A stretch of 64,000 nt of DNA, taken from assembly GCA_025360815.1 (NCBI GenBank), contig JANYBL010000005.1, positions 62,001 to 126,000 of the forward strand, in the 5' to 3' direction. The notes beneath the pieces were generated by a model. The model did not search any database. It had not been told where the DNA came from and worked only from the letters and a program-made list of their open reading frames with translations. This stretch comes from Burkholderiales bacterium (lineage in GTDB: Bacteria; Pseudomonadota; Gammaproteobacteria; Burkholderiales; Usitatibacteraceae). Each line of letters opens with the position of its first letter. The stretch's first letter is position 1. Of this stretch, positions 1 to 64,000 are shown one piece after another. The position numbers and the translations under genes are program-made.

Positions 1-2
1 GT

Positions 3-509
3 GCCGAGTCGGGTGTAGAGTTGGACGCACAACCCAGCTCACAACCCAATGCAAAGTCAAATAATAAACATTTCTTGGGACATAACCCGATGGGCGCGCT
101 AAGCGTGTTAGCACTGTTGGCTAGTATTGCTTTTCAAGCGGTCACGGGACTCTACGCTAACGATGACATTCTGTTGGAAGGACCCTATGCGAGCGCCGTG
201 TCGAAGCAATTGAGTGATCAAATAACGAATCTGCACAAAATCAATTCTGACGTGCTGATCGCGCTGATTGTGTTGCATTTGGCCGCCATTATTTTTTATA
301 CCATTTATAAAAAAGAAGCGTTGGTTAAGGCCATGATTACCGGTGAGAAAATGCTAAATTCCGGTCCTGAAGCGGAGAGTCAGGCGTTATTAGCGGGCAC
401 TTACCTAGGTGGTCCAGCCGAAAAAGCCCGCCCAGCTTGGCGGTCGTGGCTATTAGCTGTTGTTGTAGCTGCGCTCACGTATGTGGTGGTGATGAGGGCG
501 TTTTGGTAG
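3..509 (+). CDS. Cytochrome b561 family protein, 5'-truncated by window edge
   Basis: The reading frame is open to the left edge, so the true start lies outside; a TTG at 21 is unlikely to be the start. Three hydrophobic segments are visible, counted from the TTG: about 24-46, 77-96 and 142-162. The phrase GHNPMGALSVLALL and a later LHLAAIIFYTIY are typical of the membrane b-haem family (cytochrome b561 / hydrogenase b-type subunit), where His residues in the helices bind haem. The likely role is transfer of electrons across the inner membrane. A convergent c'-type cytochrome lies on the other side of a shared terminator, a common pairing in Betaproteobacteria, so the two may exchange electrons (inference). 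Confidence 0.82.
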   Translation, partial: AESGVELDAQPSSQPNAKSNNKHFLGHNPMGALSVLALLASIAFQAVTGLYANDDILLEGPYASAVSKQLSDQITNLHKINSDVLIALIVLHLAAIIFYTIYKKEALVKAMITGEKMLNSGPEAESQALLAGTYLGGPAEKARPAWRSWLLAVVVAALTYVVVMRAFW

Positions 510-554
510 GAGAGATGTTGGTTCAGGAGCGCGATTGGCCAAAAGCGACCAATA

Positions 555-580
555 AAAAAACCGCTCTCGGAGCGGCTTTT
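555..580. terminator. Bidirectional intrinsic terminator
   Basis: A perfect 6-bp GC-rich stem (CCGCTC, loop TCG, GAGCGG, 561-575) has an A-run on its left and CTTTT on its right. It sits between the convergent b561 and cytochrome c' genes, so it can stop transcription from both sides. Confidence 0.75.
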
Positions 581-602
581 CTCATCACAACGTTAACAAT
601 TA

Positions 603-1061
603 CTATTTTTGCTTATAGTCGTCGTGGCAGGCTTTGCAAGCTGCACCGGTCGCGCCAAATTGTTTTTTGATTTCATCGAAGGTACCGGTCTTGGAAATTG
701 CAGCGAGCTTCGTGCTTTCTTCAGCGAGTTTGCTCATTTTGCCCTTGAAATCATCCATTTTTTCCCAAATTGCTGGCTTGGCTTGTGTCTTTTCTTTATC
801 GCCTTTTTCAGTGCCGGGCGCGAAACCTTCTAGCGCCATCGGTGCCATTGTTGCGACGTTTGCGGCGCGCTTGGCAAAGGCTTCTTTATCGTAAGGCGCT
901 TCACCTTTGACCATCGCTGCCATGGGTTTGAAATTCCAGCCAATGACTTCAAAAACACTGTGGCGGTATTCAATGGCCGCGTCAGCCTTGACCTGCGCCG
1001 ATGCGCCGAAAGTGAATGTTGCCGCAACTGCCGCAGAAATAAGAAATACGTTTTTACGCAT
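603..1061 (-). CDS. Cytochrome c' (c-556 type), periplasmic
   Basis: 152-aa precursor. The ATG at 1061 has a GGAGAA ribosome site just upstream and opens a clear Sec signal peptide ending in ASA at about residue 22; upstream in-frame codons are not needed. The single haem motif CKACH is almost at the C-terminus (about 142-146), which defines the four-helix cytochrome c' / c-556 fold. Family members bind NO or serve as soluble electron carriers. The neighbouring b561 is the likely membrane partner. Function beyond haem binding is inferred. Confidence 0.88.
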   Translation of the reverse strand: MRKNVFLISAAVAATFTFGASAQVKADAAIEYRHSVFEVIGWNFKPMAAMVKGEAPYDKEAFAKRAANVATMAPMALEGFAPGTEKGDKEKTQAKPAIWEKMDDFKGKMSKLAEESTKLAAISKTGTFDEIKKQFGATGAACKACHDDYKQK

Positions 1062-1303
1062 GGGGGTTCTCCAGAAAATAGGTCGGAAAAGCAGGAAAGA
1101 CGACTTGATAACATGGCACAGCGCAAAAATCCGAGCACAATATCTGAATTTTAACGCATAGAAGATGTTTTTTTGAGCCAACAATAATAATCGTCAAAAA
1201 AATTGTTTTATGGGTATAAAAGTGATATCATTTTAATATCAATTCTGATTGATCGTTTTTACAGTAAATTGCATATCAATTTGCATGGCTCCTGGAGGAT
1301 TCA

Positions 1304-2215
1304 ATGAAAACATCAGCAAGTTTTATGGAAAAAGAATTTTCGAGTTTTGACGGATATGCCATGGTGGCATTGGCCGTGGTGTTGAAGGTTATTTTGGCGT
1401 ATTCCGTTTGGCAGCTCGCATTGCAGGTCAACCCGGACGTCAGCTTCTGGCGGGTCGTTTACATGCTGTTTCTGGCTGCCGCAGCGGTCTTTATATGGGT
1501 TGGGCTCTATACGCTGCAACCCAACGAAGGCGCGCTAGTCACGCTCTTTGGCGGCTATCGCGGCACTGATCGTTCAACTGGTTTGCGCTGGTGTTTTCCG
1601 CTCTATAGACGGCAAAAAATTTCGTTGCGTTCCCGCAATCTGAATAGCGACAAGCTGAAAGTCAACGACAAAAACGGTAACCCAATTGAGATCGGTGCCG
1701 CGCTCGTCTGGCGGGTGCGTGATACCGCGCAGGCAGTCTATGAAATCGACGATTATGAACTGTACGTTCGTGTTCAATCCGAAGCTGCAATCCGCCATTT
1801 AGCCTCGGCGTACAGCTACGACAACGGCGGCGATGAAAGCGAAACAAAAAATATCATCACGCTCCGCGGCGGCGCTGATGTTGTTGCCAAGGCGCTCGCA
1901 AATGAGCTGCAAGAGCGCTTTGATAAAGCTGGTATTTCAGTCGAGGAAGCCAAGCTTACGCATCTCGCCTATGCGCCCGAAATAGCGTCTGCCATGCTGC
2001 GCCGCCAGCAAGCCGAGGCAGTGATTGACGCGCGTTCGAAAATTGTTCACGGCGCAGTTACGATGGTGGAAATGGCGCTAAAAGGATTGAGCGATAAAAA
2101 TATCGTGCACCTCGATGATGAGCGCAAAGCCGCAATGGTCAGCAATCTCTTGGTTGTGCTCTGTGCGGAAAGCAATGTGCAGCCGATTGTGAATACCGGT
2201 ACCTTGTATAACTAA
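1304..2215 (+). CDS. SPFH/band-7 (slipin-like) membrane protein
   Basis: 303 aa. Two N-terminal hydrophobic segments (about 19-45 and 51-70) are followed by a band-7/SPFH domain (about 72-240). Recognisable pieces are [15 protein letters not shown], then a stretch with [21 protein letters not shown], then the helical region with [25 protein letters not shown] proteins oligomerise on membranes and scaffold proteases or microdomains. GGAGG lies just before the ATG. The next gene is a small ribbon-helix-helix protein; SPFH-RHH gene pairs recur in Burkholderiales (recalled, not checked). Confidence 0.85.
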
Positions 2216-2261
2216 ACGCACGACAAACCGCAGAACTAAATGCACAACTAGCGGCATTATT

Positions 2262-2438
2262 TTGGCTCCCCCCAAAAAATCCTTCCTACTCCGAATCGAT
2301 CCCGAACTCTGGGCCGCGCTCGAAAAGCTCGCGGCTTCAGAGTTGCGAAGCGTGAATAGTCAGATTGAATATTTGCTCCGTGATGCCGCGATAAAGCGGG
2401 GGGCGCTGGGTGGCGAGCGCATTGAAAAGAACGAGTAG
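2262..2438 (+). CDS. Small Arc-like ribbon-helix-helix DNA-binding protein
   Basis: 58 codons from a TTG at 2262 to a TAG at 2436-2438; no in-frame ATG precedes it, so TTG (or the preceding ATT codons) must initiate. The product has a basic beta-strand ([13 protein letters not shown]) followed by two helices ([21 protein letters not shown], then RDAAIKRG), the layout of Arc/MetJ-type repressors that dimerise and insert a beta-ribbon in the major groove. It follows the SPFH gene after 46 bp and is probably co-transcribed. The residue pattern is typical enough to be confident of the fold, less of the start codon. Confidence 0.72.
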
Positions 2439-2486
2439 CCAAGAGAATTATCGATCCTTAAAGAGATTACCCGAGATTCGACGATA

Positions 2487-3692
2487 ATGTGCGGTATGGA
2501 CCCCGTTAATCCTCTAGCAGCGCTAACTTGCCTCTTCGCGGCGCTGGCGACATCATTTTTTTTGCTGAAACGATTTGGCTTTCCGCGCCAGTCTGCACGC
2601 TTTGCGAGCATCGACGGCTTGCGCGGCTATCTAGCTTTTTTTGTTTTTTTGCATCATGCCTGTATCTGGTATTTCTATTTGCAGACTGGTGAATGGGGTC
2701 GCCCGCCGTCAAATCTTTATTCCCATCTGGGGCGCAGCAGCGTCGTGTTGTTTTTTATGATTACCGGCTTTTTATTTTTTACTAAGTTGCTAAATGCGCG
2801 TGAGAGCGGCATTGACTGGGGGCAATTTTTTATTTCGCGTTTTTTGCGTCTGGCTCCGTTGTATATGTTCGCCATGGCGCTGCTATTTTCAACAGTGTTT
2901 GTAATGACTAAGGGCGGTGTTAACGAGCCGCTAACGGTGATCGCAAAAGAAATATTCAAATGGTTAAGTTTCACCTTTCTCGGCTCGCCCGACATCGACG
3001 GCGTGGAGCATACCTCTCTCATCATGGCAGGCGTAATCTGGACGCTACCGTATGAATTGCTTTTCTATCTGACGTTACCGGCGATCGCTGTTTTATTGCG
3101 GGTGAAAGCGCCGCCGTTTTATGTTTTGGTTGGCATCCTGGGCGCTGCTGGGATGATTATTTGGCATCCTGAAGGTCACCAGTTTCTTCAACCATTTTTG
3201 GGCGGGATTGCCGCCGCAATCTTGACCAGAATGTCGTGGTTCCGCGCATTTGCCGCTGGCAAGATTGCGCCATTTATGGTCATCGCTTGTGTGCTGACGG
3301 TTGGCGCAACGCAACGAAATGCATTTGATGCTGTTGCAATATTGATTTTATTTTTTGCCTTTTCGTTCATTGCGGCTGGCTGCACGCTGTTCGAAATATT
3401 GACTAACTCAGTGTCACAAATGTTGGGCGAAATATCCTATAGCCTTTACTTGCTGCACGGCATATTGCTCTTCAGCGTTTTTCACTTTTTCTTCGAGCCG
3501 ACGCAAGTGAAATCGCTTTCGCCGCTAAGTTACTGGCTGTTAATTGTCTGCATCACACCGATGCTGGTTTGTACGAGTTTCATTACCTTCAAAATTATTG
3601 AAAGCCCATCCATGCGAAGTGTCACAGGCCTCACTACCTGGCTTAGAGCGAAAATAGTGAGAGTCAAAGTTCATTTACGAGCTGCTGGCTGA
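2487..3692 (+). CDS. Acyltransferase 3 family (OafA/YrhL-like) integral membrane protein
   Basis: About 401 aa with roughly ten hydrophobic segments spread over the whole length. The N-terminal IDGLRGYLAFFVFLHH carries the Arg and His typical of acyltransferase-3 enzymes, which move acetyl or other acyl groups from cytoplasmic donors onto sugars of LPS, capsule or glycopeptides. The late phrase GEISYSLYLLHG is also diagnostic. Start may be 2487 or the ATG three codons later; neither has a strong ribosome site. No polysaccharide genes are adjacent, so the substrate is unknown. Confidence 0.85.
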   Translation: MCGMDPVNPLAALTCLFAALATSFFLLKRFGFPRQSARFASIDGLRGYLAFFVFLHHACIWYFYLQTGEWGRPPSNLYSHLGRSSVVLFFMITGFLFFTKLLNARESGIDWGQFFISRFLRLAPLYMFAMALLFSTVFVMTKGGVNEPLTVIAKEIFKWLSFTFLGSPDIDGVEHTSLIMAGVIWTLPYELLFYLTLPAIAVLLRVKAPPFYVLVGILGAAGMIIWHPEGHQFLQPFLGGIAAAILTRMSWFRAFAAGKIAPFMVIACVLTVGATQRNAFDAVAILILFFAFSFIAAGCTLFEILTNSVSQMLGEISYSLYLLHGILLFSVFHFFFEPTQVKSLSPLSYWLLIVCITPMLVCTSFITFKIIESPSMRSVTGLTTWLRAKIVRVKVHLRAAG

Positions 3693-3736
3693 TATTCGCC
3701 CATGTTGCGCTCACAATGTTCACTGGAGTGTCCACC

Positions 3737-4981
3737 GTGAAAACATTTCTATGGCGTATGTTTGCCAGCATCGCGCTTGTCGCAGCAACAATAATGACCG
3801 GTTTAGGCATAGCGGCCACGGCAAAAATTTCCGATGACATTGTCAAAATCGGTGTGTTGACTGATATGTCGGGCTCCTATGCTGATATCACCGGAAAAGG
3901 CTCGGTCGAGGCGGTCAAAATGGCGGTCGAAGATTTTGGCGGCAAGGTGCTTGGCAAACCGATTGAAGTCATTTTTGCCGATCATCAAAACAAGGCTGAC
4001 ATTGCCTCATTGGTTTCGCGCGAGTGGTTTGACACCAAAAAAGTTGACATGATTACCGACGTCGTGACTTCATCGGTGGCACTGGCTGTTGTGAAAATCG
4101 CTGCTGAGAAAAAGAAAATCGCGATCGTCAACGGCGCTGCTACCTCACGCTTAACCAACGAAGACTGCACACCGTATTCCGTCCATTACGCTTACGATAC
4201 ATTTGCAGTCGCGAGTGGTACTGGCACGACGATGGCGAAAGAAGGGGGCGACAGTTGGTTTTTTATTACTGCTGATTATGCATTCGGGCAATCACTTGAA
4301 AAAGACGTAACAGACGTTGTCAAGGCAGCCAACGGTCGGGTGCTTGGTAGCGTGAAGCATCCGTTAAATGCAGCTGATTTTTCATCCTACATGCTGCAAG
4401 CGCAGGCATCTGGCGCAAAAATTATCGGCCTCGCCAACGCCGGCGGCGACGCGGTGAACGCCGTCAAAGCCGCCCATGAGTTTGGCTTGGTGAAATCGGG
4501 CAAACAAAAAATAGCGTCTTTGCAAATTGATATAAACGACGTCCACGCACTCGGCCTGCCAATCGCGCAAGGGCTGTATTCCACCACCGGCTTCTATTGG
4601 GACATGAACGACGAAACCCGCAGATGGTCTGAGCGATTTTTCAAACGAATCGGCAGAATGCCGTCGATGATCCAAGCCGCTAACTATTCAGCGACACTGC
4701 ATTACTTGTTAGCTATTGCCGCTGCGGGAACCGATGACGCCGATACCGTCATGAAAAAAATGCGCGAACTTCCCGTGAATGATTTTTTCGCCAAAGATGG
4801 CAAAATTCGGGCTGACGGGCGCATGGTGCATGACATGTATTTGGTCCAAGTCAAAACGCCGGCAGAATCCAAGCGCCCTTGGGATTACCTAAACATAAAG
4901 GTCGTCATCCCCGGTGATCAGGCGTTTCGGTCGCTGGCCCAGAGTGTGTGTTCATTAGTGAAAAATAGCGGCAAAGGTTAG
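3737..4981 (+). CDS. ABC transporter periplasmic substrate-binding protein (branched-chain amino-acid type)
   Basis: About 414 aa. I chose GTG 3737 because GGAG lies eight bases upstream and it opens a normal signal peptide (MKTFLWRMFASIALVAATI..., cleavage near residue 28). An ATG at 3716 is in frame but has no ribosome site. The mature part is a Peripla_BP_6 / LivJ-type domain: KIGVLTDMSGSYADITGKG, the VEVIFADHQNK-like strand, TADYAFGQSLEKDV and LIGLANAGGDAVNA-like segments. Such proteins bind branched amino acids, amides or aromatic acids. No permease or ATPase gene is adjacent, so this is an orphan binding protein and the ligand is unknown. Confidence 0.85.
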   Translation: MKTFLWRMFASIALVAATIMTGLGIAATAKISDDIVKIGVLTDMSGSYADITGKGSVEAVKMAVEDFGGKVLGKPIEVIFADHQNKADIASLVSREWFDTKKVDMITDVVTSSVALAVVKIAAEKKKIAIVNGAATSRLTNEDCTPYSVHYAYDTFAVASGTGTTMAKEGGDSWFFITADYAFGQSLEKDVTDVVKAANGRVLGSVKHPLNAADFSSYMLQAQASGAKIIGLANAGGDAVNAVKAAHEFGLVKSGKQKIASLQIDINDVHALGLPIAQGLYSTTGFYWDMNDETRRWSERFFKRIGRMPSMIQAANYSATLHYLLAIAAAGTDDADTVMKKMRELPVNDFFAKDGKIRADGRMVHDMYLVQVKTPAESKRPWDYLNIKVVIPGDQAFRSLAQSVCSLVKNSGKG

Positions 4982-5023
4982 TTCGTAGTGTAAACAGGCG
5001 CTGGCTGAAACGCCGCGCCAGTG

Positions 5024-5491
5024 CTAGGGTTGGACTGCATCCGCCCAACAATTTGGCGTCTCATAAAGCCGTACTTGCGATAGCGTGAGCTCGTGCCCAA
5101 AGCGGTCACGATAGGCATGCTCCAAAATTTCAAACGCCGCTTTGACGAGATTTTCTGCGGTTGGCACTTCATCCAAGATCACGGTTTTGTGTCCTGAAAT
5201 GGCGGTCAGGAAATCGACCATGACCTTATCGCCACGCCAGACTAAAAACGCGTGGTCCCAAAGGCTGACGAGCTTTTCATTGGCAATTGATTTGATATCG
5301 CCGAAATCCATCACCATGCCGTCATCAGTCGCACCCTCATCGTGAATGATGTTTGCTGTTAGCGTGATTTCAATTGCGTAGCGGTGCCCGTGGATATTGC
5401 GGCACTGGCTTTTGTGGTTTGGCAAACGATGGCCAGCATCAAATTCGAGGCGGCGGGTTACTGCGATGGTGTTTTGTGTTCGTGTATTCAT
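5024..5491 (-). CDS. queD: 6-pyruvoyl-tetrahydropterin synthase / QueD-family protein
   Basis: 155 aa, the usual size. Zinc-site and catalytic residues are present: His in FDAGHRL (about 20), Cys and the HGH pair in CRNIHGHRY (about 31-37), the WDHAFL His and the C-terminal ETPNCWAD Glu. QueD makes 6-carboxytetrahydropterin from dihydroneopterin triphosphate, the first committed step to queuosine in tRNA. Convergent with the binding-protein gene. No queC or queE in the window. Confidence 0.88.
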   Translation of the reverse strand: MNTRTQNTIAVTRRLEFDAGHRLPNHKSQCRNIHGHRYAIEITLTANIIHDEGATDDGMVMDFGDIKSIANEKLVSLWDHAFLVWRGDKVMVDFLTAISGHKTVILDEVPTAENLVKAAFEILEHAYRDRFGHELTLSQVRLYETPNCWADAVQP

Positions 5492-5709
5492 CAGGGATAC
5501 AGTTTATCACTTCGTGTCGAAATAAGCCTTTCAGCCGTCGCCTAAACGGTGTCTCTCTCGACGGTAGGCCGCAATATATTCCGCCAGAGAGCAGGTTTGA
5601 CCTGCGGCATTCGTAATTTTTCACCGGAGGCGCTAAACTCGATGTTTTGCGCTGTAGCGTTGCAACATTACCTTCATCAACCCGTTACTAAAATCTTAAC
5701 AAAACGCAT

Positions 5710-6951
5710 ATGTCTCTCATCGTCCAAAAATATGGCGGCACCTCGATGGGTTCGCCGGAGCGCATTCGAGAAGTCGCGAAGCGAATCGCGTACTATCATT
5801 CCCAAGGCCATCAGCTGATCGTAGTGCCGTCCGCTATGTCGGGCGAGACCAATCGCTTGCTCGGCTTAGCCAAGCAGCTAAACGATAATCCTGATTCTCG
5901 TGAATTGGATGTGATTGCCTCAACCGGGGAACAGGTTTCAGTGGGCTTGTTGGCGATTGCGATTCAAAACTTTGGTTTAAAAGCCAAAAGTTACACAGGC
6001 TGGCAAGTAAAAATTTTGACCGACAGCGCTCACACTAAAGCGCGTATTTTGTCGATTGACGACACCGCGATTCGTCAAGACTTAGCCGATGGGTATGTGG
6101 TTGTGGTGGCGGGCTTTCAGGGAATTGACGAACACGGCAATATCACCACGCTGGGCCGTGGTGGTTCGGATACTACCGGCGTGGCGATGGCCTCGGCACT
6201 CAAAGCCGATGAGTGCCAAATTTTTACCGATGTTGACGGCGTTTACACGACTGATCCGCGTGTGGTGCCTGAGGCACGTAAGCTAGACACGATCACCTTT
6301 GAAGAAATGTTTGAGCTGGCCAGCATGGGCTCAAAAGTATTGCAAATCCGCTCGGTTGAATTCGCCGGGAAATACAAAGTAAAACTCCGCGTGTTGTCGT
6401 CGTTTACTGAATTCGATTCCAACGATCGCGGCACCTTGATTACCTATGAGGAAGACGAAAACATGGAACAAGCCATCATCTCCGGTATCGCGTTTAACCG
6501 CGATGAAGCCAAACTCACCGTCACTGGCGTGCCCGACCGTCCCGGCATTGCGTTCTCAATTTTGGGGCCGATTGCGAAAGCGAATATCGATATCGACGTG
6601 ATTATTCAAAATACGTCGTACGATGGCATTACCGATTTTTCCTTTACCGTCCACCGCAATGATTACAACAAAGCACTGGCCATTCTGGAAAACGACGTCA
6701 AGCCCGCCATCAATGCCAAAGCTGTGTCGGGCGACAACAAAATCGCCAAGGTTTCGCTAGTGGGTATTGGCATGCGCTCACACGTGGGCGTTGCCGCGAA
6801 AATGTTTGAAACCCTTGCGCATGAGAACGTGAATATTCAAATGATATCGACTTCTGAAATCAAAACATCGGTCGTCGTCGATGAAAAGTACATGGAGCTT
6901 GCCGTGCGCTCGCTGCACAATGCATTTGAGCTGGATAAAGTAACGACTTAG
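5710..6951 (+). CDS. lysC: Aspartate kinase
   Basis: 413 aa, normal for a monofunctional aspartokinase. N-terminal [13 protein letters not shown] is the kinase signature; [18 protein letters not shown] and [12 protein letters not shown] follow. Two C-terminal ACT domains (from about 265; [20 protein letters not shown] and [19 protein letters not shown]) bind the feedback effectors lysine/threonine. It catalyses ATP-dependent phosphorylation of aspartate, the first step to lysine, threonine and methionine. Followed by a hairpin terminator. Confidence 0.95.
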
Positions 6952-6990
6952 TTCAAGATGCCCGTTCGACAAAAAAATTATTGTTATTGA

Positions 6991-7021
6991 AAGCGGCGCC
7001 ATCGGCGCGGCTTCCTTTTTT
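6991..7021 (+). terminator. Intrinsic terminator after lysC
   Basis: Stem AAGC-(G)-GCGCC, loop ATC, GGCGC-(G)-GCTT, with one G-G mismatch, then CC and a six-T run. It ends only 13 bp before the next start codon, so the peptidase gene behind it may need its own promoter or read-through. Confidence 0.55.
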
Positions 7022-7034
7022 AGGAGAAGCACCC

Positions 7035-9134
7035 ATGTTTCGCCAGTTGATACTAGGAATCGTCGCAATGACCACCATGAGTGCCGCTGCAATAGCCCAA
7101 ACCGCATCGGATGACCCCTATCTTTGGCTTGAGGATGTGACGGGCGACAATGCAATTGCGTGGGTCAAAACACAAAACGCAAAGACGCAGCAACTACTCG
7201 AAGCGCAACCGCAATTCGCGCCAATCCGCGATAAAGTGTTGGAAGTTGTGAACTCGAAAGATCGTATCCCGGCTGCAGTTAAGCGCGGCGATTTTTTTTA
7301 TAATTTTTGGCAAGATCAAAGCAATGTGCGCGGCGTTTGGCGTCGCACGACGTTGGGAGAGTACAAAAAACCGCAACCGAAGTGGGAAACGGTTTTAGAT
7401 TTGGACGAGCTTGCCAAAACCGAAAAAGAAAACTGGGTTTGGAAAGGATCGACTTGCTTGTATCCAAAATATGATCGTTGCCTGATTAACCTTTCGCGTG
7501 GCGGCGCTGATGCACAGGTGACGCGCGAGTTCGATGTGCCGACAAAATCATTTGTTAAAGATGGCTTCCAAATGAAGGAAGCGAAAGGGGACGCATCCTG
7601 GATTGATCGCGATACGCTATTCGTACACACCGATTTTGGCGCAGGCTCGATGACCAAATCCGGCTACGCCAGGATCGTTAAAGAGTGGAAGCGCGGCACA
7701 CCCATTGAGAGCGCCAAAATAGTCTACGAAGGCAAAGCGTCGGACATCAGTGTCAGCGCATCAGTGACGGAGCGAAGGGGCTACACTACCAAACAATTTG
7801 TGCGTCGTGGCGTGACGTTTTATACCTCGGAAACGTATTTGCGCGAGGTTATTAATGGTGTTGATAAATTAACCAAACTCGACGTGCAAGACGATGCCGC
7901 GCCTGCCTATGCTTGGGACATGCTGTTTGTACGCTTGAAATCAGCGTGGACCGTCGGTGGCAAGACTTACCCGCAGGGCGCGCTGATCGCGATGAACTTC
8001 GATAAATTTATGAACGGCGGGCGCGATTTTGAAACGCTTTTCACGCCGACTGATCGCAAATCGCTTGCAGGCTGGACATTGACGAAAAATGTGTTGCTGT
8101 TGAACGAGTTGGATAACGTCAAAAATCAGCTGGTAGAACTCAAGCGTGAAGGTGGCAAATGGAGTCGTCGCGTCGTCACTTTGCCCGGCTTGGGTACGGT
8201 AAGCGTGAACGCAATTGATAGCGACGAATCCGATGATTACTGGCTCACGCTGACTGACTACCTGACGCCATCCACATTATTTTTAGCCAAAGCGGGAACA
8301 GACGATCGTGAAAAATTAAAATCGCTGCCTGCTTTTTTCGATTCGACCCCGTACAAAGTAGAGCAGTTCCAAGCGATCTCTAAAGACGGCGAAAAAATTC
8401 CATACTTTGTGATTATGCGTAAAGACGCCAAGCTCAATAGTAAAAATCCGACACTGCTTTATGGCTATGGCGGCTTTGAGGTATCGCAACTGCCCGGCTA
8501 CTCAGGCGCGATTGGCAACGGCTGGCTCAAACAAGGCGGCGTATATGTCGTCGCCAATATTCGCGGCGGCGGCGAATTCGGCCCGCGCTGGCATCAAGCT
8601 GGCTTGAAAGAAAATCGCCAGAAGGTGTTTGACGATTTCATCGCCGTTGGTGAGGATTTAGTGGCAAAGAAAATTACATCCCCGCGCCATTTGGCAATCT
8701 CTGGCGGCTCCAACGGTGGCCTACTGGTGGGCGCTGTGATGGTGCAGCGCCCGGATTTGTTTCGTGCTGTTGTTTGCGCAGTTCCTTTGCTCGATATGAA
8801 GCGCTACAACAAACTGTTGGCAGGGGCATCATGGGTGGCGGAGTATGGCAACCCCGATGACGCCAAAGAGTGGGAATTCATTTCTAAATACTCGCCGTAC
8901 CAGAACGTCAAGGCGGGCGTAAAAATGCCGAAGGTGTTGTTTGTCACATCAACGCGTGATGATCGCGTTCATCCCGGCCACGCTCGAAAAATGATGGCGC
9001 GGATGATGGAGCAAGGGCACGAGGTTTATTACTACGAAAACATCGAAGGTGGCCATGCTGGCTCCGCGAACAATATGCAACTTGCCTATCGGACTGCGTT
9101 GCAATATGCGTTCCTACTCAAGGAACTACAGTAA
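7035..9134 (+). CDS. Prolyl oligopeptidase-family serine peptidase (S9), exported
   Basis: 699 aa. The ATG at 7035 has AGGAGA upstream and starts a signal peptide (MFRQLILGIVAMTTMSAAAIAQ), so the product is periplasmic or secreted. An N-terminal beta-propeller region (begins DPYLWLEDVTGDNAIAWVK, typical of POP) precedes an alpha/beta-hydrolase domain with the Ser in GGSNGG (Ser559), Asp in TRDDRVHPGH (642/643) and His in EGGHAG (His674). It should cleave short peptides after proline or a similar residue. The sequence is complete. Confidence 0.92.
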   Translation: MFRQLILGIVAMTTMSAAAIAQTASDDPYLWLEDVTGDNAIAWVKTQNAKTQQLLEAQPQFAPIRDKVLEVVNSKDRIPAAVKRGDFFYNFWQDQSNVRGVWRRTTLGEYKKPQPKWETVLDLDELAKTEKENWVWKGSTCLYPKYDRCLINLSRGGADAQVTREFDVPTKSFVKDGFQMKEAKGDASWIDRDTLFVHTDFGAGSMTKSGYARIVKEWKRGTPIESAKIVYEGKASDISVSASVTERRGYTTKQFVRRGVTFYTSETYLREVINGVDKLTKLDVQDDAAPAYAWDMLFVRLKSAWTVGGKTYPQGALIAMNFDKFMNGGRDFETLFTPTDRKSLAGWTLTKNVLLLNELDNVKNQLVELKREGGKWSRRVVTLPGLGTVSVNAIDSDESDDYWLTLTDYLTPSTLFLAKAGTDDREKLKSLPAFFDSTPYKVEQFQAISKDGEKIPYFVIMRKDAKLNSKNPTLLYGYGGFEVSQLPGYSGAIGNGWLKQGGVYVVANIRGGGEFGPRWHQAGLKENRQKVFDDFIAVGEDLVAKKITSPRHLAISGGSNGGLLVGAVMVQRPDLFRAVVCAVPLLDMKRYNKLLAGASWVAEYGNPDDAKEWEFISKYSPYQNVKAGVKMPKVLFVTSTRDDRVHPGHARKMMARMMEQGHEVYYYENIEGGHAGSANNMQLAYRTALQYAFLLKELQ

Positions 9135-9257
9135 AGGTGACCTAAATTGATGGCGCGTTGCGGGCCGCAGTTTTTGTACGGGCTGTCCACCGAAATTTTT
9201 AAGCCGTTTTGACCGCGCTATACCAGACAGCGTACAATACGCCCTAGCGAAAAATCC

Positions 9258-9350
9258 GGAGAGGTGGCCGAGTGGTCGAAGGCACTCCCCTGCTAAGGGA
9301 GCATACGGTCAAAAACTGTATCGAGGGTTCGAATCCCTCCTTCTCCGCCA
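9258..9350 (+). tRNA. tRNA-Ser (anticodon GCT)
   Basis: 93 nt with encoded CCA. Acceptor stem GGAGAGG pairs with CTTCTCC. The anticodon stem CTCCC/GGGAG encloses the loop CTGCTAA, placing anticodon GCT at 9292-9294. The long variable arm (ATACGGTCAAAAACTGTAT) is the serine-type class II arm, and the T-arm GGGTTCGAATCCC is standard. Reads AGC/AGU codons. Confidence 0.97.
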
Positions 9351-9394
9351 GTATTCTGTTTTACGTAGTCCGATAATGTCCATGCAACACTCCT

Positions 9395-9424
9395 AAAAGC
9401 CCCCTATCGGCGGGGCTTTTTTGT
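9395..9424 (+). terminator. Intrinsic terminator after tRNA-Ser
   Basis: Nine-bp stem AAAAGCCCC/GGGGCTTTT with an eight-base loop followed by TTGTTTT, 45 bp beyond the tRNA 3' end. Confidence 0.8.
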
Positions 9425-9520
9425 TTTATTGCTCGTTATGTCGTCCAATTTTGCGCGAAATTCATCAGAGTGTGCAAAAACGCAGACACTTAGCCTCAAG
9501 ATAAGTGATGTGGAGAGATT

Positions 9521-10044
9521 ATGAAAAATGCGCAACCGGCCCTCGTACCGCAGCGCTCTATTCGGGGAGCGATTTTCTTTGGGCTACTATTGATTGTGGT
9601 TGTTGCATTTTTTATGAACCAGGGGGCTACCGCTATTTTGGACGGGTTATGGCTGCTTGTCGCCGGGCTGCCAATCGCTTTCTTTGCAAAAAATATGTCG
9701 GCGCTCGTAAGCTTCGGCTCAGGAACATAGCCGTCTATTTTGCAGCAGTAATTTGGGTGTTTGTTCTTAATGCTGCTAACAACCAAATGGCAAAAAGCCA
9801 TGCCGAGGTTTTGGTTTCGGCGATAAAGAGTTTTCATGAAAAAAATCTGCGTTATCCAAAATCCCTGGCTTAAATCGTGCCAGATTATGTAAAACAAGTT
9901 TCTGTTGCCAAGTACACGCTGATGTTCAACCAATTTGGCTATTACAAAACTGAGCAAGGTGCGAGCCTTTATTTTGTTAGCTTGCCGCCGTTTGATAGCC
10001 CCATTTTTTCCTTTTCAAGCAACAACTGGAGCTACATTGATTGA
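9521..10044 (+). pseudogene. Decayed small membrane-protein gene (frameshift plus premature stop)
   Basis: An ATG at 9521 with a GGAGAG site opens a frame with two hydrophobic segments, which stops at 9728-9730. The protein-like sequence continues one frame over (VYFAAVIWVFVLNAANNQ, then SAIKSFHEKNLRYPKSLA) to a TAA at 9871-9873. It then continues in that same frame (IVPDYVKQVSVAKYTLMF... SNNWSYID) to a TGA at 10042-10044. Joining the three pieces gives about 174 codons with a pattern of AI-x-F-x5-RYP-x-SL-x2-IVPDYV, known from small inner-membrane proteins of unknown function. One frameshift near 9690-9730 and one nonsense codon are therefore inferred. Sequencing error could mimic the frameshift but not easily both lesions. 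Confidence 0.6.
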
Positions 10045-10215
10045 ATTTCTTTGTAGATGAAAATCGGCAAGACTAAACGACATATTTAACCAACCAATGG
10101 TCGCGTTGTGTCGCTGGGGGTAGTCTTGGGGGTATACGGCCAATGTAAAAAGCTAAACGCCAGTACCGGCGAGGCTTTCGAGTCATGAGGTGAATGAGTT
10201 CTCCCGCCAAATATA

Positions 10216-10250
10216 AATCCTATGCATTTGAATGCATGGGATTTTTTATT
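10216..10250 (+). terminator. Strong intrinsic terminator
   Basis: Uninterrupted 12-bp stem (AATCCTATGCAT with ATGCATGGGATT, one G-T pair), loop TTGA, followed by TTTTTATT. It would end any transcript coming from the decayed gene upstream. Confidence 0.78.
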
Positions 10251-10496
10251 TTCAGTCGTTGATCAACTCATGATGCGACCCAACGATTGAATTGTTCATC
10301 GTGCTGCGGCCCGCAACTTCATATTCAATGGCGATTTAGTCCGATGCCGTCGTCGCAATGCTTTCAAGCCGGAGCGGACTTTTGGACCGCTTTAATTTAA
10401 CCGGTGCTTCAAGATTGCGCAGGCAATTGCCTGCGATTTGAAGTGTTTTAATTTGGAAATTAGCGTGACTCAGACGAATCAACACTTGCAATTGCA

Positions 10497-10515
10497 AATA
10501 AGAACGATTATCATT
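10497..10515 (+). promoter_or_regulatory. Candidate Fur box of the iron-uptake operon
   Basis: The stretch AACGATTATCATTT with a degenerate left half resembles the Fur 19-mer (GATAATGATAATCATTATC); the right half matches well. It lies 31 bp before the start of the cupredoxin/FTR1 operon, where iron-dependent repression is expected. Confidence 0.5.
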
Positions 10516-10545
10516 TGAGCCTCGCTAATTTCACGGAATATAAAT

Positions 10546-10890
10546 ATGACTCAAATCGCTCGATTTTTTGCACTTCTGCTGATAGCGCTGTCACTCTCAA
10601 CCCACTCTTTGTATGCAGGAGAACCTGAGCTTGCTGTAAAACTCGTCATCGAAAATCACAAGTTTCAGCCGGAAACCATTTCCGTGCCCGCCAACAAAAA
10701 GGTCAAGTTGATTATCGAAAATCGGGATACGACGCCCGAGGAGTTTGAAAGCCATTCGCTGAACCGGGAAAAGGTAATTCCCGGGAAATCATCCGTCACT
10801 ATTTACGTCGGACCGCTTAAACCGGGCGCTTACCCGTTCGTTGGCGAGTTTAATCAAACGACCGCTAAAGGCGTTGTGGTTGCCAAATAA
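10546..10890 (+). CDS. Periplasmic cupredoxin-domain protein of the FTR1 iron system
   Basis: 114 aa: signal peptide to about residue 24 (ends LYAGE), then one beta-sandwich domain (VIENHKFQPETISVPANKKVKLIIENRD, then EFESHSLNREKVIPGKSS, then PGAYPFVGEFN). This matches the cupredoxin domain at the N-terminus of EfeO and its stand-alone relatives next to FTR1 permeases. No Cys is present, so it is not a classical blue-copper site; His, Met or Glu side chains would bind the metal. It is 12 bp from the permease gene. Proposed role: passing ferrous/ferric iron or copper to the permease (inference). Confidence 0.8.
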   Translation: MTQIARFFALLLIALSLSTHSLYAGEPELAVKLVIENHKFQPETISVPANKKVKLIIENRDTTPEEFESHSLNREKVIPGKSSVTIYVGPLKPGAYPFVGEFNQTTAKGVVVAK

Positions 10891-10902
10891 AAAGGACTCG
10901 AT

Positions 10903-11754
10903 ATGTTTAGCACAGCGTTAATTGTTTTTCGCGAAGTTCTGGAAGCATCACTCATCATCGGGTTAGTTGCGGCGGCAACGCGTGGCATGCCGGGACGCGG
11001 CCGTTGGCTGGGTGGTGGTGTTCTGCTGGGACTGCTGGGCTCGGCAGCGGTTGCGCTCAGTATGGAACAAATTGCCAGGCTTGCTGATGGAATTGGTCAG
11101 GAGCTATTAAATGCTTGCATTCTTGGTGTGGCTGTATTAATGCTCGTCTGGCACAACATCTGGATGTCAACGCACGGCCAGACACTTGCTGCCGATGCGC
11201 GAATAATTGCAGGAGATATTCGTGATGGTCGCAGGGCGCTCTCGATGTTACTGATCGTGGTTGCGGTCGCGGTTCTTCGCGAGGGCGCTGAATCGGTACT
11301 GTTTTTATATGGCGTCGCGCTATCTGGATCATCTAGCGTCGGCGAAATGGTAATGGGCGCGCTGTTGGGTATTGGTGGCGGCGCAGCTGTTGGCGTTACA
11401 CTTTATTTGGGCTTGTTGAGAATCCCGTTACGCTTATTTTTCACGGTCACCTCATTGCTAGTGTTGCTGCTCGCAGCAGGAATGGCCGCACAGGCCGCCC
11501 GTTTTTTAGTGCAAGCAGATCTGATCCCGCCACTTGCTTCGCCCCTCTGGGATGTGTCAAGCGTGCTGCCAAATCAGTCGGCGCTAGGTACTGTTTTGCA
11601 TGGTCTGATTGGCTATGACGCAAGCCCGTCCGGCATTCAAGTTGTATTCTATATCGCCGTCATTGTTGCGATCACGGCAGGCGTGAAATGGGCAAAGCAT
11701 TCTACTTCGACCACCAAAACGACGGCCACCTTAGCAGCACAACACACATCATGA
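10903..11754 (+). CDS. FTR1-family high-affinity iron permease
   Basis: 283 aa, mostly hydrophobic, about seven membrane segments. Both REXXE iron-translocation motifs are visible: REVLE at residues 10-14 and REGAE at about 126-130. Such permeases import iron together with a periplasmic cupredoxin-type partner, here encoded just upstream. Stop codon overlaps the next start (ATGA). Confidence 0.92.
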   Translation: MFSTALIVFREVLEASLIIGLVAAATRGMPGRGRWLGGGVLLGLLGSAAVALSMEQIARLADGIGQELLNACILGVAVLMLVWHNIWMSTHGQTLAADARIIAGDIRDGRRALSMLLIVVAVAVLREGAESVLFLYGVALSGSSSVGEMVMGALLGIGGGAAVGVTLYLGLLRIPLRLFFTVTSLLVLLLAAGMAAQAARFLVQADLIPPLASPLWDVSSVLPNQSALGTVLHGLIGYDASPSGIQVVFYIAVIVAITAGVKWAKHSTSTTKTTATLAAQHTS

Positions 11755-12500
11755 TCTCGTTAAAACATTTAATACTTGTTTCAATTTCATTGACACCACT
11801 TGCGGTGTTGGCGGACCCAGCTGGCTACATCAAGCTTCCCGCGATCGAATACGGAGAGCGCGAAATTGAGGTGAAATACGGATCCAGCAAATTGGGCGAA
11901 GGCGAAGGACGCGAATCGGCAGGTACATTTGGTTTTGGATATGGTGTCACGCCGACTTGGTTTACCGAAGCTTATCTAAAGTATAAAAAGGCGCTCGATG
12001 ATCGCAGCCGATTTGATGCTGTCGAATGGGAAAATAAATTCTTGCTAACGGAAACTGGCAAATATCCCGTTGACGTTGGATTCTTTGTTGAAATCGAAGT
12101 GCCACGAGCACGCAGTGAGGGGTATGAACTTCGCTTGGGTCCGTTGTTTCAAGTCGAGACGGGCAACATGCAATTGAACGGAAATTTCTTTCTCAAGCGC
12201 CAGTATCATTCTGAAAGTGCGCCCGCCGAAGCACCCGTTACTGAATTTCACTATCAGGCTCAGCTAAAGTACCGGTATCAACGTGAACTTGAGTTCGGCA
12301 TTCAAGCTTTGGGCGAACTTGGTAGATGGAATCATTGGGACAAACATGAAATGCAGAACCATCGCGTTGGCCCAGCTATTTTTGGCAAGTTGCCGCTTGG
12401 TGGACGCGAGGCCATTCGCTATGATGCGGCGTGGCTGTTCGGTGCCACCAAGGCCTCGCCCGATTCGACGGTCCGTCTTCAGCTCGAATATGAATTTTGA
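11751..12500 (+). CDS. Exported, probably beta-barrel, protein of the iron operon
   Basis: 249 aa from an ATG overlapping the FTR1 stop, so translationally coupled. A signal peptide (MISLKHLILVSISLTPLAVLA) is followed by alternating amphipathic strands rich in Tyr, Glu and Gly, ending in QLEYEF with a terminal Phe, as in outer-membrane barrels. I do not recognise a named family. Its position suggests an outer-membrane partner of iron or copper uptake (inference). Confidence 0.7.
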   Translation: MISLKHLILVSISLTPLAVLADPAGYIKLPAIEYGEREIEVKYGSSKLGEGEGRESAGTFGFGYGVTPTWFTEAYLKYKKALDDRSRFDAVEWENKFLLTETGKYPVDVGFFVEIEVPRARSEGYELRLGPLFQVETGNMQLNGNFFLKRQYHSESAPAEAPVTEFHYQAQLKYRYQRELEFGIQALGELGRWNHWDKHEMQNHRVGPAIFGKLPLGGREAIRYDAAWLFGATKASPDSTVRLQLEYEF

Positions 12501-12597
12501 ACGGCGTTCAGCGCGACGACTCGAGGCACCGCCTTAAACGCAGTCTGTTCACTCCACTTCAATCTCATTAAATTCGTTAGGGCCTAACGGAAAGCTT

Positions 12598-12627
12598 GCT
12601 GCATCACCTTTTAGATGCGGCTTTTTT
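12598..12627 (+). terminator. Intrinsic terminator of the iron operon
   Basis: Eight-bp stem GCTGCATC/GATGCGGC (one G-T pair), eight-base loop, then TTTTTT. It overlaps the 3' end of the convergent SCO1-like gene. A further dyad CGTTAG-GGC-CTAACG lies at 12575-12589. Confidence 0.65.
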
Positions 12628-13194
12628 GATAAGTTTTACAAACTGTGGATCGGCTTTACCAATCGTATTGGTCTTGCCAACAATGCGCCCTTCAGCGTCG
12701 AGCAGAATGAGCACGCTCGTATGGTTGAAGTCCCCGCTTGGTAATGCGCGGTATTGAATACCAAGTGCGGCGGCAAGTTTGCGTACGTTACGACTATCAG
12801 TGCGGGCGAGCGTCCATCGCGGAGTGCTTAAATTTCGCTCCTCGACGACCGATTTTAACGCGGCTATATCATCTCTTGCCGGATCGAAACTCACCATCAA
12901 TACGGGGACGTGGCTGCGCTCTGCTGCCGTTAAACTCTCTTCCGTTTTTTTCAATGCATCGACAATTCGAGGACACACAAATTGGCAGCCGGTGTAGAAC
13001 ATGCTGATGAGCAGCGGCTGGCCTCGACGATCAATCAGGCTCGATGTTTTGCCGTCTTGGTTTGTGAGCGGCACTGCAAGTTGGTAGATTGAATTGCCAG
13101 GCAACGGCCTGTCAGCCGCTATTGCAGGTCCTTGTGCAAATGGCGCCAACAGAAAACACGTTAGTCCAAAACTGATGCTGAAGCTTGTCCTCAT
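12604..13194 (-). CDS. SCO1/SenC-family copper-handling thioredoxin-fold protein
   Basis: 196 aa from the ATG at 13194, which overlaps the stop of the preceding gene. Signal peptide to about residue 26. The copper-binding CXXXC is present (YTGCQFVCPRI), with the conserved distal His in FNHTSVLILLDAEGRI. SCO proteins deliver copper to periplasmic CuA centres or protect thiols. As the third gene of the nirK-nirV-sco operon its likely client is the copper nitrite reductase, or the oxidases elsewhere in the window (inference). Confidence 0.88.
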   Translation of the reverse strand: MRTSFSISFGLTCFLLAPFAQGPAIAADRPLPGNSIYQLAVPLTNQDGKTSSLIDRRGQPLLISMFYTGCQFVCPRIVDALKKTEESLTAAERSHVPVLMVSFDPARDDIAALKSVVEERNLSTPRWTLARTDSRNVRKLAAALGIQYRALPSGDFNHTSVLILLDAEGRIVGKTNTIGKADPQFVKLIKKAASKR

Positions 13195-14042
13195 GGCAAA
13201 TCCTTTGCTGTTGTTGCTGGCGGCGCTGTTGTCGTTGTCGCCGAAGGTCCGCTGCTGCGTGCGCAACGAAAGCCCAGATTGTTTGTGGTGTCAGATGCGC
13301 TCAGTGATGAAAGCAAAGCAATGCGCATGAGTACCGCATAGTTGTCGCGGTCTTTGAGGCTAATTGCCCCTGCACCACAAAATTGCAATTTATCCGGGTC
13401 GCCTTGGTTGCGGCTATCAGCGCTGACAAGTAATGCATTAAAGTCATCAACCCATTCCCAAATAAGCCCATGCACATCGCGCACGCCGTACACATTCGGC
13501 GTGCCACCAACGTTGGCTGGCGGCCGGGCAGAGGACTGCGAGTACCAAGAAAGAATGCGCGAACGCCATGCAGAATCGCCTCGCGCATCAGTTTTGGTTT
13601 CGTCCGCCGCCGCAATATATTCCCACTCAAGCCACGTTGGCAGGCGTGAGCCTTCCGCTTCACAAAATGCTTGTGCGGCAAACCAGCTCACACTTGTGAC
13701 CGGCTGCTGCTGGCGCGATGCCTCGCCGGTTAGTATTGCGCTGCGCCACCTGTTTAGATAGCTAGCGTCAGCAAACGTAGCGGGTACGCGGCCACGCTGC
13801 CATTCGCGATGCGATTTTACAAACGCTAAATACTCACCGTTCGTAACCGGCGTGCTGCGGATCGCAAATGCATTTACATCGACCACGCTTGGAGTCGCAT
13901 CATTCGCAAGTACGCTTGCCAGTGTTCCTGCGGCTACATGAACGTAGCCTGTTGCATGAGAGACACTAGCTGAAAATACACCCGCTGCATTGGTCAATAG
14001 AGCAAACATCGCCCATGCATATGCGTTTTGGTTTAATCGCAT
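13191..14042 (-). CDS. nirV: NirV-like formylglycine-generating-enzyme (SUMF1) domain protein
   Basis: 283 aa from ATG 14042; a TTG at 14060 overlapping the nirK stop is the alternative start. A signal peptide is followed by an FGE-sulfatase/SUMF1 fold: MRSTPVTNGEYLAFVKSH-like start (seen as AIRSTPVTNGEYLAF), PVTSVSWFAAQAFCEAEGSRLPT, WEWVDDF and the final NLGFRCAR. Genes of this type directly after nirK are called nirV. They lack demonstrated formylglycine-forming activity; the role in NirK maturation is unknown. The C-terminus is a Thr/Ala-rich low-complexity tail. Confidence 0.82.
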   Translation of the reverse strand: MRLNQNAYAWAMFALLTNAAGVFSASVSHATGYVHVAAGTLASVLANDATPSVVDVNAFAIRSTPVTNGEYLAFVKSHREWQRGRVPATFADASYLNRWRSAILTGEASRQQQPVTSVSWFAAQAFCEAEGSRLPTWLEWEYIAAADETKTDARGDSAWRSRILSWYSQSSARPPANVGGTPNVYGVRDVHGLIWEWVDDFNALLVSADSRNQGDPDKLQFCGAGAISLKDRDNYAVLMRIALLSSLSASDTTNNLGFRCARSSGPSATTTTAPPATTAKDLP

Positions 14043-14056
14043 CGTCGGTGCTAAAT

Positions 14057-15580
14057 TCAATGCGAAGCGGCGGCAGCAGGCGCAGGTTTTGCGCGAAGTG
14101 TTTTCACTTCATCCGCCGAAATTTTTCCACCAACATTGCCAAAGTTATTCAATACGTAGGTCAGGATATTGGCGATTTCATCGTCGTTAAGTTGATTCAT
14201 CGGCGGCATCACCGAGTTATACTCTTTGCCGTTTACGATCACCTTGCCCGATAAACCATGTAGCACAGTGCCGATGATGCGCTTTGGATCTGCCGCGATG
14301 TAATCTGATTTAGCCAATGGCGGAAACACCCCGGCCAATCCTTCGCCGTTCGCTTGGTGACAAACAGAGCAGGTGCCGTTAAAGAGCGCCTTGCCGGCGG
14401 CACTCTGCTCTTGCACGGTTAGCGTGCCGCTTGCGGCCGCTGCCGCCGCCGTTGCGACGGCGGAAAGGTTAGGTGCTGAGCGATCACCCACATAAACAGA
14501 ATCCAATTCCTTGCCGGAATAGATCGCTTTATTATCTGGCCCATCTACTTTCATGATTGCCAACGCACCTTTGTTGAACGCGCGGAAAATTGAGTGATCA
14601 ACCAATACATAGCTCCCTGGAACCTCAGTGTGAAATTCAACAATTGCCGCGCCACCCGAGGGGATCAGCGTGGTTTGCACATTGTGCTGAACGTTGGTGC
14701 CGCCCTCATAGCGCACGTTGTCAAAAATTTCGCCAATTACGTGGAAGCTGGACACCAAGTTAGGACCTCCGTTGCCAACAAACATGCGCACAGTTTCATT
14801 GGTCTTCACTTGCAACGCCTTATCGCCAGTGAGTGAGCCCTCAGCGCCATTGAACAAAACGTAAGTAGGGCGCTCGTCGATTGCTTTTTCCATATCGAAG
14901 GGCTGCAAACCTTTTTCGCGATATTTTCCCGTCGTATAAAAATCACCTTGCATGACATAAAACTCATGATCCACTATTGGCAGTCCTTCAGGAGGCTCAA
15001 CCAAAATCAAGCCGTACATGCCATTCGCCACATGCATGCCCACAGGCGCCGTTGCACAGTGGTAAACATACATACCTTCGTTTAATGCCTTAAACGTAAA
15101 TTGTGATTTATGACCTGGCGCGGTAAAGCTGGACGCCGCACCGCCGCCGGGGCCAGTTACACCATGCAAATCAATGTTGTGCGGCATTTTGCTGCTGGGA
15201 TGATTTTTCAAATGAAACTCCACCGTATCACCTTGGCGGACGCGAATAAAGCTACCTGGAACAGTGCCACCGAAAGTCCAAAACGTGTAACTCACGCCCT
15301 CCGATATCGCCATGTCCTTTTCAACAACTTCTAATTCAACTATAACCTTGGCCGGGTATTTGCGGCCCGTTGGTGGCGGCACGTTCGGCGGACTGGTCAA
15401 TACCGCATTAACTGGTTTTCCCTGCGGCGCACCAAAATCACCGGCCTTTTTTGAAGGTGCGGATTTAAGACTCGTCGCTGCAGCAATGGCACCACCTGAG
15501 GTGGTGATGTAGGCCACTGCGGCAATCATCGAAATCGCAGTGATCGCAAATTTTAACGGTTTAAATATTGTTGGTTTCAT
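14057..15580 (-). CDS. nirK: Copper nitrite reductase NirK (AniA-type) with C-terminal cytochrome c domain
   Basis: 507 aa. Start ATG 15580 has GGGAG seven bases upstream. Domains: signal region (1-35), two cupredoxin domains (about 60-345), then a class-I c-type haem domain (about 385-495) with CSVCH and the Met ligand in SVMPPMNQ. Type-1 copper residues lie in [20 protein letters not shown]. The catalytic Asp is in HNIDLHG and the catalytic His lies in the [17 protein letters not shown] region. It reduces nitrite to NO in the periplasm; the tethered haem probably feeds electrons directly to the type-1 copper, as in Ralstonia pickettii-type three-domain enzymes. First gene of an operon with nirV and a SCO gene. 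Confidence 0.94.
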
Positions 15581-15660
15581 CAAATGCTCCCAATGTACGT
15601 TTTGCAGAAAAGTCTGCGCGCAAAGAATTTATCAGCATAAATTGATGGTGCAAACGGTGT

Positions 15661-15674
15661 TTGCGCAAGATCAA
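15661..15674 (-). promoter_or_regulatory. Candidate FNR/DNR-type box upstream of nirK
   Basis: Read on the minus strand: TTGAT-CTTG-CGCAA, one perfect half site and one half with two mismatches to TTGAT-N4-ATCAA. Its centre is about 88 bp before the nirK start, compatible with class II activation and a 45-nt leader; AT-rich DNA (GATAAAT) lies where a -10 would be. Confidence 0.45.
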
Positions 15675-15856
15675 GCAATCCGTAACTTTCTGTTTGCAGC
15701 GGTTTGCAGCGGTTCGCAAGCGAGAGAAAGACTATTAAATCGCCATAGTTTGATATTCCGCAACTTCGATCAGTTTTTTATGCGGAAAGATGTAAATATC
15801 GACTTGCCGTTAGCAGGCTTCAAAGAAACCCGATAAAAGTGGTTACATTTCCTTTA

Positions 15857-16429
15857 ATGCAAAAAGCGTTAGTGCCCTGTTTGGCTCTGGTCGTCGCCAT
15901 GCTTTCTGGCTGCGCATCGCTGTTGCCCACGTCAAAAGTAGAAGTGCAAACCCCGTGGCGTAATTATCCAGATGCGCTTGCGCTTTACGAGAAAATTGTT
16001 GTTAACAAATCAACAATCGCCGATTTAAAAGTGTTGGGCCTTGATGCCAACATTACGCCGAATGTGCTGTCGTTAAGCCATGCCGATTTAATGCGGCGTT
16101 TTGCAAGCGTGCCCGGGACGGATACCGATATGCTGGATCAGCGCCTCCGCGTCTGCCTGCGTAATCGTGAGAAATGCGCTGCGATAGAGCTTGAGCAAAT
16201 CCAAACGCATCGAGAGCGAATCGGCAATTTTTGGATGGATTTTCTAAATTTTCGCCGCACAACGCTGACCACCGGCTGGAAGTTTGATGCCATCATTGTT
16301 GTCGACGACGGTCTCGTGATTTACAAGGTCTGGAGTGGCAAACCAAATATTCGCGAGCTTGAAAATAGCCGTAACCCACTTGGCCCTTTCCAAAGCGTGG
16401 GCGAAGCGACGTTGCGGCAACGTTTTTAA
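15857..16429 (+). CDS. Predicted lipoprotein of unknown function
   Basis: 190 aa from ATG 15857, giving a compact type-II signal peptide with lipobox AMLSGC (Cys19); a GTG at 15839 is also in frame. The mature part starts with a short linker (KVEVQTPWRNYPDALALYEKIVVNKS). It resembles no family I can name; a VVDDGLVIYKVWSGKPNIRELE segment is the most strand-like portion. It is divergent from nirK. Confidence 0.75.
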   Translation: MQKALVPCLALVVAMLSGCASLLPTSKVEVQTPWRNYPDALALYEKIVVNKSTIADLKVLGLDANITPNVLSLSHADLMRRFASVPGTDTDMLDQRLRVCLRNREKCAAIELEQIQTHRERIGNFWMDFLNFRRTTLTTGWKFDAIIVVDDGLVIYKVWSGKPNIRELENSRNPLGPFQSVGEATLRQRF

Positions 16430-16485
16430 GGATACGGATTTATCTAAGCCCGGCTGAATCCTGGTGATGTTTTGAATTGGAAACG

Positions 16486-17886
16486 ATGATGCCAACCAAA
16501 TTGCTAAGAAAAAAATCCGTTCCATTGGCGCTACTGTCTTTCTATGGGGCAACTGGAACGGTCACAGGATCAAAATACCTATTGAATGCAAAGAGCAAGC
16601 GCATTCTGATCGACTGCGGCCTGTTTCAGGGTTTCAAACAATTACGACTGCGCAATTGGGCGCCGTTTACATTTGATGCGCGTTTGCTCGATGCGGTGGT
16701 ACTAACTCACGCGCATATTGATCACACAGGCTCACTGCCGCTGCTGGTAAAACAGGGCTATATCGGGCCGATTTATTGCACAGCTGCCACGCGTGAATTA
16801 TGCGAAATTATGTTGCCGGATGCAGCGCATTTGCAGGAAGAGGAGGCTGAATATGCCAATCGCCATAGTTTTTCAAAACATTCGCCCGCGCTGCCGTTAT
16901 ATACACTAGCCGATGCAAAAAAAGCTCTGGGCCTGTTCAAAACGGTTGCGTTTGATGAGCCGTTTGAGTTTACCGAAGCGCTTTCGGTAAAGTGGCATCG
17001 TGCAGGCCACATCTTGGGTTCCGCGTTTTTAAGTTTCGATATCGATGGATGCAAGCTCGTTTTCTCCGGCGATCTTGGTCGCCCGCACGACTCGGTGATG
17101 AAGCCGCCCTCACCAGTTGATGCGGCTGATTGGCTCGTGGTGGAATCAACCTACGGCGATCGAAAGCACGGCGAAACAAATCCCGAAGATGCGCTATTCG
17201 ATATTTTGGGGCCTACGATCGAACGCGGCGGCGTATTGGTGATCCCTGCATTCGCCGTTGGCCGCGCACAAAGCATCCTTTATCATTTGTATCGTTTGCA
17301 GGCTACGGGTCGCATGCCAAATGTCCCGATATATCTAAATAGCCCAATGGCGCGCGACGCCACGCAGCTATTCAAGCGGCATGGCGATGAGCACCATCTT
17401 TCAGCGGCCGATTATCAGGCAATGTGCAAAATGGTGCGCATCATCAACACGCCCGAGGAATCACGCCAGTTAAACACCCAGCACGGACCCATGGTAATTG
17501 TTTCGGCAAGCGGCATGGCGACCGGCGGGCGTGTGTTGCACCACATTCGCCAGTTCGGCCCTGATAGCCGCAACACGATTCTATTCGCTGGCTTTCAAGC
17601 GGCGGGAACGCGTGGCGCGAAGTTGGTGGAGGGTGCAACTGAAACTAAAATGTTCGGCGACTATGTGCCGATACGCGCAGCCGTGGCGAACCTTGACGGG
17701 CTTTCCTCGCATGCCGATTATTCAGAAATTATTGATTGGCTGCGCAACGTTAAAACAGCGCCCACACAAATTTACGTGACGCATGGCGAGCCTTCTGCGG
17801 CCGATTCCATGCGAATTCATCTCGAAGAAGAGTTGGGCTGGCGTGCGCGCGTGCCGGAGTATCAGGAAACGGTTGAGCTTTGGTAA
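16486..17886 (+). CDS. Metallo-beta-lactamase / beta-CASP RNA-processing-type hydrolase
   Basis: 466 aa. Metal motifs of the family are intact: LTHAHIDHTG (HxHxDH), GHILGSAF, FSGDLGR, and the C-terminal beta-CASP motifs including VSASGMATGGRVLHH, LSSHADYSE and VTHGEPSAAD. This is the YSH1/CPSF-73-like group (KH-less), with endonuclease or exonuclease activity on RNA in studied relatives. ATG 16486 or 16489 is the start; GGAA precedes the second. Frequently found near anaerobic or heterotrophic metabolism genes in Proteobacteria; substrate unknown. Confidence 0.88.
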   Translation: MMPTKLLRKKSVPLALLSFYGATGTVTGSKYLLNAKSKRILIDCGLFQGFKQLRLRNWAPFTFDARLLDAVVLTHAHIDHTGSLPLLVKQGYIGPIYCTAATRELCEIMLPDAAHLQEEEAEYANRHSFSKHSPALPLYTLADAKKALGLFKTVAFDEPFEFTEALSVKWHRAGHILGSAFLSFDIDGCKLVFSGDLGRPHDSVMKPPSPVDAADWLVVESTYGDRKHGETNPEDALFDILGPTIERGGVLVIPAFAVGRAQSILYHLYRLQATGRMPNVPIYLNSPMARDATQLFKRHGDEHHLSAADYQAMCKMVRIINTPEESRQLNTQHGPMVIVSASGMATGGRVLHHIRQFGPDSRNTILFAGFQAAGTRGAKLVEGATETKMFGDYVPIRAAVANLDGLSSHADYSEIIDWLRNVKTAPTQIYVTHGEPSAADSMRIHLEEELGWRARVPEYQETVELW

Positions 17887-17915
17887 TTTTAGGTGATTAT
17901 ATTTTTTACTGCGAT

Positions 17916-17929
17916 TTGATCGAAATCAA
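17916..17929 (+). promoter_or_regulatory. Perfect FNR box upstream of hemN
   Basis: TTGATCGAAATCAA is an exact match to the FNR/ANR consensus TTGAT-N4-ATCAA. For class II activation (box centred at -41.5) transcription would start near 17964, which argues for translation from the ATG at 17994. An FNR-type regulator with the matching recognition helix is encoded at 31710-32633. Confidence 0.82.
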
Positions 17930-17993
17930 AGTCAATCGGAGTGAGGCCGCCAAGATGTAAGTATTGATGCAGCTAACCCAATTCGAGTGGAAC

Positions 17994-19424
17994 ATGACAA
18001 TACCGACCATCAATGCCCACACAGGAAGAACACTCACTGCGCAAGCTGTCAGCCCCGACTTGATTCGCAAGTACGACCGACCGGGCCCCCGGCGCACGTC
18101 GTACCCGACTGCAGACTGGTTTGGGGAGGGCTACGGGCCGGAGCAACATTTGCGGACACTGGAGGACCGGCACATCAAAGGGTCTGAGGTGCCACTTTCG
18201 TTGTATGTGCATCTCCCGTTTTGCAATACGATTTGCTTTTACTGCGGGTGCAACAAGGTGGTTACGAAAGACCATAGTCGAAGCGCCAAATATTTGCGTT
18301 ATCTCGAGCGAGAAGTTGAACTTGTTTCCAGCCATTTGACTGGTTCGCGTCGTGTTGATCAACTCCGCTTAGGCGGCGGCACGCCGACGTTCTTATCGCC
18401 TGATGAGCTGTGTGAGCTGATGGCATTACTGGGTAAGCGTTTCGATACAGGCGAGGGAAACACCGATCTGGAATTTTCGATCGAAATCGACCCACGCATG
18501 GTCGACACCCCGAAAATAGAAACACTCGCCAATCTTGGTTTTAACCGGATGAGTGTTAGTGTGCAAGATTTCGATGATGCGGTGCAGCGGGCCGTGAATC
18601 GAAATCAGTCCGAGGCCGAAACGCCTGCTGCCATTCAGACAGCGCGTGCTCAAGGCTTTACCTCGATCAACATTGATCTTATTTACGGGCTGCCAAAACA
18701 AAAGTTAATCGGCTTTGGCCAAACTCTTGATCGGGTGATTGCGATGAAACCGGATCGGATCGCCTTGTACAGCTATGCACATTTGCCGACGCTATTCAAG
18801 CCGCAACGGCGCATTGCGGATACTGATTTGCCATCAGCTGAAGCGCGCTTGCAAATACTCGCGCTGGCCATTCAAAAATTGGGAGATGCGGGCTATGTGT
18901 ACATCGGCATGGATCATTTTGCGTTGCCACATGACGAGTTGGCTATCGCTGCAAGCCAAGAGCAACTGCATCGAAATTTTCAGAGTTACTCCAAGCGGCC
19001 AGAATGTGATTTATTGGCGCTTGGTGTTTCAGCAATCAGTAATATTGGCAACACGTATAGTCAAAACGTGAAAGGGCTTGACCAATATTACGATTGGCTA
19101 GATCGGCTTGAATTGCCAATATCGTGCGGCGTTGAGCTCGACGAAGCCGATCTGCTGCGCCGCGATCTGATTCAAACGTTAATGTGCGATTTTGAGTTGT
19201 CACTACCGAATTTTGAAGCGTCACATTCTATTAATTTTCGTCAGTATTTTGTTGATGAATGGAGCATGCTGCAACGGTTTGAGCAAGAGAAATTAATCGA
19301 GCTTGAGGACGAATATATTCGTTTTACACCCGGCGGCAGGTTATTGGTGCGGGTAGTGGCAATAGTTTTTGACCGTTACTTAAAACTTGGTATGGTGCGC
19401 CAGCGCTACTCTAAATTAATTTGA
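17994..19424 (+). CDS. hemN: Oxygen-independent coproporphyrinogen III dehydrogenase (radical SAM)
   Basis: 476 aa from ATG 17994. Upstream starts (TTG 17964, ATG 17967) would leave almost no leader if the FNR box is used. The radical-SAM cluster motif is FCNTICFYCGC, preceded by the family's N-terminal RKYDRPGPRRTSYPTA. GGGTPTFL and the HemN C-terminal domain (IGMDHFALP, then NFQSYSKRPECDLLALGVSAIS) are intact. It converts coproporphyrinogen III to protoporphyrinogen IX without oxygen, supplying haem for the cbb3 oxidase and other cytochromes encoded nearby. Confidence 0.95.
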   Translation: MTIPTINAHTGRTLTAQAVSPDLIRKYDRPGPRRTSYPTADWFGEGYGPEQHLRTLEDRHIKGSEVPLSLYVHLPFCNTICFYCGCNKVVTKDHSRSAKYLRYLEREVELVSSHLTGSRRVDQLRLGGGTPTFLSPDELCELMALLGKRFDTGEGNTDLEFSIEIDPRMVDTPKIETLANLGFNRMSVSVQDFDDAVQRAVNRNQSEAETPAAIQTARAQGFTSINIDLIYGLPKQKLIGFGQTLDRVIAMKPDRIALYSYAHLPTLFKPQRRIADTDLPSAEARLQILALAIQKLGDAGYVYIGMDHFALPHDELAIAASQEQLHRNFQSYSKRPECDLLALGVSAISNIGNTYSQNVKGLDQYYDWLDRLELPISCGVELDEADLLRRDLIQTLMCDFELSLPNFEASHSINFRQYFVDEWSMLQRFEQEKLIELEDEYIRFTPGGRLLVRVVAIVFDRYLKLGMVRQRYSKLI

Positions 19425-19452
19425 GTTAGCCAGATTCAGAGCCAATCCTGAC

Positions 19453-20325
19453 GTGGAATCATCGATTATCCTTGCCGCGATGTTAACGGCGTTCGTGACC
19501 GGCCTGGCAAGCAGTTTGCATTGTTTGGGCATGTGCGGGGGAGCGCTCTCAGCGATGATGCTGACGGCAAAGCGCAGGATTCCTCAACATAAGATTGCAA
19601 CATTTTCATTGCCTGCGCTGACGGTCACAATTAATGCGCCATCGCGGGCGTTGTCTGAATCTATTGCGGGGTCAGCTGCCGGACAAAACCTAGCGCTCGT
19701 TTTTGCGTTCAATGTTGGCCGTGTATTGAGTTATTGCGTAGCGGGCGCTTTTGTTGGTGCAATCGGTAGCGCCGGCAATAATGCGGGAGAATGGCTCATG
19801 CGCGACGCGATGCCGGTGCGGCTAACGATTTTTATCGTTGCCAATAGTCTCATGCTTCTCGCCGGCCTATACATTGCCGGTTGGACGCGTGGGCTTAGGC
19901 CTCTGGAACGTGCCGGCATAAAGATTTGGCAAAAAATTTCACCTTTCACTAACAAGCTGTTGCCGGTTAAAAGCGTTAGCCAAGCGGCCTTGCTCGGCGC
20001 ACTTTGGGGTTGGATTCCCTGTGGCCTTGTTTATGCGATGTTGGTGGTGGCACTTGCCAGCGGAAGTGCAATTAATGGTGCAGCAAGTATGTTTGCATTC
20101 GGTCTCGGCACATTACCAGCGATGACGGCGGCGGGGTTTTTGAGCGCGCAAATGAAAACTCAACTAAGCAATAAACGTCTAAGATTATTAGCAGGCGCGG
20201 CTGTGATTGCGATTGCACTAATTGGCTTGAATCGCACGCCAGTTTTGGCCGGACTTGGTCAATATGCAACGCTTACCGAGTTGTGCAATTCCATGTTGAG
20301 CAATAATGCGGGGAATAGGCCATGA
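19453..20325 (+). CDS. SafE/TauE-like (UreH-type) membrane exporter linked to cbb3 assembly
   Basis: 290 aa from a GTG, about six membrane segments. The N-terminal TGLASSLHCLGMCGG is the hallmark of the sulfite-exporter/UreH-like family found beside ccoI and ccoS; GWIPCGLVYAMLVVAL repeats the Cys-containing helix. Its stop overlaps the ccoI start. A role in copper handling or maturation of the cbb3 oxidase is inferred from context. Confidence 0.85.
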   Translation: MESSIILAAMLTAFVTGLASSLHCLGMCGGALSAMMLTAKRRIPQHKIATFSLPALTVTINAPSRALSESIAGSAAGQNLALVFAFNVGRVLSYCVAGAFVGAIGSAGNNAGEWLMRDAMPVRLTIFIVANSLMLLAGLYIAGWTRGLRPLERAGIKIWQKISPFTNKLLPVKSVSQAALLGALWGWIPCGLVYAMLVVALASGSAINGAASMFAFGLGTLPAMTAAGFLSAQMKTQLSNKRLRLLAGAAVIAIALIGLNRTPVLAGLGQYATLTELCNSMLSNNAGNRP

Positions 20326-22811
20326 GCAGGGTCGATTTGCCGTCGCTTTTGCTTCAATCCTCGCCGCTTTTTTCGTGCCATCCGCAACCGTCAATGGCAT
20401 GCTTTCACTGCGGTTTGCCTGTTGGGCTAGATACTAATCTACGCGTTAAATTCAACGGAGAAAGTAAAGCGGTGTGCTGCGCAGGCTGTGAGGCTGTGGC
20501 GACGACCATTATGGCAGCGGGGTTGTCGAATTTCTATCTTGAGCGTAGCGAGGTGTCGGAGGTTCCGGCGAAGAGCGCAGTGAATACTGCCAACTATGAC
20601 CTGCCAGAAATTCAATCGCAATATGTTTCAACTGATAACGATTCTAACCAGACTGCGTCAATTTACATTGATGGCGTAACCTGCAACGCCTGTTTGTGGT
20701 TAGCGGAGACATCGTTGCGGCGTGTTCGCGGTGTGACAAGCGCGCAGATCAACTATATCTCTCACCGGGCGGAAGTAGTATGGAAGGGGACCGATACCAA
20801 CCTTGCAACGATCGTGGACGCAATTTCGAGAGTGGGACTGCGTGCGACACCGGTGGCTGCAGGCAAGCGTCAAGCGGCGCGCGCAAAGGCAAAGCGAGAG
20901 TCACTCAAACAATTGGGTGTAGCTTTGTTGGCGATGATGCAATTGATGATGTTCACAGTGCCGCTTTACTTTACTGATTTCGACGATATTTCTGCCGATG
21001 CGCGACAGTTAATGCAATGGGCTAGTCTGGTCTTAACGTTACCGGTAGTGACGTATGCGGCGCGTCCGTTCTGGCTGGGCGCGTGGCGGGATTGGCGAAC
21101 CCGGCACGTCAGTATGGATTCACCTGTTGCCCTTGCGATTGCCTCAACGTTCATCACGAGCCTTTGGGCGGTTGGGACGGAGCGCGGGTCGCTTTATTTT
21201 GACTCAATCAGCATGTTTGTTTTTTTATTGCTCATGGCGCGGTATTTGGAGGCGAGCATCCGCGATCGCGCCTTGACTAGAATCGAGCGGTTGTCTAATG
21301 CAGTGCCCGCGTCAGCGTGGCGATTGTCACGCTACCCCGCAAGCCGCGCGTCGTCCGAAGTTGCCAGTGCAGCGCTAATACAAGGCGATATTATTTTGAT
21401 CCCGACCGGGCAAACGATCTCGGCGGATTCAATTTTGCTTGAGGGCGTAGCTGAGGTTGATGAATCAATTGTTACCGGTGAATCGCGTCCTGCAATGCGC
21501 ACTACTGGTTCGATACTCGTTGGCGGCACGATCAATTTGGGGTCTCCGCTGATCGCGCGCGTCGAGCGTGTTGGCGTCACCAGCGTGCTTGCGGCCGTGA
21601 CGCAAATGGCGGAACGATCACTTGGCGAACGCCCCAGGCTTTCGCGGCTGACTGATCGTGTGGCACGTTTTCTGATGCCATCGCTGATTGCTGTCGCAGT
21701 AGGCGCTGGGATTGTTTGGTTGCTCATCAATGCCGGCCAAAGCTTCAGCGTTGTGGTGGCGGTCATTGCGGTGACGTGTCCTTGCGCAGTGGCATTAGCA
21801 GCGCCGCTCGCGTATGCCATTGCAACGTTAACCACCGCGGAGGATGGGCTGCTTATTTCACGTGGCCATGTGTTGGAGACATTGCCGCAAATTACCGACA
21901 TCGTGTTTGATAAAACCGGGACGTTAACAATGGGCAAATTGATCGTAAGTCAAATTGACACCTGTGTTGCAATTTCGCGCGGCGACGCAATCGCAATCGC
22001 AGCCGCACTTGAAATTGGTGCTGCACACCCGATTTCAAAATCGATTAGTTCATTAGCTCGTGGAGAGGCTTCAGTTGTTGTTGCAACAAACTTGCGGCTG
22101 GTTCCCGGCGGTGGTGTTGAAGGAGCAATAAATGGTTCGCTGTACCGGTTTGGCCATAAAAAATTCGCATGTTCAGTTTCCGCTGGTACCTCAGCCGTTC
22201 CTTCACTTATTAGCGATGATTCGTTCGTGCTCAGCTGCAATGGGCAGTGGCTTGCAACGTTCCAAACGGAAGATGCTTTAAAGCCAGATGCGCTAGAGAC
22301 GGTAAGAACGATGCAGCGCCTTGGTTTTATAGTGCATTTACTATCTGGTGATCGTATTGACCGAGTTCGAGCGGTGTCGAATGAACTTGGCATTGATTAT
22401 GCCTACACGATGGCTGAGCAAACGCCCTCGCGAAAGCTGGCGTACATCATGCAACTTCGATCTGAAGGGCGAAAAGTCATGATGATCGGTGATGGCGTCA
22501 ACGATGCGCCCGTTCTAGGTGCTGCCGACGTTTCGGTTGCGATGGCGAGCGGTGCTGATTTGCCAAGGCTCACAGCGGACGCAGTGCTGCTGTCGCCAAA
22601 CTTGAAATTGATTGTTTCAGTCTTGGCACTTGCCCGTAGAACAAAGAAGATTATTGGACAAAACTTTGCTTGGGCCATTTTATACAACGCGATTGCGATC
22701 CCGATGGCCGTGGCCAACTTGATCAACCCGGCTTTGGCCGCTATTGGCATGGGCATCAGTGGTTTAATTGTCGTGCTCAATTCGATGCGCTTGTTGAGGA
22801 GCGGACCATAG
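20322..22811 (+). CDS. ccoI: P1B-type copper ATPase for cbb3 oxidase assembly (CcoI/FixI)
   Basis: 829 aa. N-terminal Cys-rich region (CFHCGLPVG and CCAGCEAV) and HMA domain (DGVTCNACLW), then the transporter core: TGES, the intramembrane TCPCAVAL, DKTGTLT with the phosphorylated Asp, AHPIS and GDGVNDAPVLGAADV. CcoI-type pumps export copper to the periplasm for insertion in the CcoN binuclear centre, unlike CopA detoxification pumps. Coupled to genes on both sides by overlapping stop and start codons. Confidence 0.95.
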   Translation: MSRVDLPSLLLQSSPLFSCHPQPSMACFHCGLPVGLDTNLRVKFNGESKAVCCAGCEAVATTIMAAGLSNFYLERSEVSEVPAKSAVNTANYDLPEIQSQYVSTDNDSNQTASIYIDGVTCNACLWLAETSLRRVRGVTSAQINYISHRAEVVWKGTDTNLATIVDAISRVGLRATPVAAGKRQAARAKAKRESLKQLGVALLAMMQLMMFTVPLYFTDFDDISADARQLMQWASLVLTLPVVTYAARPFWLGAWRDWRTRHVSMDSPVALAIASTFITSLWAVGTERGSLYFDSISMFVFLLLMARYLEASIRDRALTRIERLSNAVPASAWRLSRYPASRASSEVASAALIQGDIILIPTGQTISADSILLEGVAEVDESIVTGESRPAMRTTGSILVGGTINLGSPLIARVERVGVTSVLAAVTQMAERSLGERPRLSRLTDRVARFLMPSLIAVAVGAGIVWLLINAGQSFSVVVAVIAVTCPCAVALAAPLAYAIATLTTAEDGLLISRGHVLETLPQITDIVFDKTGTLTMGKLIVSQIDTCVAISRGDAIAIAAALEIGAAHPISKSISSLARGEASVVVATNLRLVPGGGVEGAINGSLYRFGHKKFACSVSAGTSAVPSLISDDSFVLSCNGQWLATFQTEDALKPDALETVRTMQRLGFIVHLLSGDRIDRVRAVSNELGIDYAYTMAEQTPSRKLAYIMQLRSEGRKVMMIGDGVNDAPVLGAADVSVAMASGADLPRLTADAVLLSPNLKLIVSVLALARRTKKIIGQNFAWAILYNAIAIPMAVANLINPALAAIGMGISGLIVVLNSMRLLRSGP

Positions 22812-23026
22812 TGATTGAATCCCTCTGGCTTTTGATCCCTCTCAGCGTCGTTCTCGCGTTTGTAATCGGTGCCTGTTTTTGGTGGGCGGCAGGTGCGGGG
22901 CAGTTTGATGATCTGAGTGGGCCCGGCGAGCGGATTTTACAAGACGACGACAGTGTTCCAGATGAGCTCATAACGATAAAGGAGGAAACCATCCCAGACT
23001 TGATAAATATCAAACTGCCAAAGTAG
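22811..23026 (+). CDS. ccoS: cbb3 oxidase assembly protein CcoS
   Basis: 71 aa from a GTG that shares a base with the ccoI stop. One N-terminal membrane helix (ESLWLLIPLSVVLAFVIGACFWWAAGAGQFDDL) with the characteristic WAAGAGQFDDLSGPGERIL end. Needed for cofactor insertion into CcoN in studied species. Confidence 0.92.
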   Translation: MIESLWLLIPLSVVLAFVIGACFWWAAGAGQFDDLSGPGERILQDDDSVPDELITIKEETIPDLINIKLPK

Positions 23027-23059
23027 CCAAATGAGACTATCGAGACAAGCGAGTGAGTG

Positions 23060-23081
23060 GTGAGTGAATGGTGAGTGAATG
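23060..23081 (+). repeat. Tandem 11-bp direct repeat upstream of ccoN
   Basis: Two adjacent copies of GTGAGTGAATG, with a partial third copy before them, in the ccoS-ccoN spacer. No FNR-like box is visible in this 114-bp spacer. Confidence 0.6.
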
Positions 23082-23140
23082 GCGTCCGAATAGCATCCGA
23101 AAAACTAAGCTCAAAGAAATTTACTAAAAAGGATCCGACC

Positions 23141-24646
23141 ATGCAGTTGGAAATCGCGCAGAACCACAATCAGCCAAACAGCCAGACATACAACTACAAA
23201 GTGGTTCGTCAATTTGCGATCATGACCATTGTGTGGGGCATTGTTGGCATGCTGGTCGGGGTAATTATTGCTGCCGAATTGATTTGGCCTGATATGACGT
23301 TCGGCATCCAGTGGCTATCGTTTGGCAGGTTACGCCCGCTGCACACTAACGCGGTCATTTTTGCATTTGGTGGTTGTGCGTTGATGGGCACCTCTTACTA
23401 CGTGGTGCAGCGTACTTGCCAGGCGCGCTTGATTTCCGATCGACTTGCCGCGTTTCATTTTTGGGGCTGGCAACTGGTAATTGTGCTGGCGGCAATCACA
23501 TTGCCGCTGGGGTACACCCAGGGCAAAGAATATGCAGAATTAGAGTGGCCGATTGATGTGCTGATCACCATTGTTTGGGTAGCCTACGCGATTGTATTCT
23601 TCGGCACGATCATGCGTCGCAAGACCGCGCATATCTACGTCGCCAACTGGTTTTATGGTGCGTTCATTGTTACCGTAGCGCTGCTACATATTGTGAACAA
23701 CGCCGCGGTGCCAGTCAGTTTTTGGAAATCTTACTCAGCGTATGCGGGTGTGCAAGATGCAATGATTCAATGGTGGTATGGCCACAACGCGGTGGGCTTC
23801 TTTTTAACCGCAGGATTCCTCGGCATGATGTATTACTTCGTGCCCAAGCAGGCGGAGCGGCCCGTATACTCATATCGCTTATCAGTCGTGCACTTTTGGG
23901 CCCTGATTTTTACTTACATGTGGGCGGGCCCGCACCATCTGCATTACACGGCTCTGCCAGATTGGGCGCAATCGCTGGGGATGTTGTTCTCACTGATTTT
24001 ATTGGCACCGAGTTGGGGCGGCATGATTAACGGGATGATGACGTTATCCGGCGCATGGCATAAATTGCGTGACGACCCGATACTTAAATTCCTGATCGTC
24101 TCGCTCTCGTTCTACGGCATGTCCACGTTTGAAGGGCCGATGCTGGCCATTAAAACAATTAACGGACTCGCGCACTACACCGATTGGATTATTGGCCACG
24201 TGCATTCCGGTGCGCTCGGCTGGGTGGCGTTTATTACCTTTGGCTCGATGTATTACTTGATCCCCCGCCTGTTCGGCTTGAAGCAAATGTATAGCGTGCG
24301 TTTAATTTCGCTGCATTTTTGGGTCGCGACCATCGGCGTGGTGTTGTACATCGCCGCACTGTGGATATCGGGTGTGATGCAGGGCCTAATGTGGCGCGCT
24401 GTCAACCCTGACGGCACGCTTACTTACAGTTTTGTCGAAGGCGTAAAAGCGAGCTATCCGTATTGGACGATTCGCCTAATCGGCGGGTCATTGTTCTTTA
24501 TTGGCATGCTCATCATGACCTACAACGTGATTCGCACAGTAATGATGGGGCACGCGTACGACGCGCCGATCCCCGCGACGTTACCTTCGCATTCCGATTT
24601 GAAAATTGGCGGGCTTGGTTCATTACAACCTGCACAGGGAGATTAG
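23141..24646 (+). CDS. ccoN: Cytochrome c oxidase cbb3-type subunit I
   Basis: 501 aa from ATG 23141 (GGATCC 8 bp upstream). About 12 membrane helices. Haem-copper oxidase landmarks are visible: [12 protein letters not shown] with the low-spin haem His, [18 protein letters not shown] with the CuB His-Tyr region, [15 protein letters not shown] with the paired CuB His, and HVHSGALGW. Terminal reduction of oxygen to water with high affinity. Confidence 0.97.
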
Positions 24647-24650
24647 GTAA

Positions 24651-25265
24651 ATGAAATTCACCCATGAAACGATTGAAAAAAATATTGGCTGGATGATTGT
24701 GCTGATTGTTCTCGTGGTCAGTATTGGCGGCTTGGTTGAAATCGTGCCGTTGTTTTTTCAGCGATCCACAACAGAGCCTGTGAGCGGATTGAAACCCTAC
24801 ACTCCGCTGCAATTGGCGGGACGAGATATTTATGTTCGCGAAGGGTGTTACAACTGCCATTCGCAAATGATTCGCCCGCTTCGTGCTGAAACTGAACGTT
24901 ACGGTCACTACTCAGTTGCCGGCGAGTTTGTATACGACCATCCGTTTCAATGGGGCAGTAAGCGCACCGGGCCGGATCTGCATCGCGTGGGTGGCAAGTA
25001 TAGCGATGAATGGCATCGCCTGCATCTGCGCCAACCGCGTGACTTAGTCCCTGAATCAAATATGCCGGCCTACACTTGGCTACAGAAACAAAAGCTAGAT
25101 CCTGAGGAGTCTGAGCCACGAATGCACGCGCTACGGAGTGTTGGCGTGCCGTATACGGATGAAGAAATCAAAGGGGCTGCGGCGGATGTCGCCGGTAAAA
25201 CGGATGAGGATGCCTTGATTGCATATTTGCAAATCTTGGGTACATCATTGAAAACAACACGATAG
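24651..25265 (+). CDS. ccoO: Cytochrome c oxidase cbb3-type subunit II
   Basis: 204 aa, one N-terminal membrane anchor and a single haem c motif CYNCH ([17 protein letters not shown]). It passes electrons from CcoP to CcoN. Strong GGAG 8 bp upstream; tightly linked to ccoN. Confidence 0.96.
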
Positions 25266-25274
25266 GAGCAGCCA

Positions 25275-25466
25275 GTGGACTTAAGTGATCTTCGCACTAT
25301 CGTTACAATAGTTTCGTTTATTGCGTTTGTTGGCGTGGTATTTTGGGCCTATAGCCAAGAGCAAAAAGCGCGCTTCGATGATGCCGCCAACCTACCGTTT
25401 GTTGACGATGATGAAGGTGTTTACACAACTGAACTGAAAGCGAAACAAGGCGGCCGTCATGAGTGA
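25275..25466 (+). CDS. ccoQ: cbb3 oxidase subunit CcoQ
   Basis: 63 aa, GTG start (preceded by GGAGCAG). One membrane helix, then an acidic tail. Overlaps the ccoP start by 8 bp. Small subunit that stabilises the complex. Confidence 0.9.
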   Translation: MDLSDLRTIVTIVSFIAFVGVVFWAYSQEQKARFDDAANLPFVDDDEGVYTTELKAKQGGRHE

Positions 25467-26448
25467 CTTCAGCAGCAATTTTTGGTCGTGGTTTATCGCC
25501 GTTGTGTCGATCATTTCGATCGTTGGTTGCGGCGTGCTGCTTTGGACGCAAACGATGAAGCGCCCATCCAAAGGTGAGCAGGTTAAGCTGCATGGAAATG
25601 TGTGGGATGAAGACTTGGTCGAGTTCAACAATCCCATGCCAGGTTGGTGGATGTGGCTCTTTTACATCACGATTTTTTTCTCTTTGTGCTATTTAGCGTT
25701 TTATCCGGGCCTCGGTGATTTCGCTGGAAAGTTTGGATGGACATCAACTGTCCAGTATGACGAAGAGGTTAAAAAAGCTGACGCGGAATTCGGACCGATG
25801 TTTGCAAAATATGCTCAAGTGGATATTCCTACTTTAGCCAAGGATGCGACGGCCAATGAGATCGGCCAACGATTGTTTCTCAACAATTGTGCGCAATGTC
25901 ACGGCTCAGATGCTGGCGGCAGCAAGGGTTTCCCTAATTTACGTGATGCAGACTGGTTGTACGGCGGCGACCCAGCCAGCATTGAGACGACCCTAACACT
26001 TGGCCGTAACGGTGTGATGCCGCCCTTGGGTGATGCTATTGGAGGCGAGGCGGGGATTAAAGAGGTCATGAATTATGTCCGCTCGCTTTCTGGCTTAAAA
26101 CACGACGCAGCGTTGGCCGCGAACGGAAAGTTAAAGTTTACTGTTTGCGCAGCTTGCCATGGGCCGGAGGGCAAGGGGATGCAGGCGCTTGGTTCGCCAA
26201 ACCTGACCGATAAAATTTGGCTCTACGGCAGCAGCGAAGAAACGATTTCGGAAACGATTCGGCTCGGGCGCAACAACAAGATGCCGGCGCAACTGGAGCG
26301 GTTAGGTGAAGCTAAAGTGCATTTGCTCGCTGCGTATGTATATGGCTTAGGTGGCGGCTCGTCTCAAATTAATTCCGCTGTATCTGTTGCACCTGTTGTG
26401 CCTGTTGCATCTGCTGCATCCGCTGTCACTGATGTTCCAAAGCCCTAG
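25459..26448 (+). CDS. ccoP: Cytochrome c oxidase cbb3-type subunit III
   Basis: 329 aa with two N-terminal membrane segments and two c-type haem domains: CAQCH (about residue 151) and CAACH (about 231). The phrase HGNVWDEDLVEFNNPMPGWWMWLFY is the usual CcoP start. The last 30 residues are a Val/Ala/Pro-rich tail encoded by imperfect repeats, longer than in most homologues. It accepts electrons from soluble cytochromes c. Confidence 0.96.
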   Translation: MSDFSSNFWSWFIAVVSIISIVGCGVLLWTQTMKRPSKGEQVKLHGNVWDEDLVEFNNPMPGWWMWLFYITIFFSLCYLAFYPGLGDFAGKFGWTSTVQYDEEVKKADAEFGPMFAKYAQVDIPTLAKDATANEIGQRLFLNNCAQCHGSDAGGSKGFPNLRDADWLYGGDPASIETTLTLGRNGVMPPLGDAIGGEAGIKEVMNYVRSLSGLKHDAALAANGKLKFTVCAACHGPEGKGMQALGSPNLTDKIWLYGSSEETISETIRLGRNNKMPAQLERLGEAKVHLLAAYVYGLGGGSSQINSAVSVAPVVPVASAASAVTDVPKP

Positions 26449-26478
26449 AGCTCATCCGACCATGTCGATGAAGCTACC

Positions 26479-27909
26479 GTGACTAAAGTAATCCCAATCG
26501 TCGCGCTCGACGATGCTGAAGAGGCACTTTACGAGATTCGAAAGAAAATCTATCCGCGTGCGGTGTCGGGTTGGTTTGCGCGTTGGCGCTGGGTAGTTGT
26601 TTTTGTCACGCAGCTGGTTTACTACGGTACACCATGGCTTGTTTGGAACGAGCGTCAGGCGGTATTGTTTGATTTAACGGCGCGTAAATTTTATATTTTT
26701 GGGCTGGTTTTTTGGCCGCAAGACTTCATTTATCTCACTGTGTTGTTATTGATTTCTGCATTTTCGTTGTTTTTGTTTACCGCTGTCGCCGGACGGCTTT
26801 GGTGCGGCTACGCCTGTCCGCAAACGGTTTACACCGAGATATTTTTATGGCTTGAACGCAAGATCGAAGGCGACTTCATTGCGCAACAAAAGCTCGACAA
26901 AGGACCAGTGTCAGCGCGGCGTTTGAGGCTAAAAGCGCTCAAACACGCCGTCTGGATCGGACTTTCACTTTGGACTGGCTTTACGCTTGTCGGGTATTTT
27001 GCACCGATTCGCGAGCTGGTGTTTTCCGTTGCCCACTGGTCAATTGGCCCTTGGGAGACATTCTGGATATTTTTTTACGGCTTCGCCACTTATGGAAACG
27101 CTGGGTGGTTGCGCGAGCAAGTTTGCAAATACATGTGTCCTTATGCGCGCTTTCAAGGTGCAATGTTTGATTGCGATACGCTTGTCGTTACCTATGACGA
27201 AAAACGCGGTGAAGCACGTGGGTCGCGTGGCAAAAAAACAGACTACAAATCGCAGGGATTGGGCGATTGCATTGATTGTCATATTTGCGTTCAGGTATGT
27301 CCGACTGGCATTGATATTCGCAATGGTCAGCAGTATGAATGCATTGGCTGCACGGCATGCATCGACGCGTGTGACCAAGTGATGGATAAGATGAGCTATC
27401 CGCGCGGCCTAATTCGTTACGCAACGGAAAATTCAGTCGATCAACAATTTGGCTGGCACGAAATGTTAAGACGTGTGTTTCGGCCGCGCGTTATCCTCTA
27501 CACAGTGTTACTTTGGGCAATCATCATCGCCACCGGTATAACACTGTGGTATCGCGTGCCGGTTAAAGTTGATGTGATTCGCGACCGCGGCGCGATGTCA
27601 AGGGAAGTGGAGGGCGGTCTGATTGAGAACGTCTATCGTCTGCATTTACTCAACACACAAGAAAAGCCACAGCGCTTTGTCATTCACGTCTCCGGCATTG
27701 AAGGGCTGCAGATTGTTGGCTTGAATCAACCGCAAGAAATTGCTTCTGCGGCTTCTAAAACCGTTGCATTGGATGTTCGGGTTGATCCGGAACACGTGCC
27801 AAAAGGCAATTCGCGGATTGAGTTTCAAGTGGTTGCAGTTGATGCAGAAGGTCGCGAAGCACCGGGTACCTTTTCAATTCATGAAAAGGCAACATTTTTT
27901 AATCGATGA
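26479..27909 (+). CDS. ccoG: CcoG/RdxA/FixG ferredoxin-like oxidase maturation protein
   Basis: 476 aa from GTG 26479. Five or so membrane helices; the 4Fe-4S motifs CIDCHICVQVCPTGIDIR and CIGCTACIDACD are intact, as is the upstream CGYACPQTVYTEIF. C-terminal Ig-like domain. Studied homologues reduce Cu(II) to Cu(I) for cbb3 assembly. Stop overlaps an upstream candidate start of the next gene. Confidence 0.95.
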   Translation: MTKVIPIVALDDAEEALYEIRKKIYPRAVSGWFARWRWVVVFVTQLVYYGTPWLVWNERQAVLFDLTARKFYIFGLVFWPQDFIYLTVLLLISAFSLFLFTAVAGRLWCGYACPQTVYTEIFLWLERKIEGDFIAQQKLDKGPVSARRLRLKALKHAVWIGLSLWTGFTLVGYFAPIRELVFSVAHWSIGPWETFWIFFYGFATYGNAGWLREQVCKYMCPYARFQGAMFDCDTLVVTYDEKRGEARGSRGKKTDYKSQGLGDCIDCHICVQVCPTGIDIRNGQQYECIGCTACIDACDQVMDKMSYPRGLIRYATENSVDQQFGWHEMLRRVFRPRVILYTVLLWAIIIATGITLWYRVPVKVDVIRDRGAMSREVEGGLIENVYRLHLLNTQEKPQRFVIHVSGIEGLQIVGLNQPQEIASAASKTVALDVRVDPEHVPKGNSRIEFQVVAVDAEGREAPGTFSIHEKATFFNR

Positions 27910-27938
27910 TTTCGCCACACGCCAAGCAGGGTTCGAAC

Positions 27939-28481
27939 ATGACTTCTAATGAGATGCGCAAGCCGAGAACGCCCACACCATGGTATCGCGAACCATGGCC
28001 ATGGTTGCTCATGTCAGGCCCTGCGATTGTGGTGGTGGCGGGCATCTTCACCGCAGTGCTGGCAGTACGAACCCAAGACGGTTTGGTGGCAGATGATTAC
28101 TACAAGCAGGGAATGAGCGTGAACAAGGATATTTCGCGCGATCTCAACGCGAAAACAGCCGATATCCAAGCTGAAGTTTTAATTGATCCAGCGGCGCAGC
28201 GGGTCGTGCTGGATGTTCGGCATATTTCGCCGAAAACTGAAACGATGAACATAATTTTTGCGCGGGCAACCGTCAGCGGAAAGGATCGTCGTGTGACATT
28301 GCGGCGTTCAGGTCAAAACACATTTATAGGTGCTCTAACGCCGCTAGAGATTGGCAAATGGTATGCAACGCTCGACGATGATTCGCACGCATGGCGGTTG
28401 GTTAACAGTGTCAATATTCAAGGTTTGGTGGCCGTTAACTTCAAATTTGGGACCGCCGCACTACTTCCAGCGGAGGGCTAA
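27939..28481 (+). CDS. ccoH: FixH/CcoH-family cbb3 oxidase assembly protein
   Basis: 180 aa from ATG 27939 (AGGG eight bases upstream); an ATG at 27906 overlapping the ccoG stop would add 11 residues. WYREPWPWLLMSGPAIVVVAGIFT is the family's membrane start, followed by VADDYYKQGMSVNKDI. The periplasmic part is a beta-rich domain. Binds and stabilises assembly intermediates in other species. Confidence 0.9.
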   Translation: MTSNEMRKPRTPTPWYREPWPWLLMSGPAIVVVAGIFTAVLAVRTQDGLVADDYYKQGMSVNKDISRDLNAKTADIQAEVLIDPAAQRVVLDVRHISPKTETMNIIFARATVSGKDRRVTLRRSGQNTFIGALTPLEIGKWYATLDDDSHAWRLVNSVNIQGLVAVNFKFGTAALLPAEG

Positions 28482-28519
28482 ATTATGGTTTGTCTTTCTC
28501 CAAACTGTCGGAGGGCATC

Positions 28520-28765
28520 ATGCTAAAAAAAATGATGTGGATTTTATGGCCTTCATTCATCGCAGCGGGTATTGGCGTTGGCATTGTGTTCACCTTAGTT
28601 GATCCGACGGAGCTTGTGGTGCACGGCGATCATGTCCACGTTTCACGCACCACCGTCTATTCGCTCGGGTTTTTTGTGCTGTGGGCGATTACATCACTAG
28701 CGAGCGCGATGAGCTGCTTTTTGGCGGCTGCTACCGACGCCCGGAAGCCACCGCAACGAAGTTAG
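28520..28765 (+). CDS. Small two-helix membrane protein at the end of the cco operon
   Basis: 81 aa; the ATG at 28520 follows an excellent GGAGGGC. Two hydrophobic segments (about 5-27 and 47-70) flank a short periplasmic loop with VHGDHVHVSR, whose two His could bind metal. Found after fixH in many Betaproteobacteria (recalled). No named function. Confidence 0.75.
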   Translation: MLKKMMWILWPSFIAAGIGVGIVFTLVDPTELVVHGDHVHVSRTTVYSLGFFVLWAITSLASAMSCFLAAATDARKPPQRS

Positions 28766-28794
28766 CAACTCAAGCGAATTCTGTTGCGCATTGT

Positions 28795-28835
28795 TTGATG
28801 AATGTCAATACGCTGAAGCAGACAACCGTTAGACT
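28795..28835 (+). promoter_or_regulatory. FNR-type promoter of the universal stress protein gene
   Basis: TTGAT-GAAT-GTCAA (28795-28808) differs from the FNR/ANR consensus at one base. A -10 like TAGACT (28830-28835) is placed 22 bp beyond it, as in class II FNR promoters, giving a start near 28842. Coding begins at 28893. Confidence 0.65.
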
Positions 28836-28892
28836 TTTTGATGGCAAATTTATTTGTTTAGCGAATTTGGATAACGCAACTGAGGAAGCAAT

Positions 28893-29336
28893 ATGTTTAA
28901 ACATATTTTGGTCGCAACCGATGGTTCAAAACTTGCAGACAAGGCTGTTAAAACAGCGATCGCGATGGCGAAGAGTAGTGGCGCGAAAGTTACGGCGTTT
29001 TACGCGGCAGCAGAGTACCAAACACCGTACTACCCAGAAGGTGCTTTCTATGATTGGCCACCCATTTCAGAGTACAAAAAAAGTGTCGGGCAGTCTTCTG
29101 AAAAATTGCTGGCAAAGGTGATGAAACTAGCCACGGAAGCGAAGGTAACCGCAGATGTTGGGTATGCGTTCAGCGACTATCCACACGAGGCAATCATCAA
29201 TCAAGCACGCAAAATTAAAGCTGATCTTATCGTCATGGCCTCACACGGACGGCGCGGGGTATCTGCACTGTTTCTGGGAAGTGAAACCCAGAAAGTCTTA
29301 GCGGAGTCAAAAATCCCGGTGCTGGTCGTTCGCTAA
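28893..29336 (+). CDS. Universal stress protein (UspA family)
   Basis: 147 aa, single Usp domain. HILVATDGSKLADKAV at the start and the ATP-binding signature ASHGRRGVSALFLGSETQKVL near the end are intact. An FNR-type promoter precedes it; in Pseudomonas relatives such Usps support survival under oxygen limitation. Its 3' end overlaps the convergent histidine kinase gene by 4 bp. Confidence 0.9.
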   Translation: MFKHILVATDGSKLADKAVKTAIAMAKSSGAKVTAFYAAAEYQTPYYPEGAFYDWPPISEYKKSVGQSSEKLLAKVMKLATEAKVTADVGYAFSDYPHEAIINQARKIKADLIVMASHGRRGVSALFLGSETQKVLAESKIPVLVVR

Positions 29337-30421
29337 ATTGCGGAGGTTTCAATCGTGATTGGCACGGTGATTTGAACTGTCGTGCCAACACCACGCTCGC
29401 TTGCTATATTGAAGATGCCGCCCATAGCCCAAGCACGTTCACGCATGCCAATCAGGCCAAATGAATCAGATTTTCTGGCATCGGAGACATTAAGTCCTTT
29501 ACCGTTGTCCGCAATCTGTAATAACAAAACGTCGCTGGAAACGCTGATCGCAATTTCTACTTGCGTCGCGTCCGCGTGCTTCACCACGTTGTTGAGCGAT
29601 TCCTGCACCATGCGAAATAGTGGCGAGGCAACTCGATCGGGTAGTGGCAATTCGCCTAGCGGCGCTTCAATTGAACAGGAAATGTTGTGGCGTTGCGAGA
29701 ATTCTTCAGCCAACATTTGCAACGCCGGGACAAGCCCCAAGTCATCCAGCGGGCGCGGGCGTAAATCAGATGATAGCCTCCTCACAGACAAAATTGCTGC
29801 CAGTAACAGACTGTCAATACCTTCCGCGTTTTTTATCAATTTTGCCTTGCCGGCAGGAAGTGCATTTTTAAGCAATGTAAGATCAATTCGGATGGCACCA
29901 AGTATTTGTCCGAGATCATCGTGAAGTTCGCGTGCGATGCGCTTTCGTTCTTCTTCGCGAATCGTTTGCAGTCCTTCGTATAAGTTACGCAGGTGTTCAC
30001 GTGACGTTTCCAAATCACGCTGCGCTTGTTTGCGCTCCGTGATGTCGCGCAAGATAACGGTATAAACAGGTTTGCCATCCTCAATCAAATGCGAGATTGA
30101 CGCCTCAATCGGAAATTCTTCTCCGCTTGCACGCCGACCAATAACATTAGCATCGCCACCCATGCGGCGCATACTGCTTCCGGTTTTGCCAAAATGGTCA
30201 ACGTGTTCGCGATGTGCACCGTGAAAGCGAAGTGGGATCAATATGTCAATTGTGTTCCCCATCAGGCTTTCGCGGGAATAACCAAATAGATGTTCCGCTG
30301 CACGATTGACCAGCGTAATTGTTTGCTCGCTGTCGAGCATTAAAATTGCATCAGTCGTGGTTTCTATCATTGCCGCTAAACGGCGCTCACTTTTTTGCAG
30401 ATCGTTTGTTTGAATTGGCAT
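29333..30421 (-). CDS. PAS-domain sensor histidine kinase (NarX/DegS class, HisKA_3)
   Basis: 362 aa, soluble. PAS domain about 11-130 (MLDSEQTITLVNRAAEHLFGYS... VILRDITERKQAQ), then HisKA_3 with the phosphoryl-acceptor His167 in RIARELHDDLGQILGAIR, and a HATPase domain (FRMVQESLNNVVKHADA, DNGKGL, SFGLIGMRERA). Such kinases pair with NarL-type regulators; one is encoded at 33294. The PAS could bind haem or a flavin, but no ligand is visible. Start ATG 30421; a TTG precedes it directly. Confidence 0.9.
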   Translation of the reverse strand: MPIQTNDLQKSERRLAAMIETTTDAILMLDSEQTITLVNRAAEHLFGYSRESLMGNTIDILIPLRFHGAHREHVDHFGKTGSSMRRMGGDANVIGRRASGEEFPIEASISHLIEDGKPVYTVILRDITERKQAQRDLETSREHLRNLYEGLQTIREEERKRIARELHDDLGQILGAIRIDLTLLKNALPAGKAKLIKNAEGIDSLLLAAILSVRRLSSDLRPRPLDDLGLVPALQMLAEEFSQRHNISCSIEAPLGELPLPDRVASPLFRMVQESLNNVVKHADATQVEIAISVSSDVLLLQIADNGKGLNVSDARKSDSFGLIGMRERAWAMGGIFNIASERGVGTTVQITVPITIETSAI

Positions 30422-30497
30422 CAAGGCAGTTTAGTGAGCTTGTAGCTTCTGTGCAAGCCAAACCTTCCAACGACGACTTCAGCAGCTAAAGCAGGCC

Positions 30498-30941
30498 TTA
30501 GTGCTCATTCGCGTGGATGACCACCACAGGGGTTTTTGCCGACTGTAATAGTTTCATCGTGGTGGAACCAAGCACAGCGCCCCGAAACGCGCCAAGGCCG
30601 CGCGCGCCGACGTAAATAAAATCGGCTTCGTGCGTTATGGCGTAGTCATTGATTGTGTAGGCGACTTCGCCCACAAAATGCCCGCTCTGGTGAGCGATGC
30701 CCCATTTGTTGAGCAGAATTTTGCTGCTCATCATGGCTTGCTCGGCATCTTCTCTGATGATGCGCTCGATGGTTTCGCTGTCCACGACAACATGCATGCC
30801 ATACAAGCGTGGAATTGGCGCGGACACATGTAGCAGATGTATTTCTACCGGCTCAATAAACATTGCCCGATGTTTTATCAAGGCGCGCGTTGCAGCCAAC
30901 GATGGCTCTGATCCATCGACTGCAAGAATGATTTTGATCAT
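30498..30941 (-). CDS. Universal stress protein (UspA family)
   Basis: 147 aa. ATG 30941 follows AAGGAGGAAA, a near-perfect ribosome site. KIILAVDGSEPSLAATRALI and GARGLGAFRGAVLGSTTMKLL are the Usp ATP-binding features. A weaker FNR-like site (TTGTG-GTTT-ATCAA on the minus strand, 31022-31035) lies 81 bp upstream. Confidence 0.9.
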   Translation of the reverse strand: MIKIILAVDGSEPSLAATRALIKHRAMFIEPVEIHLLHVSAPIPRLYGMHVVVDSETIERIIREDAEQAMMSSKILLNKWGIAHQSGHFVGEVAYTINDYAITHEADFIYVGARGLGAFRGAVLGSTTMKLLQSAKTPVVVIHANEH

Positions 30942-31709
30942 TTCAATTTCCTCCTTAAAGAACAATTGGCGCACCCGCCGGTAAGTCACATCGATTTTCT
31001 GCGCGATTAAGTTGTCTGGTGTTGATAAACCACAAAGTTTCGGCAGATGATTGCCACATACGGAAGTCATTCATAAACCACAAAGCCCAAATGGATGAAG
31101 AAAGCGCAATCGAATGCGATTCGCAGTCCGTGCCGCCAGCGAAGAAGATGTAAGCTTCTGCGATCTGACAAATATTGGATTTGGTTGATCATTTAAGCGT
31201 AATCGCAACTAAATGCGGGCGCTAGCCGCGGCTAGACGAAGATGTCGTTTAGCCCCGCAAAATTGAAAGCGTCTGGCGCGCCGAATCAACAAGCTGGTTT
31301 GTTGTGAACTGAATTCAGCTTCGCGGCACGATTGGCCATATCCGTGTGGCGTTTGTTAGCCTATTTCAGGATCGAAGCCTTCACCCCGGGCGCCGATGGC
31401 CAAAAGCTCACGATCGTTGTCAATTGCCATGGGCAGGGTCAAAAAATGGTGAGCGTGTGGCTTTCCATTGCCGTTGATGTTGCTATTGCCGATTGAATCC
31501 TGCGTTTGGTACTGATATGAAAAGCTTGATAGGGGCTTACACTCGTGATGGCCGTTGAGAACAATTGGCTCGTGTGACTTCCGCGTTTCAAAGCTAAGTT
31601 CAGTTGCCAGTGTTGCAAGCCGATGATTTGACCCTTACGATTTTTAACGGCCTGCGGATTATAAAGACCTAGTTCGAGTAGCTATTGCTTTACGCCGCTA
31701 TGCGGCATT
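30942..31709. other. Long non-coding stretch between stress protein and FNR-type regulator
   Basis: About 770 bp without a convincing gene. The first 100 bp hold the promoter region of the Usp gene on the minus strand. A short stop-terminated frame at about 31376-31495 (AFTPGADGQKLTIVVNCHG...) reads somewhat like protein but has no start and no recognised family. It may be a gene remnant. Confidence 0.4.
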
Positions 31710-32633
31710 TCACATATTGGCCAGATCTGCCCAAATTGAATGATTGCGGTTCGTTTTAAGGACAAGCCTCGCAGATGGCTCGGGCAGAGCCAAAGCTTGC
31801 TGTGCTGGCGGGCTTTGAGTCGGCTGTTTGCCAAGAGTACATTTTGGTTGCGGCGTTGCGAACAGCTTTTGTAGTGATCGCAAGAAAACGATATCTTTAA
31901 TTTCAACCGCACGCTGTTTGATCTCAATTAGTTCCGCATCATGCAGGGCAGATAACGAACGGCTAACGGTTTCGAGCGTTAAGCCCAAGTAGCTACCGAT
32001 TTCCTTGCGCGTCATACGCAGATTGAACGAGACCGGCGAGTAGCCGTTCGCCGCGAATCGGTCAGATAGCGAAACTAAAAATCGCGCTACACGTGCCTCA
32101 GCGCCCAGCGTGCCCAATAATCCAACCACGGCATGTTCGCGTACCAGTTCACGGCCCATTGCACGATACAGCCAATTTTCCAAAAAGACGTGCTCGTGTC
32201 CCAATGATTTCAGTTCATGAAACGGCACCACAACCAGATCGCAATCGGTTAGTGCTGCAGCCTGCGAAGCGTAGTGCTCGTTGTGCAGGCCATCAATACC
32301 AAGTAGATCGCCTTTCATGGGGAAGCCCAGAATTTGTTCATTGCCCACTTCATCGACCAATAGTGTTTTGAGAAAGCCGGAATAGACAATAAATACGGAA
32401 CTGAATTTTTCACCGTTCCCAAATAACCATTGTCCGGCCTTGATACGACGGCGCTGAAACCGGACGTTGGATTTGGCATCAATATTTGGGATGCTGAGTA
32501 ATTGGCAAATCTCCGGTAGCGAGCACCAGCCGCTATCACGGCTTTCGGCTTGTGCAGGACCCAGGTAGGTCGTCGTAGGGCATTGTGCTGGTCGTTGTTT
32601 TACTATTTCTAATTTAGTTTGCGTTGTAACCAT
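31710..32633 (-). CDS. FNR/CRP-family transcriptional regulator with altered cluster ligands
   Basis: 307 aa. Layout: N-terminal Cys region, cNMP-like beta-barrel (about 60-165), long dimer helix, wHTH with MTRKEIGSYLGLTLETVSRSLSAL. Glu221, Ser224 and Arg225 of ETVSR equal the E. coli FNR residues that read TTGAT. Cys37, Cys43 (CSLPEIC, same spacing as FNR C23-x5-C29) and Cys131 (equal to C122) are conserved, but the C20 position is Ser34; Cys18 is the nearest substitute. A tail of about 55 residues with one more Cys follows the HTH. It is the likely activator of hemN, usp and nirK promoters here. Confidence 0.88.
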   Translation of the reverse strand: MVTTQTKLEIVKQRPAQCPTTTYLGPAQAESRDSGWCSLPEICQLLSIPNIDAKSNVRFQRRRIKAGQWLFGNGEKFSSVFIVYSGFLKTLLVDEVGNEQILGFPMKGDLLGIDGLHNEHYASQAAALTDCDLVVVPFHELKSLGHEHVFLENWLYRAMGRELVREHAVVGLLGTLGAEARVARFLVSLSDRFAANGYSPVSFNLRMTRKEIGSYLGLTLETVSRSLSALHDAELIEIKQRAVEIKDIVFLRSLQKLFATPQPKCTLGKQPTQSPPAQQALALPEPSARLVLKTNRNHSIWADLANM

Positions 32634-32670
32634 GATGCTGCTCCTTTGGCGTTTAACTTCAGCGTTTCAA

Positions 32671-33072
32671 TTAGGCTGTGAGGTGCACGGATGATCTATG
32701 TAGCTGTTGGAAATGAACTAACCACGCTGAAAAAATTGTCGTCAGCTGGTTGAATTCCATCGATTTGTCAAGGAACTGGTCTGCACCAGCAAGCAATGCA
32801 ACATGCCGGTATTGGCTGCTTGCAGAATTACTGAGCACCAACGCTTTAATTTCTGGTCTTTCGATTTTGATCCGCTTGACAATATCCAAGCCGTTGCCGT
32901 CTCGCAGTCGGATGTCAACGATCAATGCGTCTGGTTTCAGCTCGCGAATACGCCGGTATGCGTCGGTCAGATCGCCGCAGGAACCAGACACTAAGATGCC
33001 GCTTACACTTGTTGCGGCCTCGGCGATCCGTGATCTCATCAGCTCAGAGTCGTCAACTATAAAGACCCTCAT
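32671..33072 (-). CDS. Stand-alone response-regulator receiver (CheY-like)
   Basis: 133 aa, one receiver domain: acidic pair Asp7-Asp8, phospho-acceptor Asp53 in IVDIRLRDG, Lys103 in FLDKS. No output domain. It sits between the FNR-type gene and a NarL-type regulator, so it may act as a phosphate sink or link to the kinase at 29333 (inference). Confidence 0.85.
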   Translation of the reverse strand: MRVFIVDDSELMRSRIAEAATSVSGILVSGSCGDLTDAYRRIRELKPDALIVDIRLRDGNGLDIVKRIKIERPEIKALVLSNSASSQYRHVALLAGADQFLDKSMEFNQLTTIFSAWLVHFQQLHRSSVHLTA

Positions 33073-33293
33073 ATTTTTCGTCCTTCAATCAACTCAGCGT
33101 GTAGTTGTTGCAGTGCGGAAGTTCAGTGAGGGAAGTATTACGAAAGTTTGCGAGTTGCAATATCAGCAAATGCTGAAAGTTTTTGTAGGAATGTTGAAAA
33201 CAGAGTAGGAGACTTCCTATCTTGGGGGGCGCGGGGGAACGAAGCAAGCGGGCGTCAGAGCTGCTAAGACTAAATAGCAGGACGCGTAGAAAT

Positions 33294-33935
33294 CTAAATC
33301 GTGTTGATGAGTAGATTGTGGATCATCGCATATTTAACAATATCGGCGATTGAATGCGCATCAAGCTTTTGTAGAATGCGAGTTTTATGCGTGCTGACCG
33401 TCTTAACGCTTAGGTGCAGTTTTTCGCCAATATGCGTGACCGACATTCCGGCTGCAAGCAGTTGAAAAACCTCAAACTCACGATCGGAAAGCTTGCTGTG
33501 TGGCAGCTCGTTGTTATTAGGCATCATGTTGAGTGCGAGTTGCTCGGCCACCTGCGGGCTGATAAACAATCTGCCGATAGCGACCCGGCGGATTGCCTCA
33601 ACCAGGAGGGTCGCAGCACTGTCTTTGGTGATATAACCCGACGCCCCCGCCCGGATTGTCCGGACGGCGTAAAGCTCTTCTTCGTGCATGGTAAGTACCA
33701 ACACGGGCAGCTTGGGCGCGTGGGCTTTGATTTGCTTAATTAACTCAACGCCGCTTTTCCCGGGCATGGAAAGATCGAGTAGCAAAATATCAAATCCACC
33801 CTTGCGTACCCAATCGATGGTTTGAAAAGCATCTGTCGCTTCGCCCACCACCTCAAAATCTTCATGGCCTTCGAGAATGCGCTTGAGTCCATCACGCATG
33901 ATGGCGTGGTCGTCTGCTATGAGTAGGCGGATCAT
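33294..33935 (-). CDS. NarL/FixJ-family response regulator
   Basis: 213 aa from ATG 33935. Receiver: Asp8-Asp9, Asp54 in LLLDLSMPG, Lys104. LuxR-type HTH at about 147-205 (LSDREFEVFQLLAAGMSVTHIGEKLHLSVKTVSTHKTRI). Natural partner for the HisKA_3 kinase at 29333, although separated from it by three genes. Confidence 0.9.
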   Translation of the reverse strand: MIRLLIADDHAIMRDGLKRILEGHEDFEVVGEATDAFQTIDWVRKGGFDILLLDLSMPGKSGVELIKQIKAHAPKLPVLVLTMHEEELYAVRTIRAGASGYITKDSAATLLVEAIRRVAIGRLFISPQVAEQLALNMMPNNNELPHSKLSDREFEVFQLLAAGMSVTHIGEKLHLSVKTVSTHKTRILQKLDAHSIADIVKYAMIHNLLINTI

Positions 33936-34025
33936 GCGAGGCAATCAAAAAAAATAGATCGGAGGCGACACGAAGTTACATACTAATTATAGGATGAATC
34001 GAGCCAGCTTAATTTGGACAATGTG

Positions 34026-34066
34026 TTGATATTTCGCAATGCGCTCCGAATTAGGCAGACTAATAT
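34026..34066 (+). promoter_or_regulatory. Candidate FNR-like promoter
   Basis: TTGAT-ATTT-CGCAA (34026-34039) has the same half-conserved form as the nirK box. TAATAT at 34061-34066 is correctly spaced for a class II promoter reading toward the interrupted PDZ gene and the phosphorylase. Confidence 0.45.
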
Positions 34067-34163
34067 GATCAAAAAATGAGGCTCTGGTTACGTTGGCTGA
34101 TCTTTAAAAAATGGACTTGAGGTGAATGGTGAAAAATGTCCTTAGTAGTATCGGACTATTTTT

Positions 34164-34640
34164 ATGGTGACCATCTTGGCCGCCTGCGCCGATATCCCTA
34201 GTAGCCTGACGCGAAGCGGCGAAGCTTGGGGTGCAACCCAGATAGCCCGGCAAAAACAAAATACTGTAATCGCCTTCATTTCGCCGGCAAGATCCGCGTC
34301 GATAGCGGAGTTAACGTCCGCGTTATTGAATAAACTTCCGCTCGGCCTCATGTTGCGAGAAATGACTGTCGAGGAGCGCCTGAGCTAGATACTGAATCAC
34401 GGCGTGATGGTGGTGATCGCGGTGGGGGCGTCTGCGATTGCCGGCATTCGAGAGGGCAACATCATTCTTAGCGTCAATCAAACACAGATTCGGACGGTTG
34501 AACAATTTTGGGTTTTAATGGATGCTGAAAGTTGGCGGGCTGCGTTGGTTATTCGCCGAGGGGAGACGCAGATTATCATCAATGTCGGCGAGCTTGATCT
34601 TAACGGCAATGGCGCGGCCGGTGGTTCATCATTGCCTTAG
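34164..34640 (+). pseudogene. HtrA/Deg-like PDZ-domain gene remnant interrupted by TAG
   Basis: One frame runs from 34164 to 34640 and is broken by a TAG at 34386-34388. Before it: LLNKLPLGLMLREMTVEERLS; after it: ILNHGVMVVIAVGASAIAGIREGNIILSVNQ, then FWVLMDAESWRAALVIRRGETQI. Together these form a typical second PDZ domain of a DegP/MucD protease (LPLGLxVRxL, GVVVxxVxxxSxAAxAGIxxGDxIL). The protease domain itself is absent. The first 40 codons are a short leader (ILAACADIP) and an unrecognised stretch. Either a decayed fragment or two short proteins; I favour decay. Confidence 0.62.
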
Positions 34641-34703
34641 CTAGCGTTACTATTCAGAGTCAAATTGCCAGTCGGATGCCTATGCCACCCTTTTTTGAAA
34701 TAA

Positions 34704-36263
34704 ATGATGCGTGAAGCTACGGTTGGCGCAAACCACAATGCGCTTGCTGTCCGTCGTGTGGGAATTGATACCTATCGCGAAAACGTCGCTTATTTGCATC
34801 GTGATTGTGCGATTTATCGGGCTGAGGGTTTCCAAGCGTTATCCAAGATCGAAGTGGTCAGCCTAGACCAACATCTTATTGCGACGGTGAACGTTGTTGA
34901 TGATGATGCAATTGTGGCACCCGGCGAATTGGGGTTATCTGAACAAGCGTTCGCGCAACTTGGTGCTAGCGCAGGTGTAATGGTGAAAGTTGCCCATGCG
35001 GGGCGGGCATTGTCGATGAACGCGGTGCGACGCAAGATTGCCGGCGCGCGCCTTACTGCCCAAGACTACAAAAATATTGTCGGCGATATCGCTGGCAATC
35101 GCTACACCAAAACTGAAATTGCGGCTTTCGTAGTGGCAACTGCACAAAACGAGCTGGACCGAGAAGAAGTATTTTATTTGACCGAAGCGATGGTTGGTTC
35201 CGGTGATCGAATTAGTTGGCGGGAACCGTTGGTGGCGGATAAACACTGCATCGGTGGTATTCCCGGGAACCGTACATCGATGCTGGTCGTGCCAATTGTG
35301 GCCGCACACGGCATGCTGATGCCAAAGACTTCCAGTAGGGCAATCACTTCACCGGCGGGCACGGCAGATACGATGGAGGTTTTTTGTGATGTCGATATTT
35401 CGATTGATCGGCTGCAAGAAATTGTCCAGGCGCAGCGCGGCTGTTTGGCGTGGGGCGGCAAAGCTCAATTATCGCCAGCAGACGACATTTTGATTTCGGT
35501 TGAACGACCACTAGGTATTGATTCGCGCGGACAAATGGTGGCGTCAATTTTGTCCAAAAAATTGGCTGCTGGCGCAACGCATTTACTCGTCGATATTCCG
35601 ATCGGACCAAGTGCCAAAGTGCGTCATATGGCTGATGCCCAGTCGCTTCGCAAAATATTTGAGTACGTGGGTGATCGAGTGGGCTTGCAGATTGAAATCA
35701 TTATTACCGATGGCCGCCAGCCGATCGGACGCGGCATTGGGCCTGTGCTTGAAGCACGCGATGTCATGATGGTGCTGCAAAATGATCCGCTTGCACCAAT
35801 AGATTTGCGACAAAAAGCGTTGCGGTTGGCCGGGCGAATATTGGAATTTGATCCCGATATTCGTGGTGGCCAAGGCTATGCAATTGCGCGTGACATCCTA
35901 GATTCTGGGCGGGCGCTCAATAAAATGAATTTGATTATTGATGCACAAGGGCGGCATAAAAATCCGCCAATGCTGGGAGAGCGGGCCTTCGATGTGCCGA
36001 GTCCGGCGACCGGCATAGTGATCGCAATTGATAATTTGCAACTCGCACGGATTGCGCATTATGCAGGGGCGCCGATGGAAAAGGGTGCAGGCGTCGATCT
36101 CTTCAAAAAGCTGGGGGATGCGGTGAACGAGGGGGAATCGTTGTTTCGTGTGTATTCACGTTATCCGGCTGAGCAAAATTTTGCGCATGAGCTTTGCAAC
36201 GACCAATCCGGATTTACGATTGGCAGCGCAGAGCTAATTCCCAAGGCATTTGTGGATTCATGA
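34704..36263 (+). CDS. Thymidine phosphorylase-family / AMP phosphorylase-type enzyme
   Basis: 519 aa, longer than DeoA (about 440) because of an N-terminal extension of about 90 residues, as in archaeal AMP phosphorylase and a group of bacterial homologues. The phosphorylase core is intact: [66 protein letters not shown]. It should cleave nucleosides or nucleoside monophosphates with phosphate to (deoxy)ribose 1-phosphates. The following overlapping remnant looks like the start of a PRPP-synthetase-like gene, a pairing I recall from Burkholderiales. Confidence 0.85.
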
Positions 36264-36373
36264 TCGTGCTGGATTTCGGTAAGTCTGCTGAGGAGGCAAT
36301 TGCGAATGCGATGCTTTACGGGGATAGAAGCGCGCTTGTTACACTTTCTAATACCGCCTGCAGATCTGCATAG
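36260..36373 (+). pseudogene. Collapsed remnant, possibly of a PRPP-synthetase-like gene
   Basis: 37 codons whose ATG overlaps the phosphorylase stop (ATGA). It begins [19 protein letters not shown] and then YGDRSALVTL. Ribose-phosphate pyrophosphokinase-like proteins begin MIVLGF... and reach a PDGESxVxL motif about 30 residues on, so this could be such a gene with an internal deletion and then loss of the rest. The match is short and the call uncertain. Confidence 0.35.
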
Positions 36374-36755
36374 TGCGCTTTTAAATGCCCCTTTAAATGC
36401 CCCTTTTAACGCAGGCTGACGGCGACATGGTCAGCGGTTGTTTCCTAACAGATGGGGAAGCAAATTTCCACAGCTCGTTTTATGCACCCTGCGCAGATTG
36501 TAAGAGGCTAGATTTAACCGGCAATCCGGCGCATTACCGAACGGCTTGAAGGGAATTCCTATTAGCGAACCGCGTGCTGTGGATTGGATTGGGTAACGGA
36601 AATTGGCGAATTCAAAGGTCGGTTTAGGCTAACTTTTACCTTTGCCCCTCCAATCGTCAGGCTGATACTTGATACGTGAGATTGCAATATTCGCAAAGCT
36701 TGGGTCATACTTTGTGTCGTTATTCTTTCAATTTTTCCGTAGAGGACTTCCCGCC
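36374..36755. other. Intergenic region before the M61 peptidase
   Basis: No gene. A short tandem repeat (TTTAAATGCCCC, two copies plus a partial, near 36388-36417) is the only structure seen. Confidence 0.4.
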
Positions 36756-38741
36756 ATGGCTTCAGCTGTTCTTAGCAACACGTCGCAGAGATGGTTACGT
36801 AGAGTGTCACATACTCTTCGCAACTTATTCATTTCTTCCTTTTTTCCCATTTTGGCAATTAATTTTCTGGTCGCGGAAGCAAGCGCGGCCCAGCTTATCG
36901 ATGCCGCGTATCCCGGCACATTGGCGTTGACGGTTGACGTCACTGATTCTGCACGTAAGATTTTTCGGGTCAGTGAAACTATTCCGGTTAAATCAGGCGC
37001 AATGCGTTTGGCGTTTCCCAAATGGATTCCCGGCGAGCATGGCCCCACCGGCCCAATTGATGGCGTCACAGGACTCAAGATCAGTGCGAACGGCCAGCGG
37101 GTGGCCTGGCGGCGTGATCTTCAAGATATGTATATTTTGCATATCGACGTGCCAGCTGGCGTAACGAAGCTTGATGTGGAATTCCAGCTTCTTTCGCCCG
37201 CGGGTGGCAATTTTGGCGCAGGTGTTTCAGCCACGCCCCGCATGACGGTGCTGGAGTGGAACCAGGTCTTGTTTTATCCAGCCGACTATGCCTCAAATTG
37301 CATCAATGTTGCGGCCGCCATCAAAGTGCCTGCGGGTTGGTCTATTGCGACTGCATTGGAAAAAACGACCAGCAGCAATACTGGCGCGACATTCAAGGCC
37401 GTGAATTTGACCGAGCTGGTTGATTCCCCGCTCATGGCGGGCCTGTACTTTCAGCGGTTTGATTTGGCGCCGGGCGCATCGCCGCCCGTGCATCTGAATA
37501 TTGTTGCGGATCGTCCTGAGAATTTGAAATTGAGCGAGCAACAGATCAAGGATCACCAAATGTTGGTCAAGCAGGCGGTGGCGTTATTTGGTGCGCAGCA
37601 TTACGACCGATATGAATTTCTGTTGGCGCTTTCCGAGCGCACGGTGCATTTTGGCCTAGAGCATCATCAGTCCAGCGACAATCGTGCGCCGGCGGAATTT
37701 TTCACTGCGCCTGAATATTATTTGGCGGGCCCGACGCTCTTGCCGCATGAATATGTACATTCGTGGAACGGTAAATTTCGCCGCCCCTCTGGCTTGACCA
37801 CACCCAATTTCAGCGTGCCGATGGAGGGCGAGCTATTGTGGGTTTACGAAGGGCTGACGAACTACTTGGGTGAAGTACTGGCGGCGCGCTCAGGCATGTG
37901 GAATGCCGAGCAATATCGTGACGCTTTGGCCATTACGGCTGCCGAGATGGATCACCGTCCCGGCCGCGCATGGCGTCCGCTGCGCGATACGGCCGATCAG
38001 GCTCAAGTGCTTTATAACGCGCCACGTGCTTGGGAAAATTATCGTCGTCTGGTTGATTTTTATCCCGAGGGAACCTTGCTATGGCTAGATGTGGATACAC
38101 GTTTGCGCGAACTTTCTGGCGGCAAAAAATCAATCGATGATTTCACTAAAATTTTTCACGGTAACGATGCTGCCTTTGCTAAAACCAGCCACGATGTAAA
38201 GCCTTATGATTTCGAGGACGTCGTGAAAACACTAAACGCTGTTCAGTCTGCTGATTGGGCGGCTTTCCTGCGCAAACGTCTTGACGCGACTGACGAACGT
38301 GCGCCGTTGGACGGAATTACGCGCGGCGGCTGGAAGCTTGCCTATACCGACAAGCCGACCGAGGTATTCAAAGCAAAACGAAAAGATAGCAAGCAGCTAA
38401 ATCTGATGTATTCGATCGGGCTTAAAGTAGCGGCTGACAAAGGTCCTGGTTCAGAACCCGGCGAAATTGCCGATGTGTTGTGGGCCAGCCCTGCCTTCGA
38501 TGCCGGTTTAGCGCCGGGCTTAAAAATCATTGCGATCGACGGCGAAGCGTTTGACGCCGATCTGCTCACTAACGCGATCTCGCGCGCACAAAATGACAAA
38601 AAACCGATTGAACTTTTGGTATCGAATCAGGACTATTTCTCAACCGTGCGCATTAAATATGACGCTGGCAACAAGTATCCGAGGCTGGTACGTGTTGATG
38701 GCAAGCCTGATTTTTTGACCGAAATTTCCAAGGCCAAATAA
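36756..38741 (+). CDS. M61-family metallopeptidase (glycyl aminopeptidase type) with PDZ domain
   Basis: 661 aa from ATG 36756; a longer frame begins at 36669 but this start gives an N-terminal export signal (about 22-46). The zinc motif HEYVH (His331, Glu332, His335; LLPHEYVHSWNGK) and the downstream EGLTNYLGE glutamate are intact, with the M61 N-terminal beta-sandwich before them. A PDZ domain closes the protein (LWASPAFDAGLAPGLKIIAIDGE). Expected activity: removal of N-terminal Gly/Ala from peptides in the periplasm. Confidence 0.9.
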   Translation: MASAVLSNTSQRWLRRVSHTLRNLFISSFFPILAINFLVAEASAAQLIDAAYPGTLALTVDVTDSARKIFRVSETIPVKSGAMRLAFPKWIPGEHGPTGPIDGVTGLKISANGQRVAWRRDLQDMYILHIDVPAGVTKLDVEFQLLSPAGGNFGAGVSATPRMTVLEWNQVLFYPADYASNCINVAAAIKVPAGWSIATALEKTTSSNTGATFKAVNLTELVDSPLMAGLYFQRFDLAPGASPPVHLNIVADRPENLKLSEQQIKDHQMLVKQAVALFGAQHYDRYEFLLALSERTVHFGLEHHQSSDNRAPAEFFTAPEYYLAGPTLLPHEYVHSWNGKFRRPSGLTTPNFSVPMEGELLWVYEGLTNYLGEVLAARSGMWNAEQYRDALAITAAEMDHRPGRAWRPLRDTADQAQVLYNAPRAWENYRRLVDFYPEGTLLWLDVDTRLRELSGGKKSIDDFTKIFHGNDAAFAKTSHDVKPYDFEDVVKTLNAVQSADWAAFLRKRLDATDERAPLDGITRGGWKLAYTDKPTEVFKAKRKDSKQLNLMYSIGLKVAADKGPGSEPGEIADVLWASPAFDAGLAPGLKIIAIDGEAFDADLLTNAISRAQNDKKPIELLVSNQDYFSTVRIKYDAGNKYPRLVRVDGKPDFLTEISKAK

Positions 38742-38800
38742 GGTCAAATCTTGGAACGGACACAGCGCCCCGATTTGTGCCGATTGTAAGTTTTTAAAAA

Positions 38801-38828
38801 CAAAAAACGCCCGCTTGGGCGTTTTTTG
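38801..38828 (+). terminator. Intrinsic terminator after the M61 gene
   Basis: Twelve-bp stem CAAAAAACGCCC/GGGCGTTTTTTG with loop GCTT. Its A- and T-rich flanks allow use in both directions. Confidence 0.85.
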
Positions 38829-38912
38829 TTGGTTAAATATTTTGTCCATTTTTACGCAAGCTGCGCGTCAGCAATGCGAAAATTAACAGTTGGACAGCGG
38901 TGAAAAAGCTAC

Positions 38913-39626
38913 CTAGCTGATCAATCCAATTCTGATCGCTTTGATCACCGCTGCATGCTTGTTGTCACTTACCAATTTGCGACTGGCATTGCCGAGATGC
39001 CAGTTTACGGTGCGCTCGCAAACACCAATAATGATGCCAATGTCCCACGCCGTTTTGCCTTCCATTGTCCAGCGTAAGCACTCCAGTTCGCGGGCAGTGA
39101 GCTTTGCGAATTCTGCTTCAGGGTCCGGGTTCCAGATACGGTTCATTGCGGATTGTGCAAACGTGCCAAAAAGCTGCGCATCGGCCACTAGGCGCGAAAG
39201 CTCACGAGGGTCTGACGTCAATGGCCGGTCGCGGGCAAGACCGATTTTATAGCCGTTGCCGAGATGATCCCGCATTGAAATTGCGATGCCGCTATCGAAG
39301 TTGTAACGCTTCAAGTGCTCCCAAAGATCCGCTGCGCCTGCTTTTTGGTAAAGCTCGCGATTCCACACCAAAGGCAGATTACTGTTGTTAGAGTGCTGAA
39401 TAACAGGATCGTTGGCAATCAATTTCTCGTCGCGATAACTAGTCTTCCATGCGTCTGAGAAATTATTGACGTCCATCGCCCGAAACTTAGCGGTCCCTGC
39501 AATGCGAATGGTCATGAATGCCACTGCATGATTAAAGCCAAGATTGTCTGCAAACGAGACCAGCTCTTGCTTCAAAACTGCTCTGTTCGACACACTTAAA
39601 AGCGATGAATATAAATCGGTGATCAT
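38913..39626 (-). CDS. LuxR-type acyl-homoserine-lactone receptor/regulator
   Basis: 237 aa. All six residues of the AHL-binding signature are present: Trp60, Tyr64, Asp73, Pro74, Trp88 and Gly113 (AWKTSYRDE, NDPVIQ, LPLVWN, DSGIAIS). The C-terminal LuxR HTH (LTARELECLRWTMEGKTAWDIGIIIGVCERTVNWHL, about 174-210) is intact. No luxI-type synthase gene is in the window, so this is a solo or its synthase lies elsewhere. It is divergent from an RsaM-like gene, with a lux-box-like dyad between them and a perfect one 1 kb away. Confidence 0.9.
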   Translation of the reverse strand: MITDLYSSLLSVSNRAVLKQELVSFADNLGFNHAVAFMTIRIAGTAKFRAMDVNNFSDAWKTSYRDEKLIANDPVIQHSNNSNLPLVWNRELYQKAGAADLWEHLKRYNFDSGIAISMRDHLGNGYKIGLARDRPLTSDPRELSRLVADAQLFGTFAQSAMNRIWNPDPEAEFAKLTARELECLRWTMEGKTAWDIGIIIGVCERTVNWHLGNASRKLVSDNKHAAVIKAIRIGLIS

Positions 39627-39904
39627 TTTTGGCTTCCTGAGCTAAAAAATATCCCGTGCGACGTCGACGTGCGGATTGTTTGCAATTTGTGCGACAACTT
39701 AGCGACTCTTTATTGATTGCAGGCAAGAATATCCTACTTATAGTCATGCTGACAAACCAAGCAATAATTTGGATGCGGTAGTTGCTCCGGCGGTGTGACG
39801 CGAGTGAATAGCAGAATATGGGCGTATTCAAATTGCTTTCGGATGAATAGGCATTGAGAATCCTCAAAGCCAGAGAATCGTGATTTTTAGTAAAAATTGC
39901 TCGA

Positions 39905-39924
39905 CCCTGTCAAACATGACAGCT
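39905..39924. promoter_or_regulatory. Lux-box-like dyad between luxR-type and rsaM-like genes
   Basis: CCCTGTCAAACATGACAGCT: perfect 6-bp arms CTGTCA/TGACAG around a four-base centre. It shares the CCTGTCA core with the box at 40612. For rsaM it would be centred about 115 bp before the start codon; for the LuxR gene about 290 bp before. Confidence 0.6.
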
Positions 39925-40026
39925 TCACGAATGTGCTTAACCGCTACCATCGATGGCATTAACCACCAACTCCCATTTGGCAGGCGCCACGCATCGGCGT
40001 GACCACGTCCGTCGGGCACAACCATC

Positions 40027-40491
40027 ATGATGAATCTCAATCGCGCTACTGCTGCTAACGCCGGCCGGAAACCAAGTTACTGTCCGTTTATCAGGCTGTC
40101 CATTGTTGAATTGACAAATGCGGATTTTGAGCATCGGCGAACTGAGTGGCAGTCGCTGCCCGCTTTGTTGCCCACTGGTTCGGCGTTGGGCACCCGAACA
40201 TTTTCTGATGAAACCTACTTTCCCACTGCGACGGGAATTGCGGCGTGGGAAATTTCAACGCCAAGCCAATCTGGCTGGCTTGATTGGGATTGGGCCGTGG
40301 TAGCGGGTGGCATCATCACGCTCATCAATCCGTCCGATATCCGCAGCAACCTAGTGCTCCTAGATCGGCAGAATCGTCTTTTGCCGATGCACGACACAAC
40401 AGCCATGTTGGCGGCAACGGTTTATCAGTTGCCATGGCGCGAGCACGTTGAGACGTTGCTCAGTAGATATCTAGAATTGGCATCAGGTTGA
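40027..40491 (+). CDS. RsaM-like (DUF4902-type) quorum-sensing modulator
   Basis: 154 aa. The start pattern RLSIVELTNADFEHRRTEWQSLPALL, the WLDWDWAVVAGG motif and the closing LPWREHVETLLSRYL resemble RsaM proteins of Burkholderia and Pseudomonas, which repress AHL quorum sensing and are encoded beside luxR genes. The assignment is by recall of the family pattern and by position next to a LuxR-type gene. ATG 40027 or 40030; no strong ribosome site. Confidence 0.55.
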   Translation: MMNLNRATAANAGRKPSYCPFIRLSIVELTNADFEHRRTEWQSLPALLPTGSALGTRTFSDETYFPTATGIAAWEISTPSQSGWLDWDWAVVAGGIITLINPSDIRSNLVLLDRQNRLLPMHDTTAMLAATVYQLPWREHVETLLSRYLELASG

Positions 40492-40611
40492 CGCGCTGCT
40501 ACCGTATTTTTGTTGCCTGTTTAGTTCTCATGCTGATGAACCGTGCAAATTTTCCTTACTTCTAAAAATATTTTAGAAAAATAGCGCTTATAAAACAGTT
40601 GGTTATGACAT

Positions 40612-40631
40612 ACCTGTCAGAGTTGACAGGT
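40612..40631 (+). promoter_or_regulatory. Perfect lux-box-like palindrome upstream of a small peptide gene
   Basis: ACCTGTCAGAGTTGACAGGT: uninterrupted 8-bp inverted repeat (ACCTGTCA/TGACAGGT) with centre GAGT, very close to lux/cep boxes. If centred at -42.5, transcription starts near 40664, about 83 bp before the peptide start. Confidence 0.78.
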
Positions 40632-40746
40632 TCGAAAAAGTTGGGAATGAGTTGAAATAGCAATACGGTGTTTGTGAAGCGCTCCAACCACCCAGCACTC
40701 TCAGCCAGATTCAAACGCACTCTCACACATTTAAAGGACAACGCTC

Positions 40747-40881
40747 ATGTTTACCCAAACTAAATTTGAAGATCAGCAAAATGCACAAGAGCTCAGCAAC
40801 GAAATGAATGAAATCAATTTGCTTAACGATATCGAACTCGGTGGCGTTGGCGGCGGCTTTGCTTTTGTTGGTGGTAACTAA
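40747..40881 (+). CDS. 44-aa peptide with double-glycine motif, predicted quorum-controlled
   Basis: AAAGGA lies eight bases before the ATG. The product is acidic and polar at first (MFTQTKFEDQQNAQELSNEM), then NEINLLNDIELGG, then the tail VGGGFAFVGGN. The first part looks like a leader for a GG-cutting peptidase/ABC exporter, with hydrophobic residues before the Gly pair, though their spacing is one residue off the class II bacteriocin consensus (-4/-7). The predicted mature part is only 11 residues, half of them Gly. No exporter gene is in the window. Function unknown; signal peptide, bacteriocin-like or scaffold roles are possible. Confidence 0.72.
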   Translation: MFTQTKFEDQQNAQELSNEMNEINLLNDIELGGVGGGFAFVGGN

Positions 40882-40988
40882 CCAAGCAGTTCAGCGGAGG
40901 CATCAAGCCGCCTACACGATTGTCGTAAGAAATATTGAAGAACAGAATTCTTTGTAGTCGTTCGCTGTTGCTATCTTTTGACGTTGCA

Positions 40989-41040
40989 GCGCGGCTAGCG
41001 GACTACCGTTAATTTAGTAAGTGTGTGACCCGTTAGCGCG
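40989..41040 (+). other. Structured 3' untranslated segment of the peptide transcript
   Basis: GCTAGCGG (40994-41001) can pair with CCGTTAGC (41030-41037) in the 190-nt non-coding stretch between the peptide stop and the terminator. It could be an RNA element or a small RNA body. Confidence 0.35.
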
Positions 41041-41068
41041 AATCATCCCCTGTGCTATCGGTTTTTGA

Positions 41069-41107
41069 ATGCAGATATGGCACTCCAGCCATATCTGCGT
41101 TTTTTTT
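41069..41107 (+). terminator. Very strong intrinsic terminator of the peptide unit
   Basis: Thirteen-bp stem ATGCAGATATGGC/GCCATATCTGCGT (one T-G pair), six-base loop, then eight T. It isolates the peptide gene from the sigma operon downstream. Confidence 0.9.
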
Positions 41108-41752
41108 ACTTCTCAATTTCTGTCATTCCAAGATTGAAAATTAGCGCATGAAAATCATATTTGCATCAAAAAATAAAATGGTATGAAAACTGCGTACCGT
41201 TTACTTGTCGCTATTTTTTGTTTGTGCGTGATGATCGCGGCTTGGATACCATTTTGGATCAGATAAAAAAGCAAATATCGAGAGTAAGAATTTAAAGCTA
41301 AATTCTTCGGCTTGGAAGGCTGTCCTCGTGATTGATTTTATGCGATGCGTGTATCGCAGAAGCGCGAAGAACTTCAATGTCACCCAACTGCATCTATGGC
41401 GGCTCAAAGCGGCTCGAAAGAACCTTGCAACAATCGAACACCTACTCACGGTTGGCCCGGACGGTCAATCCGGGGCAACCATTAAACTCAAGCCTGTGGC
41501 TCGACCGCTGATCGACACGGTTGCCTCAAGCAGGCACTCACGGGGGTTTGCGCCGGTCAAAGTTTAGGCCCTCCGATGGATTGAATCTGTTCAATCCACC
41601 CACCGCAAACCCGTTGGGGGCAATAAATTTATTGTCGAAAGTCAACATATCCGTTTGAACCTGTTAGCTGTTTTGTGCGACTCAAGCACAGATACCGATA
41701 ACAACGATAAATTGCCTGACGCCTGCTTCGTTTGGTGCTGGCGGCAGTCAAT
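41108..41752. other. Upstream region of the sigma operon
   Basis: About 640 bp. A 79-codon GTG-initiated frame at 41328-41567 has no recognisable domain and no ribosome site; I do not call it a gene. No lux-like box or ECF-type promoter was evident by eye. Confidence 0.35.
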
Positions 41753-42307
41753 ATGGAAGAACTGATCAAAAAAATAGCGGCTAAAGACGAGCAAGCGCTT
41801 GCAACATTGCACAGCCTTATGCACCGTCGGATAACAGCGTTTGCGTTGCAACGGCTAGGCAATTCGCAATTGGCCGAGGAGGTTATGTTGGAAACATTAT
41901 TTGAAGTCTGGAATCATGCACCAAAGTTTGCGGGGGGTTCACAGGTATCCACGTGGATTTTAGGTATTGCGCGCCACAAAGCGCTTGATAAGTTACGCAA
42001 GCTTCAGCAAGGCAAGCCTTGGCTTGAGGAATGGACTGACGAGCACTTGGAAATCGATTCTGGCGAAGTTGAAAGTATTGAACGGATCACAAATGCTGAA
42101 CTTACAACCGCCCTGCACAATTGCATGAAGGAGTTGCCAACTCTGCAACGCGAATGCCTACATCTCGTTTTTTATCAGGAGTTTAGATTGGAAGATATTG
42201 CCCGCATTCAGGATTGCCCGCCCAATACGGTCAAGACCCGCCTGTTTCATGCGCGGCGCAAGCTGCGTGATTGCTTGGCCGCGTGTGGACATGGAGAGCG
42301 ATCATGA
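41753..42307 (+). CDS. ECF-type RNA polymerase sigma factor
   Basis: 184 aa from ATG 41753. Sigma region 2 (RRITAFALQRLGNSQLAEEVMLETLFEVWNHAPKF) and region 4 (LPTLQRECLHLVFYQEFRLEDIARIQDCPPNTVKTRLFHARRKL) are complete. The stop overlaps the anti-sigma start (ATGA). Clearly paralogous to the sigma at 55276: both have STWILGIARHKALD. Confidence 0.92.
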   Translation: MEELIKKIAAKDEQALATLHSLMHRRITAFALQRLGNSQLAEEVMLETLFEVWNHAPKFAGGSQVSTWILGIARHKALDKLRKLQQGKPWLEEWTDEHLEIDSGEVESIERITNAELTTALHNCMKELPTLQRECLHLVFYQEFRLEDIARIQDCPPNTVKTRLFHARRKLRDCLAACGHGERS

Positions 42308-42987
42308 AATATACAAAATTAACGCCCGAATCGCAGCAGAGCTTCTTGGAGCTGCTGCCTTGGTATGTCAATGGCACGTTGAAGAGCGATGACCGCCGCT
42401 CAATGGAATATTGTTTAGCGACTTATCCTGATTGTCGTGCCGAGCTTGAGTGGATGGATGGTGTTGCACAGCAGGTTCGTGGTGAGTCTTTTCCACTTAA
42501 TGAACAAGAAGGGTTAGATCGTTTGATGTCAATGGTACGAGCACAAGAATCAGGCAAACTTTTAGTGTTGTCGCGCCCGTCAGCGCCTCTTGGAGGGGCT
42601 GCAAGACAAGTATTGGGCACTGTTTCGCGCACCAAACTACAGCAGTGGATTAAACCGCTGATGGCGGTTGCGGCAACGCTTGCCGTGGTCCAAGTAGGAT
42701 TGAGCTTTATCGGCACACAATCCAGCGATCAAAGCGAGACGTTGCGGCCGCTCGGAACAGCCCAACCGATGCCACGCCACGCGATGATCCAGGCAACGTT
42801 TCGAGCCGATGCCAGTGAAACTAAGATCAGGGCGTTGCTTGCGCAGGTAGGCGCGGAAATTGTCAGCGGCCCCGGTGCGCTAGGTGTTTACACGCTTAGA
42901 GTGCCGATTAATAAGGCTGAGAACGCGTTAGCCGATCTAAGGCGCGCCACCACAATTATTGACAGCGCAACGCAGCTTCCCCAATAA
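42304..42987 (+). CDS. Membrane anti-sigma factor with C-terminal propeptide-like domain
   Basis: 227 aa. The cytoplasmic part (1-110) has LELLPWYVNGTLKSDDRRSMEYCLATYPDC, a zinc-finger-like anti-sigma region lacking the classic HxxxCxxC. One membrane segment follows at about 118-138. The periplasmic domain (about 165-225) reads QATFRADASETKIRALLAQ, then GAEIVSGPGALGVYTLRV, then ENALADLRRA: a beta-alpha-beta-beta-alpha pattern as in subtilisin propeptide/inhibitor I9 domains. It is coupled to its sigma and 9 bp from a subtilase gene. Confidence 0.85.
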   Translation: MKYTKLTPESQQSFLELLPWYVNGTLKSDDRRSMEYCLATYPDCRAELEWMDGVAQQVRGESFPLNEQEGLDRLMSMVRAQESGKLLVLSRPSAPLGGAARQVLGTVSRTKLQQWIKPLMAVAATLAVVQVGLSFIGTQSSDQSETLRPLGTAQPMPRHAMIQATFRADASETKIRALLAQVGAEIVSGPGALGVYTLRVPINKAENALADLRRATTIIDSATQLPQ

Positions 42988-42995
42988 GGGTTGCG

Positions 42996-44921
42996 ATGAG
43001 AAAATTTGCTCAAACGTTAGTCGTGCATGGACTGTTAGTCACTTTCAGCGCTACGGCATTTGCGGCACCTGCGTTGATGGCTGCAACATTGCCTGCATCA
43101 GCGCGTGGCGATGGCAAGGATATTGCGAAAGACAACTTAGTGTGTGATAAAGCTTCGCTGTCGAACTCGATGCAGGTGCTGACAAATGCGCGTAAGGTAG
43201 TTTGCAACGACCGCTTGGTCGCGGTCAGCGCCACCCCGCCTAATGCTGACCACAATAGCGGCAAGATTAGCCCGCCTTTGCTAGCCAAAACCCCGCAAGC
43301 GCTGCCTCAAGCGACCCTATCGATCGGGCAGTCCATCGCACCTTCGTCTCTCATCCCCGCCAAGCCCGTATCCCAGCTCCCATCCGCGCCGCCCGCAATT
43401 AGCGCAAACAGCGATGTGTTATTGCCGTCGTTGGTGGCTGTCAATTCCAGCTCCCTCCCTTCCGTCGCGCCGCCAAAATCGCCGGAAATGATGAATCAGT
43501 TAGCACCAAAAGGTGTCGCCGGAAAAATCGTGATAACGGAAGCAACAAACAAATTCGAGTCGGAGTCGACCAAGCAGGGAAGCACAATAAAAACTAACCC
43601 AACGCTCATGCAGCACGCTACGCAAATCACTAAGCCCGCCAGCGCAAACGAGACGGCAAAGCCAGCTAGTCCAGCAAATCCTGCTAAAACACCTTTACAG
43701 ATGTATGAATCCGGTCAGCTGGTGGTCTACTGGAAAGATGCTGGTGACGCAGCAATAGGTTTGATTGTGATGGCGCGCGAGTTCAAGTTGAACCCTGTTA
43801 GCGAGAATCGTTTACCTAATTTGGGCGGCGTAATAGCCACATTCAAACTATCATCTCAACGTGAAGCCGAGCGCGTAAAGGGTCTGTTGGCTGCACGTTA
43901 TCCAACTTGGCATATCGATTTTCAAACTCGCTACCTGCCGCACCAGAGTGTGCAACATGTTTCTTCGGGCGCCTCTAATCCAGCTCCCAATTCCCGACCA
44001 AGATTATTTGCCTCAGCTAAGATTGACTACCCAATGCCCGCCCCAGATGCGGGCATTGGCATTCGTGTGGGGCTTGTTGATACCCCGGTTGAGTCAAGTT
44101 ATGTTTTAAAAAATGCGACCATGGTGCGTCGCAGTTTCCTCAATCCCGGCGAGATCTCTGCGCCCGCTTCCCACGGCAACGCGCTGGCGGCATTGATTGC
44201 CGGGCGCGAAGATGCGAGCGATTTTATAGGCATTAGCCCAGGTGCCAGCTTGCATATTGCATCAATCATGCGTACCCAAGCCGGCCTCGGCGGTGGGATG
44301 GGGAGCAACGGCGCTAGCAATACCGCAACATTGGTGCGGGCACTTGATTGGCTGCTGGGCGAACGTGTTCAGATCATTAATCTGAGTCTCGGTGGTGCTG
44401 GCGATCGCATCATGGAAGAGGCGATTGGCAAGGTATTGCGTTCGCGGGTCATCATCATTGCAGCTGCGGGCAATCAGGGCGAAGATGCCCCGCCCAGCTA
44501 CCCGGCCGCGTACCCCGGCGTGATAGCGGTGACCGCGAGTGATGCGCTCGATCGCGTTTTTACGCAAGCGAATCGCGGTACTTATATTTCCCTCACAGCG
44601 CCAGGTGTTGATGTTTGGGTGCCGGATCCTTCTGGCGGGCGCTATGTCAGCGGAACGTCATTCGCGGCGGCAATAGTGAGTGGCGCAGTGGCCGTAATGC
44701 TTTCGCGTCACGTCGCTATTGATGTTGGCAATGTGCGCGGACTGCTATGTCGCTCTGCCCGCGATTTGGGCGGTGACGGAGTTGACCCCGTATTTGGCTG
44801 CGGGCTGCTTCAGCTCGGCGCGACACTCGCGGGATTGCCGATCGCTGCGCGAAGTGCGATGGTTTCTGCCGACGGCGCAACACCCAGCACTAAGGATAGC
44901 AGCTCCTTACAGCGACGATAA
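42996..44921 (+). CDS. Secreted S8 (subtilisin-like) serine peptidase
   Basis: 641 aa: signal peptide (to about 29), a 200-residue Pro/Ser/Ala/Lys-rich linker, a propeptide-like domain (about 236-312), then the catalytic domain with Asp362 (GLVDTP), His393 (SHGNALAALIAG), Asn493 (AAGNQGE) and Ser555 (SGTSFAA). The triad is complete. GNAL replaces the usual HGTHVA. The gene directly follows sigma and anti-sigma genes, so it may act in signalling or be their main target. Its last 112 bp overlap, antisense, the end of the next gene. Confidence 0.92.
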   Translation: MRKFAQTLVVHGLLVTFSATAFAAPALMAATLPASARGDGKDIAKDNLVCDKASLSNSMQVLTNARKVVCNDRLVAVSATPPNADHNSGKISPPLLAKTPQALPQATLSIGQSIAPSSLIPAKPVSQLPSAPPAISANSDVLLPSLVAVNSSSLPSVAPPKSPEMMNQLAPKGVAGKIVITEATNKFESESTKQGSTIKTNPTLMQHATQITKPASANETAKPASPANPAKTPLQMYESGQLVVYWKDAGDAAIGLIVMAREFKLNPVSENRLPNLGGVIATFKLSSQREAERVKGLLAARYPTWHIDFQTRYLPHQSVQHVSSGASNPAPNSRPRLFASAKIDYPMPAPDAGIGIRVGLVDTPVESSYVLKNATMVRRSFLNPGEISAPASHGNALAALIAGREDASDFIGISPGASLHIASIMRTQAGLGGGMGSNGASNTATLVRALDWLLGERVQIINLSLGGAGDRIMEEAIGKVLRSRVIIIAAAGNQGEDAPPSYPAAYPGVIAVTASDALDRVFTQANRGTYISLTAPGVDVWVPDPSGGRYVSGTSFAAAIVSGAVAVMLSRHVAIDVGNVRGLLCRSARDLGGDGVDPVFGCGLLQLGATLAGLPIAARSAMVSADGATPSTKDSSSLQRR

Positions 44922-47900
44922 ACGAGCAATGCCTCATTGCGCTGGCCCCGCAACAGATGAATTCGCATTTTCCCGCGGTAAAAAGGCTCGATCAAGTTAT
45001 CTTGTTGCAACGCGTATTCGTATAGGGCTAACGCAGCATCCCATTCGCCTCGTTCCTCAAAATTGCCTGCAAGCGTTTTAACCGCGTTGATTAGCAGGCT
45101 CGAAAATCGCTCGCGAGCCGATGTCAACCAGGCTACATTTGCGTCTGCCCCATATTCTGAGCCGCCTACATCGCCCAAAAAAGCATCACGATAAAGTGAC
45201 ATGAGCCGAGCGTCGTCGCCAAGATTCCCGCCATCTGCAATGACGCGTTTGGCAAGTGCTACGAAGGTGGCCGTGTCTAGCCAAACCAATTCTTGATTGA
45301 GCACGATTCGCCCATCGACTACTCGTAGCGCATCATCTACCGAGATCAGTTTACGCAGGCGGTGCAAGGTGGTGTCGATACTGGCCTTTGAATCTTCCAG
45401 TTTTTCAGCGGGCCACAGTTCATCAATCATGGTGGCAATGGCGATTCCTTCGTAAGCCGCGCCACCGCGTGAGGCTAGTATTCTTAGCATATCGATTGGC
45501 TTTTTTTGTGCTTTGCCAGAGGTTGCCAAGGCTATTCCGCCTACTTCAACGGAAAAACCACCGAGCGCACAAATTTTTACCGGCCAAGGCCAATGTTCGT
45601 CCGCATTTACTGGCGGGGAGAAGCCGCGGCGCTGCACCATTTCGCCAACGAACGCGGCAGCGATTCCACGGCGCAGTGCGTCTGCGCAAAGCCAGGCCAT
45701 TTCAGGCGACGCATAGAGCATTGCGTTGAAATGCTTTAGCCGCACCAATTCAGAAAATAGGTCGGCAATAAGTTCATGGGTATCCGCGTTATTTTGCCAA
45801 GCGGCGCGGTGCGCTTTAAAGAACATGCCCACTGTCACCCATATCGCAGCGCGACCAGCAGGGGCGTGGCGGATTGCATAGTCCACACGTGCGATCGCGC
45901 TGTCAATCTGGCCAAGGCGAAACAGACTAGTGGCCTCATTTATCGCGAACGCATCCCTAAAATATTCATAAGCGCCAGCATTCTTTGCCGCATTAATCGC
46001 TAGGCGTATTTCGTTTAGCGCTGTGCCCGGATCATTGCGCAATAAAGATAATAGCGTTCTGCTTTGGTAATAGTTTGCGATTACTTGGGGAGATGTCATT
46101 GACATCCATTTTTCAGCATCCGTTAAAAATTGCTGAGCCGCAATCAGATCGCCGGCATTACGCGCTGCTTTCATTTCTGAAATGGCGATGGGTACAAAAT
46201 ACAGCGATAGTCCATGCTCGATTGCAAGTTCTTTGCAAGTTGCCGCTGCTGCATGTGACAAAGTTAGGTATGTTGGTTGAGCCAGCATGTAACCTGCGTT
46301 GGCATAGAAATCGCCTGACGATAGCAGCCACTCTGCACGGCGCGAGGTCGTCACAGTCCGGTTGGTCATGATGGTATTTATCTCGCTAACAAACGCCATT
46401 GTCTCCTCAAATTTCCAAGTCCCCTCGGCGATGCGTAGTATCGGTGAGGCCGCCTGTAAGCGAATATTAAGATCAGTTGCAAAACCTTGAATGCGCATGA
46501 CGCGCTTCACGATAGCGTCTTGTTGATCGAATGCTCGCCCAAACATCACATGACCGTTTAAAAGGCCCGTTAAGACAACAAGCTCAGTGTTGATATCGTC
46601 AAACGCCAAGTCCGGTGAGTAGGATTCATGGGCTCTGTCGAGCCACACTTCGGCCCCCTTTTTCGAAATCCATCCTTGGATAAGCTCGTTCAGCACGGAG
46701 GTGGCCGCCATCACGCAGCCGACCCGGTCTTCCGACAACAAGAAAGCGTGGTGGGCTAATGAAAAAGTTTCGAACGAAAGGTTGTTATACGCATACGATT
46801 GGGCGGTGCCCAGCCAGTAAATCAGCCACGGATTGGCTTCACGTCGCCCCTCAGGAAATGCAGTCAGCCAGCTAATAACTTGTTCGTGGCGCCCCTCTGC
46901 CAGTGTTTGTTTTACAACTTGTAAGACCAAACGTTCAGCGTGCTCCGAAAATCCGGCATCGAGATATGCTGTGATGGCAAGTTCGGACCGTGAAAACTGT
47001 TCAAGCAACCAGCCTGCATGCAAGCGGCGTTTTTTAATCGTAGCTGCTGATTCTCGCTCAACGGCAAGGCGACGCAAAAACGCAGAGAATAGTTGATGAA
47101 TTTGGTATATGTGTTCGCTATTGATTGGTGCGCCCGGAGCAGCGTGGAGCTCGATGAAAAATCCATCCTGCTCAAGTCTTTGGAGCAACTCCCCGGCGTT
47201 TTTTACGCCACTCGCAGACGCGGCGGTTTCGGCATTGAATTCTGGAAACCACGCGCAATGATCCAGCACTTGCCTGATATCCGTTGGCAGTCGTTCATAA
47301 ACCTGTCGGGCAAAAAACGTAAACAGTGCCTCGGCTTCATCAGGGTTGAAATTTACCGCGCTATCAACTCCCATTTTCGGTGCTGAGAGCAACACAATCG
47401 CGGCTGGCCAGCCCTTGGTTAAGGCAAAAATCTCTGCCGAGGATTTAGCCTCTGCCGGATTTAGCTGGGTTACTAGGTTATTGGTTTCATCCGCTGAAAA
47501 TGCAATATTCGCCGATTCCAAGCGACAAACACGCTGCTCTCCAATTAAACCAAGGAATGCAACGGGGGGTGCATGATGGCTCAGCACAAAAAAACGAATA
47601 TCATTGGAAGCCTCATCAGCGAGCGCTGCGATGATTTCCGCAATGGGGCTATCGGCAACATTTTGAATATTGTCGAAAACCCAGTTTGTCGGGCATCCTT
47701 GCCTTCCGATCACTTGACGAGCGAACTGTCGAGAGAAGCGCGGCCAATCATGGCGGTCCGATGCATCAGGAAGACTGGCATCGGGGCCACCGACCGCTGC
47801 GACTGCCATCCGCAAGAAATGAAAAAACGTTGTTGGCAGCTGGTCATCCGCATCAAGCTGCATCCAAACCGGCTTAATATTTTTTGCCGAAAAATAACTT

Positions 47901-48112
47901 GCAACTAGCGTAGTCTTGCCGATTCCTGGCGGCCCGCTAACCCAGATAACGGGTTTACCGCATTCTAGTTTTTCAAATAATCGGTTACGAATGATGGAGC
48001 CGCGTAGAGTTGGCGGGTTCAGCTTGGCGAGTCCGCGTTGCAGAGTCTGGGAATGAATCCCATGGCTGATCAGCTTTGCGAGAGGTTCGTTTTTTTTAGT
48101 TTTACCAGCCAT
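44810..48112 (-). CDS. Giant STAND-NTPase/SARP-type transcriptional regulator (paralogue 1)
   Basis: 1,100 aa. Walker A GPPGIGKTT at residues 60-68 and a Walker B-like WVFDNIQ; the AAA/NACHT-like half resembles MalT. The middle (about 400-850) is helical and TPR-like. The end is an OmpR-like winged helix (WPWPVKICALGGFSVEVGG... KAQKKPIDMLRILASRGG... DELWPAE... LHRLRKLISVDDAL) followed by a bacterial transcriptional activator domain (LYRDAFLGD... ALALYEYALQQDNLIEPFYRGKMRIHLL). Expected to oligomerise on ATP and ligand binding and activate transcription. Paralogues at 48655 and 56221. Confidence 0.88.
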   Translation of the reverse strand: MAGKTKKNEPLAKLISHGIHSQTLQRGLAKLNPPTLRGSIIRNRLFEKLECGKPVIWVSGPPGIGKTTLVASYFSAKNIKPVWMQLDADDQLPTTFFHFLRMAVAAVGGPDASLPDASDRHDWPRFSRQFARQVIGRQGCPTNWVFDNIQNVADSPIAEIIAALADEASNDIRFFVLSHHAPPVAFLGLIGEQRVCRLESANIAFSADETNNLVTQLNPAEAKSSAEIFALTKGWPAAIVLLSAPKMGVDSAVNFNPDEAEALFTFFARQVYERLPTDIRQVLDHCAWFPEFNAETAASASGVKNAGELLQRLEQDGFFIELHAAPGAPINSEHIYQIHQLFSAFLRRLAVERESAATIKKRRLHAGWLLEQFSRSELAITAYLDAGFSEHAERLVLQVVKQTLAEGRHEQVISWLTAFPEGRREANPWLIYWLGTAQSYAYNNLSFETFSLAHHAFLLSEDRVGCVMAATSVLNELIQGWISKKGAEVWLDRAHESYSPDLAFDDINTELVVLTGLLNGHVMFGRAFDQQDAIVKRVMRIQGFATDLNIRLQAASPILRIAEGTWKFEETMAFVSEINTIMTNRTVTTSRRAEWLLSSGDFYANAGYMLAQPTYLTLSHAAAATCKELAIEHGLSLYFVPIAISEMKAARNAGDLIAAQQFLTDAEKWMSMTSPQVIANYYQSRTLLSLLRNDPGTALNEIRLAINAAKNAGAYEYFRDAFAINEATSLFRLGQIDSAIARVDYAIRHAPAGRAAIWVTVGMFFKAHRAAWQNNADTHELIADLFSELVRLKHFNAMLYASPEMAWLCADALRRGIAAAFVGEMVQRRGFSPPVNADEHWPWPVKICALGGFSVEVGGIALATSGKAQKKPIDMLRILASRGGAAYEGIAIATMIDELWPAEKLEDSKASIDTTLHRLRKLISVDDALRVVDGRIVLNQELVWLDTATFVALAKRVIADGGNLGDDARLMSLYRDAFLGDVGGSEYGADANVAWLTSARERFSSLLINAVKTLAGNFEERGEWDAALALYEYALQQDNLIEPFYRGKMRIHLLRGQRNEALLVYRRCKELLSLVLGVAPSAETIALRAAIGNPASVAPS

Positions 48113-48654
48113 AGCGGATTCTACCAGCCCATTTTATTGTCCAGTCGGTAAATGCGACAGGTGGCAGTAAGGTGGCAGTAGGGCGGCAATATGCCGACTA
48201 CAGTAATTAAGTGGTCCAGTGGTCCAGTGGTGCAAATGTGGAAAATGGGCAAGTCTTTATTCCCAAGCAATATCGTCGTTGGCGCAGTGAGTTCTAACAA
48301 CGCCTCTGGCTGTGCTGCCTCATCTCGACGAGGTAGCGCGCCAACATGGGCCTGCGCTCGCGCGAATTGGTTTATGTAGAGTTGTACGGGAATCGGAAAT
48401 ATTTTTGGATTGGCCGACATGGTTTTCACTCGTAAGTGAAACTGAGTCGAATTCGACTGCAATGGGGTTCAAAAAGAATGTGAATAGAATATTGACGGCT
48501 GCGTTATTTTTGTTAAAGTTCATCAGCAGCGTCATATCCTTTGGGCTGGTGCTTTAGATTGCGCTGAAAATTTGGGGTCATTAATCTATTGAAATTGCTG
48601 GCAGCTGCTGGTTACCGTTTCTGAGGAAAAACCCTATGTACCGGAGGATATTAG
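48113..48654. other. Divergent intergenic region between two giant regulators
   Basis: Holds a tandem 11-bp repeat (AGGTGGCAGTA twice, 48159-48180) and an 8-bp repeat (GTGGTCCA, about 2.5 copies, 48211-48232). A 31-codon frame at 48462-48557 encodes a hydrophobic peptide (GFKKNVNRILTAALFLLKF...), but without a ribosome site. Frames on the minus strand here are spurious in my judgement. Confidence 0.45.
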
Positions 48655-51600
48655 GTGGCAGCAAAACGCATTACCTTACCTGCCAAGCTAACGCCCCCGC
48701 GCATCCGGAATCGCCTTGATCGGCCCAGGCTTTTCGCGACATTAGCCGAGGCTGCGCCAGCCGTTTGGATATACGGCCCGCCGGGTTCTGGTAAATCAAC
48801 GTTAGTGGCGAGTTACCTTGCCCATCAGGGAATTGTGCCGGTCTGGGTTCAGCTTGATTCGGACGATGCAGAACCGACTACGTTTTTCCATTTTTTAAGT
48901 GCCGCCAAAGCTGCGGCAGCGCGGCGTTGTACAACATTGCCCGCAATTGAAATTGACACGCGTTCGGACTGGCTGCGATATGCACGCAATTTCGCACGAG
49001 CATTGTTCGAATCGTTGCAAGCGGGCACTGCGTTGGTGTTTGATGATGTACAACAAGTCGGTAGTGTGATGGATGAAATACTCGCGACAATCATTGCTGA
49101 ATGCCCCGATTCGCAGCGGGTTATTTTGCTTTCACATCATCAGCCACCTGCACCTTACGTCGATGCGTTGGCAAAGCGAAAAATGCAGATTCTGCCGCCC
49201 GCATTGCTGCGCTTTGATCCTGCTGAAAGTCGCCAGCTTCTGTTGCTTTTGGGGATCGCACCCGGCGGTCTTGAGATGGACGTGGTGGTCGATACAGCGC
49301 AAGGCTGGGTGGCGGGTTTGGTGCTGTTGGCCAGTCAACGCGGAACCGGCCCTTCGTTACCTTCAACCGAAGCCGGGCGCGAACAGCTCGTTGAATATGT
49401 CTCCCGACGTGTGCTTGCGTGGATTCCGGCCAATGCGCGTCATATCGCAGTGAGTTGTGCATTTTTCCCCGATTTTGACGGTTCGCTTGCCTGCGCTGCA
49501 AGTGGCGATCCCAATGCGAGGCAGATTATTGCGACACTGCATCGAGATGGATTTTTTATCGAAGAGCGCGGCAATGCTCGCGAAAATCGTTATGCATGGC
49601 ATGGCTTGGTTGCAGAGGCGCTACGTAACCAGACCGGGCTACCCGGTTCTCAAAGCAGGCAAAAAGCTGAAACGAAAGCTGCGAAACTATTAGTGCAAGT
49701 CGATCGACCCGAAGCTGGTATTTCGCTATTGCTAATTGCCGAGGCTTTCGCCGAGGCCGCGAGTACGATTTTGCTTTCCGCGTCGGCGATGGTGACGCGC
49801 GGACGCAACGAGCAATTGGCAGGCTGGATTCAACTACTTCCGCCAGAGTTGATGCAGATTGATGCATGGCTTGCCTATTGGAAGGGAATCGCAACAGCGT
49901 CGTTTGACGAGCAGGCCGCTCTCATCGCCTTAGGTGATGCGTACAACCAGTTTTTCCAAGTCAATGATCAACTTGGCATGGTGCTGGCCGCTGCGGGAGC
50001 ATTGGACGCGATCGATGTTGGAGGGCAAAGTTTTCGGGGTATCGAGGAATGGGCAACCCGCCTGACCAGTGCACTTTCGCCGCAACCCGTATTTCCAACC
50101 GCAATGGTTGAGTTGCGAGCGTTGGCCGGGGCTATTTTCGGAATTTCTCGTGTCGGACAAGGTCCAGCCTGGTTTGGCAAATGGGCCGAGCGTTTGCAAG
50201 ATTTGATCGTGGCGGCAAATAATCCCCCGTTGGCGCTTCATGCTGCAACCAATAGGCTGTTCCTTTTTCATGATCAACGTGAATATATGGAAGCTATCTT
50301 GTTCGCAAACTTTATTGAAATTCATGTTGATTTCAGTCAAATTCACGTTGGCAGAGTGGCGTATTGGCTGTTCAGTTACGCTAGGTTGCTTCAAGCGGCC
50401 GGTGAAACTCTCGGACAGCCCGAGCTGCTGGTCAAGGCGCAACGATGCCGACGCGATGCTACTTTAATGGCGGAGCGTTACTCGCTGACCGCAATGCAAA
50501 TTATCACTGGTCATACCGAGGTTGCCGCTGCACTCAACGCGGGAAATTTAGCGGTTGCTAGGCAATGGCTAGAAAAAATTGAACCATTGCTGAATTCACG
50601 TTTGTTTTGGTGGCTTGCATGGCAACATCACGGGCATGCAAAATTGGCGCTTGCCGAGCAACGTCCGGGAGAGGGACTCGAGCACATGCGAAACGTCTTC
50701 AAATATGCAGAACAGGCTGGTGCGCCAGAGTATATTTTTCGTCCATATCATCTGACTATCGCGATTTGTCTAGTTAGTTTGCAGCGTTACGACGAGGCTA
50801 AAGTACATTTGAGCGTGGGTGACGAACAATCCGCTGGGGGTTCGGATAGCCGATTCCATACCGTTCGGCTGTTTGCCGATGCAATGACAATGATTGACGA
50901 AAGCACGACGGACGCGCTGGCGGCACTGCGCCAGTTTGTACTGCGAATGTCAGATGCCGGATATCTTTGGATTTTTGTGCGCCCATGTCTGGCGCTGATA
51001 TGTGCCAAGGCCATTCATCACGGCGTTGAAATGGGGCTAATCTGCAACCTCATTGCCGAACGAAAATTACTGCCTCCGCCAAACGCCCCGTATTCATGGC
51101 CGTGGCCAGTTAAAATCGAAGCGTTGGGTGGATTTCGGGTCTCTATTTACGGGCATCAGCTTGTTTCTGACGGCAAAGCTCAAAAAAAGCCGTTCGATTT
51201 ACTGAAGCTATTAATTGTGCGCACGGCGTTAAATCCGTCGAGCTCCCATGGTGGTGTTAGTGTTGCCGAAGCGATCGACGAACTTTGGCCAGAGCTTGAG
51301 GCCAAAGACCCGAAAGCATCGTTTGATATTGCGCTCCACCGGCTGCGTAAATTGCTAACGGTAGATCAAGCCATTACGGTTACAGACGGATGTGCCCGCC
51401 TGAACCCGGCGCTGGTTTGGTGCGATGCGATTCACTTTAGTCGCGCTTGCGAGGCCAATGTGAATACGGCAAAGGCCGAGCTGACGGTTGGTGATGAACT
51501 TAGCTTTAATGAATATCGAGGCGCGCTGTTTGGCGACAAACAAGTTGCCGACTGGGCTTTTTCCGCGCGTGAGCGTTTGGCAAATCAATTCATAAAATTG

Positions 51601-51849
51601 GTCAGCGTGCGCGGCACGGCATTGGAGGAAAAAAACCATTTTGCCGAGGCAATCAGCGTATACGAGCGCGGCATTGTGCAAGATAATCTGGTCGATCCGT
51701 TTTATCGCGGTCTGATGAGGTGCCATCTGGCGTTAGGCGAACCCGCAGAGGCGATACGTGCCTACCGACGCTGTCGCGAGATTCTCTCGGTCGTGCTGGG
51801 GGTGGAGCCGTCGGAGGAAACACGCGAGTTACGTGCAACGATAGTGTAA
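48655..51849 (+). CDS. Giant STAND-NTPase/SARP-type transcriptional regulator (paralogue 2)
   Basis: 1,064 aa from GTG 48655 (GGAGG 11 bp upstream). Walker A GPPGSGKST at 41-49, Walker B-like LVFDDVQ. C-terminal winged helix (WPWPVKIEALGGFRVSIYGHQL... KAQKKPFDLLKLLIV) and BTAD repeats (FYRGLMRCHLALGEPAEAIRAYRRCREILSVVLGVEP). Divergent from paralogue 1; the shared core motifs are close to identical while the middle differs, as expected if each senses a different ligand. Confidence 0.88.
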   Translation: MAAKRITLPAKLTPPRIRNRLDRPRLFATLAEAAPAVWIYGPPGSGKSTLVASYLAHQGIVPVWVQLDSDDAEPTTFFHFLSAAKAAAARRCTTLPAIEIDTRSDWLRYARNFARALFESLQAGTALVFDDVQQVGSVMDEILATIIAECPDSQRVILLSHHQPPAPYVDALAKRKMQILPPALLRFDPAESRQLLLLLGIAPGGLEMDVVVDTAQGWVAGLVLLASQRGTGPSLPSTEAGREQLVEYVSRRVLAWIPANARHIAVSCAFFPDFDGSLACAASGDPNARQIIATLHRDGFFIEERGNARENRYAWHGLVAEALRNQTGLPGSQSRQKAETKAAKLLVQVDRPEAGISLLLIAEAFAEAASTILLSASAMVTRGRNEQLAGWIQLLPPELMQIDAWLAYWKGIATASFDEQAALIALGDAYNQFFQVNDQLGMVLAAAGALDAIDVGGQSFRGIEEWATRLTSALSPQPVFPTAMVELRALAGAIFGISRVGQGPAWFGKWAERLQDLIVAANNPPLALHAATNRLFLFHDQREYMEAILFANFIEIHVDFSQIHVGRVAYWLFSYARLLQAAGETLGQPELLVKAQRCRRDATLMAERYSLTAMQIITGHTEVAAALNAGNLAVARQWLEKIEPLLNSRLFWWLAWQHHGHAKLALAEQRPGEGLEHMRNVFKYAEQAGAPEYIFRPYHLTIAICLVSLQRYDEAKVHLSVGDEQSAGGSDSRFHTVRLFADAMTMIDESTTDALAALRQFVLRMSDAGYLWIFVRPCLALICAKAIHHGVEMGLICNLIAERKLLPPPNAPYSWPWPVKIEALGGFRVSIYGHQLVSDGKAQKKPFDLLKLLIVRTALNPSSSHGGVSVAEAIDELWPELEAKDPKASFDIALHRLRKLLTVDQAITVTDGCARLNPALVWCDAIHFSRACEANVNTAKAELTVGDELSFNEYRGALFGDKQVADWAFSARERLANQFIKLVSVRGTALEEKNHFAEAISVYERGIVQDNLVDPFYRGLMRCHLALGEPAEAIRAYRRCREILSVVLGVEPSEETRELRATIV

Positions 51850-52858
51850 ACGTTGCGTAGTATTATTCGAGTGGTTTAGCCGCTGCTATTTTTGCTGAAG
51901 ATAACCGGATGGGTATTCCGACGGCCCCTTGGAAAATCTGTATCCGCATCTCGCCGAGGGCGCCAACCAAATTGTTTCGGGCGGCAAGCCAGAGCATGCT
52001 GAAACCCACCTGCTGGAAGTGCTGCGTGCTTATTGCTGTGCGCTTATTTTTGCATAAAAATTTCAGAGCGATTTATATTGATTTAATTCGCCATTTACGA
52101 GACCACGTTTTTGATACTTATTTTGTGTCTGAGAAAATTCCTGTCATTCGATGTGTGTTGCGCAACCAAGAAAACCGTCGGCCCTTGTGCACATTCGATG
52201 GCGCACTGGTCGCCACCCACTCCGCTTTACTGTTTACGATCCTGCAGGACAAATCAACGGCTGGATGCGATCGACGGAGATTAAGGGTAGTGCGTCCTTG
52301 CAACTGGGAACCATTGACCATAGCTTTTTGATGCTGAGCGCATTTTTTAATAGCGATCTCCAAATAATACGGTTGCCCCTGATGCCCGCGTCTGTTTTTT
52401 CCAATTTTTAACAAACGACCGGCAGGTAGGCGCAGCCCCTATCGGATTGCAAACCACTAGACTCATCGCGCGGCTTTCTTGCAGTATTTGATATGCGACG
52501 GCTGTATGCCACGCTGATGATATCGAAACGGTCACCCGCGTCAGCATGGGGTTTCGCATCGTGCCACTGGGTGTCTATCGTATTTTGTCACGCAATGAAA
52601 CCGGCATACCGTCCGATGGCAGCGTGCCATTACAGCGCGGCTTTTTACGATAGTGACACGGCTAACGCAACATAAAAAACGCGATAAAACAGAGCGGTAA
52701 CGCCGAATAATTTGCCGGGATGACCAAGCGGGGCAGAACCCACCTCTCAAGCGGTTCATGTGTTGTGATAAATATATAAACCGGTAACGCATAAAACGGC
52801 AATCCAACGGTAAGTCAGCTGCCAGTCAAAGCCATTTTTTCAGTTCAACGCTTTAAAA
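51850..52858. other. One-kilobase region with no intact gene, possible remnants
   Basis: A frame with codon-like character but no start runs 51905-52057 (DGYSDGPLENLYPHLAEG, then ANQIVSGGKPEHAETHLLEV). Another lies at about 52492-52654 (YATAVCHADDIETVTRVSMG...). Neither matches a family I know. They may be pieces of lost genes. Other open frames here look random. Confidence 0.4.
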
Positions 52859-55012
52859 TTACGATGCAGGCGCCTGAAACCGGCTAATCGTTTTTACATG
52901 CTTGCAAGGCTCTAGATTCGTGAGCCAATTTGCCAAGGACGTTGCTGGCAACGGTTTTGCGAAATAGAATCCTTGAAAATTTTGACAGCCTAGCGCCTCT
53001 AATATCTGTACTTGCGCTAATTTCTCTACACCTTCGGCGATAGGTTTTAGTCCCATATTATTGGCCAAATCTAAGATGGCGCTCACAATGGCTTTGCCCG
53101 ACGATTCTCGGTCTAGCGACTCAATAAACGACTGATCAATTTTTAGCGTTGAAACGGGCAAGCGGTGAAGTTGACCAAGGCTCGAGTGCCCTGTACCAAA
53201 ATCATCTATCGCAATACGAATGCCGAATGATTCCAATTTCTTTAACGTGGAAATTACTTCTTCAATATTGGCCATGACCGTGGTTTCGGTAATTTCTAGA
53301 ATGATTAGCGATGCCGGCAAATCGGCAGCAATCAACGTATCAACGAGTTTGCCGACAAAGTGGTCGCCGGCCTGTAGTTGCAGCGGCGATATATTGACAG
53401 AAATGGGCACCAATACCAAACCTTGCGCTTGCCAGTTGCGCATATCAGCAATGACTTGCTTTACGACCCAATCGCCTATCTCCTGAATGAGTCCGATTTG
53501 TTCAGCAATCGGTATAAAGCGCGATGGTGCGATGGTGCCAAGCTCTGGGTGTTGCCAACGTATGAGAGCCTCAGCACCGCGTAGCGACGGCATGGATGAA
53601 GCTTCTGTGCACACAATCGGTTGGTACACCAGCGAAAATTGATGCTCGCTAATTGCCTTGCGCAGCCCGTTTTCTATTAATAGCTGTTCGTTGACCCGCT
53701 CTCCCAGATGGGCGGTGAAAAATTCAAAACGATTGCGTCCACGCTCCTTCGCAAAATACATGGCTGTATCTGAATTTTGCAACAATACGTGCTCCGCCAG
53801 TCCGTCGTCGGGATAAACGGCAATGCCGATACTGGCGGTGACAGACAACATTCGCGATGAAGTCGTAATCGGTGCAGCGATACTCACAAGTAGTTTTTGT
53901 GCAATCAATGACGCCACGTCATTGTTGGCGATATCTTCGATCAGCACGGCGAATTTGTCGCCACCAACCCGCGCGACCGTATCGCGAATACGAGAGCAGG
54001 CGTGGATTCGTGCGCCGACGACACGAATCAACTCATCGCCGATTGGATGCCCGAGTGAATCATTAATGAGTTTAAAACGGTCAATATCGAGGAACAGCAG
54101 CGCCAAGCGCGAATGCCGACTACGTGCGTTCTCAATCGCATTGGCTAAACGTGCGACCAATTGCGAGCGGTTCGGTAGTGAGGTTAAAGGGTCGCGGGTG
54201 ATTAGGTGCTGAATTCGACTATCGGTCAATTTGCTTTTGCTGATATCTAGCGCGGTTCCCCGGTAGCCAATGATATCGCCGCTTTCGTCATGTATTGGCT
54301 TTCCATTTAGGCGCTGCCAGATTACGGCGGTATCCGCCCGAACCGCGGTGTATTCGAGGCTAAACAGCAGGTTCCCAGAATGTTCGTGGGTGCGCATGAG
54401 CGCGCGAATTCGTTGTGCATCATAGGCGGGTACAAAATCGGCGAAGTTGCGTCCGATGAGTGCCGCCATTGGATAGCCTAGTATCTCCTCGGCGCGCGGT
54501 GACATATACAGAATAACGCCGCTTTTATCGGTTTCCCAAGCGTACTCGCCGGTCGATTCTAGAAGATCACGCAATCGGATATCGTTTTTAACTAATTTAT
54601 CTTGGGCGAGTTTGGTGTCGGTAATGTCACGGCTTATACCGCGATAGCCTGCAAATTTTCCCGCCCTGTCGAACCAGGGCTCACCGCTGTCTAAATACCA
54701 GCGCGGGTTACCGTCCGAGCTGAGACGACCAATCAGCAAATTCTGAAACGATCGGTGCGCGCGGAGCTCATTGCGATGGTGCTGCCAAGCCGCAGTGTCA
54801 ATATTAAGTGCGGTTAATTCCCAACGTGTTTTACCTAACAGGGCTTTGGGATGTAAGCTATTCGAGTCGTCTAAATTGCCTGATAAAAAAGTAAAGCGAA
54901 ACGAAGTGTCCTGTTCCCAATATTGGTCTCCCAGCATGCGTAGAAGACCATCGAGCCGCAACGGGAGAAAATCCGTATTGGCATTCGTCAGTTTTTGTTC
55001 TGTCGTTCCCAT
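52859..55012 (-). CDS. PAS-PAS-GGDEF-EAL cyclic-di-GMP protein with degenerate cyclase site
   Basis: 717 aa, no membrane segment. Two PAS domains (about 25-135 and 145-260), GGDEF domain (about 265-430) and EAL domain (about 445-695). The cyclase signature is GGDKF (350-354), not GGDEF/GGEEF, but the inhibitory RxxD site (RIRD, 341-344) is kept. EAL residues are intact: EALIRW (481-486), NISPLQ, EITET, DDFGTGHSS, DQSFIE. So it probably degrades c-di-GMP, and its GGDEF domain may bind GTP or c-di-GMP as a regulator (inference). Confidence 0.92.
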   Translation of the reverse strand: MGTTEQKLTNANTDFLPLRLDGLLRMLGDQYWEQDTSFRFTFLSGNLDDSNSLHPKALLGKTRWELTALNIDTAAWQHHRNELRAHRSFQNLLIGRLSSDGNPRWYLDSGEPWFDRAGKFAGYRGISRDITDTKLAQDKLVKNDIRLRDLLESTGEYAWETDKSGVILYMSPRAEEILGYPMAALIGRNFADFVPAYDAQRIRALMRTHEHSGNLLFSLEYTAVRADTAVIWQRLNGKPIHDESGDIIGYRGTALDISKSKLTDSRIQHLITRDPLTSLPNRSQLVARLANAIENARSRHSRLALLFLDIDRFKLINDSLGHPIGDELIRVVGARIHACSRIRDTVARVGGDKFAVLIEDIANNDVASLIAQKLLVSIAAPITTSSRMLSVTASIGIAVYPDDGLAEHVLLQNSDTAMYFAKERGRNRFEFFTAHLGERVNEQLLIENGLRKAISEHQFSLVYQPIVCTEASSMPSLRGAEALIRWQHPELGTIAPSRFIPIAEQIGLIQEIGDWVVKQVIADMRNWQAQGLVLVPISVNISPLQLQAGDHFVGKLVDTLIAADLPASLIILEITETTVMANIEEVISTLKKLESFGIRIAIDDFGTGHSSLGQLHRLPVSTLKIDQSFIESLDRESSGKAIVSAILDLANNMGLKPIAEGVEKLAQVQILEALGCQNFQGFYFAKPLPATSLANWLTNLEPCKHVKTISRFQAPAS

Positions 55013-55070
55013 GCGCTACTAACCTTTAATTAATATTCCTAAACTGGCGAAGCCCTACAACATCGTCCAG

Positions 55071-55109
55071 ATGTTTTGCATGCTTCCCCAGCGCCAACAT
55101 GCAAAATAT
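55071..55109. other. Long AT-rich stem-loop
   Basis: Twelve-bp stem ATGTTTTGCATG/CATGCAAAATAT with a 15-base loop, between the second ECF sigma gene and the GGDEF-EAL gene. No U-tract follows on the minus strand, so it is not a standard terminator; it may be an attenuator or mRNA-end structure. Confidence 0.4.
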
Positions 55110-55275
55110 TCAACGTCACCTTTGCGAAACGATTGAATCAAAACCCCAGTCAGCGCGGGCTAAACCAGCCGAAAGTGCTTGGAGTCCGCCGTCAAATGGC
55201 GTTATACAGGTTGAAATTTGGTTTGTTAGGCTACGCAAGTACACTTCTCTAGCGATGGTGTCGGCGCAGAGAAAA

Positions 55276-55896
55276 TCAATGGGGTACCAAGTCGTCCAAG
55301 CCGCAGGCGTTGCGTCCCAGCAAAATTTTGAGTTTGCGTCTGGCATGAAATAGACGCGTCTTGACGGTGTTTTCTGGTACGCCTTGGATTTGCGCAATCT
55401 CAGCCAACGATAAATCTTGATAAAAGACCAGATGAATACATTCCTGCTGTTCCAGCGGTAGCCGCTTGATACAAGCATCGAGTTGTTGCCGGGTTTCTTC
55501 TGCGGCTAGCTGGTCGTGCGCCGACATGGCGCCATCTGCAACCTCCATGCCCGTGCTTTCGTCGTAGGGCACAAAGCGGGCGCGGCGGCGCACTTCATCA
55601 AGCGCTTTGTGACGGGCAATGCCCAATATCCACGTACTGACTGATGATCCGCCGCTAAAACGCGCCGCGTTTTTCCAAACTTCAAACATCGTCTCGACAA
55701 CGATCCCTTCTGCAAGATCGCGATCGTCAACGTGCCGCAGTGCAAATGCAAAAATTTTGCGGTTTATATGGCCATAGAGCTCGGCCAGCGCCTGTTGATC
55801 CTGATTGGCAACGCGCATCATCAGTATGGCCAGCGGATCTGCCTGCGCGCTTTGGCGGGCTTGCGGAATAGGCATTGACAGGATCGAAGCACTCAT
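55276..55896 (-). CDS. ECF-type RNA polymerase sigma factor (second paralogue)
   Basis: 206 aa. Region 2 (RKIFAFALRHVDDRDLAEGIVVETMFEVWKNAARFSGG) and region 4 (LPLEQQECIHLVFYQDLSLAEIAQIQGVPENTVKTRLFHARRKL) are close to the sigma at 41753. Start ATG overlaps the stop of a 63-aa gene. No anti-sigma gene is adjacent. Confidence 0.92.
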   Translation of the reverse strand: MSASILSMPIPQARQSAQADPLAILMMRVANQDQQALAELYGHINRKIFAFALRHVDDRDLAEGIVVETMFEVWKNAARFSGGSSVSTWILGIARHKALDEVRRRARFVPYDESTGMEVADGAMSAHDQLAAEETRQQLDACIKRLPLEQQECIHLVFYQDLSLAEIAQIQGVPENTVKTRLFHARRKLKILLGRNACGLDDLVPH

Positions 55897-56084
55897 TTCG
55901 CTGCGCTCCGCTTGCCCGCTTTTTTAGGGCTTGCGCCATCCAGATCCGCGTCGATTAACTGCAATAACTCATGCTGGCTATGAAACGAGGTGCGCGTTCC
56001 AGTTGCAATTGACTCCAGCGTGCCGATGACTGCTGATTTTCCCGCGTCTGACCGGCGGTAAATCCGAATAACAAAACTTTCCAT
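55893..56084 (-). CDS. Small conserved sigma-linked protein
   Basis: 63 aa, starting MESFVIRIYRRSDAGKSAVIGTLE, then a short helix-strand (FHSQHELLQLIDADL) and a basic tail. I recall small proteins of this MxSFIVRIYRR type beside ECF sigma genes in Proteobacteria; no function is known to me. Translationally coupled to the sigma gene. Confidence 0.7.
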   Translation of the reverse strand: MESFVIRIYRRSDAGKSAVIGTLESIATGTRTSFHSQHELLQLIDADLDGASPKKAGKRSAAK

Positions 56085-56220
56085 GTTCGCTCCCCAAAGT
56101 TGATGGGGGAACGATAACTTTTGGCTTAAAGCGCTTGCCTACGGATGACTTACGGATTCAACAACTACCCTAATCAGGGGATGGGGCAGCGTGAATTCAC
56201 TAAAAAATGGCTCGACAACC

Positions 56221-59200
56221 TTAAAAAATAGCCTGCACCGCAATCTGCGACTTTAATGCCTCGGTTTCAGCAGTAGGGGCAGCACTCAGTACAACCAAGA
56301 GTAACTCTTTGCAGCGTCGGTAGGAACGTAGCGATTCGGTGGTTTCCCCACGCGCTGCATGGCAGCGCATAAGCCCCCGATAGAACGACTCAATCAGGCT
56401 GTCCTGCTGAAGCGCAAGTTCATATAACGCGATTGCGCCTTGATAATCGCCCACTCTTTCGAGTTGCGTTGCCAAACGGTCGACCGTTGCGGTGTAAAGC
56501 GCCGCTAACCGCGCGCGTGCCGCCGCTGCCCAGACGAAATTGGCAGAACCCAGCAAGGGGCCCTTATAAAGTGTCAACGCTTGCATCGCGTCCTCTGGCC
56601 GGGCGCTGCGGGCTAAGGCGTCGAATGCCATGACATCCCACCATACCAGCTCTTGGTTGAGTGAAATCCGTCCGCCGGCAAGAATAAGTGCGTCCTCTAC
56701 GCCAATCAATTTACGCAAGCGGTGCAAAGCAATCTCAAACGAGCCCTGCGGATCTTTGGCGTCCAGATCAGGCCACAGCTCATCAATCACGCTCTGCACG
56801 CTAGGCCCCAATCCATCTTTTGAGGCGCTTTGCAGTGAGGCGATCATTTTCAATAGCTCCAGAGGCTTTTTTTGCGATTTACCATCGAATGTTAGCGTCA
56901 CATCGGCAAGGCTCACCCGGAATTCACCAAATGCCTCGACACGCAGCGGCCACGGCCAGTTGGCGGACGCCCGCGTTGAGCCTTGAGCAGGCGGCAATAA
57001 TTTTCGGTGCAAAATGAAACCCCGAATAAATTCTGATTCAATGTTTTGCGAAAGCGCAACCACACAGAGGCGCGCGAGCAGGGGACGCAGCAACCTTCCA
57101 TATTCAAGCATCCGCTTTTCACGAAGGTCACAAAAAAATTGCGCGACAGCCGACAAGTCGCGCGGTTCGCTTTGATTTGTTGCCCGCAACGCCTGCATAA
57201 ATAAAATGCTTGTTTCAAGTATTTGCCGGTTCCCCGCGTTTGCAGTGGGGCGTAAAAGCTCAATACGTGCGACGGCTTCATCATAACGGCCGAGGTAGGC
57301 AAGTGTGTTGGCAGCAACAACATGATATGCCGAGGTATGAATAATCGGGAAATGCGCCTCTCGGGTCATCGCCAGCATTTGGCTTACTGCGACCCAGGCT
57401 TCTTCAGCCTCGCCACAGAGCAACGCCAAGTTGGCACGCAGGTTAAGGTGAGATATATTTTGGCGAATATATCGGGGTTGTAACAAGGGCTTGATCGAAT
57501 CGAGCATCGATCGCATGCTGTCAACATCGAGTGTCCAAATACAGCGTTCGGCCTTGGCGTGCGCGAGGTTAATTTTTAAATTAGTCAGGTCGTGGGCTTC
57601 GGCGATTTGCTCGGCAGTGAGCCGGTGTTTGTGGCTAGTTTCCATCAGCGCGGGCTTTCTCAGCACCATCGAGGCCGCCATATGCATCATGCACATTGTC
57701 CAGTGCCATGTTGCTTTTCGGGAAGGGCTAGCCTGCGCCATTCGAACTTCATGGGCAACGAAATTTTCGAAAAGTAACGCTCGTTCGTGCTCGCGCCCGT
57801 GGCCCAACCACTCCATCACGCTAATTGCAGCGGATAGTTGCGTATTCACGTCTTTTGCCATTGGTATAAGCGATAAAACGCGATCCGCCAAATCGCCAAA
57901 CTTGTGTTCGGACGGTGTTGAGGCAACTTGCACAGAAAGCAAGCCAACGATTGCGCGCAATTCGCTTTCCGGCGACGGAAATGAAATATCCTTCACCCAG
58001 TTTGACAGTAGCGCGTCAGTCCAATAATCGAAACCATCGAATCCTTGCCAGCCTGTTTCAATGTTGCTCACGATAGTGGCAGCGCACAATAGGCAACCCA
58101 GCTGGTCATTACCTTCTTTAAAGCGTAAGTAAACGTCAGTCAGTAATCTGCGAGAAGCCACTTCGTCGGTGGGTGCGAAGCTCAGTCCGAGCCAATAATC
58201 GAGCCAAGGCAACTGTGCACGAACCGGACTATCTAAGGCCGAAATCCATTTGGAAAGCTGTTCAATCCGACCCTCGGCAATGATGGATTCAGCCAGCTTT
58301 AATATATTTATGGCTGCGGCGCGGTGGTCGCCACCGTCCATCAGTAATGGTATGGATGCCTCGATTCTACCGCTTGCAGCTAACAGGTTACCCGTGCGCA
58401 CCATCGCAAGTTGCCGCGCTGCCTCGTTCCGACTTTCTCCCTCCTCGTTCAAGCTTACGCGTTCGCGCAATGTTTGGGCTAGTAGCGTATGAAATCGAAA
58501 CACGGCCTGCTTATTGGCGATTCGCCGCTCGACGAAAAGTCCGTTCCGATGAAGATTTTGAAGTATGTCACTCGCCCGCGGATTACCGCTCGCAGCCATC
58601 GCCAAATCAGCGTCAAAATCCGTCAAGAACGCGCAGGCATCAAGTACTGCTCGCGTCTCGGGGAGCATTTTTTCAATAACGACTTTAGAAAAATAATCAA
58701 ATAAACCCCCATGCGATCCTGATCGAAATCTACCGCTCGTCAGCTCAATCGCCGGTTGAGAGCCCAGCAGCACGACGCCGGCACCCCATCCATCGGCAAT
58801 GGCGTTGAGCCTCTCGATTTCGCTAGGCGCGAGCGGCGCGGCGGTTGCGCCGTTGCCGGTGGCCTTCCCGGCGGTCTTATTGAGCAATTCGACCGTCTCA
58901 GGCAAATCAAAACGCAGCGCATCCGCGTTTAGTTCGGCCAACTGTTGCTTGATCATTAGCTCGACAAGCGCAGGTGGCGGCCGGTGATGTGAGGTCAATA
59001 TGATGCGTTGCTGACCAGCTTCCGAAACAAATATTCCTAGTACCTCATCGAGTGCGCCGTTTGCCTCATGAATGTTTTCGAACACCAGAACATCATCGTC
59101 AGCCAATCCCACCAACATGGCGCGAAAAAACCGGCGTGCGAAACCCTGCCAATCCTCCCGGTTTTCAATATCGATCGCCGGCACCCGGTGGGCTCGCGTT

Positions 59201-59511
59201 ACCCGTGAATTAAATAACATCGACAAAAAGAAAAAAAACGTCGAAATCTCGGCATCGTCGCGATCCACCTGATACCAAACCGGCGATAGCCTGCGAGCCT
59301 GCAGATAACTTGCCGCTAAGGTGGTTTTGCCGCTGCCAGGCGGGCCGTGTATCCAAATACATGCGGCTTCGTGTTCTTCGATTTGATTGAACAAGCGGGG
59401 GCGCTGCATCGCCTGCTGAGCATCTGGACTGACGAGCTTGGCGGGCAGTCTCGCGCGAGTTGTTCTGGTTTTGCTCTCGCCAGCTCTTTTGCCGGATATA
59501 TTTTTTTCCAT
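56221..59511 (-). CDS. Giant STAND-NTPase/SARP-type transcriptional regulator (paralogue 3)
   Basis: 1,096 aa. Walker A GPPGSGKTT at 56-64, Walker B-like LVFENIH. C-terminal winged helix (WPWPLRVEAFGEFRVSLADVTL... KSQKKPLELLKMIASL) and BTAD (LYELALQQDSLIESFYRGLMRCHAARGETTESLRSYRRCKEL). It is upstream of and co-directional with the 63-aa gene and second sigma, with a 136-bp gap that may hold their promoter. Confidence 0.88.
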   Translation of the reverse strand: MEKNISGKRAGESKTRTTRARLPAKLVSPDAQQAMQRPRLFNQIEEHEAACIWIHGPPGSGKTTLAASYLQARRLSPVWYQVDRDDAEISTFFFFLSMLFNSRVTRAHRVPAIDIENREDWQGFARRFFRAMLVGLADDDVLVFENIHEANGALDEVLGIFVSEAGQQRIILTSHHRPPPALVELMIKQQLAELNADALRFDLPETVELLNKTAGKATGNGATAAPLAPSEIERLNAIADGWGAGVVLLGSQPAIELTSGRFRSGSHGGLFDYFSKVVIEKMLPETRAVLDACAFLTDFDADLAMAASGNPRASDILQNLHRNGLFVERRIANKQAVFRFHTLLAQTLRERVSLNEEGESRNEAARQLAMVRTGNLLAASGRIEASIPLLMDGGDHRAAAINILKLAESIIAEGRIEQLSKWISALDSPVRAQLPWLDYWLGLSFAPTDEVASRRLLTDVYLRFKEGNDQLGCLLCAATIVSNIETGWQGFDGFDYWTDALLSNWVKDISFPSPESELRAIVGLLSVQVASTPSEHKFGDLADRVLSLIPMAKDVNTQLSAAISVMEWLGHGREHERALLFENFVAHEVRMAQASPSRKATWHWTMCMMHMAASMVLRKPALMETSHKHRLTAEQIAEAHDLTNLKINLAHAKAERCIWTLDVDSMRSMLDSIKPLLQPRYIRQNISHLNLRANLALLCGEAEEAWVAVSQMLAMTREAHFPIIHTSAYHVVAANTLAYLGRYDEAVARIELLRPTANAGNRQILETSILFMQALRATNQSEPRDLSAVAQFFCDLREKRMLEYGRLLRPLLARLCVVALSQNIESEFIRGFILHRKLLPPAQGSTRASANWPWPLRVEAFGEFRVSLADVTLTFDGKSQKKPLELLKMIASLQSASKDGLGPSVQSVIDELWPDLDAKDPQGSFEIALHRLRKLIGVEDALILAGGRISLNQELVWWDVMAFDALARSARPEDAMQALTLYKGPLLGSANFVWAAAARARLAALYTATVDRLATQLERVGDYQGAIALYELALQQDSLIESFYRGLMRCHAARGETTESLRSYRRCKELLLVVLSAAPTAETEALKSQIAVQAIF

Positions 59512-59666
59512 GTAACTTTTATTTTATCAGCGTCTGAAGCAGACGGTCGACTCAATTATTTATTGAGATCAATTGAACCTTCGCCATCCCCAGTGCGACT
59601 TACTGTGATTTTCGATAGGCCCAGCCGCGAGAAAACGCATTAGTAACGCAATTTTGGAGAAGCAGT

Positions 59667-61556
59667 ATGGCGCAAGCGCTCAATTTTAAACTTCGTTCGT
59701 TCCGACTATTTTTTCTGTGTGGCATCCCGTTTTTAGCCAGCGCGGCAATGGGGCAGGAAGCGGCACCAGCAACCGTCCCAACCCCTGTCTCCCCTTCTTC
59801 TCCTGCCTCGCCCGCTTCCACAGTCGAGCCTGCCCCGGCAACGGCGCCTGCTATCATTGACAAAACGGCACCTACCGGCAACGAAGAAGCGCTCAAAGCT
59901 TGGCAAGCGGCGTCCGGAAACCAAGTAGTGCCGGATATTGCAAAAGCCGAAGACGGTGCCAGCAAACTTGAATGGCGCAGCACTTTATCGGCCGATGCCT
60001 ACAACAACGATATAAAGCCACCGCCAGCGCCACCTGGCTCGCCGGCAACCGCAACACCGTTAAACACGGGCGATTTTACCAAAGCAGTCTTTGCCACCGA
60101 CATCCGCTTAATTGAACCGGGCGGTCAGGTGAATTATCTGCAATTTGGGTTGACGGCTAGTAACGATCGTTCGGTATTGTCGCGCTATCACAATCAAATA
60201 AATTCACTACAAATAGGGCGCACTGGCCAAACTTATCAAGTGGCTGCCGGTGATGCGGCAGTTAGTTTTTCGCAACTCGGCACCACGCTTGGTATGCGCG
60301 GATTAAATATGCAAAAACAACTCGGCGATTGGACGCTATCGGGCTATGGCGGCGTGGTTTCAGAAAGCTGGGAATCACTCTACAACCGCACCCCTCTCAA
60401 TAATGAACCAGCCCGCACCCGGTTCACCCGCAACGTCGTTGGCTCAAAGGCTGAATATGCAGTAATGACGGGCCTAAAAGCGTACGCGACGGCACAAGGC
60501 TATAACGACAACGTCAATAGCTTAAACAGCGCACTTGTTTCACAGCAACCAGCTGATGCGCGCGCAGTCTCGGCTGGACTGTCCTATCAGGCAGGGCCCT
60601 GGACCGCCACTTCAGAAGTGGCGGCCAGCCGCTTTGAAGAGCGTTACCAGCTTGCAAGGCGCGGAGATGCGTTGTTGTTTGACGGGGGCTATCGGCAAGC
60701 AACTTGGAACCTACGCGCCGGCTATCACGATATTGATCCCAAATTTATATCATTGTCACAGGCAGTGCCGCCTGGCGTTAAAGAATATTATGCCGGTGGC
60801 GATTGGACGACATCCAGTTGGCTCACGCTCGGGCTAGATTATCGAGATGCAGCCAGCCGCACCGCCGGCTTTGCAATACTGGCTATTCCGGCAGATCCGG
60901 CCTTGCCACCACCATCACCAGTTATTGCCACTTCAACTAAAACGCGTTCGTTAACCAACCGCGCCAACCTGAATTTCGGTGCAGGTCTCCCGGGATGGGC
61001 AATGACACTCGCTAATACCGCGAATCGCGGAGAAGATACGCAGCAAAAACAAAATCACAATCAAAACTCGAGCAGCGCACTCAATTACAGCTCCGGTACT
61101 TGGTCAGGTAATGTCAGTTACACCGCTGGCAAAGTCGCAAGTAATGCCAGCCCGCAAAGTGATTCAGCAACCCACGCTGTGCAGGCGCTGATTGGGCGCA
61201 ACTACTCGGGCACAGTCATTCCATGGTCGATCGGTTGGACTTTAACGGCGGGCCAGCAAGCGCAACGGTTAGTCTTTACGGGAGCAGAAACAAAATCTCG
61301 CACGCATGGCTTTACGGTGAATGGGCAACGTAGCGAATGGGCGCAATTTGCGCTGACCTATTTGGGCTCGATCGTTAGCCAAACCACCGGTGGCCCGGAC
61401 TTGGCTACTCGCTCGCTTCAGCTGGAAGTCACCAAACAGTTTGGCCAACAAAATTCATTCAAAGCCTTCCTGCGCCAGACGCAACGTAATGTGGGGGATG
61501 TCGCGTTGCGCACCGACGAGCGGGTGCTTGGCTTACAACTCAATATGGGGTGGTAA
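59667..61556 (+). CDS. Predicted outer-membrane beta-barrel protein
   Basis: 629 aa; GGAG before ATG 59667. Signal peptide (cleavage near MGQEA), then a Pro/Ala/Ser-rich linker (to about 80), then many alternating strands with Tyr/Trp at membrane edges, ending in LQLNMGW with a terminal aromatic, as needed for BAM insertion. No family recognised by eye. It heads a cassette of three exported proteins. Confidence 0.75.
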   Translation: MAQALNFKLRSFRLFFLCGIPFLASAAMGQEAAPATVPTPVSPSSPASPASTVEPAPATAPAIIDKTAPTGNEEALKAWQAASGNQVVPDIAKAEDGASKLEWRSTLSADAYNNDIKPPPAPPGSPATATPLNTGDFTKAVFATDIRLIEPGGQVNYLQFGLTASNDRSVLSRYHNQINSLQIGRTGQTYQVAAGDAAVSFSQLGTTLGMRGLNMQKQLGDWTLSGYGGVVSESWESLYNRTPLNNEPARTRFTRNVVGSKAEYAVMTGLKAYATAQGYNDNVNSLNSALVSQQPADARAVSAGLSYQAGPWTATSEVAASRFEERYQLARRGDALLFDGGYRQATWNLRAGYHDIDPKFISLSQAVPPGVKEYYAGGDWTTSSWLTLGLDYRDAASRTAGFAILAIPADPALPPPSPVIATSTKTRSLTNRANLNFGAGLPGWAMTLANTANRGEDTQQKQNHNQNSSSALNYSSGTWSGNVSYTAGKVASNASPQSDSATHAVQALIGRNYSGTVIPWSIGWTLTAGQQAQRLVFTGAETKSRTHGFTVNGQRSEWAQFALTYLGSIVSQTTGGPDLATRSLQLEVTKQFGQQNSFKAFLRQTQRNVGDVALRTDERVLGLQLNMGW

Positions 61557-61559
61557 GCA

Positions 61560-62234
61560 ATGAAACAACTTCTACTGTCTTTCCAAAAGCGGATAAATTT
61601 TAAGGTGACGCAATTTGTTATCCGATTGGTGTTGTTTTTTTGTGCGGTCGCCCTCAATGCCACAAACGCAGCCGCGCTCGATTTCCACTGGGAAACGCCA
61701 CCTAGTTTTATGCTTGGCAGTGAACGGCTTGGTAATCAAGCACTGCCCGCGTTAGCAGAAATCCTTACCGCGTTTGAAAGTGGCCAAATTGGCAGCGTTG
61801 CCAAAATTGAGGCTGGCATTGAGCCGTCCATGGTTGGGCTAACGCAATTGCTTCGGGCAATTCAAGATGCGCAAGCGCAACAGCAATCGATCCGTATTCA
61901 TCTCGGCGATATTAAGGTCAACGTAAATGGCAACGAAAATGTCAAGGCCACCATGGTTACGACCATCATTACCGGCCGTTGGGAGAAACGTTACCTCGCT
62001 ATTGCGAATAGAAACATGCCGCCGCAAACGCAAGTGCAAACTCAGCCGCAATCCCAACCTCAACCGCAATCCCAACCTCAACCCCAAACAATGCCGCCAC
62101 CGGCGCAGCTAACATTGCATCCGCTAGTTCCGTATTTGATAAAGGGAGAGGCTACTTTTGTTTTTCAGTGCAACAAAAAGCAATGCAAGCTATCAGGCAT
62201 GACGGGTGCAAACTTATTTGCTAGTGGCCTGTGA
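61560..62234 (+). CDS. Exported protein with Q/P repeats and a domain shared with the next gene
   Basis: 224 aa, 3 bp after the barrel gene. Signal peptide (to about 39), then a domain at about 60-145 (ILTAFESGQIGSVAKIEAGIEPSMVG, then IRIHLGDIKVN, then WEKRYL). A Gln/Pro repeat (about 160-180) follows, then a C-terminal part with two Cys (FQCNKKQCKL). The shared domain recurs in the FecR-type protein downstream. Confidence 0.65.
   Translation: MKQLLLSFQKRINFKVTQFVIRLVLFFCAVALNATNAAALDFHWETPPSFMLGSERLGNQALPALAEILTAFESGQIGSVAKIEAGIEPSMVGLTQLLRAIQDAQAQQQSIRIHLGDIKVNVNGNENVKATMVTTIITGRWEKRYLAIANRNMPPQTQVQTQPQSQPQPQSQPQPQTMPPPAQLTLHPLVPYLIKGEATFVFQCNKKQCKLSGMTGANLFASGL
62044..62087 (+). repeat. 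Tandem 18-bp repeat encoding Gln/Pro
   Basis: About 2.4 copies of CAACCGCAATCCCAACCT in frame, coding for QPQSQP units. Copy number may vary between strains. Confidence 0.75.
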
Positions 62235-62359
62235 TGAACCATTTGTCCTCTCATCACGACTCAGACCTATCAATAGTTGTAACCCATGCTGCTGCAACCA
62301 AGGCTGACGTAGACCCAGCGGTATGCAACCATACAAATCTAAATGTACTCAAGGTAAAT

Positions 62360-64000
62360 ATGAACACAAATCGAAACCTTCAGATCGCTCATTCGCCAGC
62401 TTTTCTGCCTATTTGCAATATAAAGGGATCGCTTAAATTCGCTCTGGCTGTACTTTCCTTTAGCTGTGCCCAAGCATTTGCCGCTGGCGTTGTCAGCTTT
62501 GTGAGCGGTTCTGCAACCGTTATCAACGCCGCCGGCGAGAGCCAACAAATCAGCAAAAAAATGCGCATCAACACTGGCGACACCATCATTACCGGGAAGA
62601 ATGGCGAAGTGCAGATGGTGACGGACGACCATGGATTGGTTGCGATGCGGGCCAACTCCCGTTTGCAAATTGATGACTATGCAGCCAACGGCGATGAACA
62701 AGATCGCGCGTCCTACACACTGCTAAAAGGCTTCATGCGATCTGTTACAGGCTGGATTGGTAAAGTTGCGCCGCGAAATTATTCAATACGTGCTGCGAAC
62801 GCCACGATTGGTATCCGCGGTACTGATCACGAACTCGGGTTGGTTGAGGGCAACGAAAATGCGGCCTATTCCAAGGTAAATGAGGGTGAAACAACGCTGG
62901 GCAACGCGGCCGGTGAGGTCGTGGTGAAGGCGGGGCGGGCAGCTTTTGTTGATTTCAGCAAACCCGCGGCGCCTCGGTTGTTAGAGGGCATCCCCGCTTT
63001 TTTCAAGCCTAGTCCAAACGAAAAGAACATCGATGCGACCAAGAAAAAACTGGCAGCAGAATTGGACGAAAAGCTCAAGCAGCGCCGCAACGACATCAAA
63101 CGCGATGGTGGTACAAACGAAAAGGGCAACACACGCATCAACGAAGCCTGTTCTGGCAGCGACCTTGCAACAAATGAGCTGCTTGAATTTGTTCGCGCCT
63201 ATGAAGCGGGCAATATTGCCGCAATACAAGCAAAAATTGACCCGTCAATGCTGGGATATCAGCGGTTTATTGACGGCTTGATCCAAGATTTTAATCGTCA
63301 AAAGCAAATCCGCATGCTGGTGAAAGATATCCAGGTTCAGTGCGGCGCTGATCTTGCTACCGTGCAATTCAATTGGGAAAAGCGCTACTTGGACGTGATC
63401 ACTTTTGCGCCAGCGTTGTTGGTGGGCCGCGGTACGCTGCTAATGCATCGCAGTTTAGGCAATTGGAAGGTTGCCGCTATTGCAGGTGACAATCCATTTT
63501 CTGGTTTTGCGGGCACAAAGGGGCAATTGACGTTTGGCCCTGCATTTTCTCTGGCAGCTGTGAGCGTGATTCCAACCAATGTTCCGATCACGGTGCAAGT
63601 GATTGATAGCGATATGGCTGGAATAGGCTCCCTTACCGTTCAGATAGTGACGAACCAAGGCGACGCTGAATCGATCACCTTGCCTGAGATTTCACCCGGC
63701 CGCTTCGCGCGCAATTTCTTAGCCGTCGCAGCCGGCGCGCCCGTGCAAGGAAACGGCATTTTGGAGCTTGCCAATGGCGTGCAATTGACTCTACGTTATG
63801 TGGATCAGAAACCAGGAAATAACTTACCGCCAACCATGCTCACGCAGACCCTGAAGACGACCGGCAGCATTCTCTTCGTGCCGGACACGACGCCCGATGC
63901 GTTTAGCTTTGCCTCCATGTCAAATGTGGCTGCATCGGCAAAAATAGTATCTAGTACCCAATCTATCAACGGTATCAATGCGCCCACCTCCATCACGATT
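62360..64000 (+). CDS. FecR-domain exported protein, 3'-truncated by window edge
   Basis: At least 547 codons, open at the right edge. ATG 62360 has AAGG six bases upstream and gives a signal peptide (KFALAVLSFSCAQAFA). The frame is also open from an ATG at 62234 that overlaps the previous stop. FecR domain at about 45-190 (GVVSFVSGSATVINAAGESQ, INTGDTIITGKNGEVQM, SIRAANATIGIRGTDHEL). A second domain at about 270-345 (FVRAYEAGNIAAIQAKIDPSMLGYQ... WEKRYL) is related to the protein encoded upstream. Periplasmic FecR domains sense or organise surface proteins. Confidence 0.8.
   Translation, partial: MNTNRNLQIAHSPAFLPICNIKGSLKFALAVLSFSCAQAFAAGVVSFVSGSATVINAAGESQQISKKMRINTGDTIITGKNGEVQMVTDDHGLVAMRANSRLQIDDYAANGDEQDRASYTLLKGFMRSVTGWIGKVAPRNYSIRAANATIGIRGTDHELGLVEGNENAAYSKVNEGETTLGNAAGEVVVKAGRAAFVDFSKPAAPRLLEGIPAFFKPSPNEKNIDATKKKLAAELDEKLKQRRNDIKRDGGTNEKGNTRINEACSGSDLATNELLEFVRAYEAGNIAAIQAKIDPSMLGYQRFIDGLIQDFNRQKQIRMLVKDIQVQCGADLATVQFNWEKRYLDVITFAPALLVGRGTLLMHRSLGNWKVAAIAGDNPFSGFAGTKGQLTFGPAFSLAAVSVIPTNVPITVQVIDSDMAGIGSLTVQIVTNQGDAESITLPEISPGRFARNFLAVAAGAPVQGNGILELANGVQLTLRYVDQKPGNNLPPTMLTQTLKTTGSILFVPDTTPDAFSFASMSNVAASAKIVSSTQSINGINAPTSITI

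Follow-up and report, generated by a model that had tools for sequence, protein, structure and literature searches.

A 44-codon double-glycine peptide gene behind a lux-type box, and a wider Burkholderiales family of candidate peptide signals associated with TPR-HD-GYP proteins

The textbook view of bacterial cell-cell communication assigns small-molecule signals to Gram-negative bacteria and peptides to Gram-positive bacteria. Class II microcins and bacteriocins typically have double-glycine (GG) leaders and C39 exporters, and bacteriocins are often under quorum-sensing control. The same leader and exporter serve the ComC-type pheromones. In the RRNPP systems of Firmicutes and phages (Rap-Phr, NprR-NprX and arbitrium), a short linear peptide, which leaves the cell by Sec export and re-enters through Opp-type importers, is paired with a TPR protein. 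The DSF-RpfC/RpfG pathway uses a fatty-acid signal, senses it with a membrane kinase and ends at an HD-GYP phosphodiesterase of cyclic di-GMP (c-di-GMP). An in silico survey by Dirix et al. 2004 (as cited in PMC3262810) covered Gram-negative candidates for GG-leader/C39 systems. According to a review (PMC10710839), rsaM genes invariably adjoin luxI or luxR, and a divergent luxR-solo/rsaM pair lacking luxI is designated "type 6".

Here, we analyze a 44-codon peptide gene in a 64,000-nucleotide stretch of Burkholderiales DNA (the window), which belongs to a genome of 3.74 Mb (G000). The locus resembles "type 6" loci (PMC10710839) in having luxR divergent from rsaM in a genome where luxI was not found, but adds a box-driven GG-peptide gene 3′ of the pair, of which the consulted passages of that review make no mention. 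With the GG-leader peptides of C39 exporters (ComC-type pheromones and class II bacteriocins), it shares the LxxxELxxVxGG signature, a C39-ABC exporter with an HlyD partner encoded in the genome, and a short tail. It differs from these in a predicted mature part of only ~7 residues, in its lux-type box, in the distance of the gene from the exporter, and in matching no Pfam or NCBIfam model. The wider family to which the peptide probably belongs parallels the RRNPP systems, as the gene for a short linear peptide adjoins one for a TPR protein with no evident membrane segment, and a model of one such protein resembles Rap and NprR structures. In contrast to RRNPP systems, this family is Gram-negative, and has a GG leader, predicted C39/HlyD export and an HD-GYP output domain; moreover, the adjacency of peptide and TPR genes, which holds in the wider family, is absent at the window. 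As in DSF-RpfC/RpfG signaling, the candidate cell-cell signal would end at an HD-GYP c-di-GMP phosphodiesterase, with a candidate peptide instead of the fatty acid, and a TPR region fused to HD-GYP instead of the membrane kinase.

With somewhat better than even confidence, we consider that the unit stands alone as the gene of a heptapeptide signal that is under LuxR/RsaM control and exported through a C39 system, is an outlying member of this family and possibly feeds into c-di-GMP turnover. The parts are all of known kinds; their combination appears new. Neither a double-glycine peptide/TPR-HD-GYP system nor a LuxR-driven GG peptide was encountered in a literature search that had most subscription journals and all bioRxiv preprints outside its scope; the preliminary description of this DNA likewise knew of no system of this form.

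The peptide unit and its LuxR/RsaM setting

The gene lies at 40747–40881 on the plus strand and encodes the precursor MFTQTKFEDQQNAQELSNEMNEINLLNDIELGGVGGG+FAFVGGN, with codons 40747–40857 predicted to specify the leader and codons 40858–40878 the tail. By direct reading of the sequence, a ribosome-binding site (AAAGGA; 40733–40738, plus strand) ends 8 nt before the ATG at 40747. A lux-type box (ACCTGTCAGAGTTGACAGGT / ACCTGTCAgagtTGACAGGT; 40612–40631, without strand) is located 115 nt 5′ of the ATG, and a strong intrinsic terminator of 15 pairs followed by a T run (41067–41102, plus strand) closes the unit. No other plausible gene is present in this transcription unit. The ribosome site, the 44-codon gene and the stand-alone character of the unit are all as the preliminary description had them, and so is the presence of a terminator and of a LuxR-type receptor gene nearby. 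The peptide has no match in Pfam, NCBIfam or PHROGs, or among plasmids (tblastn), and an Rfam search of 38.5–43.5 kb also returned no match. Downstream of the unit (41756–44921), an ECF sigma factor, an anti-sigma factor and an S8 subtilase are encoded consecutively; the anti-sigma protein contains a weak match to a subtilisin prodomain. No known RiPP-modifying enzyme was found among the tested neighbors (M61 peptidase, LuxR, RsaM, ECF sigma, anti-sigma, S8 protease and BTAD).

The LuxR-type receptor is encoded at 38913–39626 on the minus strand and consists of an autoinducer-binding domain (PF03472, E 5e-19) and a GerE helix-turn-helix (HTH) domain (PF00196, E 3e-13). Its nearest solved structures are QscR, RhlR and LasR, and the AHL-contact residues W-Y-DP-W-G are kept in its ligand pocket. 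Divergent from luxR is a gene for an RsaM-like quorum-sensing modulator (DUF4902; 40027–40491, plus strand; PF16245, E 1.8e-8), which matches the solved RsaM protein BCAM1869 (4o2h) weakly (E 0.005). This gene, like the wider peptide family, is absent from the preliminary description. Elsewhere in the family, PF16245 is absent. A search for luxI (PF00765) gave no match in G000, and only weak, sub-threshold matches in the 28 family genomes; the 14 control genomes were also without a match and, thus, offer no strong positive control. As luxI was not found in the genome, the receptor is probably a LuxR solo, and any AHL would be exogenous, or else the ligand would be a different molecule. The peptide gene is putatively AHL-induced.

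The box had been reported as a perfect 20-bp palindrome. Its 8-bp arms are indeed perfect, but the 4-nt spacer (GAGT) is asymmetric, and 16 of the 20 positions match. A bare 8-4-8 inverted repeat is not rare, with four in the window compared to ~0.8 per shuffle, and the box exceeds chance through its particular sequence. Across the 3.74 Mb of the genome, five sites match the pattern ACCTGTCA-N4-TGACAGGT with at most one mismatch. When the pattern is reversed as a control, the genome has no exact occurrence, and five occurrences with up to three mismatches, compared to 14 for the true pattern. At this latter threshold, the window contains three box sites versus 0.1 expected. One of the lux-type boxes in the window (CCCTGTCAAACATGACAGCT, two mismatches; 39905–39924, without strand) lies in the luxR/rsaM intergenic region, ~100 nt before rsaM. 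Four further strong lux-type boxes in G000 are found at L003 2533, L013 4870, L014 4953 and L015 4929, near genes for a truncated beta-lactamase-family protein, a DUF1993 protein, a HAD-like phosphatase and an M50 peptidase, which share no theme; these boxes may mark a LuxR regulon. Behind the other lux-type boxes of the genome (contigs C46, C4, C34 and C127), no peptide of the same type was found. In 20 genomes, the surroundings of the exporter clusters (see below) contained no lux box with up to three mismatches.

It is unlikely that the box serves another regulator and that the peptide gene stands outside quorum control. The absence of a luxI match, and the occurrence elsewhere in G000 of strong boxes close to genes that are unrelated or unclear in kind (DUF1993, HAD-like phosphatase), would be in keeping with such an arrangement, but boxes stand both between luxR and rsaM and before the peptide gene, the corresponding box of a related species lies by luxR and rsaM remnants, and the motif follows the CTG-N10-CAG pattern of lux/cep boxes.

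That species, the second of the same genus (G017), is the only other member of the genus with a homologue of the peptide, as judged from 28 family genomes searched. The homologue is also 44 residues long, with a sequence identity of 44%, and its gene is preceded by a box (ACTTGTCAGACATGACAGCT) two mismatches from the consensus. The upstream sequence, box, start region and terminator hairpin of G017 line up with those of the window gene; the ribosome site recurs as well, and the hairpin, which can be read 3′ of the gene, is followed by a T run. Conservation of the frame and of a lux-like box in relatives, suggested earlier as a check, is therefore seen in this species. The neighboring region (L020 6023–6800) contains a luxR pseudogene, with an in-frame stop and a lost N-terminus, and a 3′ remnant of rsaM; as these adjoin the peptide gene, the locus is orthologous. 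Of the 33 leader bases at each codon position, the two species share 20, 19 and 14 at positions 1, 2 and 3, respectively, as expected from a coding frame, in a comparison of little power. On this comparative sequence evidence, we conclude that the 44-codon peptide gene is real. Neither an exporter nor a TPR-HD gene was found in G017, whose assembly is incomplete.

A LuxR-controlled peptide might still not be a working exported signal, acting instead as an intracellular regulator or persisting as a receptor-less relic captured by a lux promoter. The absence of a linked receptor, the divergent tail, the decay of luxR in G017 and the lost start of an exporter-adjacent frame in G000 would all be explained in this manner. 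However, both species preserve the features of the leader, as well as the frame, ribosome site and terminator, and we consider this reading improbable.

Leader, predicted cleavage point and probable membership of a wider family

The precursor contains a canonical double-glycine leader, with the LxxxELxxVxGG pattern directly before its short C-terminal tail (LNDIELGGVGGG+FAFVGGN). Cleavage is likely to occur after VGGG, as predicted from the relatives and from the LxxxELxxVxGG consensus, which fits only this end; the mature peptide, FAFVGGN, would then have seven residues. The preliminary description had placed the cut after ELGG, to release the 11-residue VGGGFAFVGGN. This position is a double glycine as well, and the ungapped alignment with G017 has GG there in both sequences (TEVGG), with 11-residue tails in both. 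Nonetheless, such a cut would place a glutamate at position −4, the first family alignment shows no variation at V and GGG, and relatives read LELALVGGG before the tail. Cleavage after ELGG is, thus, disfavored by the family alignment and the consensus, and we consider it decidedly unlikely.

A weak match of the window peptide in Betaproteobacteria bacterium GR16-43 (G024, complete genome CP019169, locus L147) exposed the wider family. In this genome, micro-peptide genes whose products end in LNELELALVGGG+GGDIHWG form an array next to a C39 ABC exporter with an HlyD partner. Members of the family are about 40–65 residues in length, with a GG leader that ends in ...LxxLxLxxVGGG and is followed by 6–8 residues, and their genes are usually found beside an HlyD/C39-ABC exporter and one or two genes for proteins with TPR and HD-GYP domains. 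This family of Burkholderiales micro-peptides is apparently undescribed.

A profile built exclusively from exporter-adjacent peptides of other genomes ranked the window peptide second among 2770 small open reading frames (E 0.024), and the G017 peptide third (E 0.18). The first rank (E 0.008) was taken by another G000 frame (MNMKN...LTMHELDWVGG+TSGCDNLGQ; L089 997–1155, minus strand), which is divergent from the TPR-HD gene of contig C44. The E-value falls to 8e-15 with a profile that includes the window sequence, which is circular. On sequence by itself the tie is weak (independent E-value of 0.024); the family link is likely, not certain, and the window peptide probably belongs to this wider Burkholderiales GG-peptide family as an outlying member. 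Its tail is without the common xGDV pattern of the family, and its gene adjoins neither an exporter nor a TPR-HD gene; no TPR-HD gene is present within the window.

Exporter loci and TPR-HD-GYP proteins

The C39-type ABC exporter that had been proposed as something to look for in the genome is encoded, together with an HlyD partner, on contig C44 of G000. Close orthologues (at least 71% identity over the peptidase part) are present in 22 of the 28 family genomes, including G000; in five others, the C39 exporters are all more distant. Across the aligned exporters, the C39 domain has Q, C, H and D as invariant catalytic residues. Most exporter loci (L084–L103 and L153–L191; for example, the cluster at L147 6700–15091) encode one to six peptides convergent with, or close to, the exporter. 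Their tails, which include GGDVFVG, CGDVIWG, SGDVIF, IGDTII, DIVIAY, DVTVVIA, CGEVVFY and QAVMVFL, are 6–8 residues in length in 46 of 47 family peptides. Within a locus, the tails have an identity of 0.87 and the leaders one of 0.52; between loci, these values are 0.23 and 0.26, respectively. As the tails are near-identical while the leaders have diverged, this pattern suggests a receptor-matched signal, rather than a bacteriocin.

The preliminary description had left the choice between a second signal and a very small bacteriocin; a quorum-induced antimicrobial (microcin or class II bacteriocin) using the same C39 export would suit the GG leader, the exporter type and the frequent quorum-sensing control of bacteriocins, but is disfavored as very improbable, as tails of 6–8 residues are far below the size of known class II microcins (tens of residues), the unit is without an immunity-like gene, no immunity or RiPP gene lies nearby, and the family tails are locus-conserved and tied to a TPR-HD-GYP gene, which speaks for the signal.

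An exporter-adjacent GG-peptide frame of G000 (L089 3100–3263; tail SVAVAF) is missing a usable start, which is broken by an 11-bp tandem repeat (ATGTCCAAAGA-like, in about three copies); this may reflect phase variation or decay. A stand-alone C39 peptidase domain protein of 195 residues, without an ABC part, is also encoded in G000, at L019 4698–5285 (minus strand).

The TPR-HD proteins are 580–650 residues in length and consist of TPR repeats and an HD-GYP domain with a conserved HHExxDGxGYP motif. One or two of their genes are present in nearly every peptide-bearing exporter cluster. Among 37 exporter loci, 20 contain both a peptide and a TPR-HD gene, three a peptide but no TPR-HD gene (each of them at a contig end), five a TPR-HD gene only, and nine neither. 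This co-occurrence is significant for loci with enough contig room (Fisher p 1e-4, uncorrected for phylogeny). The complete genome G010 contains the exporter, with neither a peptide nor a full TPR-HD gene. Distances between tails correlate with those between TPR regions (Mantel r 0.37, p 0.003), and the corresponding values are r 0.26 (p 0.06) for the HD domain and r 0.27 (p 0.01) for the exporter; the partial correlation of tail and TPR distances, given the exporter, is r 0.26 (p 0.035).

An AlphaFold2 model of one full-length TPR-HD protein (pLDDT 84) has Rap receptors with pheromones as its best structural matches (Z 27–28, top 27.9), followed at slightly lower scores by NprR, MalT and LGN; the HD-GYP structure 4mcw matches with 41% identity. 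With a model of the TPR region alone (pLDDT 87), LGN comes first (Z 23.6) and Rap scores 21.1. The fold therefore fails to single out the RRNPP family, and we do not take the Rap match as proof of RRNPP membership. The predicted TPR fold fits a peptide-binding superhelix like those of RRNPP receptors, and also like those of other TPR proteins. Based on sequence motifs and these models, the TPR-HD-GYP proteins look able to bind short peptides and to degrade c-di-GMP. Since the window peptide is without an adjacent receptor and has an atypical tail, its receptor may be the TPR-HD protein of contig C44, another one, or none.

A possible signaling pathway

In the LuxR/RsaM-controlled pathway that we propose, the RsaM-like protein encoded next to the LuxR solo would modulate it, and this LuxR, when loaded with ligand, would bind the box at 40612–40631 and the box before rsaM. 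The ligand would probably be an exogenous AHL, and ligand-bound LuxR would switch the peptide gene on. A different contig encodes the ABC exporter whose C39 peptidase domain would then cut off the leader behind VGGG, and FAFVGGN would be released by this HlyD-linked exporter. By analogy with RRNPP receptors, cytosolic TPR-HD-GYP proteins are the likely receptors; following uptake and binding of the peptide, they would turn its concentration into c-di-GMP breakdown. The core of the preliminary description, in which a lux-type box precedes the gene for a GG-leader peptide and an AHL-type LuxR is encoded close by, agrees with the comparative evidence.

More tentatively, and with less than even confidence, these loci could represent an undescribed RRNPP-like class of peptide quorum sensing in Burkholderiales, in which cytosolic TPR-HD-GYP proteins read C39-exported peptides of 6–8 residues and lower c-di-GMP. 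In the window, one such pheromone would be placed under an AHL-type LuxR solo and RsaM, joining acyl-homoserine-lactone sensing to peptide signaling. Our observations suggest that many, mostly uncultured, Burkholderiales export heptapeptides via C39 exporters and may read them through TPR-HD-GYP proteins into c-di-GMP; with the window peptide under a LuxR box, two signaling languages could meet here. The idea is cheaply testable, as the peptides can be synthesized, and the candidate receptors are apparently soluble with a measurable enzyme activity.

GG peptides are likewise encoded near TPR-HD genes that lie at a distance from exporters, at L192 and in a second class of loci (L227, L232, L234, L236, L238, L239, L240, L241 and L193). 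The peptides of this second class have Trp-containing tails (EIGPYW, DGAPVWPY, DVSPEWPTTNG, DFEPEWP, GDGMPVWG, EGGYEWP, DGVACW, ESTPCWG and DSTPNW). At L227 and L241, at least, a GerE-type HTH gene is located between the TPR-HD gene and the peptide.
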